In this document: positions 1 through 64,000 of the stretch, in pieces
Numbering within the stretch: the first letter of the stretch is position 1
How the letters are laid out: each line of letters starts with the position of its first letter
Assembly (NCBI GenBank): GCA_038093975.1
Contig: JBBPTG010000007.1
Location: forward strand, 248,001 to 312,000
Length of the DNA stretch: 64,000 nucleotides
Source of the DNA: Chalciporus piperatus
Taxonomy: Eukaryota; Basidiomycota; Agaricomycetes; Boletales; Boletaceae
Direction: 5' to 3'
Notes under the pieces: model-generated
Database searches by the model: none
What the model was told of the DNA's origin: nothing
What the model saw: the letters and a program-made list of their open reading frames with translations, nothing else
Position numbers and translations under genes: made by a program

Positions 1-3
1 TAG

Positions 4-493
4 GAGTTGCGGCATGTTCTTGCGGCGCTGGAGGCTACCCGCTGTAAACACTGCCGTTCCCTCTAAGCCGGGTGAGGCCATCACCCTGCACATTGCGGAG
101 CACGACCAGTCTTGCGAACTTCCTGTCATCAACCCTCGCTTCCTCACCAAGCGCTCGCGATACATCTACGGTGTCTGTGATCGTGGGCTCAGCACTTTCT
201 ATGACGGTCTCGTCAAGTATGACATGGAGGCGGGTGCGCCGACGTATTGGTCTGTGCAGGGGCACAATCCTGGAGAACCCATCTTTGTTCCCAATCCCGA
301 GGGCACGTCGGAGGACGACGGTGTGCTGTTGAGCGTGGTGCTGGATGGTTTCGCGGGGAAGAGTTATCTGTTGGTGCTGGATGCGAAGAGCATGAAGGAG
401 GTGGGTAGGGCAAGTATGGAGTGTGTTGTTGGGTTTGGATTTCATGGCAATTATCAGTCGCAGTCTGACAAGGGCCCTGGTATTGATATCTGA
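4..493 (+). CDS. carotenoid oxygenase (RPE65/CCD family), C-terminal part
   Basis: Non-haem iron dioxygenase that cleaves carotenoids, stilbenes or related polyenes; only the last ~160 residues lie in the window. The TAG at 1-3 looks like a 3' splice site, so the coding exon probably starts at base 4 and the ATG at 14 is internal. Family marks: LRRWRL near the start, an INPR(F)LT-x-RSRYIYG segment, EPIFVPNP followed by an acidic GTSEDDG, and near the end VGFGFHGNY, whose His matches the last iron ligand of the family. The stop at 491-493 falls where family members usually end. The substrate cannot be told from this fragment. Fungal paralogues cleave beta-carotene, torulene or resveratrol-like compounds. 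Confidence 0.85.
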
Positions 494-1163
494 GCTCAAG
501 ACTTCGCTGTGAAACTGTAGTAGCTACGCGGATTGTCTATCTTGCTACAATGTATTCACGTCTACTTGTTCCGGGAATGAGTCTAATAGATGGCCAACCT
601 CAGTCGAACCTAACCCAGGTCATCGTCATCCCTCTGCGATACTCTGAGGCATGCGATCCTTTACAACAGGTATTCGCCAGGAGGATTTCCCAGGCAGGCT
701 TCCAGCAATACGGCGTTGAACGTGTCGACCGAATACTTGATAAAGTTCAACTGCAGGCAGGAGCTAAACCTCGGGTTAGACGATGGGGCGCTCAGATTCG
801 GGAACCACCATCAGTATGGTCCCCATCAAACCGAGACGATCCACCTTCTGGAATTGGATCATGCCAGAATCAGCCAGATACCCCTGAGAACAAGGAAGTA
901 TCGGTCCACCCTGTACATTCTGTCTTGACGGCGGGTCACAACCTTGTGTCGTTCGCTGTGGAGAACACGGCCTTGGATCACTTTACTGTTTCGCCTGTAC
1001 TGCTTCGTGGGGATCGATTGAGTGTATATTTTGTGACCACACTGCGGCAAGCGTGGATGATGCTTAGTCATCATTATGCAAAATTTGGTAGTTAGTGTTT
1101 CGTCGTTACTCGCGACAGTTTGACCTATTTCCCGGATATTTCACTTTGATATTCCACTCGGAT
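494..1163. other. intergenic stretch, no supported gene
   Basis: Lies between the carotenoid oxygenase stop and the RBM26-like start. It has a 181-codon open frame on the + strand (550-1095), but that frame shows no recognisable motif, signal or compatible splice partner, so I do not call it. It probably holds the 3' UTR of the first gene and the promoter of the next. Confidence 0.5.
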
Positions 1164-3923
1164 ATGCTTTACGACTCATCGACGGTCCAACATCTGAAAC
1201 CATGGCTCGTTAGAACTCTCGGTCCAATGTCTGTCCTATTCCCATCAAAAATCATACATACTCAATATCATTTCCAGATGCGACGCTGAACCTGCAGCAC
1301 TCGCCGAATATGTCATCGCTCTCCTCAAGCACAACCTACCAGAGCGTGAAATGCGAAAGGAACTCTCCTCACAGCTCGACGAGTTTCTCGAGAAAGGTAC
1401 CCTAATTCCCGTCATCTTCTCATCCACCTCCTCACCGTCATCTACACCCGCAGAGGGCGTCTCATTTATAGATACTTTATTCACCGTCCTAAGAACAAAG
1501 TCCTATCTTCCCTACACCACTGAGCCAACCCCCTCACAACCATCCTCGTCTAATCAACATCCTGGTGACGCCGGGATTCCAATACCTTTCGATAGTTTGT
1601 TATCTAATAACACACCTTCCCCCGAACGAGGCCAAAAACGTGCTCATGGCGACGACAACCGCGACACGCACCATCCTGCAAAGGGCCCTCGGTTAACAGC
1701 CGACGGCCAGTTTTCACGTTACTCAAATGGACGCGATGCTCGTTCGACTGGTCAATGGGCTCAGAGGTTCGACATGCAGGGACAAGTGAATGGGATCGCT
1801 CAGGGCGCCAATGGTCAGCGCATACAGACGTACCAGCCACCAGATCAGAGAAGAGGCATATGTCGGGACTACCACAGTGCGCATCCTCACCCCTTCATTT
1901 CATCCCACATATCTTACCTCACACGAATTAACAGATAATGGCTACTGCGCTAGAGGCGCACTCTGCAAATACAGTCACGGCGACGATGCATTTGTTCCTT
2001 CGCAGCTGTTTACACTCGGTTCCGCAGGTAGTCAATTACCCTTCTTGCCCATGTTTGCAAATGGTGGAATGCCCTTCGGGATGGTTGGATCTGGCGCAGC
2101 TTACGATCCTCACGAAGCACGTATGGATATGCGACCCGCAAGGATGATGGGCATGAACGGTCGAGCTCCTCATCCTCGCACACCTCTTCTACACGCGGAC
2201 GAAGGTTCACAAGCGAATCGAACTTCGGGCGAGCTCCCTGTTATTCAAGACTTGACGCCTCAGGTCCCCGAGGACTCTACCACGACGACTTCACAACCAC
2301 CGGCACAGCCCACACAGGATGATGCATGGTCGCAAAGCGCGCCATTACCACAACACCCACCGTCTCAGCCAATGGATGTTGATATGAGCGTTCCACCACA
2401 GCATATACGCGGTGGATCTGGAGGTGGCCGGGGAAGAGGTGGGGGAAGAGGGACGTTCGCTGGCGACGCACAAGCTTTCCGTCCAGAACGTAGGAACGAC
2501 AAGACCCTCGTCGTCGAGAAGATACCAGAAGACAAGCTCTCCCTCGATGCTGTCAACACATGGTTCAAACGTTTCGGCACCGTCACAAACGTCGCCATCG
2601 ATGCTCGCACTGCGAAAGCGTTGGTCAGCTTCTCCGACCACAACGAAGCGCATGCTGCCTGGAAGTCGGAGGATGCCGTTTTCGGTAATCGCTTTGTCAA
2701 GGTGTTTTGGCATAGGCCGATGGACGGACATGGTCAGAAGGGTACACGGATGTTGGCCGCTTCCGCCCCGCTAGTCGCAAAAATCACTGCACTGAGTGCA
2801 ACTCCCACCGCTCCTCCAACAGGTGCTACTCTATCCACGGCTGCAGCCCGAAAGCCATCCGTAGTACCTAAAGCTACCGCCGAGCTCGCGGCGAAGCAGA
2901 AGCTTTTGGAGGAACAAATAGCTGAACAAAAATCACTCATGGCATCGTTAGCTACGGCTACTGGAGAGGAAAAGAAAACGATCATGGCCCGTCTGAGAAA
3001 GCTTGGCGAAGAGATGAAGCCCTCATCCCCAGCCCCAATACCTGGGGAAGCTTCTTCGCAATCTACATCTACAGCTTCACGACCTGCTACCTCCACAGAT
3101 GACCATGACAAGGAGAGAGACAAACTGGACATGGAACTTGATCTTCATGGTACCACGGGTGGGGAGCCTACGGAAGATCTGCATGCCAAGCTTGCCAAGC
3201 TCAAGGCAGAGGTGCGTATATGTATACACTCCTCTCAAGTAAGCGCTAATGTCGCAATAAGGCTGCAAGCTTAGGCATTCCAGAAAATGGAGACCATTCC
3301 CATGGTGGAGGTCCGTACCGTCCATACAGAGGTCGCGGGCGCGGAGGACGCGGTGCGTTCTCTAGGGGTGCTGGGAGAGGTGGTCCTCCTCGCGGCAGCA
3401 TGAAGCTTGATAACAGGCCCAAAAAATTGCTTGTAAAGGGCGTGCGGGAGGAAGCTATTCCAGCCGTACGGGAGTGGTTCGAGGTAAATTAACTCTTCTC
3501 TCAGCTTTCTTGATGATGTAACTCATGTTTCTTAGTCTACGGGTCAGCTAGATGCTGTAGAGATCGTCGGAGAGAGCGAAGTGCTGGTTGGTTTCCGAAC
3601 AAGAGCAGGCGCAGAACAGGTTCGTGCATTCCTTGAGCTTCTTCCTTTACGAGTATTTATGAGCTGTCTAGGCTCTCGCAAAAGGTAGCGACTTGCCTTC
3701 TGTTGGTGCCGTCCAGATATCATGGCATACAGGCCAACCGCCGCCTTCAAGCTCGCAAACATTCACAGCCTCATCATCCCAATCCAATGTAAAAGAGAAC
3801 AGTCCGGCAAATGCACGAGCTGCATCGCCTCCCCGACAAGGCCATCAATCGCCTCGCCGGCAGGAAGAGGAGGTTGTCGCAAGTGGATGGGGTGATGGTG
3901 GTGATGAGGACGACACCATGTGA
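1164..3923 (+). CDS. RBM26/RBM27-type RNA-binding protein (PWI-like, CCCH, RRM)
   Basis: Six exons: 1164-1228, 1278-1876, 1935-3211, 3262-3483, 3536-3619, 3672-3923; 832 aa. The N-terminus (LKPWLVRTLGP then ICDAEPAALAEYV, joined across intron 1) matches the PWI-like fold of RBM26/27. A CCCH zinc finger is split by intron 2 (CRDYHNNGYCARGALCKYSHG region). An RGG-rich stretch precedes an RRM (TLVVEKIPEDKL, then ALVSFSDHNEA). A Lys/Glu-rich predicted coiled coil follows, then a second RGG patch and a second RRM-like segment (KKLLVKGV). Orthologues work with the nuclear exosome: human RBM26/27 in PAXT and fission yeast Rmn1 in MTREC, so nuclear RNA decay is the likely role. The start was chosen because exon 1 supplies the conserved LKPWL helix and splices in phase. 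Confidence 0.9.
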
Positions 3924-4309
3924 TTGTGATTGTACGCTCGCTCACGCGATGCAACCCACGCTTGCTTGTAATGCGTCACTGCTCTTGTGTTTTTTTCTTT
4001 TCTTTTTCTTCGTTTGTACATTCACATCTCGTCTCGTGATTTATGTACACGAGACTAATCCATGGGAACAAGCTGGCTGTTGGTCACCAGCCGTCCATTG
4101 CGGATTCAGATACTAGTGTGATTCATTGGGCTATTTACCGGAGACAGGTCGTGATCTACGTTTCATTTATGGTGGGTATGTAGCGTAGAGTTCGTGATAT
4201 AGCGGGGTGACATAGGTCCTTGAAACAAGCAAATGGGAAACAAGAGACGAGTCCGAGAGAGTGTGTACAATTGCAGGGGAAATCCGGGCGATGTCCTTGA
4301 TGGTGTCCG
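3924..4309. other. convergent intergenic region
   Basis: 3' ends of the RBM26-like gene (+) and the next gene (-) face each other. The only visible feature is a pyrimidine-rich tract (about 3989-4012) typical of 3' UTRs. I see no gene. Confidence 0.5.
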
Positions 4310-5455
4310 TCAATTCTTGCGGCCAGTTACTACGTCCATTGCATAGGGGTCCGCGTAGATACTACCCTCTCGTGTGTATCTGTTCCCTAGACCCCCTATC
4401 GAGTAACCAATGCATGGTCTCGTGTCCGAGAAGACATGGTCGTAATCTCCTGGGATTTGTTCCGGTGATTCGCACCGAGTCAATGGCTCCTCCCCATCAT
4501 AATAGAGGGATCCAGGGTTGGAACAAACTGGCAATGCCATTGGCGTTGGCTTGACAATGGGTAGACCGGTAGCATTCGAAAGGACATTTTCCGGTGGCAC
4601 TGGTGGCAGGACGGCAATAGCCTCGTCTCCCGTCGTCTGGTAGAACTGGGGTTGATTGGCTGCCTGTGGATACGCATTGAAGGGGCTGGGGAGGCGGACG
4701 TCCTTTAAAGTGGATAGGCGAGGAGGCTTGGATGGGTTCGCCATGGAAGAGCGATGAGTGGGGCGGGTGGTACGGGAATATCCACACTTCTTGTGGTCCT
4801 CGGGACGTGCAACGAAACGTGATTCATGACCCAAAATGGAGGGTCGTTGGCTCGAGAAAATCGGTGGATTCAGGTTTGGTGGTGAGCGGCGTTCAAGACC
4901 GGGTGGTGCGAAGAGAAGAGGGGAAGGCCGGAGTGTGCTCTGACGCATCTTCTTGGGGGGCTGAGGAATCACAGTCTCCACGGATAGATCGTACTGGCTG
5001 GAATTACCGCCGACGATTTGGGCCCCGAAGTCATCGGAAACGCGCTCGCGTTTACGAGTCCTGTTGATTACGCGTTCGAGAGTTTCAAAGGTGCCTTCGA
5101 ACACTTGGGTTATCTTGCGCTTCTGAGTGTTCTGGTGATAGTTTGTTTTCATCATCGCTGGTGAGTGTGAGGCAGGGTTGAGCGGCCTGGGAGAAGGAGT
5201 TGGAGGACGGGAATCAGGAACGATGCTGCCAATTTGTAGGTTCCGATTGGAGAGCATCAGTCCGCGAACGCGCTTTGGGAAACCACTGTTAACAGAGTGA
5301 CTGTGATGGTGAGGCTTGGACGCAGTCGGACCATCGTTGGCATCGACCAACATGGCGTCTGACTCTGCCTAGATGAATAAACTGAACTCAGCTCTGGCTC
5401 TGGCTATCATTTAGTAGTACGCCGTGGGTTGACTCACGAAGGTGGCGGGTTCCAT
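4310..5455 (-). CDS. uncharacterised Pro/Ser-rich basic protein
   Basis: Two exons, complement(4310-5368, 5438-5455), 358 aa. The first exon codes only six residues (MEPATF). Its donor GTGAGTC and the CTAG acceptor join in phase to an upstream extension of the long open frame. If that intron is ignored, the ATG at 5353 would be the start. Most of the protein is low complexity: His-rich near the N-terminus, several SPP/TPSP motifs, and a predicted short helix (FEGTFETLERVINRTRKRER, about residues 95-114) that is basic and could be a nuclear localisation signal. I recognise no family. The proline-directed Ser/Thr sites would suit a CDK/MAPK-regulated nuclear protein, but that is only a guess. 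Confidence 0.65.
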
Positions 5456-6287
5456 TAGAACTTCTTTCGATCTATGTGATGCGGGAATTGCACCGGGAGT
5501 GATGGTCCCGCCAGCCTGCCATCTGACCTATTTATCACTCACCTCAGTCTTCCCTTTCTTGTCTTGGTAACGCTCGCAACAGGAGTTAGTGGGCGTCCAG
5601 CAAAAGACAAAAGGTATCTTACGCGGATACAATTGTCAAGCGAGCGTTAAGACAACAACGACTCGGAGGTATTCGGACTGCATAGTGGCGAATGTGTACA
5701 TGTGGACCCACATAACGACTCAAATACAACAATCGTCTTCCAGCGTCTTCCCTGTCAAATCTATAGTAAGTTATGTCATATTTCGTCCCGGATTTGTGAC
5801 TGGCCTCGCAACGTTATCTCTCGCCAGAGTCGCCACGTACCGCACAATAAACATGGTAGTCTTCATCTAATTCTTGGACCTACCAAGGCATCCTGAGTCG
5901 GAGTCAAACCACTGGCAGGAGGGGTCAGTACAATTTAGGGAGGCCTCCGCCCGGGGGGATTACTTACATTGTTCCGAAAATGTCGCTGGGTGAGAACGGA
6001 ATAGTGCCAGCGGACAGCCGTGCGAATCGGCTGAGAGTAGAGTACTTGCTGCGTTCAAGGGCTCGAAAAACAGGAATGCGTGTACCAAATGTATACCAAT
6101 TTATGCTAGTATGGAGACATGAGTACTTGAGTCGGAGTCGAGACTTCAAGTTGTTGAGACTTACATTCATATCCCGGGCCGGCGGCAGAGGTTTCCGAGT
6201 CCTGTGTCAAGCTGGTACCACAGAGCCTGCCAGTTGACGGAGGCTAGCTGTGATCCGTATACCAACAGGCGTTGATCCTTTACGCCG
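5456..6287. other. intergenic region between divergent genes
   Basis: About 830 bases between the start of the 4310-5455 gene (-) and the first LYC1-like gene (+). Small open frames exist (e.g. 5980-6237) but have no homology I can recognise and no consistent splice structure. It probably holds two promoters; I see no RNA gene or repeat. Confidence 0.45.
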
Positions 6288-7633
6288 ATGGCTCAGCTTC
6301 ATAATATCGCTTCGCTAACTCTCTTTCGTGCGACTCCAGCTCAAGTTCTTGAGTCCCGAAGGCGGACCTGGCCCGAGTGGGGAGGTGTGCTCACCGAGGC
6401 ACAGTATATGGACCGGGATAATCAGATGGATTCTATGGAGCATGCTGCCAACTCCCATATGATCACTTGGTGAGATCCAACGAAAGCTGCATTGGTTCTG
6501 ACACGATATGATACGTGCAGGGTCCTAGCACCAAGAGATGACCCAGAGACTCTTGATTTTGCATGTGCTTGTGAAACGTTTGTGCCGTAACTGTCTTGCC
6601 AACGGGACCAGATCAATTGATTTCCCTATCAGATATAAACGAAAGGGTTTCATTCGATACAACGGGTCTAGAGAAGTGCAGGAAGCTACTTTCTACGGAG
6701 TAGCGTGCGTATATACCCCACCACACAAACGCGGGAAAGGCTATGCATCCCATATGATGCGACTTGTGCACTGGGTCACTTCGGGACGAACATCTGAATT
6801 CAACTTACCACAGTTCCCGGCGGAATGGGGCTCCCCACCTCCCTTGGTCGAAGAAGCCGGGAATGGGATGTTCTCTATTCTTTACAGCGCCGTAGGGGAC
6901 AATTTTTACAGGGAGGCTGGTCCTGGCACTGAGAAAGCGGGTGGCTGGGAGACGAGGGGCCCGGTATCGACTACATGGGAAATCCCGAAGCGAGACGGGG
7001 ATTGTCACGACGACGCGGACAAGGAGTGGAAGTGGATCAGATATGAAGATCTCGACATTCTTTGGGCCAAAGACGTTCAGCTCATCCGACATACATTGGA
7101 AAGTTTACCGGAATCAAGCCTAGATTACCACGTCGACCGACCGACGGCATTCGTATCCTATCTTCCGGACAAAGGTGTTGGGTCATTCCATATCTTTCGG
7201 TCCATGTTTGGCCTTGACAACGTCGTGGCGATGGACATCTGGGGCCTAGAGAAGGAGGTCGGCACGAATGCTGTCTATCCGACTTACGCTGCGTGGACAG
7301 TCGACACGAAACCACTTCCTCCAGTTCTTGTAGTCACCAGGATGAGTGCGACCGAGGAAGATTTTCCGAAGCTTATCAGGAAAATCCAGGAGGTCGCTGC
7401 AAGAAATGGGATCAGGAAAATGGAAGCATGGAATATACCTAGACGCCTGCTCAAGGGAGTAGAACAGACAGGCGGAAAGACGTTCGAACGTCAGAGGCGC
7501 CTGCCTGCCATAAAATGGTATGGAAAAGGGGAAACTGCAGACATCGAATGGGTTTTCAACGAGAAGTATGCTGACCCCTCTTTTCGTGCACAATCGGTTG
7601 ATCATCCGAGTCCTCAGGTTCTGTTGGTGCTAA
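6288..7633 (+). CDS. LYC1-like GNAT N-acetyltransferase, copy A
   Basis: Exons 6288-6469, 6521-6577, 6633-7565, 7618-7633; 395 aa. The family includes Yarrowia LYC1, a lysine N6-acetyltransferase that opens lysine catabolism. The GNAT acetyl-CoA loop is clear in exon 3 (HKRGKGYASHMMRL, about residues 105-120; R-x-x-G-x-A pattern). A long C-terminal domain follows, with IEWVFNEK near the end. The last exon is only 16 nt and codes FCWC-stop; the donor GTATGC and acceptor CTCAG make this join in phase. All three intron positions and the total length are identical to copy B downstream, which supports both models. Substrate specificity (free lysine or another amine) is not visible here. Confidence 0.85.
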
Positions 7634-8070
7634 TTTCAATCTGATATCAACGCCGGTCGTCTGGTTTTCACGATCGTTTGGAATACAACATATTTCCATA
7701 TTCTCGAGTCTAGCAATCACATCATCGTGTGCATCATGAGGTTCATTTGCAAACGATGAGCATTGTCAGATCATCGTGGGCTCCCTGACCTTCCGAGTTC
7801 CTTCTCCCTTTGGATGGATCTTGGATCCAACATGTGGTGTTATAATAAGGGATGCGTCTGTTCTCGTGTATTGTTACCACCGTTCCACGACTACGTCGGC
7901 CGGACCGTGAGTTGATTCAGCCTGACCTCGCCTGACACCACGCGTATGCTGAGAACTTTGAACTGTCAGTGTCAACCGGTGACATTTCAATCGAATGCAC
8001 ATGTGATGTCAAAGTCCATCGTCCAGCTCTTACCCATTGTTATCATCGTCCCTCCCAATTTCATCTGGAG
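7634..8070. promoter_or_regulatory. spacer and putative promoter of LYC1-like copy B
   Basis: 437 bases between the two tandem copies. An AT-rich TATA-like stretch (ttataataagg) lies near 7840-7850, about 220 bases before the copy B start. No other gene is visible. The promoter role is inferred from position only. Confidence 0.3.
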
Positions 8071-9427
8071 ATGGTTCAGTCAGAATTTGCCTCACTGTCA
8101 TTATTTCCAGCCACGCCAGCTCAATTAATTGAATCGCGAAAGCGATCATGGCGGGAGTGGGGAGGTATGCTCACCGAGGAGCAGTATGTCGACCGTGACG
8201 CCCAAATGGATACTATGGAACATGCAATTGACTCCAGGCTGATTACATGGTGAGGGCTATTAGACCTTGAAGCTTCAAGTTGAAGTGAGCGAACTCAAGT
8301 AGACATGGATCTCAGGGTACTTGCACCTAGGAACGACCCCGAGACCCTTGATTTCATGTGCTCTTGTGAAACGTCAGTGCATCATCGTACCTGGCTTCAA
8401 AGCATGTCAATTTGACAAAGAACACAGTTTCAAGCGAAAGGGGTTTGTCCGATACGCGGGGTCGAACGAGGTGAAGGAAGTTACGTGCTACGCCGTGGCG
8501 AGCGTATTCACTCCACCGCATAAACGAGGGAAAGGTTATGCATCCCATATGATGCGACTTCTACACTGGGTTACCTCCGGACGATCGTCCGAGTTTAACC
8601 TACCACCCTTCCCTGAACAATGGGGTTCCCCGCCTCCCGAGGTCAAGGAGGCTGGAAATGGGGTATTTTCTGCCCTGTATAGCGACGTCGGAGACAGCTT
8701 TTACAAGCAGGTCGGCCCTGGAACCGAGAAAGAGGACGGTTGGGAGGTTAGGGGGGCGTTCTCGACAATCTGGGAAATCCCTGCGCAAACACAGGTTCAG
8801 CAACACGGCACGCACGCCGGCAATGAATGGACCTGGCTTAAAGACGAGGATCTCGACGCTCTCTGGGCGAAAGACGTGCAGAATATCCGGCGTACGATGG
8901 AAGGTTTGCCAGAGTCTAGCCCAGACTATCACACGGTGCACCCTACAGCGTTTGTGTCGTACCTTCCAGACAAAGGTGTAGCGGCATTCCACGTCCCCAG
9001 GTCTATGTTTGGTTCAGATAGCATTGTCTCGATGGATATTTGGGGTGTCGAGAAGAAGAATGGGTGCATCGATCAACCAACTTATGCCTCGTGGTCGGTG
9101 GATGTGCGCCCATTGCCACCGACGCTCATTGTCACTCGACTCTGCGCGACAGAGTCTGAATTCCCGGAACTTCTTGGAAAAATACAAGAGGTCGCTAGGA
9201 AGAGCGGCATCGGCAAAATGGAAATATGGAACGTACCCAAGCATTTGTTGAAAGTGGCCGAGGGAACAGGGGGTCGCACATTCGAAAGAACGGAACACCT
9301 GCCCGCGTTGAAGTGGTACGGAAACGGTAAGACCACACACATAGAGTGGGTCTTCAACGAGAAGTAAGTTCTGTTCACGGAAGCGAGGCATTGACACTAA
9401 CTTGTCGCAAGATTTGCTTGGTGTTGA
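8071..9427 (+). CDS. LYC1-like GNAT N-acetyltransferase, copy B
   Basis: Exons 8071-8249, 8316-8372, 8428-9363, 9412-9427; 395 aa. Tandem paralogue of copy A with the same intron phases and the same 57-nt second and 16-nt last exons; this copy ends FAWC. The GNAT loop (HKRGKGYASHMMRL) is identical to copy A, while surrounding sequence has diverged at many positions, so the duplication is not recent. The start at 8071 (MVQSEFASLSLF) aligns with the copy A start; an in-frame extension to 7969 has no support. Role: amino-group acetylation using acetyl-CoA, by family. Confidence 0.85.
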
Positions 9428-9511
9428 GAGGTGTGGTATAACCCTTTATTTTCTGCATCACCGAGAACATCAGTCTATTCCATCTAACATTAGTCGTCAC
9501 GTAACATATTC

Positions 9512-12500
9512 TCATTCCATCTCATACGAAATTTCCGCATCATCTGCCACCACGAAACTCCCGAACGCGTATTCATCAGGCTCCGAGTCCTGACGAGGCG
9601 GTGAGCTCGAAACCACAGGCCGCCTGCGCGAGCGCTCCAGTGCACTGATGAACCCTCCTCTCCGGACAGGCTTGTTAGCGAATATCGGCCCGACCATCCC
9701 AGGCGCTTGCGTAAAGAGACTCTGTCGGTAGGCAAGCGTCTGATCATACGACGGCGAGACTTGCGTGCCCGCGATGTCTTTCAGGAACTGCCTGTCAGAT
9801 TCGCTCTCCACGTCATCCTCCGAGTGAGACGATCCCGCACTCTCTTCATCTCCAGAATGCGCCGCTTCCCCGTCTAACCAAGGATGGTGTCGAATAGAAA
9901 TAGGCGGTTTGCGTTTAACCTTCCTTGGCTGAAGGGGAGGCGTGGGTATGCGAGTACTAGTAATCACCTCCGTGTCGTTGCGCCTTAACCGGCGCATCGG
10001 AGGGGGTGATTGTATCTCTGGAGTCTCTGCTACCTCCGTACTGACGACTCGCCGCCGTCTCGCCGGGAGTACCGCAAAGGAGCACTCTGGCATACCAGTG
10101 TCTGGGGTCGGTTCAGGCGAAAGATGAGCAACTCGAGGAGGGGTACGAGGAGGCATCCCGGGAGCACATCGTTCCTTTGGTTGCCGGGGTGAGACGTTCT
10201 TCACCTCCACAATTTCGACGATGCTATCGTCTATTTCCATAACACTCTCGTCCGCGGTGTGGCGCGAAGTAGTATGATGGCTACGTTTCATCTTCGGAAT
10301 GACAGGGGAAGAACTGATGATCTGGAAGTCTGGATCCTCGTCCTCGTCCAGAAGCCAAGCGATGTCTTGATTATCATCCTTTGCTGCTGGAGAGGGGCGA
10401 ACAAGGGATGGGGGATCTTGGTCATACGCTGTTTCTTTGCCTTTACCCTTGTTCTTGGATGAACTTGTTAAATCAGAGTGAGTATCGGGAGCAGGAGGTC
10501 GGAGCGGAGATATTGAGCGGGATGGTGACGAGGAAGTGATCTCGATTACTTCATCGCAGATCAATCTAGGGGACGAGGCCCAATCACTGGGTGTCGTTGG
10601 GTTCCCCAGTGCGAAAGGGTCATCGAGGTCTGCCGAGCCAGCTCTGGGTACGTCGGCGATTCTATGTTTAGATGGTCGTTCAGCCGAAGAACTGGCCCTG
10701 GGGCTGGTCTTCGCATCGTGCCGCTGATTGCCAGCAGACCCAGAGGAGGAAATATGGGGAGAGGACGGCGCAGGTGGAGGTGCCGCGTGGCCTTTCCCCT
10801 TGGAGGAGGTAGACTGGACAGGGGCTTCGCGCGTGATAGCAGAAATTGGTTGGTCTAGTTCCATATCGATATCGTCCTGGCGAAAAGGATCCAGGGGAGC
10901 CAGTGATTCTTTGGCCTTTTCTTTGCCCTTCTTGGACGATCCGCGCTTCTTGGGGTCCATCGTTCGTAATTTTCGTAATGTATCCTTGCCCCTGCCCCTG
11001 GAGCTCGACTCAACTGTATTGGGTGCAGAAGCAGTACGCCGTATATCACCGAGAAGACCCCCCTCCAATTCCATATCCGTAGAATCATCGTCAGCGAGAT
11101 GGTCGTCAAACTTTCTCGTCGAAACCTTTTTCTTCTTGCCTTTGACGAGCAATTCCGCCACGCTCACGAAACCGCGGCTTGCGCCAGTAGGAATGTTCCT
11201 GCCGATGTCATCATTCCTCTTCCTCTTCTTTCCTGCCACTTTCGGCTCTCCATCTTCCGTCGCAGTTGGAGCGCGCTTTTTCCTAGTTTCCTCGCGGACG
11301 TACTCCTCAATCTCCATTCTCTTCTCCAGGACTTGTGGGCGTATATGGTCAGGGAGTAGACGTGGAACATCGCCGTATAGTTCGAGCTGCTCTCCGCGAA
11401 CGATACATTTCTGGAGCTCGCCGTATGTATCGTGAGCCTTGTCCCAGTTCAACTCTTCGCGTATTTCAGCGAGCAAAACGTGCACATATCCGTCACGTTT
11501 GCGACCCGTGCGTCCGACACGTTGTAGCTACAAAACGGAAAGAATGAAAACTTGAACTCAGAGGATGCGAGAACGAAGGCGTACCATGCGGATAGGGGTC
11601 TTCTGGGCGTCATAACAAACGATCATGTCTACCTCTCCAATATCAAGACCCTCTTCTCCGATCGAGGTTGACACCAGTACATTGAACTCCCCCGCCTTGA
11701 ACTTCTTGATTACCTGGGGCCACAAATGAGAGTCGGAAACTGTTCGTTCATGGGAACCATACCTCCAACTGCTCCTTCTGAGCAAAACCCTTCTTGCCCT
11801 GTTTGTCGACTCCTTGTCCGACAAACCTGGTCACCTTCAGGAGCGGCGATTCCTGGTTCAAGATCTCGACGATCTCGTCCACGCACTGTCGGTATGTTAC
11901 GAACACCATCGCTCGTGTACCGCCGCCGCCTGCTACATCGCCTCCTTCGCCGTCAGCCATCCTTTGCCCAAAATGCTGTACCAACAGGGTCTTGAGCGTC
12001 TCCATCTTCGGGTGCATCCCGAATCCGCCAGGACGTTTCTGGCGAGCCTCGAGATCGGCGAGCAGTTTCTGGAACGCAGGATCTGACTTGAGTTTATTCG
12101 CTGCCCCTTTCTTCTTCTTCTGTGGGGATTCATCCTTATCGGCAACCATATTTTGTAGAGCGTGGAGACACATGGAGACACTGGCTTCCATCTGTCAATG
12201 CGTAGTGCCAGCAATCCTCAGATGGATATCATCTCGGAGTTGGGATGTAAACCATACCAAATATGACATGGCTCGTGCCATAGATGCCAGCTTAGAAAGA
12301 GATCCCATAGCCCACATATGTGGGCTGTTTCGTTGAGTTGCGATACGCCCGATGGTGGCGGTAGCGCGGTACGGATGCATCTTGACAACGTCCAATGGCT
12401 CTATAACACCTCTCGCCACAAGAGGCTTCAGTGTGGACTGCAAAAAAGGGTAAGAGACGAGACAGTCAGGGAATAACTCGGGCCAACCTCCATGATAGAC

Positions 12501-14189
12501 TTCAAGAGTTGTTGGAAGTGAACGATGTCCTCCGACATTTTGATGATATGCTGCTTCACCTCCTATAACCAGTTACGCCCAGATAAATTCAGGGCCAACA
12601 GTTGGGCCGGCAACGGAAACTTGCCTTCTTGTGCATATAATCTCTCAGGTCGAGGCTCCCTTCGTCTCTGATCTCAATCCGGCTGACGTGCAATGAGTCT
12701 ACAATTGCTTGAATCGCGTCGGGAGTACTTCCGGGCGTCGCGGTGAGCGCAAGAACGCGGAAATGAGGGTTCTTCGCCATAAGGAAGCGGATAATCTGAG
12801 CATATGCATAGTCGCCTGTGCCCTTGTGCGCTTCGTCTGCATTTTACCCTGTTGAGTCAGAGCACGTGGGTAAAGGTATATGGCGCACCGATGACCATCA
12901 GAACAATGTCCCGTGGATCACAATTTTCAGTCATAAGGTCGTTCATGAGTGTCTGGGGAGTCATGTAGAAGACGCGTTTCTCTTCCCACTACAAGGCGTT
13001 AACAACGGTCGACCCACCGTGACTGGGGCTAAACGTACCATCCGTGACCGGTATAGTCGGGGATTATTACCTGTTAGCTCCACTGCATCCCTGCCTGGGA
13101 TACCGCATGTCTGGTGGCACGCGTCGATTTGTTGCGCGACTAGGGGCTTAGTCGGCGCAACAAAGACAACCTTCCCCTCGGGGAACCAACGGTAGTCTAT
13201 GACGGACCAGATGAGTGTGATGCAAGGACCGGCAAGTACAAACTCACAGTTTAGCATCACAACACCAGCGATGAAAGTTTTGCCTAGACCTGTAGGTAGT
13301 GCCACCAACGTGTTGTCGAATAAACTATGCTTGGCGATATTGAACTGATAATCGCGTTTGGGTCGGTTCAGCGGGTAAATCCAATGCTTTGCTTCGAGCA
13401 TGTCCACCTTGAGTTTCATTGGGGGAGGCTACGAAAAGCATAAATCCACAACCCAGGTACCATGGGTAGGAACACCCACTGGGCTTCAGTTTCCGCGCAA
13501 GCCATGTGCAAACAATGTCAACTCGTGATTCCAAACCAGATTTGAATTACACACCCAACTACAAGAGAAATCAGCTAAAAGCCAACGGGTGTCCGAGCGA
13601 TGCACGTACCTGAGACAAACGGGGCAGGGAACTGCTCGAACTCTGCTTCCTCTTCTTGTTCATCTTCATCTCCCTTTACTTTCGATTTCGGTTTCTTCCA
13701 TCCTGATTTCGCAAAAGCCGTGTGATCCCACTGTTTGGTTTTAGGAGCTGGTTGGCCGAAGGGAGCGCGAGGGGTTGACTTGGTCCGTTGCAAGGGACCA
13801 CGAGATGTGGGAGCGGCTTTGCTGGTGGACGCAGTTGGGGGCACGATGCCGCCAAAAAGAGTTGTCTGCACTGAGCTCTTGGACGTCGGCGGTCGCGGGG
13901 CATTGCTCGGACCCGCGACGGGTGGTGCTTGTCCTTTGTACGCCGCGTCAATGAACGAGTCTATTCGTTGGAATTCAGCCTCGTCGATATCGAACGACAA
14001 GTCCATGAACGAGTCGTCTTTTTCGATTTGCTTTCGAGGTTGAGGGGCTGACTTTGGCTTTGGCTGCTGCACATGGCGTTGTGGCGGTTGTTTTATGGGT
14101 GGACGATGTGCCGCTTCGATGATATCGAGCTGGTTGAGGATACCAGAGTCGAGATCATCGGGGAAGTAATCGTCCGAGTTCATCTTCAC
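9512..14189 (-). CDS. MPH1: FANCM/MPH1-type ATP-dependent DNA helicase
   Basis: SF2 DEAH helicase that remodels stalled forks and D-loops. Exons (minus): 14189-13610, a probable 8-nt exon 13558-13551, 13428-13248, 13196-13039, 12988-12889, 12836-12625, 12562-12488, 12437-12258, 12191-11763, 11713-11585, 11527-9512; about 1,355 aa, in phase throughout. Visible motifs: [13 protein letters not shown] before motif [31 protein letters not shown] (split by an intron); [35 protein letters not shown]. The C-terminal ~600 residues are Ser/Pro-rich with acidic and basic patches. Exon 6 (12836-12625) ends at a GC donor (GCAAGT). Only the junction after exon 1 is uncertain; a second in-frame ATG lies at 14181. 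Confidence 0.93.
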
Positions 14190-14328
14190 GGACGATGTCG
14201 ACGGCGGCTTGAACGAACAACTCGCAATCTTGACGCGCGTAATTTCACTGCGCGATAGTCACGTGTTGGGTAATTTACCTGTTCCTGCTAACCCGGCTAC
14301 TACAACGGCGGGCGTTTCTCTGCCAGCC
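14190..14328. promoter_or_regulatory. short bidirectional promoter region
   Basis: Only about 140 bases separate the starts of the MPH1-like gene (-) and the G-patch gene (+), so the two very likely share a divergent promoter. No clear TATA box is visible. Confidence 0.45.
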
Positions 14329-15818
14329 ATGTCTGTAGAAATGATCGCTCGATGGAACGCAATTCCAATGGATCAAGACGTGCACCCAGACACGTCGACA
14401 CACTCAAAGGTACCGTTCTGCTCTACTCTTTAGCGTACTTGAGAACACCCCGTACTGCCCTCTTCCCTCCCTTTCCTCATTCCAGCGACCAAGACAAGAC
14501 CAAGATGACAACGCAGAGGACAGCGAAGACGACAACATCTCTCTCGTATCTCGTACACCATCCCCAACCCCGAGAGATGCAATGGACGTGGACAAGTACG
14601 ACGAATACGTGCGAGGTGCTCCAAGAGAAATTATAACCGTCGACACAAAGATCAAGAGCACCAACAAGGGGTTCGCCATGCTAGCAAAGCTTGGTTGGTC
14701 AGAGGGACAGCCGCTTGGCCTATCAGGAGATGGTAATCAACATTCTTGACCTCTCAGCCGAACCAAATGACCGATGTCACTAGGACGGGTTGATCCCATC
14801 CCATTCCAGGTCAAGAATGATCTTACTGGACTTGGAAAAATGAACCAAGACTTCAGAATGATCGAGACCACCGTATCACAGAGGCGTGTCTTGGACTCGG
14901 AGCGTCAACGCAAAGAAACCGAATATCAGCGCAAGGCCAGAGAAGTATGTCATCCCGCGCTTCTTCTAGTGAACAGTTCTAATCGTATCCACCCAGGATG
15001 CTGTGGCTAAACGGGAAGCATTAAAGTCTGAAATTAGTGATACCCTCCGGCCATTTTATTGCGCACTTTGCGAGAAACAATTCCAAAACGTGGCTCAGTA
15101 CGATGAGCACACCAACTCTTACGCCCATCACCACAAGGCTCGCCTTAAAGACATGCAGGCCAACGCTCGCCTAGTCAACCAGGAGGAACTGGAAATGCGG
15201 AAAGAAAAAGAGCGGAAAAGAGAGGAAAAGGAGCTCAGGAAACTGGCCAAGGCCCAGGGTATCAAGATAGCTAAACCCACGACTGCGGTCGCAGCTCCGG
15301 TGCTGGCCCCCGAAAGCGAGCCAGCTGCTTCGACCGAAACGACGCCAACCGCTTTCAAGAAGGCGGGCTGGGCAGCTGTCGCTGCAGCTCCTGAATCGTC
15401 CAACACAGGTTTTAAGCGCTCAGGGTGGGCGACGGTCAACTCTGCCGCGCCACCCCGTGACCCTACACCACCTCCACCCCCACCGTCGTCCTCACGTTCC
15501 ATGCCTACAACAAATGCCCCGATGTTCAGGGCGGGAGGTTGGGCCTCCTTGGATACCAGTAGCTCTCAGGAAATCCCATCTCCACAACCTCCTCCAGCAC
15601 CATCAGCACCGCCCCCGCCCCTGCCTACTCGCTATGACTCTCAGGATTTCAACACCCATCCTGTTCCCCCACAACCAAACTGGGTGTCTGTTCCTCCTTC
15701 TAATCCTTCATCGCAACCTCCCACACCATCGTTGCGTGCCCCGCTCCCACCACCTCCCGCAGCTGCAAGATCGGGCTGGCAGCAATGGAAGCAAGGGAGT
15801 AGTTCGAAACGCAGATGA
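14329..15818 (+). CDS. G-patch and C2H2 zinc-finger protein (GPATCH8-like)
   Basis: Exons 14329-14409, 14486-14732, 14784-14944, 14997-15818; 436 aa. The G-patch spans exons 2-3 (NKGFAMLAKLGWSEGQPLG... then DLTGLGK). A C2H2 finger of the matrin/U1 type follows (FYCALCEKQFQNVAQYDEH, with a further HHH), then a basic Glu/Lys coiled coil and a Pro-rich tail with three FK/R-x-GWA repeats. This order fits nuclear RNA-processing proteins of the GPATCH8 type, where the G-patch may activate a DEAH helicase. An in-frame ATG at 14209 exists but would leave almost no promoter next to MPH1, so 14329 is preferred. Confidence 0.85.
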
Positions 15819-16259
15819 CCAGTTCTTCACTTGTATCTCGTTGTCTGATCTGTATTGTCACACTTGTCGTGGGTTTGAATTTACATTCGTCTGAACAGCC
15901 TGAATCACATCCGTCCGAAACAATTGAGTATCGCTACAATGCGTCACGACGATCAATTACTCGACGAGACAGCATGCTACCTGCTCTAGAGGTGAAACAC
16001 ATCTGCTTGACTAGAATTAACTAACTACACTGTTGTTCTTTAGTTTGATGACTGTATGTATGTACGACGGATGCTGAGAGTCAGAGAAAGATGAGGGAAG
16101 AGTTATGAAGGAAAAAGTTATAAAAAAGATCAAGAGGGAACATATCTGCAATTATGAGAGAACAGTAAGAGTGGGGAGTCTGAATGTCACACCCCATGCC
16201 AGAGTCCTCGCACCACCGAAAAGCAGGAAATCCAATACCAAAACACAACGGGTAGCGAG
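15819..16259. other. convergent intergenic region
   Basis: 3' flanks of the G-patch gene (+) and the bromodomain gene (-). Some A-rich tracts near 16105-16130, no supported gene. A + strand open frame reaching 16617 here is mainly the antisense of the bromodomain gene. Confidence 0.45.
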
Positions 16260-19058
16260 TTACTCGGACTCGCTCGCGGAACTGTCATCTGAACTAGAGT
16301 CCGAATCGCTTTCATCGTGCCGTGGAACAGAAACGGGATGCGGGACACCACCAGTAGTCCCAGAAGGATTATCGAAGAGCTTCATGCGTTCCTCGAGCTG
16401 CCGGATCTTCTCTGCCTCCGCGTTCTCGTCCATGCTCTTGCGCTTGAGACCACCAGTGCCCGTGCCTTTTCCCGTTGGGCGATTGCGCTTCTGGGCGGGC
16501 TGCCGCAAGGGCCGCAACACGAAATTGTACAGCTTGCTAAGCACGTTCGCCGGTAGAAGGTCAATCTCAATCTCAATCTCCTCGGTGCTCTGCAAAAGGG
16601 GGATAAACATGACATGACCCCGGCAAAATGATGGCACTCACGTCACGAATCTCGGGCACACCCTCGTGGATGATCTGGATGACCCTCTCAAGCTTTTGTC
16701 CATCAAGCTTCCCGATTGCCTCGCTCAGATCCTTCTTCTGCTCGAACGAAAGCGAGTCATCCTCCGTTGCTTGCTTCTTGGATTTTCGCTTGACAGCTCC
16801 GTTGCCAGCACCAGAAGCCGCATTAGCAAGCTTTTTCGAATTGCGGGCAGCGGTGCCTTTCGACGATGAAGCAGCAGTCGGCTCCTTTTTCTTCTTTTTC
16901 TCTTTGGCAGGCTGGCCCTTCAACTCCATCAGATTCCCCCGCATCGCCTCAATCTGGGCTTCAATTGTTGCAATCCTACCTGTATACGACGATATATCGT
17001 CAGTACAGAAGCTTCGTTTTGCGTAACGAGGAAACCCACGGTTGCGTTCCTCCTCTGACTCGTGATCCTCTTCTTCTTCTTCCTCGTCCTCGCTTGCCTC
17101 CTTTAGCGGTGGTAGAGTCTTCCACTTCTCGTCGAAAAGGCGTTGAAGCTCGATACCCGCCTGATTGACAGGAGTCCCAACGGGGTTAAAGGTGAAGCAA
17201 TTCCGTATCATCAACTTGAAGTCATCGAAGAATTTGGTGACATTGGGGTACTCGCGATTCTCCAATTTCCTTCGCATGGTCGACAAATCCATTGGTTTCT
17301 TGATTATCTTAAAGTACGTCGGAATCTCCAGTTTCAACGGATCTAGAGCATTGGTTAGAGCTGCATCTGGGTATCCGGGAAGCTGATAACAGTTGATACT
17401 CACCAACAGGCTCGTAGAATGGGTGTGCGATGGCCCAGTGTTGCTTCCGGGTCAGCTCTGCCAGAATTTTGGCGCAGAACTTTAGTTGTTCTGCAGTGCC
17501 ATCGTCCTTGGGCACCTTCGGCTTTCGGAACTTCTTTGGCGCGTCAGCGTACGGTAAGTCCTTGGGAGGAGGTGGATGTATCTCTCTCTTGGGACGTGCG
17601 GAGAGTTGCTCGGTTTCATTACGACGAATGACGGGAACGGAGGTAGATGCGCGTCGAGCTGCGGCGGAGGGTGCGGGCGCTTTCTTGGCGGGCGCTGGGG
17701 CAGGTGGGGGAGGAGTTGCAACCTTGATTGGAGGTTTGGGCTATAAACCGATCAGTAACTGTTCCACGAGAACCATCGGCACTTACATACCACTTGGGGT
17801 GGCGGTAGATTCTTTATCTGTTTGTCGAAGACCGACTCAACACGCTTACCCGCTTGCGATACGATATGGTCTGGTCCGTTGAATGTGATGCAATTGGTAA
17901 ACACGAGACGGACATCCACAATGAACTCGTCGGCATTATTGTAATGAGGGTTATTGGGATTCGGATCTGGCTTTTGTGGGTTCGAAGACATGAGCTTGCG
18001 TTCGATGGTACCGAGATCCATAGGACTTTTGACGATACTGGGATAATGGGGAATGTTCAATGCGATCGGGTCAACGGCATGGAGGAATGCGGAAGCGTCT
18101 TTCAACTTCTTCAAGGAGCGGATAGTCGAGAGACAGAAGCGATGCTGTTGGACACTGAGGGTAGCGTTGCCCGGCTGGGTAGGTTGAACAGCGGCAGGAC
18201 TGGATACACTCTCCTCATTCATCTGAACGGAAGAGCCTGTAGCAGGAGGAGGGGAGGCGGTCTTGAGAATGACAATCAGACAGTTAGTACAAAAGAAATT
18301 GTCAATGGGACAGGACTCACGTTGGCGAGGGAAGCCTGATCAGCGTCGGAGTGTTTACGTGCTCGTTTCGCTGGTGGAGGTTTCGCGTCGTCGTCATCCC
18401 CATCCGTGTGGCGATATGGTGAGGTAGCGTTGAGAGGGGAGCGGTATGTGACGAACGCATCGGAAGGTGGAACGGACTTTGAGTCTGTCGACTCTGCATG
18501 GCCATTGACGTGCAATTCATGGTCCATTGGCACGTCGCCGTCCGTGTCTGCCTTTGCGACGTCCGACGTAGTGATGTTGCCGTTAGGAGAACCATTGGCT
18601 GTTGGCTCTGGTGAGGGTCCGTTGGGCACGAGCAAGTCCTCCACGACCCCCTCTGGAGTTTCTGCCATCTTGACATCTTCGGAGTGATCACTCGGTGGGG
18701 GTGGGGGTGGTGTTCCAGAAGGGGGTTGAGCTGCTCAAATAAGAGCGCCATCAGACAAAGAAGCGATTGGTTCTACGAACCTGGATCGATAGTGTCCGGC
18801 AAGTGTGGAGGATTGGACATTGTACAAGCGTCCGCAACAGGGTCTAGAGACTTTGTGTGTTCGCTGTGGACATCGCCGTTGGGGAGAGAGTTTGTCTGGT
18901 CGATGTTTATACCTTTTTTCGTGTTAGGGTTAGCTAATTGTGAATTTTAAAATAAACTGACTATCACGTGTACCGTTGTTGTCAGGTGGTGCGTCGGTGG
19001 GCGGGTCATGATTTCCGACGGTGGGCGCGAAGTGTTGAGCAGGGTCAGTCGCGTTCAT
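16260..19058 (-). CDS. BET-family double bromodomain protein (Bdf1-like)
   Basis: Binds acetylated histone tails; fungal Bdf1 links TFIID to chromatin. Exons (minus): 19058-18974, 18912-18781, 18730-18321, 18261-17791, 17740-17404, 17342-17040, 16979-16642, 16589-16260; 801 aa. Bromodomain 1 has FLHAVDPIALNIPHYP...MDLGTIERKL and NCITFNGPDH; bromodomain 2 has HPFYEPVDPLKLEIPTYF...MDLSTMRRKL and NCFTFNP, each with the conserved Asn. An NET domain follows (EEIEIEIDLLPANVLSKLY), then an acidic Ser/Glu tail. The exon reading QPPSGTPPPPPPSDHSED is solid. The two most 5' exons are less sure: translation could instead start at the ATG at 18820 (MSNPPHLPDTIDP). Confidence 0.9.
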
Positions 19059-19300
19059 GGGTGGCGCGTGACAGTTTTTGTCACACAGCGTGACGGATGC
19101 AGAGGGGAGGGTAGTTTTGGATTTGGGGAATCGGAAGCCACCCATTGGGTCTTTATAGGCGACCGGAATTAAGGTTCGATCTCAAACCAGCGCAGGGGCC
19201 ATCCAAAATACTTACTCACACTTCATCACCCACACAAGCATTCCTTTGCGAATAAAACACATAGCTACAGTATAGAAGCCCACATCCACGTCCCATCCGT

Positions 19301-21840
19301 CTACTTTTCGTCCTCCTCGTCCTCTGAAACGTTCGCAAACACTGGCTTGGGTTGGTTGTGTCGCCATGCTGGGAAAAAAAAGGTCCGGAAAGACCCGCCA
19401 CGTCAGCCGGCCGATCAACATAAACCACCGCAATACATATTTCAATCTCCGCAGCGGCAACTTTCCTAAATTGTCTCTCCGCAGCGATTTCTTGAAAAGT
19501 GTATGCGGTCATAGCAAGCTCAAAGCGTCTGTGCTTACCTGCGGTCCATTGGGGGTCGGAATGTGCCAAATCCGCATACTTGAGCAGCGCTTCCCGTGGC
19601 TGCAGTGAAACACGATCGCAAAAGAAGAGAAAATTCAGTCAGTCCCTTGGTATCAGCATGGAAACCGCATCGCGCAAAAAGATAGGCGTATCATGTGATT
19701 TGTCGCGATGCGAATTAAGAAGCCCACAAGAGCGCATCCAGTGCGCGTTAATGTGGTAAACGCTTCGGACATGGTGGTGGCGCGAGGATCGTTAAAATCA
19801 CTCACATCTTCGTCCCGCGTCGTATCCCGCACCAAGTTTTGCACGATGTGTTGCGTTGCACTTGCACCGACACGTCCGCCTTTTCCAGGCCCGGTAACAG
19901 GCAACTCCGGTCTTCGACTCTTCCGTGGATCCAGTCGGTCCTTCTCCCTCTTGCGTTTGGTTCCTTTTACAATTCCATCTCCGTCCTTGAACATCGGTAA
20001 TGCATGCGGCGTCAAAATCGTCGGAGCCGCCAGCGCATCTGACATGTCTTCCACCGTCGGTCGCTTTGGTGCGCCCTTCGATAACAACAGCTTCGCTCCG
20101 TGGGTCGACGTTTTCGGTGAATATAGAACCGATATCGAGCCGTTGGAAAGGCCAGTAACAATCTGGTTGATTTTGGAGTGCCACAGGACCTTGACTGGAG
20201 TCGCCTCCATCTCAAGCGCTTTCACAACACTCAGGTCTGAGCGGTTGAAGAACACAAGCTTTCCACGTGCTTCCTTTGACGTAGACCCAACACCCGTAAG
20301 AATGTATTTCTCGTCGGGGCTGAACACGGCATTGGTCCCGGGGTAAAGAGTCGTTGCCTCCGAATGTGTCGCCAATGGCTTCTTGAACGAACGAAGATCC
20401 CACACTAAAATGTTGAATTTCAAGATGAGCGGTCGTGTGTTTTCAAGAAACGTCACGTACGTTTAACGGTGTCATCTCCTCCTCGAGTGAGGACTGTGCG
20501 GCCATCCACGGAGAAAACGACGGAAGCGATTTCCGTCCCTTTCGCATGAGCGCCCTCGACGGTCATGTTCGGCCTGACAAAATTAGATGAGGCTTGCCAC
20601 AGATGCAGTGCGCCGTCGAGACAAGCTGCGAGAAGAATATACCATGACATACGTCGGGGAATTGGTATTGCAGAACTTACCACCACTGATCAGATTTCCA
20701 TCTGGGGAGTAGGCACACGTTGTGACTTTAGTCCTTGCACCACGCTCTTTGGACTTGACAACGATGACCAACTTTTGCTTGCGCTTGTTCTCAACGTCCC
20801 ATATTCTACGGGAGGTTCGTAAGCGACAGAGCACGAGTAGATCTGGACTCACCGAATTGTCGAGTCTGCTGAACTCGTGATAAAGAGTTGTTGATCTCGT
20901 GGGTGCCATGCGCACGCCGTCACCTCGGCGACGTGACCGCTGTGACCGACGTCAAAACCCATACGGAACAAAGAACAGGAACTAGGCGTACGCGGTGTGC
21001 TTCATGTCCCTAATATACATATCACCCTTGATGAAAGTCGCGCTGTAATAGTTTGAGATGTCATCCTCTTGAGAAAGAACCAGTAGACATACACTTCTTC
21101 ACCGTCACGACCGTAAAGTCTGGGTTGTAAGGTTGCGGGAATAACAAGGAATTGTTGACCGTCATTGGAAAACTTCAAGTCGTTGACCTAGAGAAATAGG
21201 AGAATAAGTGACATTCCAACCTGGGAACAACGAGCAACACACATAATAACTGCCAGCTGGTTCCCAGGTCTTGAAGGACCTTGTGTTCGCATTCATACCA
21301 CCAAAATCCCACAGCTTGCAGTCATAGTCGTGTGACCCGGTCAGCACACGCGCACCGCTTGGGTCAAGAGCAAGCGCTGAGATGACTTTGGTGTGCTCTT
21401 TCAGCGTAGCCTCGTGAGTGATAGGAAACTCAGGCGGCGCAGAAAGTGAGGGAGAAGTGGGGTCATACTCAGGCTCGTCATCTGCGTCATCATCGTCATC
21501 ATCGTCATCGTCATCATCTTCCGATGCATCTTCGTCTGGCCCATTAGAAACCCCGAGTCGTTTTGGAGGTGGAGGTGGGGGCCCAGGCTCGTCGGTTTCG
21601 TCATCCCGAGGTTCTGGTGTGATCTTGCTTGGGCCAGGTTCAGGCTGCACGTCCGAGGGAGCCTGTTTGGGAGAGACAGGCGATTAACATGAGGTGTGGA
21701 TGTGGGGGACAGTTATTGTTACTGACTGCAGCATTCTGTCTTTTCGCGGCATCGAACCGAGATGGATCGAGCTCCCGCTTTTTTGCAGCCTTGCCAAAGC
21801 CAGATATGCCCATGGCCGCGAATACGTCCAGGTCGGCCAT
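19301..21840 (-). CDS. WDR70-type WD40 repeat protein
   Basis: Ten exons (minus): 21840-21727, 21662-21243, 21187-21093, 21042-20992, 20939-20853, 20805-20681, 20625-20461, 20404-19806, 19599-19539, 19368-19301; 594 aa. An acidic N-terminus (a run of about a dozen Asp) precedes the WD40 blades: DPSGARVLTGSHDYDCKLWDF, KGDMYIRDMKHTAGHVAEV, STIRIWDVENKRK, DGALHLWQ, DDTVKLWDLRSFK. The end carries the WDR70 signature DPREALLKYADLAHSDPQW and a short QPKPVFA-acidic tail. Family members act in the nucleus; vertebrate WDR70 supports H2B ubiquitylation at DNA breaks with CUL4-DDB1. The fungal role is less studied. Confidence 0.92.
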
Positions 21841-22061
21841 TGTGATTGAGGTCGTCGTATGCGTCGACGGTGAGTGTAGAGGAACGTTGTTGTACTATGG
21901 TGTATGTGTAATACAAGCTGGTGGCAGAGGTCACGAGTACTCCAACCACCCCTGTAATTACCGGACTGTCCTCTTAAGACACAATCTGCTGCAGTGGCAT
22001 TTGGCATTTGCTACGAACCCTTACATCCATCTGCATAACCTCCGACAATTCTACTAGAGAC

Positions 22062-22828
22062 ATGCTAAAGCGACAGCGTCCAGCGACGCCGCCTCCCTCG
22101 TCGCTTAGTGACCCCCCTTCGTATCTCCCCGACATGCCCATCAGACCGTTACCACACATCGCAGACTCTGAACCTAGAACAAAACGACGGCGCGTACAAC
22201 CACCGTCGCTGAACGGTGCACTCAGGGGATGGATGGGGTCGGAATCTCCTGTCACTCGTCCATGGGATAGTGATGGCGAGGAGGATTTGTTGGAAGATGC
22301 ACACGACACGCAATACGGGCATCCACCAGATATGCTTGCGTCGGCGGCCATAAACCAATACAAGGATACGAACAGTCTCCTCCACGAGCTGCATACTCTC
22401 AATCAACATAGGCTGTTGTTTTCGCAGTCACCCCGAGATACTTGTCTCAGCCCAATCCCTCCTGGAATTTCCTTACCAACCGCATACACCCAGCATCTAC
22501 ACCCCGATCACTTCAGACAGAAACCAACAGATTCAGGGTCACATTTTCCTGATAGGAGTGTTTCTTTATCAGGCTCACCTTATCCCCTACCCCCGTCCTC
22601 CCAAGGAAGCCTCGTCGATTCTACGGAACATAAGACGCACGTTCATGAAATTAAATCTGTGCGGCAACGGTATGAAGACACCAATAGGTCAGTGCTGTCT
22701 CGCTGAGAATAAATAGCTCTCTCCGATACTAACCACCTGCTCTCAGATTATTGGGCTCGCTATTTCTTACACGGAGACGCGAGCTAGAGGGGACTACTTC
22801 CTCCACGCCTGGCAACTCGAGTAGTTGA
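22062..22828 (+). CDS. uncharacterised protein
   Basis: Two exons, 22062-22687 and 22747-22828, 235 aa. Donor GTCAGT and acceptor CTCAG join in phase. The start at 22062 (MLKRQRPATPPP) is preferred to the in-frame ATG at 22008 because it leaves room for a promoter shared with the divergent WDR70 gene. Features: basic cluster TKRRRVQ (possible nuclear signal), an acidic DSDGEEDLLEDA patch, then a predicted helix with INQYKDTNSLLHELHTLNQ that looks like the conserved core, and a Ser/Pro-rich tail. I recognise no family. Confidence 0.65.
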
Positions 22829-23038
22829 CGCCGTTGATTTGCTTGTGACCATCTCGTGATTGTACGCATGCATGTCCTTCCTCCCATGCTTGGCATTAGC
22901 ATCCCCCCCCCTTCTCTTGCATTGTCAGTTTCTTACTTCACGGTGAGCGTATATACATCCTGCACTGTACGACCTTCATAGAAGTTACATTACGATTTAA
23001 ATCGATGAGCTCCCGGAGAATACAGTCTATATCCGCCT

Positions 23039-23939
23039 CTACTCAACGATCTCTGATATACGCTCCAAACCTAACTTCACCTCACGCCCCAATGCACGAC
23101 TAAGTTCTTGTTCCATAAGCGTACCCATCCGTTCTCCGTCCCGAGAATATCGCCAGTCGTCAGTAGTCGGTACGTAGTCGTATCGCTTAGGTCCGCTGAT
23201 CATCCATCGAACACACAAAACCCAAGGCGTGCGCACAACAACGGGTTGTTCATTAAGGTGACATTTTCATGTGCACCAAAGTTACATTGTCAAGCAATGC
23301 GCGAGGCAACCGAGGATGTAGAACAAGAGGTGAGGAACCGCTTTCTCGACATTGATGCATGAACGTGGAGTGGACGAACCTCACGGGTGATGAAAGCCAT
23401 ATTTGCTTGTTGGGAGGCTGTTTATTGATCACATATATCCCGTCCGAACCGAGGTTGAGAGTCAGGACTCCACTCTGTTACAATGTTCGTTAGGCAGCTG
23501 ATGAAGTTGTGACACTGTTGTGCATTCTGTGGAGAGTGCACGGTCAAGCGTCATACTCACATGGTAGTCCACTTCAAATGCGTCGTTCGCTGCCTCGTCT
23601 AGCAACTCTTCCAGTGTCTCGAGTAATGAGGTCATAGTCGCGTCCGCAAGAGAGTGGTATCGGTCCATGGGGAGTTCACTGCAACGGTCAACGTCCACGT
23701 CACCGGTTACCAAAGTTTTCAGAGAAAGCGACAGACCTGACATTGATATGTGGTGCGGGGTTGCTTAGTGCTCGTCTACACATCCATATTTGTGGTCTGT
23801 GGGTGGATTGCCTCGGAGAGGTGTGATGCCTCGACGACACTGTTCTTGCCGTGGACAGGAGTGTTGCACTCTCTGCATACGAGAGTGTACGGCTAGATAT
23901 GTTCTTAGGAATAATGCGAGCCAGCATGAGGAATGTCAA
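23039..23939 (-). CDS. YFH1: frataxin, mitochondrial
   Basis: Iron-binding activator of Fe-S cluster assembly in the mitochondrial matrix. Exons (minus): 23939-23737, 23678-23561, 23474-23380, 23195-23039; 190 aa. The N-terminal ~70 residues are Arg/Ser-rich with few acids, as in a mitochondrial presequence. The frataxin fold reads [20 protein letters not shown] (helix 1 with acidic residues), [38 protein letters not shown], and WRYSRDG then [31 protein letters not shown] is the diagnostic beta-sheet. The exon 3 donor must be AG/GTTCGT at 23380 rather than the stronger-looking CCC/GTGAGG, since only this gives SGPKRYD in frame. Either ATG at 23939 or 23927 could be used. Confidence 0.93.
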
Positions 23940-24181
23940 AGCGAGAGGACAGGCAAGTGTGAAGTTAAGAAGTGCAGCGTCGGGTCAACGAAGGTCAATA
24001 CGGGTATTACCCTACATAATGAACATCAAACCAAAGCCCAGGTGATACAATTGATTACGGGGAAACATTTGCGAAAGGATATTGAATGCAGACGAGTAGC
24101 TCCCTATGAGTGCTACTAGGTACAATAACTCGTCTACTGTCAAAGAATACAGTTCGGCCATAGTTGCCGGAAGTCCAGAGC

Positions 24182-24831
24182 TTAAGCTGCCGGACCCTTG
24201 CTAGTTCCTTCCCGAGACACCCAGTCCAGCCAAGATCCCTCGTAGTTGGAGACACTTTGCAAGAGTTGATCAGCACTCAGACTTTTGCAGCAAGGAGAGA
24301 TTACTACTTCTCAAGACCGTTTCTCTTGGCGATATCACATGCAGAGGCGCTTCTCTTGCCACTCCTGCAGTAGAAGACAATCTCTTGTGTCTTTCCTGGC
24401 TTGTCAAAACCATGCTGGCTACGGAACGTTTGAGGATTTAGGGTTAAGGAATTGGCAAGAACCGAGAGAGGGAGATTAACGGATGAGGGTATAGAGCCCT
24501 GCATCACCTCGTCGGGTTCTCGGACATCGATGAGGTAGGCGTCCTGGATGGCAGGGTTCGACTTGTGGGTAAAAGCGAAGAGGAATTGGAAACATACATT
24601 GCTCGGACTGATTGTCCTCGGCTTGACCTGTTCATAAGTGAGGATAGGGCCTTTCCAGTTCTCCTGTAGCTTGTCATTGAGTTTGCGTGCGGCCTTCAGA
24701 GCCTCCTGGGTGTCCGCCGCTTTGGAAGACTCGTATCGAGCGAAAAGCTGGAACGATGGTGCTGTTACCCTTCGAGGGATCAGAGCAGGACGGGCGATTG
24801 AGCGCGACGCGTTGAAGGCAGCTCGTAACAT
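24182..24831 (-). CDS. single-domain rhodanese, mitochondrial
   Basis: Sulfurtransferase of the yeast Rdl1/Rdl2 type. Exons (minus): 24831-24598, 24543-24308, 24254-24182; 180 aa. Starts MLRAAFNASRSIARPAL, a classical mitochondrial presequence. Rhodanese marks: AYLIDVREPDEVMQGSIP, then the active-site loop FYCRSGKRS with catalytic Cys, and SNYEGSWLDWVSRE at the end. Without the last intron the frame would stop right after NGLEK; the donor GTAGTA and acceptor GCAAAG restore NVSNYEGSW. Lies 240 bases from the frataxin gene, on the same strand. Confidence 0.9.
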
Positions 24832-25939
24832 GCCAGATGAGAGGACTCGAGGACGTAAGTACACAACTTACAATGTCTTACACAAGTCTTACATACAAAT
24901 CTCAACTTTGGCGAGAAACGCGTCAGGATGATGTCAGATTTGTCACGTGATCATGGCTATCACGCGGTGCCAGGGGTACTTGCTTATCGGAAATTTGCCA
25001 TTGGTTGCGCAGAATTGCCGCAGTCCTCCTCCCCTTATGCCTCTCTTCTCTTACCTCAACTCCCTCATCTCAACCATTCAAATATTTTGTTCTCGCTTCA
25101 ACCTCTGCACCACTCTAGGTCTTGCGATGAGTCTGGGTGTCCATAGGTGATACGTCGCAAGACAAGTGGGAGCGTAGTTCTCAGAACACTTGTCTCGCGA
25201 TGTACCTCCCTTGCCCTTGCGTCTGCACCCCGCCCCCAGCGGTAAGATCGTCGTCTCAGGATCACACCAAATCATCCTCGTATCGCATCACATCATCGGC
25301 ACACATCACTCGATGGTGTCTCTGCGCAACTCTACTGTTCCAAGTACTTCGTCATCATCCCTCTTCCCGCGTATTTGCCTCATCACCACCCCTCCATTTC
25401 TCTGCGTCTGAACCTCGTCGTCTCACCGTCACCTGACTTTTCGCTGGATGTGTGGGATTTGTCCTCAAGTTTCATCCGTCGGAATGGCCTCCCGTATGAT
25501 CAAAGCACAGCTGCCCTCATTTCCGCCGATGAACTGGTTCAAACCAGCTTGTCCTGTTCCCCGAGTCAGCGCTCGTTAGCGAAGCGATGAAACGTCGTGA
25601 TCCGACGCGATATCGTCTCATGTTGTACCGCCAACTTGGGTGAGCATGTCACTCCCTTACTCTGGAGCAATTACCTGTGCGACATCTATCTCCCTTGCTC
25701 TGGAGCAATTATCTGTGCGGCATCTGTGACAACCTGACGAGCTGCTACCTGGGGATGTTTATTTGAACACTGTTATCATTCGAATTCCATAATTTCCGGT
25801 TGTTTGTGTCAACCTGAAACTCAGGCACCAGCTGTCAGCGTCAGTTCTCGGCAACCACCGTATCTTAAAAGGTAAGTGTTCAGCCACTCACACTAGTCAT
25901 TCGCCACCCCTTAGCTCACTACACGCTACATTCTTCACC
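24832..25939. other. intergenic region upstream of the copper transporter
   Basis: About 1.1 kb between the rhodanese start (-) and the Ctr start (+). Several open frames on + (e.g. 25137-25436) have no recognised motif. It contains a 38-bp tandem repeat (listed separately) and a TTAAAA at 25865-25870, 70 bases before the Ctr ATG. Confidence 0.5.
25652..25727. repeat. two-copy 38-bp tandem repeat with inverted TTGCTC motifs
   Basis: Copy 1 is 25652-25689, copy 2 is 25690-25727, differing at few bases. Each has an inverted pair spaced by TG: TTACTCTGGAGCAA at 25657-25670 and TTGCTCTGGAGCAA at 25695-25708. TTGCTC/GAGCAA is close to the copper-response element TTTGCTC bound by yeast Mac1, which is also paired in the yeast CTR1 promoter. 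It sits about 210-290 bases before the Ctr ATG. The regulatory role is inferred. Confidence 0.6.
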
Positions 25940-26558
25940 ATGGATATGAACGCACCTTCCAACTCCTCTATGAGCCAGTCGAGTTCCATGATGATGATGA
26001 CGTTGCATTTTGGTGCAACCGATTACATTCTTTTCCAGGCCTGGCGCCCCTCATCCACTGCAGCCATAGCGGGTGCTTGCATCGGGCTGGTTGTGTTCTG
26101 CATCTTAGAACGTTTGCTTGCAGCCTGTCGTCGCAGCCAGGAATTAAAATGGAAGGCTAGGTTTGCCGAGTCCTCGTTGTTTACACACACAAATTATTGA
26201 CAGTTCGGTAGCACGCTATTGGAACTTCGTCGCTCATGTGGTCTACTGTCTTGCTCTGGTGAAGAAAATTCAAAGGAAGAAGTCTTCAGGGTCGGCGCTT
26301 CTTCCGCACGCCCACACGCCAGGCTCCTACCCCCTTTCACGCCGTCTCGCGATATACCCCGCGGCGTGCTTCAAGCCATCCAATCGACCTTTTCGTATGC
26401 CCTGATGTTGATCGTCATGTAAGTCGACTGGACCTATGATTTCTGCGTCCCGACTTGCTCATTTTTATTGCAGGTCTTTCAATGGTGCATACATCATCTC
26501 AATAATCTTGGGACTTGCGGTCGGGGAGGTGTTGTTTGGACGTATTGGGCGTTATTAA
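25940..26558 (+). CDS. Ctr-family copper transporter
   Basis: Homotrimeric membrane channel importing Cu(I). Exons 25940-26160, 26212-26418, 26474-26558; 170 aa. A Met-rich N-terminus (MDMNAP...MSQSSSMMMM) is a typical extracellular copper-binding tail. TM1 spans about residues 39-60. A basic/Ser loop leads to TM2 (about 124-146) with the M-x-x-x-M selectivity motif at Met139 and Met143. TM3 (about 147-166) has GLAVG at 156-160, the G-x-x-x-G packing motif. The size fits small Ctr proteins of the Ctr2/Ctr3 type. Location (plasma membrane or vacuole) is not decided by the sequence. The next gene codes for a BIM1-like copper protein. Confidence 0.92.
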
Positions 26559-27360
26559 GTCGGTGCGGTGGCTTCTGTATACCCTTGGTTGTGAATACCC
26601 ACATTCTCTTGAAACCCTTCGGACCGAGTATTCTAAGTACATACCTTATGTCATTGTATTTATTGCTGAGATGAATCTAGTTGCTACGCTCATTGTAACA
26701 CATCCATCGCACTTCACCTTAAGATGAGTCCTAGCCTAATAGATACTCCTCGCATCGCTTGAAGGTATGGCTCACCAACGTCCTCGTCGTTTCAAACCAG
26801 CATTACCTTACTAACTCGTGCGAGTCATGTTAACCGGCTGGCATTAGATCGCCTCCAGCCACGAGCGCTCACTGGCTGGCTCTTCACGCCTTATCACCTC
26901 TTCAAACATATGACCGATTTCTGGAGCGAATCTCTACACGGTCCGTGAGTTCCAAGTGGATCGCTGCTAAATTCATACTACAGAAGTTACTAGTTTTTCC
27001 GATCCCCCTTGTGCCTGTTTGCGGAAAAGGTGCACCGTGCCATTCCAAAAACCACATGCGTGCTTGGGGGGGGGCCGGGTGGACAATATCAAATGACCCT
27101 TTTTCTGTGCGATCTCTGCATGTTGGTGAGCTGATCTCCAGAGTTGGGATAAAAACAACAGTCATCTAATCAGTGCAAAAACGGCCTCGAGTTTTCTGCC
27201 GATCCCCTCAGTAAGCCAAACAAGACCATCTTCAGGTGAAAAAAGTTTTTTCTGAAGTTACTAGCAGAGGGGCCGGTATGCCAATAGAAACGGTTTAAAA
27301 GTCGGAGTGAGGAGGATCCCCGGAACATTTTACAGTTGAGATAACAGTCTGTACCGCAAA
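26559..27360. other. intergenic region between Ctr and BIM1-like genes
   Basis: 800 bases without a supported gene. It holds the Ctr 3' flank and the promoter of the BIM1-like gene, a G-run at about 27067-27074, and a near-palindrome at 27230-27257 (listed separately). Confidence 0.5.
27230..27300 (+). promoter_or_regulatory. putative promoter of BIM1-like gene: palindrome, CCAAT, TATA-like
   Basis: CTTCAG-GTG-AAAAAA-G-TTTTTT-CTGAAG at 27230-27257 is an inverted repeat with a 3-base insert on one arm. A CCAAT follows at 27281-27285 and TTTAAAA at 27294-27300, 61 bases before the ATG. The spacing suits a core promoter; the palindrome's function is unknown. Confidence 0.4.
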
Positions 27361-28154
27361 ATGCGCTTCACTTCGTTCGCTCTCTCTGCTGCGTTTGCCA
27401 CCGTTGCAGACGCACACTTCCAGCTTCAATATCCTCTGCCAAGAGGCCCGTTCGTTCAGAACTCGGAGCCAGGGTTCTGCGGTCGGTAGTATTCAAGTTT
27501 AGAGTTATCAGTGACTGAACGGCCTTGTGATGCAGACGGTTACACCGACGCTGTTGCTAACCGCACACAATTTCCTCTCACCAACGGGGTGATCAACCTT
27601 AACAGCGAGCACACTCAGTGGACAGGTAATTCCTTCCGATTATTGAAATATAATCAGCGAAATTACCAGGTCTTTTTCTTACAACACAGTCGGAGTGATT
27701 ATCTCCACAAAGCAGGATCCGACGTCATTCGCTGATTTCAACTCCTCTTCGGGATATCAGCTCGTCGCCCCATACATCCAGACAACTGGTGAAGGAAAAT
27801 TCTGCTTCCCCATCGACATTGCTGCGTCTAATGTCTCTGGCATCCATGACGGAGCAAATGTGACCATTCAGGTGGTCTTCGATGGCGGTGATGGTTTCCT
27901 CTATCAGGTTGGTCTAAATGCTCTGATTCATAGGATATCAAGGCTAAAGGATCGTGAAACAGTGTGCAGACTTGACTCTTTCGAGCAATGCGACTGTTCC
28001 GGGCGACGCGACCTCTACCTGTTCCAACATCACGGCTACCTCAGGCCCGACCGCGACCTCGACCTCGAAGCCTACGAACGCTGCTATCAAAGACACAGCG
28101 GCAATGTCTGGCGTCGCTGCAGTAGTTCTGGCGGGCCTTGCAGCGCTCCTTTGA
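27361..28154 (+). CDS. secreted BIM1-like copper protein (LPMO-like, GPI-anchored)
   Basis: Exons 27361-27481, 27536-27625, 27690-27907, 27963-28154; 206 aa. A signal peptide (residues 1-18, ending ADA) places His19 at the mature N-terminus (HFQLQYP), as in the copper brace of LPMO-fold X325/BIM1 proteins. FCDGY at about 39-43 and CF/CADL Cys residues fit the family disulfides. A Ser/Thr-rich linker and hydrophobic C-terminal tail look like a GPI signal. Known relatives include Cryptococcus Bim1, which helps Ctr1 import copper, and symbiosis-associated X325 proteins; they bind copper but do not cleave polysaccharides. Intron 1 uses donor G/GTCGGT to keep CDGY in frame. It is the next gene after the Ctr transporter, same strand. 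Confidence 0.9.
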
Positions 28155-29907
28155 GTAGTACGGACATAACGTTTGCATGAGAACTAACGACCGGAGAGAA
28201 AGTGTTATAGGCAGCCGTCCGTGTACACGCTACCCCGCATGGTGGCATCGTTATCGCTGTTATGTGGGGCCCTGTTTTCAATAATGACATTCACGAGGAG
28301 TCCTGGCCTCTGGCTACGAGTGTGATAAAACTCTATGGCTCAAGAACACTTCGCATATGAGATCTTGAGACTTGGGTATATCCGTCCACACAAAACCATG
28401 CATGTCATTGCCTAGGCGACTTTCGGAATGAAAGATCGTCGACGAGCGACCTGGCATTATGCCTGCCAATACAGTAACACGTGTCTTGTGAAATAGTATG
28501 CAAGGGGGCCGCAGGATCACATCAGTTTGGAGAAGCAAAATTGATGCAATGACGGAAGTAAGCAGGTACATATGGCTCGAAGAAATAGACCTGAGGCATG
28601 ATCGTTCATACTTGCGCCGGCCTACCAACTGCAGTGATGCGTGCGATAACTGCGCATCCACCTAAGATGCCGGCATCATGAAGCAAGCGGAGATGGGAAG
28701 GTAGTAGGCAACGACTCGATGATACGTGTGAAGTACATGCCTGTGGCATCCTCGCGCATTCTTACACTCGCAGATGTGGATAAACCAGGCAGTCGTGATC
28801 CCCGAAAGGAGGCGGCGGCGGTCAGCCAGGTGGAGCGCCTTCAATTTCACCATTAGCGACTTGCCTCGAGATAAGTTACCAGGATGAAGTAGACCGTGAC
28901 GATACTGTGAGATACCAAGTTGAGCAACATACGTTGATGCTACGTCAGTTCGTCATATGGCAGAGAAATCATGACAGAAGATGACGCACTGCATTACGGA
29001 CTGCACCGACTTTGGTTCACCAGCGACGTCGACAAATCTTCAGGTTGTTAACTTAGTCTCGCAACCATCCGTTTTAGTCTTCGCCTCGGAGGGCCGGGCC
29101 GGTTGGTCAACTGGCCTAGTTTGGTAGATCAAAACGCGCTCGCCTGCATTTTGACCAGCGACGGTACCGGTTCTAACAGTCTCGGATCAACTCAGAAAAC
29201 CAATGTCGAGTCGAAATCAGACGTGAGTCGGAAACGCTCCATCTCCTTTTCGAGGTCGCCCTCTTTGGCGGATTTCTCAGCAAACAGCCAACTGAAACAG
29301 AGAAGACGCTTATCAACTTGAACCAGGCTAGTCACCGCATCTCCGACGCTAACTGTCATATGGAACCCGGTCATCTGTGAAGCTGTGATTCTCCTTCGCA
29401 GAGCAAGGGTGAGGCGTGGCACTTGCACTTCTGAATTTCATCTGACCAAAGTATGTCTGAGATGCATCCATGAAGGTCTTGGGATCAGAAACATGGGTTC
29501 CTGGGGATGATCATTGGGAAAACAATTGTTTTCTGGCCGAGCTGAACACTCCGCTAGTTGCTTGAGCTCTATGGTTACAACAGGCTAGTATGTCTCAGGA
29601 GGTGGAATGGATCTCGTCACCGGGATACACACAGGCAAGACTCAAAAGTAGCCTGAGACTGACTGAGACAGTGGCTTCGATTGTCAGTCACAGAGTAAGC
29701 CATCACGACACTCTTCCGGGATCTTACCTTGATACGTTCAGAAGGGCTCGCGGTACTGCTCGGTTTGAAATGGCGAGTGGCAGTGCCAAGAATGCCTCAT
29801 GTTTAAAGGGGGGAGTGTATTGATCAGCCTGTGGTTAGCGGCACCGCAGCACTGACACGGCCCTCACAACTAGACCCTTTGACGCCCAAAGCTTGCGACG
29901 CGCCCCC
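28155..29907. other. long stretch without a supported gene
   Basis: 1.75 kb, unusual for this compact window. Open frames on both strands (e.g. - 28314-28661, + 29103-29321, + 29590-29823) lack recognisable motifs and do not splice into a sensible protein. A TTTAAAGG near 29803 lies about 100 bases before the next gene. It could hide a degraded gene, a noncoding RNA, or a fast-evolving protein. Confidence 0.4.
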
Positions 29908-30447
29908 ATGAAATGGTTTCGTCGAAAGTCCAACCAGCCTTGGGAAGTCCTAGGGTGCGAGAGTGTCGAGCCCGTGCCGATGTTTGAAGAAGAAGGTTGT
30001 AGTACCCTCTCCGATCTGAAGCGAATAATGTTGTCTAATTGGTTTTTACCCAGAGATCGATATCGTGCGTGTTGGAGCCTCCGACACGTGCGGGAAGTAC
30101 ATCTTCGACTTCAAGAAGTGCATCCCGGACGGGGATCAGTGTGCCAACGCACTATCATTTTCTCAGCAGCAGCTGATGCAGGAGGTTTCTAGGAAGGGTT
30201 ACAACGTCCTGCTACTTGAGGGGTTAGCCTACTCATTCTGATTCTCCCGGTATTTCTACATCACAACTCGCAGTCGGCTGATCACATTTTGGTTCACAGC
30301 TGGGCGTTGACCCGCTTACGACAGGGGAAGCTTCATCGGATAGAAGTAGAATATACTGCGCGCCCGGGATACGCAGCTGGGAAACCACCTGCCTCGCGAC
30401 GACCCCCTTTCATAGCCGTCCTCCACGGGCAGCGTTTGCTTTCGTAA
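29908..30447 (+). CDS. small protein of an unrecognised family, paralogue 1
   Basis: Exons 29908-29995, 30054-30222, 30300-30447; 134 aa. The three pieces join in phase only with acceptors CCCAG at 30053 and CACAG at 30299. Starts MKWFRRKSNQPW, no signal peptide or membrane segment. A core VSRKGYNVLLLEGWALTRLR resembles SRKGLYSVAKMMGGNVLLEEQWD of the next gene, and both continue into a beta-rich HYSA/EYTARP segment (KLHRIEVEYTARPGYAAGK here). Function unknown; I infer a small cytosolic beta-rich protein. The paralogue downstream supports the model. Confidence 0.65.
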
Positions 30448-30861
30448 CTTATCGATCGTGTGTACTCTGCAGGCATTCCTGGTGTATTTGTATTTCGTCC
30501 TCGTGGCTCACTACTCCACCCAAGCACACATATGTTCGCTCAGACTCTCAGGCCCGTTAGGCACGATCTGAGCCGACTGCGAGATGCATATTGAAGCGGT
30601 CACGATTACGCATTTCAACGATGGGAAGTGATGGGTGGTTATATTACTCAACGGCCTCGCTTTAATTTAGGAGACGCCTCGTGTAAGGGTCTCGTTTAGC
30701 AAATGAATCGATCAAGTCACCTCGGAGGGAGTTGCGGAGACGGGTTTGCAAAGGTGCCGGATGCTTCGAATGAGTCTATTTAATAGCAGCGGTAAGATCC
30801 AAGTTTCTTCGGTCCTCCTCCTCTGTCGATGGTTCTGAAGTTCCTCACTAGCCCAGTAGAC
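30448..30861. other. spacer between the two paralogues
   Basis: 414 bases with no supported gene. A tatttaatag at about 30776-30785 lies roughly 80 bases before the second paralogue's start and could act as a TATA box. Confidence 0.35.
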
Positions 30862-31482
30862 ATGGTTAACTGCTTCACCCTCATCTTCTCCCGCCTCTTC
30901 GGCAAGCAGGTCGAGCGTACCCGTCAGAACATCGAGGTTGCCACCAAGGGGAGTGATACCGACAGCTTGAAGAGCTGTTCGGGTCCTGCGTGCACGCACG
31001 AGAAGCTCGCCAACACCAAACCGGTCAAGGTCGGGCCCCGTGTTGCGCATACTGAAGAATTCCTCTGCACGGGAGGTGTCGACGCTGGGAGACTTGTCGA
31101 TATCTCCCGCAAAGGGCTGTATTCCGTTGCAAAGATGATGGGCGGTAACGTCCTATTGGAGGAGCAGTAAGTCTTTCCAGGTCTTTCCCCGATTGATCGC
31201 CATCAGAATGATCACTGACTGTTTCATTCCGACACAGATGGGATTGTGTCATCCGTCACGCTAGACTCCAAAGTCGGAAACGTAACGAATTCAAGGTCAT
31301 CGTGAGTGCACCTTTTCTGTCCAGTGGATCGCATGATGGAATTGAACGTGCCACAGGTTCATTACTCTGCGACAGTGGCGCGATCGAATTGGCCAGATGC
31401 GCAGACACCCGTGCAGATTGGGGCCGCCAAAGGCGTCAAGGGGTTGATGACCGTCCTGGATCGCCATGCAGATGACTGTTAA
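30862..31482 (+). CDS. small protein of an unrecognised family, paralogue 2
   Basis: Exons 30862-31166, 31238-31301, 31357-31482; 164 aa. Donors GTAAGT and GTGAGT with CACAG acceptors close in phase. Starts MVNCFTLIFSRLFGKQ; an in-frame ATG at 30829 is possible. Shared with paralogue 1: ISRKG...GGNVLLEEQWD followed by R-x-R-K-R-NEFKVIVHYSATVARS. It has a Lys/Thr-rich insert (about residues 20-60) absent from paralogue 1. No known domain recognised; function unknown. Confidence 0.65.
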
Positions 31483-31780
31483 TCTGCCGCACCGACCGTC
31501 TCTCTTTCTTTTTCTTCGCTGGGTCTTAGGAGTTTTCGTGGGTTTAATGGGCTTCAAGTGGGTTTAATGGGTTTGTATCGCTATAGAATTCAGGGATAGG
31601 GCCACATGTATAACAAGCAACGTCAGTCACGACTCAAAAAGTGCGAGCAGCCACTAATGTTGTACCACCATGTACGGTAGTGTACAAATAGCTTACGATG
31701 TACGACTTAGCTAGACGACCGCAACGACCAGACACGACGATAGAATTCAATGATTTCTAAGAGATTTAAGTAGTTCAAAT

Positions 31781-33084
31781 CTAGTTTGACTTCTCGATCC
31801 GGCTCTCCGTCCTGCTAGCGTACCCTGTCCAAGACTGCAACATCACTTCATTAATTACTGGTCGGGTCAACGACGGTCCGATTGTCACGCACCTCATCGT
31901 ACAACGCAACATTTGGCGCACCCAAGAGTTTCAGAGCCAGCCACAGCACCCCTGCCGTCATGCCACTTCCGCAGGAGGTGGTGATGGAGCGCTTCCCTGT
32001 CAGTACTAGCTCGGCCTGGTCTGCTCCAATGCTGTCCACGAGGGCTTTCCGTAACTCAGGTTCAGATAAGAAAGTCATATACTGAATAGAGGTATTCGGA
32101 ACGGTGTGAGGTTTCAGGAAGACATTAAAAGGAAGGGAGAACGAATTGGGTATACGTCCAGAAGATAAGCCAGGCCGCGGCTCCGGGTCAGTTCCAAGGA
32201 AACTGTACGTTATCAAGGATCAGGATGTGGTGCGATTCACAGCAGAGGGAATGCATACCGGCCGCGGGAACGCGCGTCGACAACTAATTCAACCGCAGGA
32301 TTCGACGCTGGGTCCACGAGGGAGTTGGCTACCACTTGTTCGTAGGCTGTCATCGGCTCTTAGAATGAATACGATTGGTCGATAGGACAAATGAAGGCTC
32401 ACAGCGGACAGCAGCTCCATCAAGGACAGGGGTGGGATATGTGGACGTCTTTGCTTCTGTCAGTGGAACACCCGCAGTTTGAAAACCCTCTGCCTCCCAT
32501 CGTGGCAGACCACCATCAAGGATGCTAGACTTCTGATGGCCGAAAGCCCTGAACATGAAGAGGGCACGAGGTGAGGAGAAGACACCGTGTGTATCGTATC
32601 TAAGTGATTATCGATTACTCTGGGTCACACTCTTGTGCTTCAGACGGGCTCACATTACCACATGAGAGTTGGGCTGGATTCCAAGCCTTTCTATAACGAG
32701 CACGGGTGATATTCAATGTTAAGGAAGACCATGCAAGGTATATTTGAGTTACTGACCACATGCATCAGCGAATAATCGCTCGGTAGGCATCATGTGTTTA
32801 AGACCAAGTTCATGAGGACTTGCGACCTCATCGAGGTCCAAGAACTGTGCGCCAGGGATGCGCTTTCCTTGGAACTCCTGGAGAGCTCTCCTCGGAGAGT
32901 TGGGCATGAACCAACTGGCATCGAGGACCGAGACGTTACCCGAGGAAATCTCGTCCCGCAGCTGGGCTGGTGATAGCAGATATGGGGCCCCCTTTGTGGA
33001 CGACATGAGCCTCACTGGGGAAGAGACAGCAAGCCTTGTCCCCAGACGGAACAGGCCGCCGTTCCGAGTCGCTGCGGTCAGCAT
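31781..33084 (-). CDS. TUM1: 3-mercaptopyruvate/thiosulfate sulfurtransferase, mitochondrial
   Basis: Two-domain rhodanese; TUM1-type enzymes move sulfur to persulfide acceptors for tRNA thiolation and molybdenum cofactor, and make H2S. Exons (minus): 33084-32757, 32690-32654, 32599-32403, 32346-32259, 32202-31893, 31834-31781; 337 aa. Presequence MLTAATRNGGLFRLGTRLAV, then VSVLDASWFMPNSPR, IPGAQFLDLDEVASP and VIYDTHGVFSSPRALFMFR of the inactive N-domain. The C-domain has VVDARSRGRFLGTDPEPR and the active loop SCGSGMTAG (CGSG type, mercaptopyruvate-preferring), ending ESWTGYASRTESRIEK. Exon 2 is only 37 nt. Confidence 0.93.
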
Positions 33085-33221
33085 GGTAGAAAGCAGAAAA
33101 GATTTATTTATTTATTTTCGCAGCATCTGGATATGATAAGTCTCAATCGGGGTGTCCTCCTTGGACAGACTTGCTGAACCAACTCAGGCTGATTGTTACA
33201 GAGTCCACGAGGACGACGATA

Positions 33222-34901
33222 ATGCCGTCTGATCAGAGCACCTGGCTGATCGCTGTCCCGAACGATGGGGACGCCGAGGGTCTCCTCCCAGAGCTGGGAC
33301 CCAAACTCGCTCAGGCATCACGGGTCTCGCAGTTGTCCGAGCTTCCCATTCCTGCATTCAAGGTGGGTCGGTTTCCCTGTCAGTTACTCGGTGGGCGGAG
33401 CTCAGTGAGGTTCCGGTGCTATAGACCGGCACACTTGACACCTTGATCACCCTGTCCGAAGAACTCCCGAAGCAAGACGCGTTCTTCACCTCCACCGTCG
33501 CAAAGACCGTCGATACACTGCGCAATCTTCTCAATAATGACCCAGCAAAGCTTGCGCAGCACATTCTCGTGAACGAAAGAAGCGTCGACGACTACCTATT
33601 GAAGGGCTGGCGATGGAACGAGGGCCGATACGGCGTGGAGAGAAGCCTGCGAGAGACCGTAGATGTCCTCAACAAGGTAATATCACGCACTTCCATCCCG
33701 TTTCCACCCCTTTCACATCAATGACAGCGCGCTCACCACGCGTACAGGAAATGGCATCCATTGACAGCATGATGAAGTCTAAACTGAACAACTATAACCT
33801 TGTCAAGGGATCGCTCGTGCAAATGCAACGAAAGAAGACGTGCGTTTTACGCCCCGTGTTGCTCTGGAGCTCCACCACTGACACATTACACGCCGCAGTG
33901 GCAATCTCTCCGTGCGATCTCTGGTCGATGTCGTGTCCAAGGAAGACGTGATACAGGATTCGGAATACCTGCAAACATATCTCGTGGCAGTACCGAAGTG
34001 AGGCTTTCAGGTCCCCTCGTTTCATCGCTTTCCGCTTGCTCACAGCCATAACCTTTTTTTCGATCCGAAAAGAACTCTGAACAAAGAGTGGAATACGAAA
34101 TACGAACGCTTGACGAGTATGGTCGTACCGCGTTCATCATCGTGAGTCATCGTGATGTCACTGTAAACACGTTCCTGATCATACCACATCATCAATCTCC
34201 ACGCAGCCTCATTGTAACTGACGATGAATATTCCCTCTTTAGCGTCGTGATCTTCAAGAGGGTACACGACGAGTTTGTGCAGAAATGCAGAGAAAACAAG
34301 TGCGTTGATCGGCGAAAAGACAAAATGGAAGTCGTCATGAACACTGAAACCACACAGGTTCATCGTGCGTGACTTTGTGTATTCAGAAGCACAGATAGAC
34401 AAACAAAATGAGGAGCTTGACATGGCGGATACCACCGAGAAAGAACTATGGGTGAGGAACTGGCTAGAACTTGTTGCGTCATTTCTTCACCCCACTCATC
34501 CCTCGCTTTCTAGACGGAGTTGCTGAGACTGTCCAGGACGAACTTTTCTGAATCGTTCCAGCTCTTGGTTCACCTCAAGATATCGCGTCTGTTTGTAGAG
34601 AGCGTCCTCCGATACGGTTTGCCCGCCAATTACGTCGGACTCGCTGTCAAGGTAATGCCACCGCACTTTCCTTTCCTCCGTTCCTGTGCTTAACGCTCGC
34701 TCACCACAGCCCGATCCAAAGTCACTCAAGAAGACCTTGTTGGTCCTGACCAACCAGTTCGCATACCTTGCTCCTCGTTCGGGCCGATCTCAGAAACAGA
34801 AAGGCAGCGGGACCGACGAATTCATAGGAGAGTATCAATCGCTCCTGGAACAAGAGCTTTTCGATTTTGCACTGTTCGAGTTACCGTGGATCGTTTTCTA
34901 A
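33222..34901 (+). CDS. VMA5: V-type proton ATPase subunit C
   Basis: Peripheral V1 subunit that bridges the stator stalks and controls reversible V1-Vo assembly. Nine exons: 33222-33362, 33425-33676, 33748-33839, 33899-33997, 34046-34141, 34207-34299, 34358-34451, 34514-34651, 34710-34901; 398 aa, close to yeast Vma5 (392). Diagnostic blocks: [11 protein letters not shown] at the start, [73 protein letters not shown] and [17 protein letters not shown] near the end. Divergent from the sulfurtransferase gene, with about 137 bases between starts. Confidence 0.95.
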
Positions 34902-35765
34902 CACTCTTATTTCTCCCTGTGATGTCGCATCGCCGTGCTTTAGTACTCTGGCGACGCCACCTGATAATGTCGAACGAATCATACCACCAGATAAATATAT
35001 CGTATTAGTGGAAGGATAGCAATATGACCAACCCACTATTGTATGACTATCTGACGATGTAATTTACAAAAGCAAGAACGGAGACGGAGACCAGAGACAG
35101 ATCGAGCAACATGTGAAAAGAAACACAACGAGAAACAGAATCCGGGACTGAGACAGAGAAACAGACACAGGATAGAAATATGATAGGGACCAGCTGCCTT
35201 GCGATGGTTTAGAGGAAGTGTGGTGTTGATTGGAAAAAAGGAGTGATGGGGATAGTTGAGTGGCGACACGTTGATCAAACGAACGCGTATATAGTGGGCG
35301 TAGAAGAAGAGTGCGTGGAGATATCAAGAGAAGGGATGTGGAAGGAAATGATGCCGTTGTATGATGGAGATGACGTGATTGAGATAGCGAGACACAGACG
35401 GAATGATGGATGCGATGGGACAGGGTACCGGATGGAGATTTAATCTCCTGATGCAAGGCCCCAGATAAATAAATCCTAATCTTGAAAGGACCATGACAAG
35501 AGAGAGGGAGAGAGTGGGAGAGTGGAAGAATAAAAGTGGGTTTCAGAAGGGTTATTGCGGTTCTTCCACTTTCCTTCTCCAGCGGGGTAAGACGGTGTTC
35601 TCGACCGGGTACTTCTCCGTGTCAATGATTTTATTTCCTTGGTCCGCAGGCAAACCTGAACCATTCTCGATTTCTTTCTTTCCTTTTTTTGGTTTGGTGT
35701 ATTGTGAAAGGTGAAAAGCGTTGGGGTAAATAGGAGTCGGATGGTGAGTACGAGCGGGGGCGCCC
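34902..35765. other. convergent intergenic region
   Basis: 860 bases between the VMA5 stop (+) and the KH-protein stop (-). Open frames here are low complexity (Ser/Leu on -, Arg/Glu on +) and not convincing. It probably holds two 3' UTRs. Confidence 0.45.
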
Positions 35766-38700
35766 TTAAAGCCCAAGGTTCGACATCACCCTCGAAACCT
35801 CGTCCACGGCCTCCTCATCCATCACTCTCGCATTTCTCTGTGCCGAAGACCCCATCACAGCCGAAGACCTGGGCGCATATACACTAGGGAACGAAGGCGC
35901 CGTGGCGCTCGTCGGACTAGAGTTCCCTCCTGTGCCTCCCCCAGTCGAAGTTGTGGGTGACTCCGGAGGCTGGAACCGCGAGGCCCCCTCGGTGATTCGG
36001 GAGAGGGAGTAGGTCAAATCTAGGGACTGCGCACGGTTCTGCAGAGATCGGGGTTTAGATATCTGTTCCTTGATCTTAGACTCTAGGAGCGAATCTGAGC
36101 CCCGTTTCAGGGCATCATCGGTGTTGCGAGTTCGCGGGGGAATTGCCGAACCCTGTGTTAAATTGATCCGGTGAGATGATGTCTCGCGCGCCACGACGTA
36201 CGAACTTACGATTGGCGGTAAAGGCGTCCAGTAATCATGAATCCCTGCCCCAGACGGTCCATATGCTGACTGCGAATCTTCGTGTTCCTCAAGGTCATAA
36301 ATGTAGGCAGGTGCATTGAACAGCGCCTTTACGTCTGGCGAAGAATTCGCGAGCCTCAGTCTGCGATCACCGAGGATCTCCGATGACCGCGTCAACTCGA
36401 CCGATTCTGTGGAAATAAGTGATGAGTCGCCAGCTCGTGCACAAATTAACAAGCAATAATGGCGGATCAGGGGAGAGAATCGAACGGGGGAAACTCACCA
36501 TGCCTCCTGGCAGTCGACAGGACTTTGCTATCAAAGTGAGGGAATGCCTCGGCGAATGAGTCGCCTCTCTTGTGCGTGTGGGCTGTCGGCGAAGGGTACA
36601 CATGCACGTTGTGATTGAGTAAGAACTGCTCGAGCATCTCCCTTGCCGCGAGTAGGAGATCGCTATTTGACCTCTGGCACCTGAATTTGAAGCTATACTC
36701 GCCCTGAGGCTGGAGATGGGTGCTTTGTGGCGAGGAGGAAGGATGATCCAGTGACGTGCTGGAACCATTCGCAGTGTGGATAAGGGCTGCGGGCTTGATA
36801 TTAGGAGTGATAGATACTTGGAACTCTCGCTTGATGCGTTCAACGAAGGCGACGAAGTCCGGAGAGGCACAGACCATGGGAAGATCGGGGCTAGGTGGGA
36901 CTGCCATGTCAGCCTCAAATGGAACGTGTTCCTGTTCGATGGAAGGTGAGACGAGTTATGTGAGGTACCATATACACTCACCAATAGCATCGCGGCAGCG
37001 ATTTGCACCTGACTCTCGGGACCGAAAATTGTGACGACGTCTGAAGCCGTTTCTTTATCCGGGAATCGTACACGCGAGTTGGTCTTCGACTCAATGTCAT
37101 GTATAAAGATAGCCTTTTCACCAAGCAAAGTGCGATGGTATCGGCGGGGGATCGATAGGGTTTCATTAACATAATCCTTGTCCTGTATTCGAGTAAATCA
37201 TCATGATCTCTCCGGCATTGCCATTATCGAGCGCACCTTTGGATTCACAATCTCCATAACCGACTGCTTCAGATTATCCAGATTGATCGCATTCTTCGAC
37301 GGGGTTCTTGCCACGACGTTATCCTCATTGTCGTGATACCCGCCCAACGCAGCAAATTCCTCTGCATTCGAAAATTTGACGTAAACTCCATACTTCTTCA
37401 TGATTCTCTGTATGTTCCTTCCTCCGATGCCAATAATACGCTTATGGTATGCCTCAGGGACATGGAAGGATATCTCAGCGGGAAGCTCCTCTTGCAGGAG
37501 GGTAAGACCTGTGAGGAGGGATACGTCCGAGCCGGAGAGATCGATAAGGAAATTGTGGTCGTTGAACGTCTCAAACTTGATTTTAACGGAGGCAGACTGC
37601 ATGATCTTGTTGATCTTGCCGTTCTTCTTTCCTGAGATGAACTCGCGGTGTTCGTTGGCAAGCTCGACTTGGAAACGAATTTCGTGGTGGAACGCCTGCT
37701 CGCACACGCGACATGAGTAACGGATATTAAAGCGCAATGGGCGAGAACCCACCTTTACTAGGTCCAACTCTAAGATCATGCTCACTGCCGCTCGGACCTC
37801 GTACTCAAGTCCGTGCATCTCGAAACACATGCTCTTAAAGACGATCTCTGCACCCGTGGTGAGTGAGATCTGCTTCAAAAGGGTTGTAACCTGCGAGTTG
37901 TTCAGTGTCGCAGGTGGAAGAAGCACGTTGAATTGGGTTGGAAGCAGCCAGAAAGATGCAACATAATATTGGCAAGCCTGGTTGGGCGACACAAATATCA
38001 ACAACACGACACCACAAAACAGGGAACAAAAATACGCACGAGTTGCATTATTCCCCTGATTGTCCTCTGGACATTGACCCGGTGATCGCCATATACGGTA
38101 ATCAAACTCGTTGAGCTACCGATCGGCGGAAACTGGATGAAAGTCGCGTTGTCGGACATGACGGACTTGAGATCCTCTGCACGATCAAGGACCATCCAGT
38201 CCAGTTTGCGAGGAACGATGACAGTATCTCGAGATATGACGGTCTTACTCTGTTCACAGTAAAATTAGGAGACCTGATAAAGTGAAAACGAACGAGACGA
38301 ACCTTGGATGCTGAGAGCTTAAACAGCATGTCTCGCGCCCGCTGTACACCAAAGAACTCTCCAGTGATCCAGATGAGGTTGTGATTGTGAGCCTGCTGGT
38401 GTTGACTCCCCTGGGCCTGACCAGGAAGATCGGGGCCAACGAGTCCCTGGAGAGGAGAAGGGTAGTAGATATTTGTGGCCGTTTCCTCCTGAATGGATTG
38501 AAGAACATGACGCTTGCGACCTGCGATGATGGCATGTAGCTTTTGATCGATTTCACAAGCTTCAGCATGCAAACCGCTCTGTGGATGGAGTAAGTATGAG
38601 ATACAGAGTAAAAAATAGGAGTACTGACCAGTTCGTCCAACATCACCAACAACCTGACCCTGGCGAGCTCAGTTGCGTCACCTTGACCTGTGATGACGAG

Positions 38701-39653
38701 CTCGCAAACACGTTCTGTCTCTAGACCGGTCCAACCTGCGCTTGTTGATATACCGTCGGGTGGGGTGCGACTCGGAAAGGAGAGGGAAGAGTTTACGACA
38801 GCGATGTGGGCATAAGTGAGGGACGCGATTTCATCGAGCTTGCGGCGTACATCGGATTTGAGTGTGGGTTTTGAAGAGGGGGAGTCTAGGATGTCAGAAC
38901 GGGGCACCTTAATGGCGGTGCGATGCTGAAGGGAGGAAACAGGGGGTTTAGTGCGCACGAGTGACTACATGAAGGGTGGACAGACCTGCACGGGGCTGTC
39001 TTTGAGAAGCATTCCACGGGCCTGCATGACCTGCTGGTAAGCGCCTGATATGTAAAAGTTCCAGCTACGACCGCCGTCTGCGAGAAGGTAGGAGAGTTGT
39101 ACGTTGTGGATTGACATTGCGAGCATTGCAAGCTTGTCGACTGTGTCAGAGTCGGCTGAATTTGGCGGAGGAGGCTGGGACGCCGGGAGAGGATGAGAAG
39201 AGGGGAAATTTTCGGAAGAGAGGTGCTGGATGGGATGTGGCAAACGGAGGTCATGGTGGTCAAGAGAGGAGGTTGTTGGATGAAGATGACGAGGCCTGCG
39301 AGGATGCGTGAAAGAAATGGAGTAAATATCCATCACTGTATGCGATGTGAAGTGTTCAGTTGTGATGGACGAGAAGTAAGGAGGGGAGGCGCGGATAGAT
39401 GTGCGGGAAGCGGGCGGGAGTTGGATGAGGGGGTATGTTAGGAGGGTATGGACTCGTTAGCGCGCACAGCGAATTGTGGGCGGTCGAGATGGCGTGTGTG
39501 TGTATCTTGTGCGCGTTTGTCGTTGAGAGCGATGTGGTCGACGCGGAATGTGCGCTGCTCGTCGTTGTCGTTGTCGTCGTCGTCGTCGTCGTCGACTGTC
39601 GAGCTCGCCGGGCCATCTTTTCCCTTTTTCGACTGATTTTTTTCGGTTACCAT
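35766..39653 (-). CDS. multi-KH-domain RNA-binding protein
   Basis: About 1,070 aa. Exons (minus) after the first: 39335 (or a later acceptor)-38986, 38925-38629, 38578-38303, 38249-38040, 37977-37753, 37695-37237, 37182-36982, 36931-36499, 36406-36210, 36152-35766; all in phase. Several KH-like units are visible. The clearest has IIGIGGRNIQRIMKKYG (GxxG loop GIGG), a second RTLLGEKAIFIHDIESKTN, and degenerate ones include LHAIIAGRKRHVLQSIQEE and EVRAAVSMILELD. A Ser/Pro-rich tail ends DEVSRVMSNLGL. The architecture is like vigilin/Bicaudal-C or fungal Khd4-type proteins that bind mRNAs in the cytoplasm; I cannot name the orthologue. The first exon's frame is uncertain: the ATG at 39653 gives a poly-Asp run, the ATG at 39616 a poly-Thr run. 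Confidence 0.85.
39552..39598. repeat. GTC/GAC trinucleotide microsatellite
   Basis: A run of GTC/GTT triplets in the first exon of the KH-protein gene. On the minus strand it codes a poly-Asp/Asn stretch in one frame and poly-Thr in another. Slippage here could change protein length. Confidence 0.75.
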
Positions 39654-39728
39654 TTATGTTAGTTATTTGTAATTATATATTATTATTTAATACCAATAAA
39701 ATGTTATTAATTTCGATCTCTGACGACG

Positions 39729-41335
39729 ATGGCTCAGACCGAGGAATGGGACGTGTTGCAGGCAAGTTCACTACGGATTTCCTCTACTTTCATCTGACAA
39801 AGCCACAGTCAATCCACCCCTCCATCTGCATCGCAAACGACAATTCTCTCCTCACTCTCCTCGTCCCCATCGAACTCGGCCATGACAGACCAGTTCTCAT
39901 CCTACCCGTCCCACACGACCATTACCACTCACTCACTGCCGTACCCATCGTCACCCCATCTCAATCCGCGGACCTCTCAACCCTTCCACCACTCCATCTA
40001 CGCATATTACTCCCCCCTTCTTACCCCTCTCATGAACCCCCATTCATCCAATCCCTTCAAGCCACATCCGCATGGATTCCACCGGCTATCCTCTCCCCCA
40101 TGAAGGACCGTATGATCGCAATGTGGTCTCCAGACGATGACTCAGGGGTCCTGTACACTTGGGTGGAATGGATACGAACTGGTGACTTCTTGGCCGATTT
40201 GGGACTTCTTGCCGAAGATCTGCACTCGATCCAGTACGTCATATCTTGATTCGTTCGTCGTTCGCCCACTGATTTGTATTCCAGGATACCGCATCCCTCC
40301 CCGCATATACTCCTTCCCTCTCTCCTTGCCCATGCTTCCTCCTCGAAATCAGACGAATTCGCACATACATCCTATCAATGCGCAATATGCCTCTTCGAAC
40401 GCAAAGGCGTACACTGCATTGCCCTTTCATGTGGACACGTCTTCTGTAGATCTTGTCTGGTCGATATGTGGGGTCTCCATGTCAAGGAGGGTCAGGTATC
40501 TCAAGTCGGTTGTCCTGACCTCGAGTGCGGGAAAGACACCAGGGAGTCAGATAGCCTGCGAGGAGCCACCGAGGAGGAAGTCAGAGCCGTTCTCTCAGAA
40601 CAAGAACTCGATAGATGGAAATGGCTTCGCAGGAAACGCGATCTCGAACGCGATCCCACCATGATCCACTGTCCGATGGATTTCTGTCAGGAGCCCGTTC
40701 TGAAACCCAAATCCGACAAACCAAGGACAGGCGACGCTGAAGAGGACGATTCCGGATGGGCACGTCTTCGCACCTGCCATTCATGTAGTTACTCTTTCTG
40801 TGCTTTCTGTCGACGCACTTGGTATGCATATCCCGTCTGTGTCCTCAGTGTTCTCAACCATTCCAGGCATGGACCACACACACTATGTCTGCTTCCTCTC
40901 GCCTCCAAGCTTGTCCTAGATTACCTCTCAGCTCCTCCCGACTCCCCCGAACGCCTTACCTTAGAACGCCGATACGGTCGTACGAACGTTCGTAAGCTCG
41001 TCAAGCAACACGAGGAGGAACGCGAGAACAGAAAGTGGATGAATGGCAGTACGACAGCTTGCCCTGGGTGTGCAATTCGAGTCGAGAAATCCCATGGGTG
41101 TAATCATGTACGCGCCTCTTCTCTGTTCACTGCATTGTATTCACCACTAAATGTACAGATGACCTGCTCCAAATGTAAAGCCCACTTCTGCTACCGCTGC
41201 GGTTCAAAGATCTCTGCGACAGATCCCTACGAGCATTTCTCGACTCCACACACACCCTGTTTCTCGAAATTGTTTGACTTTGTGCCGAGTGTGGAAGATG
41301 AATGGCAGCCAATGGCAGGTTTTGAAGTCATATGA
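39729..41335 (+). CDS. RBR E3 ubiquitin ligase (RNF14/ITT1-type)
   Basis: RWD plus RING-IBR-RING ligase. Exons 39729-39761, 39809-40233, 40285-40821, 40867-41107, 41159-41335; 470 aa. Exon 1 ends at a GC donor (CAG/GCAAGT); splicing yields the RWD start EEWDVLQSIHPSICI. RING1: CAICLFERKGVHCIALSCGH then CRSCLVDMW. The IBR follows (HCPMDFCQEP ... CHSCSYSFCAFCRRTW). RING2: ACPGCAIRVEKSHGCNHMTC, with the catalytic Cys within HGCNHMTC and then CSKCKAHFCYRCGSKI. RNF14/Itt1 relatives act on stalled translation factors and RNA-protein crosslinks. Divergent from the KH gene, starts 75 bases apart. The 3' end may have a further unseen exon. Confidence 0.92.
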
Positions 41336-41744
41336 TCGAACAGTTGTTGATACATGCAGTATAAGCACATTCATGGTAATGTATCCAGTGCAAGATTCGA
41401 GACACAGATATTTGACATATAAGTATCTATCAGTGCCCTTAGAAGATTTCAACATCATCATTCCTGGCCTCTCCATTCACTTTTTGATCGTGCAATGTCT
41501 AGTACAAGAAATAAACTGAGTAATGGAGAGTCTCAGGAATCACTGCACAGGAGAAACACTCTACTTGAGCCAATCTTGCAATGCTGATGGACCTGTTCTT
41601 GCCTTCCCTCGGGAAACACCGGTCAGTCCACTGTCCGCCCAGGTATGTTGAATGCGTCAATGCTATACATCTTGAGCTGTTCTATCTCCTCTTTGGGGAG
41701 GCATCACGGAAAGGTGTGGCGGGGGGAGGCGAATGGTTTACTAG
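41336..41744. other. convergent intergenic region
   Basis: 3' flanks of the RBR ligase gene (+) and the acidic-protein gene (-). No supported gene or repeat. Confidence 0.4.
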
Positions 41745-42831
41745 TTAACGCTGCAGGTTTAACATGGGTCGAAGGGGTGGTATGAGCACGTAAGGTATTG
41801 ATTTCTTCCGCTTCGTCTGATTGTGCTGCGGTTGGTCAGTTTTGCTGGGCTGGTCATGATGTGGTGGCTGGCTCTCTCCAGCGGCAGTAACGAGTCCAGG
41901 ATTGTACTGAGAACTTGAACTGGGGCGGTCCATACTAGTACCGTAGGACCCTGCAGCAGACTGAGCAGTGTCCAAGTCGACCCCCTTTACATCCTCCGAG
42001 TCATTGTTGTCACCGTTGTCATCTTCGCCATGGGAACGCACGTAAGCTGGAGCAGCTGTGAAATCTTCGCCATCACTGCCAATTTCAAGTTCTTTTTCTA
42101 CGTAGTGGGCACCAGTACCAGCTCGGAGGTTATCGGCACTCTCAGATTCTGCATTCGAAAGAGTCAGAAGCAACTATGGGAATCCACTGAACAGGCCTTG
42201 GTAGACTCAATCAATGTCCTCACCTTGCTTTAAGATCAGTTCAACCTCCTCACGGGCCGCATCATCCTCAGTTTTCTGTTTTGCTTCGACCTTCTCCTCA
42301 TTTTCTTCACCGCCCTCTGCCTCACCATCGGTGTCACCAGTGTCAAGCTCCGCATGGTACTGGCTTTTTGCGGGGAGGTGCTGAGCAACCATTGGTGCAC
42401 CGCCGGAAACAGCTACAGTACGAGAGAACGATCAGCATGTCAGTGAAGGAATTGTTGATCTTCAGCCATACCTGTCAGTGCGCTCGTGGACTCAGTTAAC
42501 ACCTGCACAAGCCGGCCAGAAATCAGCGGTTCGAAGGCAGTTTGCTCGTTTTCTACTCTTGTATCATGATTCACCATCCTTGCATCCTTGCAAGTAAAGA
42601 TCAGTGGCGTACAGGTAGACAACTGGGATTCCGTCATGCTGGCCAGCTATCAAGGAACATATCTTGAAAGGGGATCCTGTTACCAATCCACCGACGGCCT
42701 TCAGCATAGTCAAACCGAAATCAAAGTCGCTGCCCAAGGGAGTGATCATCAACTCCAGGAATGTTTGATTGGTGATCCAGTACTCACGGGAGGAACCCTC
42801 GCAGGATCTTTTCCGAGTCTGCTTGATCCAT
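41745..42831 (-). CDS. uncharacterised acidic protein
   Basis: Solid 3' exons (minus): a piece ending at 42477 or nearby, then 42412-42224, then 42148-41745, joined in phase by GTATGG and GTGAGG donors. They read VLTESTSALT, then an acidic GDTDGEAEGGEENEEK coiled-coil-like stretch, then a Ser/Gln/Pro-rich low-complexity tail ending KRKKSIPYVLIPPLRPML. A likely 5' exon starts at 42831 (MDQADSEKILRGFLP, then DFDFGLTMLKAVGGL), but the joins between it and the rest are not resolved. No family recognised. The C-terminal basic-hydrophobic end is distinct. Confidence 0.5.
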
Positions 42832-42836
42832 TGCAC

Positions 42837-43235
42837 TATGTAGTAAGAGGTTCTTGGCTATGTGGCACTTCAAGTTGCTGGCAAGCTCGTTCAAGTTGCA
42901 AGACTGCCAATCACGTAGAGGCTAGTCCACGTTTGGTTTAGATCTATTCAGTTCCATGCGCCGGGCCCGTGGCGTATCCATGAAAGCCATTATGGCCGAA
43001 ACAATGATGCCCGTAGAGACTGAGAGAGTTGTGACATAAGCGTGACGTTCTGAACTTGGGACAACTGTCTTCCTTCAATCTTTGGTCTGTCTAAGTAGGG
43101 GAGACTGACTTCCTCAAGGTTCTCCAACGTGCAAGATCTCGTCGGTCAAACTTAACATGCATAACTGCATATAAGGTTTCGGCGCGACGAACACTCTATC
43201 CGATTCAGACGTGCTAGACGTGAAGCCCACACACG
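42837..43235. promoter_or_regulatory. divergent intergenic region, probable promoter of URB2
   Basis: About 400 bases between the acidic-protein gene (-) and URB2 (+). An atataagg at about 43170 lies some 65 bases before the URB2 ATG and could be a TATA box. Otherwise nothing is visible. Confidence 0.35.
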
Positions 43236-46200
43236 ATGACAGACTCGGACATTCCTCAGACACAATCGGTGGACTACATGCACTCTATCCACGCTCTCGT
43301 GCGCTTCCTGAAATCGCCGAACGACACACCGTCTCCAGGCCCTTCCAAAATCGAGATAGCCTCTCAGGCTTGGTCAGATCCGTCGTTCCACTCTACGAGC
43401 AAGGGCGAAGTGATCGGGGAATGGACGCTCACACAACTCGGGCAAGCAGGAAAGTCGAGAAAAGAAAAGGATGCAAATTCCGTCCTTGATCCCATCTCAG
43501 ACCCTAGATATTGGACTTTGCTCGCCGGCGTGCTTACTACCCCACCCCCAACAACCGCACGGCCCGTGAAGACATGGCTCCTCCCTCATTTAAATCGATG
43601 TCCGCTCGATTTAATCGTCATGGAGCTGCTTGGCCTTCGGTCGGCGCAGGTGCTTGTCCCAGCCCGAACTGCCCTCGCTGTTCTTTGGCCATTGGTGAAT
43701 AGGAAAATGACTGCTGACACGCTAGAAGCTTGTCTCGGTGCCGTTTTCGACGTTTGTATCGAGTGGGGGGATGTGGATGAAGATTTAGCGTGGATTTGTT
43801 CGACCGTTATTGGATCGTACAAGTACGCGCTAAGCAATGCGGGAAACAAGAAAAAAGTGAGTGTCTCACCGCGAAGTCAAGGCTTTGATGCGCGTACGGA
43901 ACTGATGACTTTACGACCATGCAGCTGTACAATTCCCTCCTTACAAATCACCTATCCTCCTGGCTTCGCGCCGTCTGCAACAGCATTTTGACCAGCCCAC
44001 CACACGTGAAGCAGCTCCAGGACAGTCTTTACGCTGCAGGGATTGATACCCTGTTTTCTATTGATACTCTGAAACAGCCTCTCGATCCACTCTTCGATGC
44101 GTTGTCTTCATCCCCGTCCCTCTTCTCCTCGGTTTTGCCTCTTCTCCCAAAGCTCATTACCTCCTTCTTAAGTGCGACCCACAAACATAGGTCTGCGCTC
44201 TTCCCCGGTTCGAAAAACGCCCTCAGTGGGAAGGAAGAATTGAGGAAAAGAGGGATGGATTTCGTTAGAAGATGTTGGTCCTTAATCTGGGGTCCTACTA
44301 CAGACCCCCCGAGGGAGATTGACGTCGAGAAGTTAAAGTCTGTCGTTGGCATCCTCGAGGTTGTAGAAAAGGAACGGTTATTCATTCCCCGCTCCACCCT
44401 TGACGTCAATCAGGACGCGACAAAGGATGGTCAGGACGGAGAGGCCACGTTGAGGAATGCGAGGGAAATGGCAGTTGATGTCATGTTAACTATACATATG
44501 GCTGCTGCAGGTAAGTCGACCAGATCCTTGATCATCCGTGCTTATATCGACGTGAACAGACAATCGAGCGGAATTGGCCGCCCTTTCCGTACAGGTTCTG
44601 GGTGCGCTCGTGAGAATTGAATACGACCTCATAGGAGGTGTTTTGGAGAGGATACTAGCCGCCATAATCAATGTGAGTCATTTGCCCACACCCTCTTGTG
44701 ATCTTCAACATCTTTTTGTTGACCCTTCAGATCCCCTCATCACTCCTCCGCCTTACAAAAGAACCAACCTCGGCATTTCTTTCTCACATCCTCGAATATC
44801 ACACAAAGACACGCACAATACATACGTACGCGTTGCTGCTTCTCAGAGCTGCAACCACGAGTTCCTCCGCTCTGAGTGTTTCAAACGTATCATCACCATC
44901 GATTAGTGCTTTCCCTCTTGCATCCCACCTCGCTTCCCTCGGCCGTGCCCTGCGCACATATCTGACACCTACCCAGACACTTGCTTTAGGGCCAGCTGTG
45001 CTCAGCGCAGTCGAAAGTGCTCTGAAGGCCTATATGGAGGTGCACGCGAACGCAGAGAGTGCTACCAAAAAACGAAAGGTCGACGAAGCCGTGGGTGGGA
45101 TAAGCCAGGATAAAATATCGGCGCTTGCTTTAGCTCGAACGTTCTCTTACACAGGACGCATTGCGGGAACCGTTCTGTCCAATTTACCCGCGATTGCGTA
45201 TCTGAAAGATGGGGAGTTTTCATTGGGACCTGTATGGGTTGATGCAGGAAAGCTGGGATGGGACGTCGTATGGAGCTGTTTGAGGGAAGAGGGGGAGAAT
45301 GGTGGAGAAACCCCGATGTTGCAAGGTAAAGAGGGCAAGAAACGAAAACGTGCCAACGAGACAGGCACTTTCCATTCAAACTTGCCTCACGCCATGGCGT
45401 CTGCTGCACTCAAATTTCTATATGAAATCCGTGCCCGAATATCTGCTCCGCTTGGGGACTCTGATCACCTCGAAGAAACTGACGTGGAAACATTGTTGAA
45501 TGTTGCAAGAGATAAGGGCACGGAGCCAGAACTGATAGTTGATATTGTGCGTTGGCTCGTCCACCTACATCCTGGCCCTTCTCAACCTATAACTCTTACT
45601 AGGGTCGAACACTCTTCTGGCACATTTGGTATACGCATGGCCGTGGACCCCAGAGAGGCGTCCAATACCAGTCGATCCTAACTGCGGCGCTCGACATTCT
45701 CGTTGATCACTTCTCTGCCAACTCACGATGGGATGGTTTGTCAGCATCGGTCACCCGCGATAACTTGGGCCTTGCACTTCTGTATGTCTCGATGGAGAGG
45801 TGGATCAATATACTCGAGTGAGTCCGTGCTCTCAATGATGGCGGCTTGGGAGTGTGGGGGTGCTCACGTTGCCGGTTCTTCACAGTGCGCTGGGTTCGAC
45901 TGAGAACCTGGAGAAAGTTGTTTCTTTGTTACTTACCATCCCCCTTGATCTTCCCGAAGGAGAGTCTCAGCTCCAACATGGCCATCCCATGGTCACAGCA
46001 CGCAGCATTCTTCTTGGTGTCCTCCGAAGCGCACAGTTCTGGGAACTACATAACATACGAAGTGCGTCATTTTGCTGATTATCTCTTCGCGAACCTCAGT
46101 CCATTTAATAGCCGTGTTCTTGTCGTCTTTACTGACTTTGACTGATCCATTTTCCACTTTCCCCTTTCCCCTCTCCGGGTCTGAGGTACCTCCACCTATT

Positions 46201-48557
46201 GACCACACATCTCAAGTCGAACGAGCTCGTGCGATTGATATATACAGAATCCTTTATTATGTTCCTGTGGAATACCTCACTCGCTCCGGTCGCGCGGAAT
46301 TGGTTAAAAGAGCCATTGCTGCCGACGCCTGCATTTGCTCAGTTTTGCGGAGCACAAGCGAACAAGGGGGCGCAGGAGGGAAGATGGAAAAGGACAAAAG
46401 CAAATCAAAGTCGCGGAGGAAGTCACATCTCGAAAGTCCGGACGACAGCAATCCAGCGAAGGTGGTGGAGGGATGGACTCGCCGACTGACGTTCGTTCGG
46501 GTCTTCTTGCAGCGCATGAGCACGCCGAACCCCACTGTGAGTTTTTCGTTGCTAATCTCGCTGAATATCCTTGATAAGCTCTTATTCGAAGACTCCTTGG
46601 GCTTTTACCAAGCATTTACTTCACCCGCCACTGCTTCTGTCCTCGCCTTCAGAGACACTTAAGAGTGTCACCCTCGATTTGATTCAGTCTCACCTGATGT
46701 GCGTCCAGATTTTCCACCGTAGATGCATTTATTGACAAGGGGTATATTTCAGTGCCCTCCTCCACTCACGAGATTCGGAAGCAGCAACTTCCATCTCCCA
46801 TGTGATAGCCACGCTCGTAGCCGCTAGCCCATTTTCCCAGCCCGACTCTCAGGAAACGTGGCCGCACATCCTTGTCCAGTCAAGCATCCTCAAGCTTGTT
46901 GATTATTTGAGGGCAAACTTCCCCTCCGTTAGGTATGCTCTCCTAACCATTTTTCATGTCTGTGATACGGATATCTCTGTAGTTTGTCAGATGAGGTCAT
47001 GCAGGCGCTCAGGACTCTTCATGATGCTCTGGTTTCCGCTCTCGTACCGCTCGCAAATACCATTTTGGCAAGGAATATCACAGCAGTCGAAGACTTTCCT
47101 TCGGCCGGGAGAATCAATGCATGGTCTCGTTTGCTGATATTGTCACAGTGGTTAGGAATTGATTGTATGTGTACTAAACTATGTTGCCTGACGCTGCTAG
47201 CTCACCCTTGTAGCCCAAGCTGCCAAGATTCCATTAGCGCCGAAGCTGGCTGTGGCAATGCTGCGCAAGGACGGACTCACCGGAATGGATCCAGAGCTTC
47301 GCTCTGCGGTCTTCGCGCTTCTCTTTGAAGAACTTTGGTGTGCGCCTGACATTTCACATCACGTCTTCCTTGACCTCTTGGTAATTTTCTATGCGGTCAA
47401 TGGCGGCGATCTGGGCTCCGAAGGTGGGTCCACTTTTCCAATTTGATGTTCCGCGCCATTACCCCACTGCATAAGTAGAACGTCTTCTAGATGCTCACGT
47501 TGCACAAGCCTTGAAGAAGCTATCAGTAAGCGACTTCTCGCGGTTGCTCGATGTCTTGGTCGAGATTATTGGGCGAAGTGGACTCCGGGAAGGTCAACGC
47601 GAACGCTTAATACACTTTGCTACCATCTTACTACATGACGCACCCCAAGGTCGGCTAGGATCAGTTGCCAATTTTAACACGCTGCCTGACAAGAACATAT
47701 CGCAGGCACCCTCAAGGTTGTTCAAAACTTTGCGACCCAATGCTTCAATCTATTTACTGGTCGAGAAGAGTTCTACCGAGGTTCATCGTATCTTAAAACG
47801 CACTATCTTGAACTTATGGCGAAGCACTGTTCTGATCGGGTCCGCGATTCTCCCAGTCCTTCCTGGCTCTCACTAATATTTTTTATCGCAGCCTGCGGCC
47901 ATTCGCTCGGTCGATCTCGGCAGTATATGGTCACTCCTCAACAAAATACTATCGAGCTCTTCTGACCATGATGCCACGACGTCGTTTGCTATTTTCCATC
48001 ACATCATCACAATCATCGGTGCACTCATCCGATTGCGACGTGACCTCGTCGTGCACACGCTTCCTCACCTCAGCCTTGTCCTTCGTCAACTGATGATGAT
48101 GACCCGGAGGATCCGTCCCCAACTCGGTGCAAAACAGAGTAGAATCGTCACCGATACCTTCCCCTCTTGGATATCTTCCTCCCAGCCCCTATCCATTGAC
48201 GAAGGTCGAGCTCTCGCCCGTCTGCTCACCTCGCTTACCATTAAAACCGTCCCGAGAACGCATACCCACGGAAATGCGTCCACCGAAACGCAAAAAGCCG
48301 AGTCGCTCGCCAAACCGTTTTCGAAGCACGCGCAATACGTTCTCGTCGCGTACATCGACGCGTTTAACGATCAGCTGTGTATCATGAGCACGGAGATGAG
48401 GAAGGAGCTCGAGTCTGGGCTGTTTTCGCTGTGTGAGATTGTGGGGGAGCACAGTCGGGATTCTTTGATGGTGTCCACATTGGATTCGGGTGGAAAGACG
48501 ATCATCAAGGCACTTTGGAAAGAGTATGAAAAGCAGCGATACGTTGGGAAAGGTTGA
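43236..48557 (+). CDS. URB2: Urb2/Npa2-type 60S ribosome biogenesis factor
   Basis: Very long helical-repeat nucleolar protein, about 1,500 aa over many exons. Exon 1 begins at 43236 (MTDSDIPQTQSVDYMHSIH) and ends KKK before a GTGAGT donor at about 43857. Later exons can be chained in phase: LYNSLLTNHLSSWLRAV, NRAELAALSVQVLGALVRIE, IPSSLLRLTKEPTSAFLSH. The C-terminal exon carries the Urb2 family domain: SKHAQYVLVAYIDAFND, MRKELESGLFSLCEIVGEHSRDSLM, IIKALWKEYEKQRYVGKG. Yeast Urb2 acts in early pre-60S assembly with Npa1 and Rsa3. The middle exons between about 45650 and 47900 were not all mapped; each open block has Leu-rich helices as expected. Confidence 0.9.
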
Positions 48558-48782
48558 TGTCTTCGTCATCAGTAGCAAGGACTTGGTTGCCGGTCGATCC
48601 CAACTCGTCGACGCACGTACTGTATTGTCACCGAGCTGCAGCTCCTGCCCTCGATTGACTAGATGCAATAACACGAAAAATAATTCACTTGGGCAACAAT
48701 ACAAACATTACCTCTACAATTCACTTCATCTGCTCCTCTGGGTAGAACATTCTAGGTTTATCTAGGTTCCGGAGCCATCTAC

Positions 48783-50382
48783 TTACGTGGGCTTGGTAGC
48801 CTTGACGTATACATCCGCGAAGGGGTTCCGCTTCTTCGCTGGTGCCTTGTCAGGTGTCCAGCCAGCCTCTGCCTTCTCCTCTTTAAGTGTCCTCACGACG
48901 TCCAAGAAATCTTCGACCGCCTGGGCGGAGCTTTGAATGTGCAACACGATACGCGACCCGTTGAGCTTGATGGGTTTCTCCAGTGCACCAGCACGCTCGA
49001 CGACTTCCCAGTACTCCACACCGATCGTGGATGGGTCATAAAACAGCTAATAGTCCCAAATTGACTCGTCAGATGCAATCCCAAGAAACGAAATGAGCGA
49101 CCGACGATGCAGGTTTCGGCGGGACTCAAGATTCCAACTCCGATGTCCTCCAGACCCTGTTGCATGCGCTTAGCGAGCGCGTGGACACGAGGAAGGAGAG
49201 GGAAGTTGTGCGTGAGTGCGTAGGCGGCACAGCCGACCAAGTAACCTGTCTGGCGCATTCCTCCACCGAAGAGCTTTCTGAACCACCGTGCCTTGGTGAT
49301 GAAGGCCTTGGTACCAACCAAACATGTTCCGATTGGCGCACCTTGAGAGGGGAGAGTCATAAACACCACGGGGTAGGTGGAGGAAAAATGCGGGATGTCT
49401 CACCGAGACCCTTGGAGAGACACAGGCTGACCGAATCAAAGGGGTCACAGATCTCTTTCATGGACAGTCCTGTCCCAACGGCCACGTGCCAGATTCGTGC
49501 GCCGTCCAGGTGCATGATGATGTCCTGTGCATGCGCATTCTTCGAGATCTCCAAAATGTCCGCTTGGGGGATGATGGTCCCGTTGAGCGTATTCTCCAGT
49601 GCGATGATTCGCGTCGGCGCGCTGGACAAGGGATAAAGTGAGATATGTGCTTGGACAGGTGAACACGTCTTACACATGTACATCGGTGCCAGACACGATG
49701 CGAGGCTGAATGTCTTCCCAAGTGAGATGGTGTCCTAGGGGGATATGAATATCACATGGACGCGCAACAGTAATATGAACGCACCGTTCGCAGGGAAAAT
49801 CGGGATGGTGTTTGCCTGCGAGTGGAACGCTGCACCACCAGCCTCCATACTAACACCTCCATGAGTCACGCAGCCCAAGAGCAAGTTCCACAAACACTCA
49901 CCGATAGATGTGCGAGCGGGCATCATTGATGATAGAATGAGGTGGCTGTTGCAAGTGAGTCCGTATGGCGATTTGGTTGGACATCGTCCCAGAAGCCAGG
50001 AAGAGACCGGCTTCCTTGCCGGTTATCTTGGCGATGTGGGCTTCGAGAGCTGCGGTGGATTCGTCAAAGTAGACATCATCGCCGAGGGATGCCCGAAGGG
50101 CGTACTCGCTCATCTCCTTCGTTGGGACTAGTCATCATCTGCGATTTAGCTCACGTTCGTAGCGTATGAAAACGCTGCAATCTCATTTACCTGTGATCGT
50201 GTCGGCTAACGAGGTCGTTTAATATATAGTTGGTCATATCATGGCTGGGGAAACTTACAGATAAACGCTCTCGAAATCTCCTCAAGCTTGGTAACATTGT
50301 CTTTCTCTTGATTCTTTGTGAGAATGTCGCACTTGACCTCGTCAAAGAGCTGGGCAAGTCTAACGTCGGTGACAGATGGCAT
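48783..50382 (-). CDS. GLY1: low-specificity L-threonine aldolase
   Basis: PLP enzyme splitting threonine or allo-threonine to glycine and acetaldehyde. Exons (minus): 50382-50259, 50205-50191 (15 nt), 50127-49902, 49849-49785, 49734-49674, 49621-49404, 49341-49106, 49046-48783; 402 aa. The 15-nt exon supplies SDTIT of the conserved (R)SDTxT-x-PT-x-EM motif. Others: LGDDVYFDESTAALE, LFLASGTMSNQIA, IIMHLDGARIWH, SVSLCLSKGLGAPIG (Schiff-base Lys), KLFGGGMRQTG. The C-terminus ends in a basic Pro/Lys tail. An upstream in-frame region to 50430 lacks support. Confidence 0.94.
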
Positions 50383-50933
50383 GGTGGATGGGTGTCCATA
50401 GCTGGCACACGATTGCGTATTTATACACACAGAGGGTTATAATTCTGGGGCTGGGAGGGGAATAGGCTCACTTGATCGCACGGAACTCCGGGAAAACATC
50501 CGATATGTAATCCGCTATCGCCTGTGTCCCTTATGGATGCAGCACGGAGGGGCAACATTCCCAAGCATTGTTGCAGCATATAAATGCGAAATGCCGTACA
50601 GGGTGTGCTCCGGTCCAATCAGTCTGCATCAAGTAGTTGAACTAAGCCCGTCTCTCAAATGGGGAAGCATGTAAGTTATGTCGTGATCTTTTTCGTGAAG
50701 AACATCATGCAAGTCGTATATGCAAACGAGTGAACAGCTTGGTCTGAATCGGAATGGATGCAAATCCCCATGAATGTACCGTGAAGTAAGGGAAGGTGGG
50801 GAAGAAAACAAAAAGGTAAGGACTCAAAGCTATCCACAAGTCAGCGAATAATCATAAAAACAATCCAAGGATCAACACGAGATGAATAAAATGGATATGA
50901 TGGCATGGATAACCATTGACAACTGCTTCCCCT
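50383..50933. other. intergenic region
   Basis: 550 bases between the GLY1 start and the CBS-PB1 stop, both on the minus strand. It should contain the GLY1 promoter and the 3' UTR of the CBS-PB1 gene. No gene or repeat seen. Confidence 0.4.
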
Positions 50934-53304
50934 TCAATCGCGCGTCAGACGCGAGATGGTAAACACACTGAGAATGACGATCGCAAGCGCGCCTACACTC
51001 GCAGGAAGCAACAGGTCCTTGGGGATACCCATGACAAGCTCCTGTTGGGGCGGTGGTACATAAACTTGAACGGGAGGAGTAGGTGTAGGAGTCGGGGTCA
51101 AGACGACTGGTTCTGGAGCAACGACCTCTGTCTTCTCAACGGCCTTGACATCCTCTTTCGCAGCGGCAGCGGCCTCGGCAGCCTTGGCTTCGCTCTTGTC
51201 AGCGCCCGCTTCATCCCATTGTTTGCCACCCTGGATGAACAATACTACACGATCCGAGCCAGCGGTGCGTGCGATCTTGACAGCGTCAGCGATATCACTG
51301 TCGCTCGTGATCAACACAGTATCTCCATCGGCATCCGTGTACGACAACAAAAAGTCAGTCGGGTCAGGCCTGTGGTCTGCATCACCATCGTACGAAGTGA
51401 AGAACGGGTCCGTGACGAGTTTTCCAGAGACGATCTCGCGGAGCGTCTCGACGTTGTCATGTCTTGCCTGGAAACGGTGTGTCCGACCACTTGGCGTGCG
51501 GAACTTGAAGACATAGGTGCCATCGTCGACAGGTACACTCGAGGCTGCGCCTGCGATGCTGGGAATGTTGTGTCCTCTCCTGCGGGGATACACATCAAGA
51601 GCAGACTCGTGGTCATCGTCAACGACAGAAGCTGAGTCGTTGGGATGGACTTCTGAGTGAGGCGACTGTTGAAGGCGAGACAAGTTGTGCGCAGAGATAG
51701 AGTACCCATCGGTCGCGGGATGTGAGCCTGAAATGGCGGATTCGGTGTCGTCGTGACCGCCGATAGAGTCGAAGAAGCGACCCCACATTGGTCCACCCTC
51801 CGTGTCGGCATTCTCGCCAGCTGCTTCAATGCTCATCGCGTTCATCTGCAAAAGTCAGAAGAGGTAAATTACAGCTGAGAAGACATCACGGACCTGTTCA
51901 AGCGTGGCGTACGTCAATTTGAGTACATCGACGATGGCCACCAGCCGTCCGTCGGCCTCCACAACAGGCAGATTGAGATAGTGTCCAGCTATTGACAGGT
52001 GTCTCAGCGAAAGCTTTCTCGGAACTAGCTGAACTCACTGTGCATCTTCTTGAGCGCATCGTGCACAGTCATGGTTGGAGGTGCAGTGTCCGGATGAGGA
52101 GTCATGACACGGATCACACTGCAAATCCCGGCATCCAAGCCAGCAGCGATAACCCGAAGCACGACATCCTTGCTCGTGAAAATACCGGCAATCTTGGGAT
52201 CGGAACCTGGGGAGTTTTCCATCACGCAAACGGCGGTGACTCTACGCTCCTTCATCAGCTTGGCCACTTCACGAACGGTCGTTTTCGGGGTCACGGTTGC
52301 GGGTTGTGTGCGCGAGTCCATGACTGTCGTGAGATCGGGCAATGCAGTCTTTTCCCGAAGGGTATCTACGTATGCAAGCATGGCAGCAGCTTGAGAGTTT
52401 GAAGCTATTCCAGGACCAAGCTCTGACTGTACGCCGGCAAGAGCATGGTATAGTTTCTCCGATGCTGACGAGCTGCGTTCGACCTTGTTAAGGGCCTCAT
52501 GGAAGACCTTGGTAATATCAAGCAAACCGACGACATTTCCCTCTTCGTTGCAGACGGGCTGCGACAGTTTGGCGAATGAGACAAAGGAAATGAACCAAGG
52601 TTCGAAGACTGACCAAATGACGGAAGTGTTTTTGAACCATGAGTTGAAGCGCCTCGGTTGCGCTCGTGGTATCACGAGTGACCATGGGGCTGCGGGTCAT
52701 AATCTGACTGACGGGAGTAGTATGTGGGTCGAGTCCCTCTGCAGTAACCTTTCGGTCTATGAGTGGGAGCACAGGCCAAAGTATAAGTGTGACATACTCT
52801 GTATGCCAAGTCCTTTGCAGTAAAGATACCACTGAGACCCTCCTCGTCATCTACGACGAGTACACAGTCTGTACGCTTCGCCGCACATAGCTGACTGGCT
52901 TCCGCGACGGTGATATTATCTGGAACGGTGAGAGCAGGACTTGGTTTTAGAGCAGCAACGGTTCCCTTTGCGACAGGAGGTTTCGCGGAACGTTTACTGC
53001 GACCTGGTTGGAACGTCGTCGAGATTGTGCGCTTTCGGGCAAGTTCGGATTCGATTTTCTTGCGGATTGCCTGTATGGGGAGGTTAGGGACTGAAATGGG
53101 AGTGTATGACGCGACGCGTCTCACTTCGTCTCGCTTTGACTGCTTCTTTCTGTTCTCGGAGACGGAGAGGTTTGACATGGACATGGATGCAGAACTGACG
53201 TGTCTTGGCTGTGGGTTTAGATGTTGTGGAACTGGGGATGCAGAACGGTCTAGAGTTCTGTTGTTAGTGGACGGTGAGTGGGATGGGACGGGTATGCGGG
53301 ACAT
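50934..53304 (-). CDS. CBS and PB1 domain protein with C-terminal membrane anchor
   Basis: Exons (minus): 53304-52798, 52748-52614, 52558-52039, 51988-51894, 51845-50934; 722 aa. Two pairs of CBS motifs bind adenosyl nucleotides: LSGIFTAKDLAYR, VVGLLDITKVFH, IAGIFTSKDVVLRVIAAG and HYLNLPVVEADGRLVAIVD. A PB1-type domain follows (TYVFKFRTPSGRTHRF ... LSYTDADGDTVLITSDSD, the acidic OPCA-like loop). The end is Ala/Lys coiled coil, a Thr-Pro repeat, then a single hydrophobic segment (LLLPASVGALAIVILSVFTI), so the protein is probably tail-anchored. Relative: fission yeast Mug70. Function in fungi is poorly defined; energy-state sensing is an inference from CBS. Confidence 0.9.
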
Positions 53305-53621
53305 GATCGTCAGCGGGAAAAGACGTCGACGTGAAAATGACTGACTGACTGTTACTGACCCCGGGATTGACTGTCTCTAACAATCTCACTCGACGGTCAC
53401 ACATCCTTTGTCCTTGTTTGTCACTTCCTATTTATTTATTTTTGATATTCATCCATTCTCAATAGATATTTTTTCGTGAATCATGAATGAGATTGCGACC
53501 AAAAAACATATCGACGGGTGTTCCATCGTACAGGAAAGCAGAGCATATCAGCACCGTCCAATCCTGCAATACATTATCGTCCGGCCAGCCGTTTGCCGTC
53601 CACCACCCGTCAACTCATCAT
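53305..53621. other. intergenic region
   Basis: 317 bases between the CBS-PB1 start and the TMEM33-like stop, both minus. An A/T-rich tract at about 53430-53480. No gene seen. Confidence 0.4.
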
Positions 53622-54787
53622 TCATTCTCGCCTCTGCTCGAGCACACCCCCTGCCCACTTCGCAGTAATCTCGCGAGCCTTGCCATACACCATCCCAACG
53701 ACTGGCGGCAACCCGGGTCGGTTCAAGACAGCAGAGATACGCGCGTCGGTGTACGACACAGCATCCCGTGTGAACGCAGACTGGTAGTATCGCTGACGCA
53801 AAAAGTGCGCGAAGATGAGCGGTGCCATGAGCGAGTTGCGGAAAAGGAGTGCTCCAAACGCGACCCGCACACAGATGACCAACTCAGCAAACGCAACAAC
53901 GCGCATAGCGGGTTCATAGTTGGCTGGAGGAAACAACGTTAGCCATCATTCCCTGACCACTCCGGCGACATACCTTTCACCCACAACTGTAAACGTTTCG
54001 CGAGAGGGTGGGGTTGGGGAGGTCCACCAGCAGTGGCAGGTGGCCCCTGAGGAAGGTATTGAGACATCAAAGTCGTACGCGTGAACGTCAGCGCATGGAA
54101 GAGCGAGAACACAAAGTATGGCATCAACGCGACTGTCCATCAAGTTGAGCATCTTCCTAAACTGATCAAACGTAACCCTTACAAGCAACTGGTTTGGACG
54201 TCCACCAGAAGAACGCGAGCAAGAAGTATTGGACGTTCTGCCAATCACGTTGAGTACCCGTCACACTCTCGGACGACAGCACACGCACCTCGTCTGTTGC
54301 TGCCTTTTTCACAAACGCCAAGTTAGGTTGGGGAGTCTGGAAGGCACAAGGTGTGAGCATCATCAAAACACGCGACCAACGGCAACCGCTCTCACCCCGA
54401 GAGATTTGCTGCAACACGCGGAAACGGTAACATCAGTAAAAACGCCACGCCGCTACCATGCATAACACGTCCTACTCACTGGCACACGATCGCATAGCTG
54501 ACAAGCGCTCCCAAGAAGCTCGCTGAGGGGGAAGAAATCGTTTGCACCAGCACACAGAACACGCCACAACGACAGGCTTACCTTTGTACCACCAAGTAGA
54601 AATGGTCGTGAAGGTAGCCCACGCAATGAAGTATCTCAACGCCGCAACCAATAGCAAGAAGTGGCCTCCTGCCCATAGATAGTGCTGCACACGCAACCCA
54701 TACAAAGTGGTGCACGGATAGGGTTCACGGTCAGCGAGGGGTGTCCACGATGAGCGAGATGAATAAAAATACCTGAGTCGTCGCCAT
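53622..54787 (-). CDS. TMEM33/Tts1/Pom33-type ER membrane protein
   Basis: Multi-pass ER and nuclear-pore membrane protein that shapes ER tubules. Starts with a 15-nt coding exon 54787-54773 (MATTQ), then 54684-54582 (HYLWAGGHFLLLVAALRYF...TWWYK), then several short exons (ASFLGALVSYAIVC; PQPNLAFVKKAATDEVR; NVQYFLLAFFWWTSKPVA; ALMPYFVFSLFHALTFTRTT), and a last exon with NYEPAMRVVAFAELVI and LLFRNSLMAPLIFAHFLRQRYY, stop at 53622. VQYFLLA-x4-SKPV and FSLFHALTFTR are family marks. About four membrane segments. Some of the small central exons are placed by motif rather than checked base by base. Confidence 0.88.
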
Positions 54788-55039
54788 TGGTATTGTACTG
54801 AACGGATTAGTGGAAGATGAACGAGATAGAAATTTTGGCTGCGAGGCTATGGCGCAAGCGAACTCATAAACTTGGTCGACCGTTTGCCTGCTGTTCAGTT
54901 TAGGGCAGGTGTACACGTAACCTTGTGGGCGTTCGCGTACCCCTCTAATAATATAGCAAGTAACAGACTCTAATTCAGCGCCTCAAACAACACGCAAGAA
55001 AAAGGTCGCAGTCAAGTAAATACGTCGATATAGCCTTTG

Positions 55040-56998
55040 TCACCGACTCCACTGCTGTCCTGACGCTTTTGCCTTCTTCCGTTCCTTACCCTTCCTATAC
55101 ATCTCCTTGTCGACCGATTTCTTCCCCAACGTCTCCATCCGCTTCTCCTTGCCATCTCTCCTTGAGGTATCTCTCCGTGAACCCGACCCTTCAGCTTCCA
55201 CAATATCCGCTTCCTCACCACTCTCCGCACCCTCGCCTAGGGGCATATCCTCCCAAACCTCTTCATTCTCATCCTCTTCGTCCCGTCTCCTCTTCTTTCC
55301 GGCATTCGATTTTCCGCTTCCGCCTCCAATGTTGATGTTTACGCGTGGTGGAACAGCAAAGCCGAACGCCTTCCCAACTTTGGTGAGGTCGAGCGCATTG
55401 ATGTCGAATATTTTCTTAAGGGAATACGAAGCGTATGCTTGGAGATATGACCTAAATCCGTCGCGTGCAGACTGGTGCAGGAAATAGTTGTTTTGTAGTA
55501 GTTTTTCCAACTAGACATTGGCGTACGTTAATAAAGGGAGTCCACATGGAATCACGAGAGCGCACCTGAGTCTGCACATTGGCGATCCGATCGGTAGGGA
55601 AAGTGTACTCGTTCAGAGGAACTTTGGCATCCTTCAAATACCTCAAGAATCCCAGTTCGCTCTCTAGCAGGAACAACAGACTTTTTCCGACTTTCCCAGC
55701 CCGTGCAGTACGTCCAACACGGTGGATGTAGTCTCTTGGGTCGTCTGGTGGATCATACTGGATAATCCAGTCGACACGAGGGATGTCGAGTCCACGGGCG
55801 GCAACATCTGTGCAAAGTAGGATTCCAGATTCCGCATTGATGAATTCGAAGAACGTATTCGTGCGTTTTTGTTGTTTTTGTTTGCCCTGCGTGCCCATCA
55901 GCCAATTAGTGGTCGAGAGAGAGTCGACGAGAACGCACATGTAGGTCGAGCACTGGGATATCGATGTAGTTTAACAGTTCTCCGTGATATTTCACGGAAT
56001 TGCAGCTCGAAAAGAAGACGATAACCTTCTTTTTCAAGTTCTTTTTGAGGAAAGTGAAAAGGAGGAGGAAACGACGATCGGATGGGCACGCGACGTATCC
56101 TTGTGAAAGTGTTGCTACCGTGCTCGTCGCCTCTTCCTTGTCGACATCGACATGTAAAGGGCCGGGACGAAGTGATATGCGCGCGAGGTCCTGAACTTTC
56201 GTGGTTTGCGTAGCCGAAAAAAGCATAGATTGTCGACCATCTATCAAGAATTTTTAGTCAAACCAAAAAAAACCGAATACGCCTCAGCGTCCCACCATTT
56301 GGAAGAATTCCAATAATCTTCTTCATCTCCTCCTCGAATCCGATTTCCAATATTCGATCTGCTTCGTCAATGACGAGAGCTTTTAGATTCCGGAAGACGA
56401 ATCCTTTGGTATTCTGCCCTCGTAAGTATTCGGTAAACCTCCGGGCATGGATTCACGTACTTCGAGGTGATCGAGTAACCGACCAGGGGTTGCCACGATG
56501 AGGTTGACACCCTTCTCCAGCTTCTCAGCCTCCGCTCTCCGATTCGCACCACCAATGACGATACCAAACGTTTGCGAGTGATACGCCATCAAGTCTTTTG
56601 CAACGCCGAATATTTGCAGCGCTAGCTCTCGTGTGGGGGATACGATGATGATACCGGTTCCTACATGCACCGCGATTCAGTCGTCAGAGGTTCTGGTGGT
56701 AGATCGGATGTGCACACGCACCGTTTCTCGGCTTGAACTTCATACGATGCAGCAATTCGACGGCAGGGATCAAGAAGGCGAGTGTTTTTCCTGAGCCGGT
56801 TCGGGCAGCACCAAGGACATCCTTCCCAGCAAGTAGCGGAGGGATTGCCTTGGCCTGCACGGGTGTCATGGTCTTGAACCCCATGTCTGCAAGGGCTTTA
56901 TTTGTCGGTTCTGAGAGGTCGAGCGAGGAGAATGGTTCTCGATCCGCGACATCTTCTTGAGGAGTTGCTGAAAGCGCAGTGGGTGTTTCTTCCGTCAT
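55040..56998 (-). CDS. HAS1: DEAD-box RNA helicase Has1 (DDX18)
   Basis: Nucleolar ATP-dependent RNA helicase needed for both 40S and 60S assembly. Starts [16 protein letters not shown] at 56998. Motifs in order: Q motif [18 protein letters not shown]...[19 protein letters not shown], Ia PTRELALQ, Ib [34 protein letters not shown], then [46 protein letters not shown]. The Has1 C-terminal block [20 protein letters not shown] and [16 protein letters not shown] precedes a Lys/Glu-rich tail. About five exons with short introns, e.g. donor GTGCGT after VLDLH near 55939. Confidence 0.95.
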
Positions 56999-57414
56999 TT
57001 GAGGTCGTCGAAATCAGCAGCGACGCTGAATAGACGCAGACAGTCGTCGGTCGAAGAAACAAGCAAGATATTCACTGACAAGGCGTAAAGATTCGACAGC
57101 AAATGATCTCAGGTACGTCACGTGACCTTGATCAAGGAAGAGCGCAGAACTCGAGAGCACAGTTTTCTCCAATTGATCTCGTTTGTCGGAACGCACATAT
57201 GCAGGCATATCATATTAACTCGGGAGTACATATTGGGCCAAGTATATGCTTGGAGTTTGCCCGATAAACCATACGACCAACTCAGGGAAAGACCATACTC
57301 GTGACCGACCGCTCTGCACTATGACAGAGATGGATGAATCTGAAGGGAATGCGTGTAATGCGAGCAGGATCGTAAGTACATGAGTGCAAAGCTACATCTG
57401 ACTCAAGGCTTCCT

Positions 57415-58012
57415 TCACTCTGCGTCAACGACAGTCGTTTGAAGGCCCTATAAAGGAGTATTAGCAAGTCGAGTCAAAAGATCCACCAAACAGTACCTTG
57501 AAAGATGTGACAGTGACGTGGCTGGCATATGTGTACAGCTTCTCTTTTGCGTTCTCCTCGTCGTTACGCTTGCCTGAAATAGGTTGAAACAGGTGTAAGG
57601 CCAACCGAACAAAGTAACGTTAAGACATCAAAGATACGCACGCTCAAGCTTTACCCGTATCCGGTGAGGAACAGTCTTAATTCCCTGTGCCCATAGAGCC
57701 TGGTTGAGTTTGGGGTCGACGCGCACGTCCTTGGTGCCCATTGCCTTTGCGGCGAATGCGACCACGGACTTGACGGCCCATGGGGCGCGCTTTTTAAATG
57801 AGCGGCCATGCACGAGTTTGTGGAGGTGGATCGTGTACTCGCGAGTCACGACGTCCTGGAGGGCAGATCGCTTGCCGGTCTGTATGCCACAATTTCGCAG
57901 TCAGTCAAACGGAGCGTAATCGTGGTCATATAAACGAACTTTTCCGTCTTTTGTTCTGGCCTATAGGTGTATTAGAATGGATTGACAAACGGGTGTCGTA
58001 GTTACGCACCAT
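57415..58012 (-). CDS. RPL31: 60S ribosomal protein eL31
   Basis: Exons (minus): 58012-58010, 57960-57940, 57879-57642, 57573-57497, 57447-57415; 123 aa, the usual eL31 size. The first coding exon is just the ATG, followed at once by an intron (GTGCGT...CTATAG). Then [78 protein letters not shown] and [14 protein letters not shown]. Highly conserved throughout. Confidence 0.96.
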
Positions 58013-58572
58013 GTCTTGGGGATGCCGATGTCGATGAGCTGATGGGTAGTTGGACTTTGCACGTCTGAGGCAAGTCGAAATAAAGTTGTGGCTTGCATGC
58101 AGCACTTCGGCAATTTCCGGTCTCGTCAAATGTTTGGTCACAGTCTCTTGCCTCTTAGACTTGAATTTAACAACTCAGTGTTCCCTTGTGTTTCCCATCG
58201 AACATCGCAAACAGTTGTCTCATTCTACCTCGTACGACATAGTAGTGCACCCACGAGATTTGATCCGATATTGTACATTTCTTACCAACAATCAATAATG
58301 GACAATGTGTTCAATCCAACCTTTATGCATTCGGATCCTGGTCCGAGTAGTTGCACTCTCAGTCTGAGCGTTGAGCAGACGACGAACAATTGCATCCAAC
58401 GATCCATGTAAAGTTAAAAGCATGTGAAGACACAGTTCACCTACAAAGTTACTCCTCGGTTGGAACTAGTCTGGTAACCAGCCCGTCTATGAGGCAAGCC
58501 GTCCTATCGACGGCTTGCCTCATAGACGGATTGGTCACCAGTCTAGGTTGGAACTTGGCTCCGACCACCTCA
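58013..58572. promoter_or_regulatory. divergent region between RPL31 and PTH2
   Basis: 560 bases with the starts of both genes facing out. It holds the RPL31 promoter (TG/C-rich near 58013-58090) and, close to PTH2, a long hairpin (listed separately). Open frames seen here on + are not supported as genes. Confidence 0.5.
58464..58548. repeat. long hairpin (fold-back) upstream of PTH2 start
   Basis: A perfect 21-bp inverted repeat (58483-58503 with 58509-58529, 5-base loop ctatc) extends outward with mostly paired flanks (TAG-x-CTGGT-x-ACCA pattern) to about 58464 and 58548. It ends about 25 bases before the PTH2 ATG at 58573, so it would probably lie in the 5' leader. It might be a small MITE-like element or a folded regulatory RNA; no target-site duplication is evident. 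Confidence 0.85.
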
Positions 58573-59590
58573 ATGACCATTTCCAGTGAGTGCCATATAC
58601 CAGCAGTTGCTCACAGTCCCCACATCTCATCTCTTAGCTCGCAACATTCAAGTGCTTTCCAATGTACTCATAGCCTGCGTTTCGCTCGGGCTGGGATTCT
58701 ATTTTGGGTCGCGCTTCGACACGAAGGTCTCACCCCCAGTCGTCCCACAAACGGACGTCAAGGTAGAACCAGAACCTACACCCGAATCACAGGAGAGCGA
58801 TGACGAAGATGAAGATGAAGAGGGCGAAACAGCCGACGGTGATCTTTCCGCTGTCAAAGCAGGAATGTTCGAACACTGCAAGCTTGTGAGTGTTGGTGCC
58901 TGTCTCGGCTCACGACCCAGCCTTAGGAATGGGGTCGACGTTTAGGTGTTGGTTGTACGGACGGATTTGAAAATGACCCAGGGCAAGGTTGCAGCACAGT
59001 AAGCGACCGTTTTGTACGCCCCAGGATTTCTCTGACCTGCCCAGGTGTGGGTATGTGGCTATCATCGCCTGGCAGAACATCTCACTGGAGAGATAATCTT
59101 CTAGTCATGCGACGCTAGCATGTTATAAAGCACTCATGACGACAAACCCAAAGGTAAGTTGATTCGTGATAGTCGCGTCTCCGACTCATTACAGGACACA
59201 CTAGTTGGTACAACACTGGGAGAGAACTGGGTATGTATGAACCTCAGGTGTGGTTGGGTTACTGAGGCTCAGGGTCCCACAGACAAGCGAAAATTGCCCT
59301 CAAAGGGTCCTCGGAGGATGAGTTGCTGGAATTGGAGGCGATTGCGAAGAGCCTCAACCTATGTGCTCGCTCCATCATAGACGCGTATGTTTCATGGTTT
59401 TGGTAGTATGCACTAGTTGAACCGCTTTTCAGAGGCCGAACCCAGATTGCGGCGGGATCGCGTACGGTTTTGGGAATCGGTCCTGGTGAGTATACACACA
59501 CTTGAGCGCAGATCCACCTTTCTCATCCAAGGGCTTGCAGCACCGGTAGATCTCATAAACCAGGTTACTGGGCATCTCAAGCTGTTGTGA
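58573..59590 (+). CDS. PTH2: peptidyl-tRNA hydrolase Pth2
   Basis: Releases peptidyl-tRNA dropped from ribosomes. Nine exons: 58573-58585, 58638-58885, 58946-58998, 59045-59050 (6 nt), 59105-59153, 59205-59230, 59283-59384, 59433-59485, 59541-59590; 199 aa, all in phase. The N-terminus has a membrane segment (IACVSLGLGFYFGS), then an acidic Asp/Glu linker, and the catalytic domain VLVVRTDLKMTQGKVAAQCGHATLACY. The six-base exon gives the Cys and part of the next Gly in AAQCGHA. Then LVQHWERTGQAKIALK, IIDAGRTQIAAGSRTVLGIGP and VDLINQVTGHLKLL end the family core. Confidence 0.94.
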
Positions 59591-59738
59591 TATGGTCTGC
59601 TGATAGACATGTGCTTGTTGGACGGGTACCGTCAAATACAGTGCTTCCGGATACATATGCGATAGTCAATGTGCGTGCTGTTTGCAAAGTAGGTCTAGGC
59701 TGTGGGGTTCGAGACCCCGTTTTGTTCTGCGTCACCCT

Positions 59739-60325
59739 CTATAAACCCAAACCCGTTGCCCCCCCGCTAGATGCATTCCCACCATGCCCGGCGTTATCTA
59801 TAGATCATGGCTCGCGTTAGTCTCACTGACAACATATGCGGAATAGCTGTACCTGAATCAAGCTCAATCAATCCAGGGTGGTCGCCGGTTATCGATCCTC
59901 CTTGCGCCTGTCCACCAGGTCCCGATTCAGCGAAGCCGTTGCCCACAGGTAGCTTGCTCTTGGTGCTACCGCGCCCGAGCGCGGCGAGCACTGCGTTTCC
60001 CCTGGATGCTCCAGAAAGAGCATTTCCGCCACTTCCTGCATTCTCTTTGGGACCGTTAGAGTTGGAGTGCTCGCGACCGAATTTTCTACTCACCAGATCC
60101 AATCTTGATTAACGACAGGTCGACGAGGTCAGACGCGTCGCATCCAAGGGTCAGGTCTGTGCAAGGGTTGGATGCGGCGGTTACGGAGCCTCCGCCTGCT
60201 TGACCGCCTACACCTGAGGAGGCACTGCCGACGCTGTTGCGTGCCGGTAATTCGTCGACTGGAAGAGTGTGCACGATTGCCGCGAGTGCGACGAGGATGA
60301 GAGAGAGAGCAGAGTAGGAAGGCAT
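59739..60325 (-). CDS. small secreted Gly/Ser-rich protein
   Basis: Exons (minus): 60325-60094, 60035-59853, 59797-59739; 157 aa. Signal peptide MPSYSALSLILVALAAIVHT, probable cleavage near residue 20. Mature part is Gly/Ser/Ala-rich with GGQAGGGS and GGQAQGGS repeats and only two cysteines (CTDLTLGC). Ends GHGGNASSGGATGLGL. No catalytic motif or GPI signal. Could be a cell-wall or effector-like protein; function unknown. The + strand small frame over the same area is its antisense. Confidence 0.75.
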
Positions 60326-60651
60326 GGCGAGTTGTTGAGGTGTGGTGGTGGGCGATGTTCAAGGGGTGCTCTGCCTTGCCAACTCTGGCGGGACGGGTAT
60401 TTATGCTTCGCGACGGGAGGCTGACTGGGACGCGTCTGGTCACGTGCATTGATTTTTTGCGAAATCAGTATTACGTCATAGATTCTAAAAGCCTCATGAT
60501 TTCCTTGTTGGACATTCGGTTGACGATTTCTCTTGGAAACACTCCACGATGAGTGATATTAGTGATAAATATTGAAAACATCGACAGACCAACGACGAAC
60601 TAACAACTGCTTTCACTGCTGGCACCACCACCACTGCACTACCACACCCTC
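60326..60651. promoter_or_regulatory. divergent promoter region
   Basis: About 330 bases between the secreted-protein gene (-) and the Mpv17-like gene (+). No clear core element. Confidence 0.35.
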
Positions 60652-61587
60652 ATGGCAACTACCCTCACCCTTGCCAAAACATACCGATACTTCTTTTACA
60701 CTCACCCCAATCGTACACTCGCACTGACTGGTGGAACACTCAATGCAGTCGGAGATGTCGTCGCTCAGTTCATCCAGAATGCTGTACGTGTAAACCTCCG
60801 TCCTCGACACCCTTATCTCTGACCCCTTTCTGAATCATTGTCCGCAGCAAACAGAGGAACACCAACGCAGACAAGGCTGGGATGCTGCTCGCACTCTTCG
60901 CTTCTTTTGCTTCGGGGTTGGCATGAGTATGTAGTTTGCCTTCTTTTTGTGAAGTAAACCTTGAACCCGCGAGGCCCTATACTGGGCAGGTGGAACCTTA
61001 TCCTCGAACGCAAGTTCCCTCTCCGTAGACGACGCACTCACAGAGTCTGCTTCAAGGCTCTGTCAAAAAGACTTGCTGCTGACCAGCTCATTATGTGAGT
61101 TTATTGAACTTTGACCGTTTCACTCGTCCGCTGTCTGACCACTGTATCCAGGGCGCCGATAGGTGTATGTACTTCGGACCCTTTACAGTCCTCTGACGTT
61201 GACGTGGGCTTGATAGCTTGCAATATTCATAGGCTCCGTCGGTATCATGGAGGGCAGAACAGGGAATCAAATACGAGACAAATATACTGACATCTACACC
61301 CCTGCTTTATTGACCAACTGGAAAGTCTGGCCCCTAGCACAGGTACGAAATGCAACTTCTGTTCTTTCTTCCCCTCAAATCTCACATCACCCTTCCAGTT
61401 GATAAATTTCCGCTTTATGCCCTTGCCGTATAGAATACCTTTTCAATCCGCCTGCGGTGTCTTTTGGACGCTTTACTTGTCGATACTCAATGCAAAGTAT
61501 GTTATCCATTCAAGACGGAAGGTCCATCTCAAACATTTGCTTTTCAGGGAGGACGAGAAACAAGATAGAGGATCCGCGCTGCGGTGA
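60652..61587 (+). CDS. Mpv17/PMP22-family inner-membrane protein (Sym1-like)
   Basis: Exons 60652-60783, 60848-60926, 60974-61094, 61152-61162 (11 nt), 61233-61342, 61399-61496, 61548-61587; 196 aa. Four-helix channel-like protein; Sym1/Mpv17 members sit in mitochondrial inner or peroxisomal membranes and affect mtDNA upkeep and stress tolerance. Family marks: HPNRTLALTGGTLNAVGDVVAQ, SPILGRWNLILER, ADQLIMAPIGSVGIMEGR (the 11-nt exon gives MAPIG), KVWPLAQLINFRFMPLPYR and GVFWTLYLSILNAK. Ends with a charged EDEKQDRGSALR tail. Confidence 0.92.
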
Positions 61588-61814
61588 ACACTCCATTATA
61601 TCCGTAGACTCGTTCAGATTTTATCCTTTCGCACACCAAATACCTCAAAGTTCCCCTTAATGTAGCCTAGTTGTTGTTTCTTTTGCTTTATTCACGCAAT
61701 TCTTCTGGGTTTTGGGTCCTTGTTTTGTTAATTTATCACATCGGGCACACTTTTGACATGTCTGTTTCAAGTGGAATTCGGTACACATGCCACATATATA
61801 GACCTTTTCCCCAA

Positions 61815-64000
61815 TCACGTCTGCCCGTATTTGGGTTTGAAGTACGCAGGGGGAAGTTTTGAGAGCACATCCACCAGCGGTCTTTCCACGAGTACCATCT
61901 CTCCAGAGCCCAAATAGTCCAAAGCGAGAATTGGCCGATAGTGCGTGATGATCTGCAAATTCCGCGCATCATAAGCGCTATTTTGAAGGTCTGGACGTGG
62001 CGCAAGGTTTGGTACCGCGTGGTGGGTCGCCTCGGGTTTGCGACGTTTTCGCGGTTCAGAGTACCTGCCTAGCCAGTCAAGGCTGATTTTGCAAAGCCAG
62101 GAGGAACCCCAGAAGATGGCTTGTTTTTTAGAGGATGAGGGAGGGAGGAGTGCGGAATAGTTCCTTGGGACGTCGGTCATTTCAACGTCACCGTTGACCA
62201 TCGTCGGCTGAGGTCGAGATGGCTCAAAGATGACGCCAAGCACGGGATCGGGGGTGCTGAACAGTTGTTTTGGAATGCGAGAGTTGAGATCGTGAGCCCA
62301 TTGGGGAACCTCACTATGTTCGACGTCGAATACGTGTATCGTGTTGTCTGGGAGGACAGCCATGAGAATCTGTGGTTTCTCCGGGGTGAAAACCATCACG
62401 TTGGGAGGGTGGGGTAAGGAGGGCAGCGTTGTATGGTACTGCGAGACAGCGTTAGAATGCAATGAACATCAGTAAAAACCCAAACATACCTGGATGGAGT
62501 CGAGATTGAATACGAATGTCCGACATCGCACGTCGCACGTCGCAAGCCATTGTCCGTCCGGGCTTACAGCCATGCGCACCACAGATGGTGGAACCTCCGA
62601 CTGAAGTGGGGTATCGCCGTCGTCTGCCTCCGTATCTTGCGATTGTCCTCTATGTGATCCGCGGACTAATCGGCCACTGCTGAAAGAACTCTGTTTTCGG
62701 TGTTGATTGAACCGCCTTAGCATGGTGGGCTCTTCGGTGCTAAGGTCGATGACGAGGATAAAGGAAGATAACGCAGAGGCTAGGACCATCTTGCTCGAAT
62801 CGGGAGTGAAGACGATGTAACAACTACCAGTCGAACGGGCTCCTTTCGAAGCAGGAATGTGTGCCTCAAGCACAGAAGTCAGCGAGCGAATCCGCCTTGG
62901 CTTCATCTGTCCTGTGGGCTGATGGAAGAGACATCACGATTAAATATTTCCTAGCAGCGAACGCAAGTGAACTCACCGTCGTGCTAAGCTCAAAAAGCTT
63001 CGTCTCATATAAATCTGAAACGACGAGCCAGCGCCCATTGTCCGAAAGGGCACTCGCTATGATATTGGTTTGTACGTTGAGCTCCATCTCAAGCACACGC
63101 TCCCATCCCACCCTCGAATTGGGGTCGGTAGCATTATCTATACCATCAATCACCATCTGGGTACTAGGGATTTCGAGTATACGCCAGATGTTCAACCCTG
63201 TCTCGTGCATACAGGACACAAGTCTTGCGTTCCTGGCTACAGAAAGAACAGAAGAATAAGGAATGCGCCGATAATACGAGTCTTCAAATGTAGAAGCGAC
63301 GCTCGTGGCCAGTGGGTTCACGACACGACCCGCTATCGTGGACGTTGTCATACGCTCAGACAACGCAGGAGTCAAGGCCACCGACATGTCGAGGCCTCCA
63401 GATACGAGGACCGGCGCAGTATAAGGAGCACCAGGGGAAGGTTTTCGTCTGTGCGCTGGGGGAAGTAGACAATGGGGTGGCCACATTGCCAGCGAGCGTA
63501 CGTCGTGTGTGTGCATTCGACGTGAAGCTGACTGGATCCACCGACTGGTGGAGGCGCTTAACGTCAAGGATGAAGCACCTGGCGCGGATGGAACGTAGGT
63601 AAACTGGACAATTTTTTGGTCGACCCCAGATGTGAAGACACTTGTCCCGTCTGGTCCAATCGTTAGACAAAGGACGTCCGCTCCGTGGGCAGCGAAGCTA
63701 TGCGTTTGCGTGCATGTCATCGAATCCCAAAATTTGACCACGCCCAACGAGTCGCCAGATATGATTGTCCCATCGCTGAAAATATGTTAGTTCATACGAA
63801 CTCCAGGATAAACGTAATGATGCTAACGCGAGTACTCCGACTGTCCAGACGAGTGTCCTCTCTCCTTTCATCTTGTCGGTTCCCATTCGATCGGTTGGTC
63901 GCCCCGTACTTATGTCCCATTTTCGCAAGCTGCTATCCGAGCCGCCAGTTACGAGCCACGAATCAGTCCATTCATCTTCTTCATCGTCACTATCCTCGTC
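61815..64000 (-). CDS. UTP4: UTP4/cirhin-type WD40 protein, C-terminal part
   Basis: Subunit of the t-UTP/UTP-A complex of the small-subunit processome, needed for 18S rRNA transcription-processing. Exons visible (minus): 64000 (window edge)-63828, 63775-62977, 62906-62490, 62438-61815; the N-terminus is outside. WD-like blades: DSWLVTGGSDSSLRKWDI, DGTIISGDSLGVVKFWD, DGTSVFTSGVDQKIVQF, and MAVSPDGQWLATCDVR. The C-terminus has the UTP4 signature YRPILALDYLGSGEMVLVER and LSKLPPAYFKPKYG-stop. An acidic DEDSDDEEDE patch near the window edge lies between WD blades. Confidence 0.93.

What the first reader, a model, noticed from the sequence alone, without database searches (positions are those of the whole stretch)
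25652..28154. Copper-uptake pair: Ctr transporter next to a BIM1-like secreted copper protein
A Ctr importer (25940-26558) and a GPI-anchored protein with a mature N-terminal His of the BIM1/X325 type (27361-28154) are adjacent and co-oriented. In Cryptococcus, Bim1 hands copper to Ctr1 under copper starvation. Physical linkage of the two suggests a co-regulated uptake module in this fungus, which I have not seen described for an Agaricomycete. Both domain assignments are direct from sequence; the joint function is inference.
Basis: partly seen in the sequence, partly recalled or inferred. Interest (0 to 1): 0.8.

Follow-up and report, generated by a model that had tools for sequence, protein, structure and literature searches.

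The report
Conserved fungal copper-uptake gene pair
In this bolete-like mushroom genome a copper importer gene sits right beside a gene for a cell-surface copper-catching protein, and indirect evidence suggests the same pairing has been kept across many mushroom lineages, which hints that the two proteins work together.

Summary
The window holds a complete Ctr copper importer (25940-26558, 170 aa) and, 802 bp downstream on the same strand, a complete BIM1/X325-type protein (27361-28154, 206 aa) whose mature chain starts with His.

The linkage is not a one-off. In 22 of the 25 Agaricomycete species that had named hits for both genes, a Ctr and a BIM1-like hit lie on a contig of identical length (1.09 expected). 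Seven annotated proteins with both domains, read here as merged neighbouring genes, all have the order Ctr then BIM1-like. Passages of three papers together indicate that Aspergillus fumigatus has a BIM1-like gene, ctrA2 and a metalloreductase side by side and co-induced by neutrophils.

The same genome has a second Ctr 0.36 kb from a metalloreductase gene: a Ctr-BIM1 pair and a Ctr-Fre pair.

Joint control by copper is not shown: the two upstream regions share no copper element above chance. The families are known; I saw no report of the Agaricomycete-wide linkage in ten searches, but the two founding papers were not available. A supportive, useful, not revolutionary result.

The parts
25652..25727 (.). 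Two-copy ~38 bp tandem repeat upstream of Ctr (read by eye) holding three TTGCTC/GAGCAA half-sites (25665-, 25695+, 25703-), similar to the core of the Mac1 copper element
   Evidence: Sequence; motif scan (3 found; 0.27-0.58 expected by mononucleotide shuffling). Post hoc, function unproven.
25940..26558 (+). Ctr copper importer, 170 aa, exons 25940-26160, 26212-26418, 26474-26558; Met-rich N-terminus, MLIVM (MxxxM) and GLAVG (GxxxG)
   Evidence: PF04145 123.7 bits; M139, M143, G156, G160 invariant in 18 rows
26559..27360 (.). 802 bp between Ctr stop and BIM1-like start; no copper element shared with the Ctr upstream region above chance
27361..28154 (+). BIM1/X325-like secreted copper protein, 206 aa, exons 27361-27481, 27536-27625, 27690-27907, 27963-28154; leader ending VADA|HFQ, His1/His48/Asp120 of the mature chain, four Cys, hydrophobic C-terminal tail
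   Evidence: PF20238 112.5 bits; 6ibh, E 3e-37, chain residue 1 aligned to His19
24304..24867 (-). Neighbouring rhodanese-domain gene, divergent from Ctr (longest open stretch; not part of the module)
   Evidence: PF00581 46.2 bits

Best explanation
A conserved high-affinity copper-uptake gene pair. The BIM1-like protein is secreted, loses its leader to expose His1, is tethered at the cell surface and binds Cu(II) through a histidine brace with an extra Asp. It supplies copper, after reduction to Cu(I), to a Ctr trimer, which moves it through the Met-lined pore. Shown here: gene models, families, ligand positions, order and orientation, and conserved linkage (by proxies). Inferred: surface tethering, copper binding, hand-off to this particular Ctr, and joint induction under copper starvation.
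For: Pfam matches. LaX325 match E 3e-37 with His1, second His and GGDG Asp positions aligned and invariant in 42 aligned rows (window plus 41 relatives that I picked from those found). AlphaFold2 model of the relative P0001 has LaX325 as its top four PDB matches, target TM 0.87-0.91. Linkage: 22 of 25 species share a contig length; the four shortest of these contigs are 51-95 kb; P0020 and P0140 are both on a 'lgn' contig of 4,078 bases; seven proteins with both domains, Ctr first in all seven. Ctr tree of 50 rows: window inside a 15-row Boletales group at 100/99. Literature, passages only: Cryptococcus Cbi1/Bim1 interacts with Ctr1 and is induced in low copper (PMC9258870); A. fumigatus Afu6g02800-02810-02820 are adjacent and co-induced (PMC2481287); AFUA_6G02800 is the named match of P. 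destructans VC83_07867 (PMC5810475), a Cbi1/BIM1 homologue (PMC12113139); the A. fumigatus homologues listed for a P. destructans Bim1-like protein (VC83_03095) and for its Ctr1a bear consecutive accessions, XP_747797 and XP_747796 (PMC13208438).
Against: No expression or binding data for this fungus. No copper element shared upstream of both genes above chance. Imleria badia and Tylopilus felleus have their hits on different contigs, and Paxillus involutus on two tiny ones. Linkage elsewhere is inferred from equal contig lengths and gene models, not from DNA. In A. fumigatus copper lowers ctrA2 while the neighbouring metalloreductase Afu6g02820 rises more in wild type than in an aceA mutant (PMC8425704, passages), so that cluster is not simply co-regulated by copper; its co-induction was seen with neutrophils. 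One table pairs VC83_07867 with another A. fumigatus protein, XP_077660942 (PMC13208438). Cryptococcus Bim1 and Ctr1 genes are, as I recall, not neighbours, so linkage is not needed for the partnership.
Confidence: 0.75

Rival explanations
1. The genes are linked by history, and the BIM1-like protein mainly serves the cell wall (chitin or chitosan organisation, mycorrhizal or hyphal surface), with copper binding a side role.
For: cbi1 deletion in Cryptococcus affects cell-wall integrity (PMC9258870, passages); the introduction of a paper on Isaria says X325 takes part in wall remodelling in Laccaria-Populus symbiosis (PMC9695133, passages).
Against: Linkage to a copper importer in several orders and invariant copper-ligand positions point to copper.
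Confidence: 0.15
2. The Ctr-BIM1 two-domain proteins in databases are real bifunctional proteins, and the window's pair is a split version.
For: Seven proteins carry both Pfam domains.
Against: Six of the seven break off before or inside Ctr's third membrane segment (only P0216 is complete), and all seven keep an AHF at the start of the BIM1-like part; a C-terminal BIM1 domain would lack a free N-terminal His. They read as merged gene models. In the window a stop codon and 802 bp separate the two.
Confidence: 0.05
3. Chance neighbours in this genome with no functional meaning.
For: No shared motif above chance and no expression evidence.
Against: About 5e-5 by chance in this genome, and 22 of 25 species against 1.09 expected.
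Confidence: 0.03

Closest known systems
Cryptococcus neoformans Bim1/Cbi1 with Ctr1
   Same: Same two families; GPI-anchored His-brace copper protein acting with a Ctr importer (PMC9258870, passages)
   Different: There the partnership was shown by experiment; the genes are not neighbours as I recall (not tested). Here the genes are adjacent but function is inferred.
Laetisaria arvalis LaX325 (PDB 6ibh, 6ibi, 6ibj)
   Same: E 3e-37 over the domain; His1, second His, GGDG Asp and four Cys align
   Different: Genomic neighbourhood of LaX325 not examined
Aspergillus fumigatus Afu6g02800 - ctrA2 - Afu6g02820 cluster
   Same: A Bim1-like GPI protein gene (identity chained) beside a Ctr gene, both raised in hyphae with normal versus CGD neutrophils
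   Different: Also includes a metalloreductase; in the window's genome one of several such genes sits beside a different Ctr
Fusarium oxysporum ctr3/fre9 and fre12/ctr1b pairs (PMC11563359, passages)
   Same: Copper importer genes paired with copper-uptake partners, under Mac1
   Different: Partner is a reductase and the genes are divergent; resembles the C40 Ctr-Fre pair (which is head-to-tail), not the window pair

Membership tests
BIM1/X325-like proteins (PF20238) | Profile match above curated cut-off | tested here: met
   112.5 bits vs 27
BIM1/X325-like proteins (PF20238) | Leader peptide followed by His at mature position 1 | tested here: met
   LaX325 chain residue 1 aligns to His19; A18-H19-F20 invariant in 42 rows. 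No cleavage predictor was run, and the 18-residue leader does not reach my 17-residue hydropathy threshold of 1.3.
BIM1/X325-like proteins (PF20238) | Second His and Asp of the copper site | tested here: met
   H66 and D138 invariant in 42 rows, aligned to LaX325 H49 and D122. That an Asp is the fourth ligand: PMC10952591 passage; which residue it is, is my inference.
BIM1/X325-like proteins (PF20238) | LPMO-like fold as in LaX325 | tested here: met
   On the relative P0001 (73% identical), not the window protein itself
BIM1/X325-like proteins (PF20238) | C-terminal GPI anchor | tested here: inconclusive
   Ser/Thr-rich linker and hydrophobic tail, residues 183-206; no GPI predictor available
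BIM1/X325-like proteins (PF20238) | Copper binding without polysaccharide cleavage; induction in low copper | not testable with these tools
   needs protein and expression work
Ctr copper transporters (PF04145) | Profile match, full length | tested here: met
   123.7 bits, profile 1-151 of 151
Ctr copper transporters (PF04145) | Membrane segments, MxxxM and GxxxG, Met-rich N-terminus | tested here: met
   hydrophobic stretches 37-64 and 126-169, the latter read as two segments; MLIVM, GLAVG. Motif names are recalled.
Ctr copper transporters (PF04145) | Copper import | not testable with these tools
   yeast complementation needed
Copper-uptake gene cluster (Ctr with Bim1-like gene) | Adjacent genes with linkage kept in relatives | tested here: met
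   22 of 25 species on equal-length contigs, 7 merged models; indirect
Copper-uptake gene cluster (Ctr with Bim1-like gene) | Common copper-responsive control | tested here: inconclusive
   TTGCTC half-sites upstream of Ctr only; GCTG-type patterns at about chance upstream of both; two copper-fist loci exist in the genome

The most novel reading that the evidence does not exclude
Fungi of both large phyla inherited a copper-uptake cluster of a Bim1-like copper catcher, a Ctr importer and a metalloreductase. In this bolete lineage it is laid out as two pairs, each with its own Ctr paralogue: Ctr-BIM1 (window) and Ctr-Fre (contig C40). Each Ctr would be dedicated to one supply route, protein hand-off or surface reduction.
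Probability: 0.3. Interest if true: 0.65.

Novelty: new member of a known kind. Interest (0 to 1): 0.45.

Why it matters
The Bim1-Ctr1 partnership was worked out in one human-pathogenic yeast. Linkage kept across mushroom orders, and matched by a cluster in Aspergillus, would mean the partnership is a general fungal copper route and would name which Ctr paralogue is the likely partner in each species. Copper supply feeds laccases and other copper enzymes of wood-decay and mycorrhizal fungi (recalled), and a genetically tractable mushroom could now be used to test the idea.

Tried and rejected
Shared promoter element: scanned eight distinct copper-element-like patterns and shared 9-10-mers. TTGCTC half-sites: 3 upstream of Ctr, 0 upstream of the BIM1-like gene. 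The GCTG-type pattern (recalled from fission yeast Cuf1): 1 found, 1.00 expected upstream of Ctr; 2 found, 0.77 expected upstream of the BIM1-like gene. Shared 10-mers 2 (1.78 expected), 9-mers 10 (5.86 expected). Nothing convincing.

Direct inspection of relatives' DNA was not possible: the collections described are prokaryotic, viral, plasmid or capped metagenome, so I used equal contig lengths and merged gene models.

A second Ctr copy on contig C234 looked at first like a second linked pair; it is a 99% identical block of window 24003-26872 that ends at the contig end, before any BIM1-like gene, with a repeated element on its other side. Haplotype, duplication or assembly effect: not resolved.

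True Ctr-BIM1 fusion proteins were considered and judged to be merged gene models. Two higher-scoring splice models of the BIM1-like gene were rejected because they lose a stretch conserved in relatives.

The two founding papers (Labourel 2020; Garcia-Santamarina 2020) are not held, so I cannot say whether they mention linkage. In their listings, and in passages of 14 papers, I saw no statement of Ctr-Bim1 gene linkage in Agaricomycetes. [quoted passage not shown] Only passages were read, no whole paper.

Full report
What is there. The window comes from a 35.5 Mb genome in 484 contigs; the best named protein matches are to Boletales such as Gyrodon, Imleria and Boletus. The Ctr gene spans 25940-26558 on the plus strand in three exons and gives 170 residues; the BIM1-like gene spans 27361-28154 on the same strand in four exons and gives 206 residues. 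Pfam assigns PF04145 (123.7 bits, full profile) and PF20238 (112.5 bits). The intergenic distance is 802 bp. The upstream neighbour is a divergent rhodanese-domain gene. Ten of the 88 open frames of 130 aa or more in the window were scanned with Pfam and none was a copper gene. Genome-wide searches with the Ctr, PF20238, copper-fist and ferric-reductase profiles gave no other hit inside the window; one of the two copper-fist loci is on the same contig about 150 kb away.

The BIM1-like protein. The leader ends VADA and the mature chain starts HFQLQYP. Comparison with PDB chains gives one match with E up to 1, LaX325 (6ibh, E 3e-37), whose residue 1 aligns to the window's His19. The mature His1, His48 and Asp120 line up with LaX325 His1, His49 and Asp122, and all four Cys are kept. 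In 42 aligned rows (the window and 41 relatives I picked) His, His, Asp and the four Cys are invariant. An AlphaFold2 model of the relative P0001 (73% identical; mean pLDDT 81.7) has LaX325 as its top four matches, target TM 0.87-0.91; the next, an LPMO, has E 1.8e-4 and target TM 0.36. A review passage says X325 proteins have an aspartate as fourth copper ligand (PMC10952591). The leader was judged by alignment, not by a predictor, and is too short or mild to pass my hydropathy threshold; the C-terminal tail does pass.

The Ctr. It has a Met-rich N-terminus, MLIVM and GLAVG motifs, and residues M139, M143, G156, G160 are invariant in 18 rows. A tree of 50 rows that I chose puts it in a 15-row Boletales group at 100/99 and broadly follows fungal orders, though 17 of 47 inner branches are unresolved. 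The genome's other Ctr genes sit on very long branches: C104 at the drawn root, C40 in an unresolved fork inside the wider Agaricomycete set but outside Boletales, so their places are unsure. The window's Ctr has a fairly long end branch (0.87).

Linkage in relatives. The protein search tables give the length of the contig that encodes each hit. These span Boletales, Gloeophyllales, Polyporales, Russulales and Atheliales (orders recalled). Athelia psychrophila counts as a match although one of its two Ctr hits is elsewhere, and Paxillus rubicundulus although one of its two BIM1-like hits is elsewhere. Misses: Imleria badia, Tylopilus felleus (sister rows in the Ctr tree at 84/90, not strong, so possibly one relocation) and Paxillus involutus (contigs of 2.5 and 9.8 kb, uninformative). 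Species found in only one table were not counted. On megabase contigs this shows linkage, not adjacency. Closer evidence: four matches on 51-95 kb contigs; P0020 and P0140 both on a metagenomic contig of 4,078 bases; and seven proteins (Panus, Bondarzewia, Agrocybe, Amanita, Sphagnurus, Termitomyces, Hericium; three orders, recalled) of the 76 that carry both domains, all Ctr first. Six of the seven break off before or inside Ctr's third membrane segment; all seven keep the AHF of the BIM1-like part, though in the complete one (Amanita) most of the leader is missing. I read them as neighbouring genes merged by gene prediction. In Sphagnurus and Termitomyces the preceding locus number is another BIM1-like protein. 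Most BIM1-like proteins have SEH at the second His, fewer GH: 132 and 23 of 168 ids by a simple pattern that also catches one Ctr, 13 neither.

Beyond Agaricomycetes. Afu6g02800 (GPI protein), Afu6g02810 (copper transporter) and Afu6g02820 (metalloreductase) are adjacent and rose together (log2 11, 8, 3) in hyphae with normal versus CGD neutrophils (PMC2481287, passages). A second paper names AFUA_6G02800 as the match of P. destructans VC83_07867 (PMC5810475), and a third calls VC83_07867 a Cbi1/BIM1 homologue regulated by copper withholding (PMC12113139). A fourth lists XP_747797 for another P. destructans Bim1-like protein and the consecutive XP_747796 for its Ctr1a, but pairs VC83_07867 with XP_077660942 (PMC13208438). 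Together these indicate Ctr-Bim1-like adjacency with joint induction in an ascomycete; that chain is mine. Against simple copper co-regulation there: copper lowers ctrA2, while Afu6g02820 rises more in wild type than in an aceA mutant (PMC8425704).

A second pair in the same genome. The best of 11 ferric-reductase profile matches in this genome is C40:154994-155344 minus, just downstream of the second Ctr on the same strand. Open frames there match PF01794 (80.5 bits) and PF08022 (35 bits), and PF08030 below its cut-off (20 vs 22.2). The likely start codon lies 357 bp from the Ctr stop (start inferred). So the three functions clustered in A. fumigatus appear here as two pairs.

Regulation. The genome has two copper-fist loci. 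Upstream of Ctr a short tandem repeat holds three TTGCTC half-sites, like the core of the Mac1 element TTTGCTCA quoted in PMC11563359; none occurs upstream of the BIM1-like gene. GCTG-type patterns occur upstream of both at about chance numbers, and shared 9-10-mers are 10 and 2 against 5.86 and 1.78 expected. Joint control is open.

Verdict. The gene pair is real, complete and conserved. The most likely function is copper capture at the surface and import, by analogy with Cryptococcus Cbi1-Ctr1 (PMC9258870, passages). Family membership is well supported; copper binding, hand-off and joint induction are inferred.

Noticed in passing
G000 C40:154994-156782 (L015 about 2700-5500): Second Ctr gene, with a leader-like N-terminus, directly followed on the same strand by a metalloreductase gene: a Ctr-Fre pair in the same genome.
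   Followed up: partly
G000 C234:1-2899 versus window 24003-26872: A 99% identical copy of the rhodanese-Ctr block on a small contig whose end corresponds to a point 488 bp before the BIM1-like start codon; haplotype, duplication or assembly effect.
   Followed up: partly
L014 about 2900-8730: Repeated element with 99-100% identical pieces on other contigs and inverted ends of about 43 bp, with a helicase-like open frame (by eye), abutting the copied Ctr block. Family not identified.
   Followed up: partly
window 6529-7644 and 8303-9367 (+): Two successive open frames encoding similar proteins of 371 and 354 aa by eye, a likely tandem duplicate.
   Followed up: no
P0100/P0101, P0210, P0212, P0219/P0228: Tandem, neighbouring or merged BIM1-like genes in several Agaricomycetes, judged from locus numbers and double-length proteins.
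   Followed up: partly
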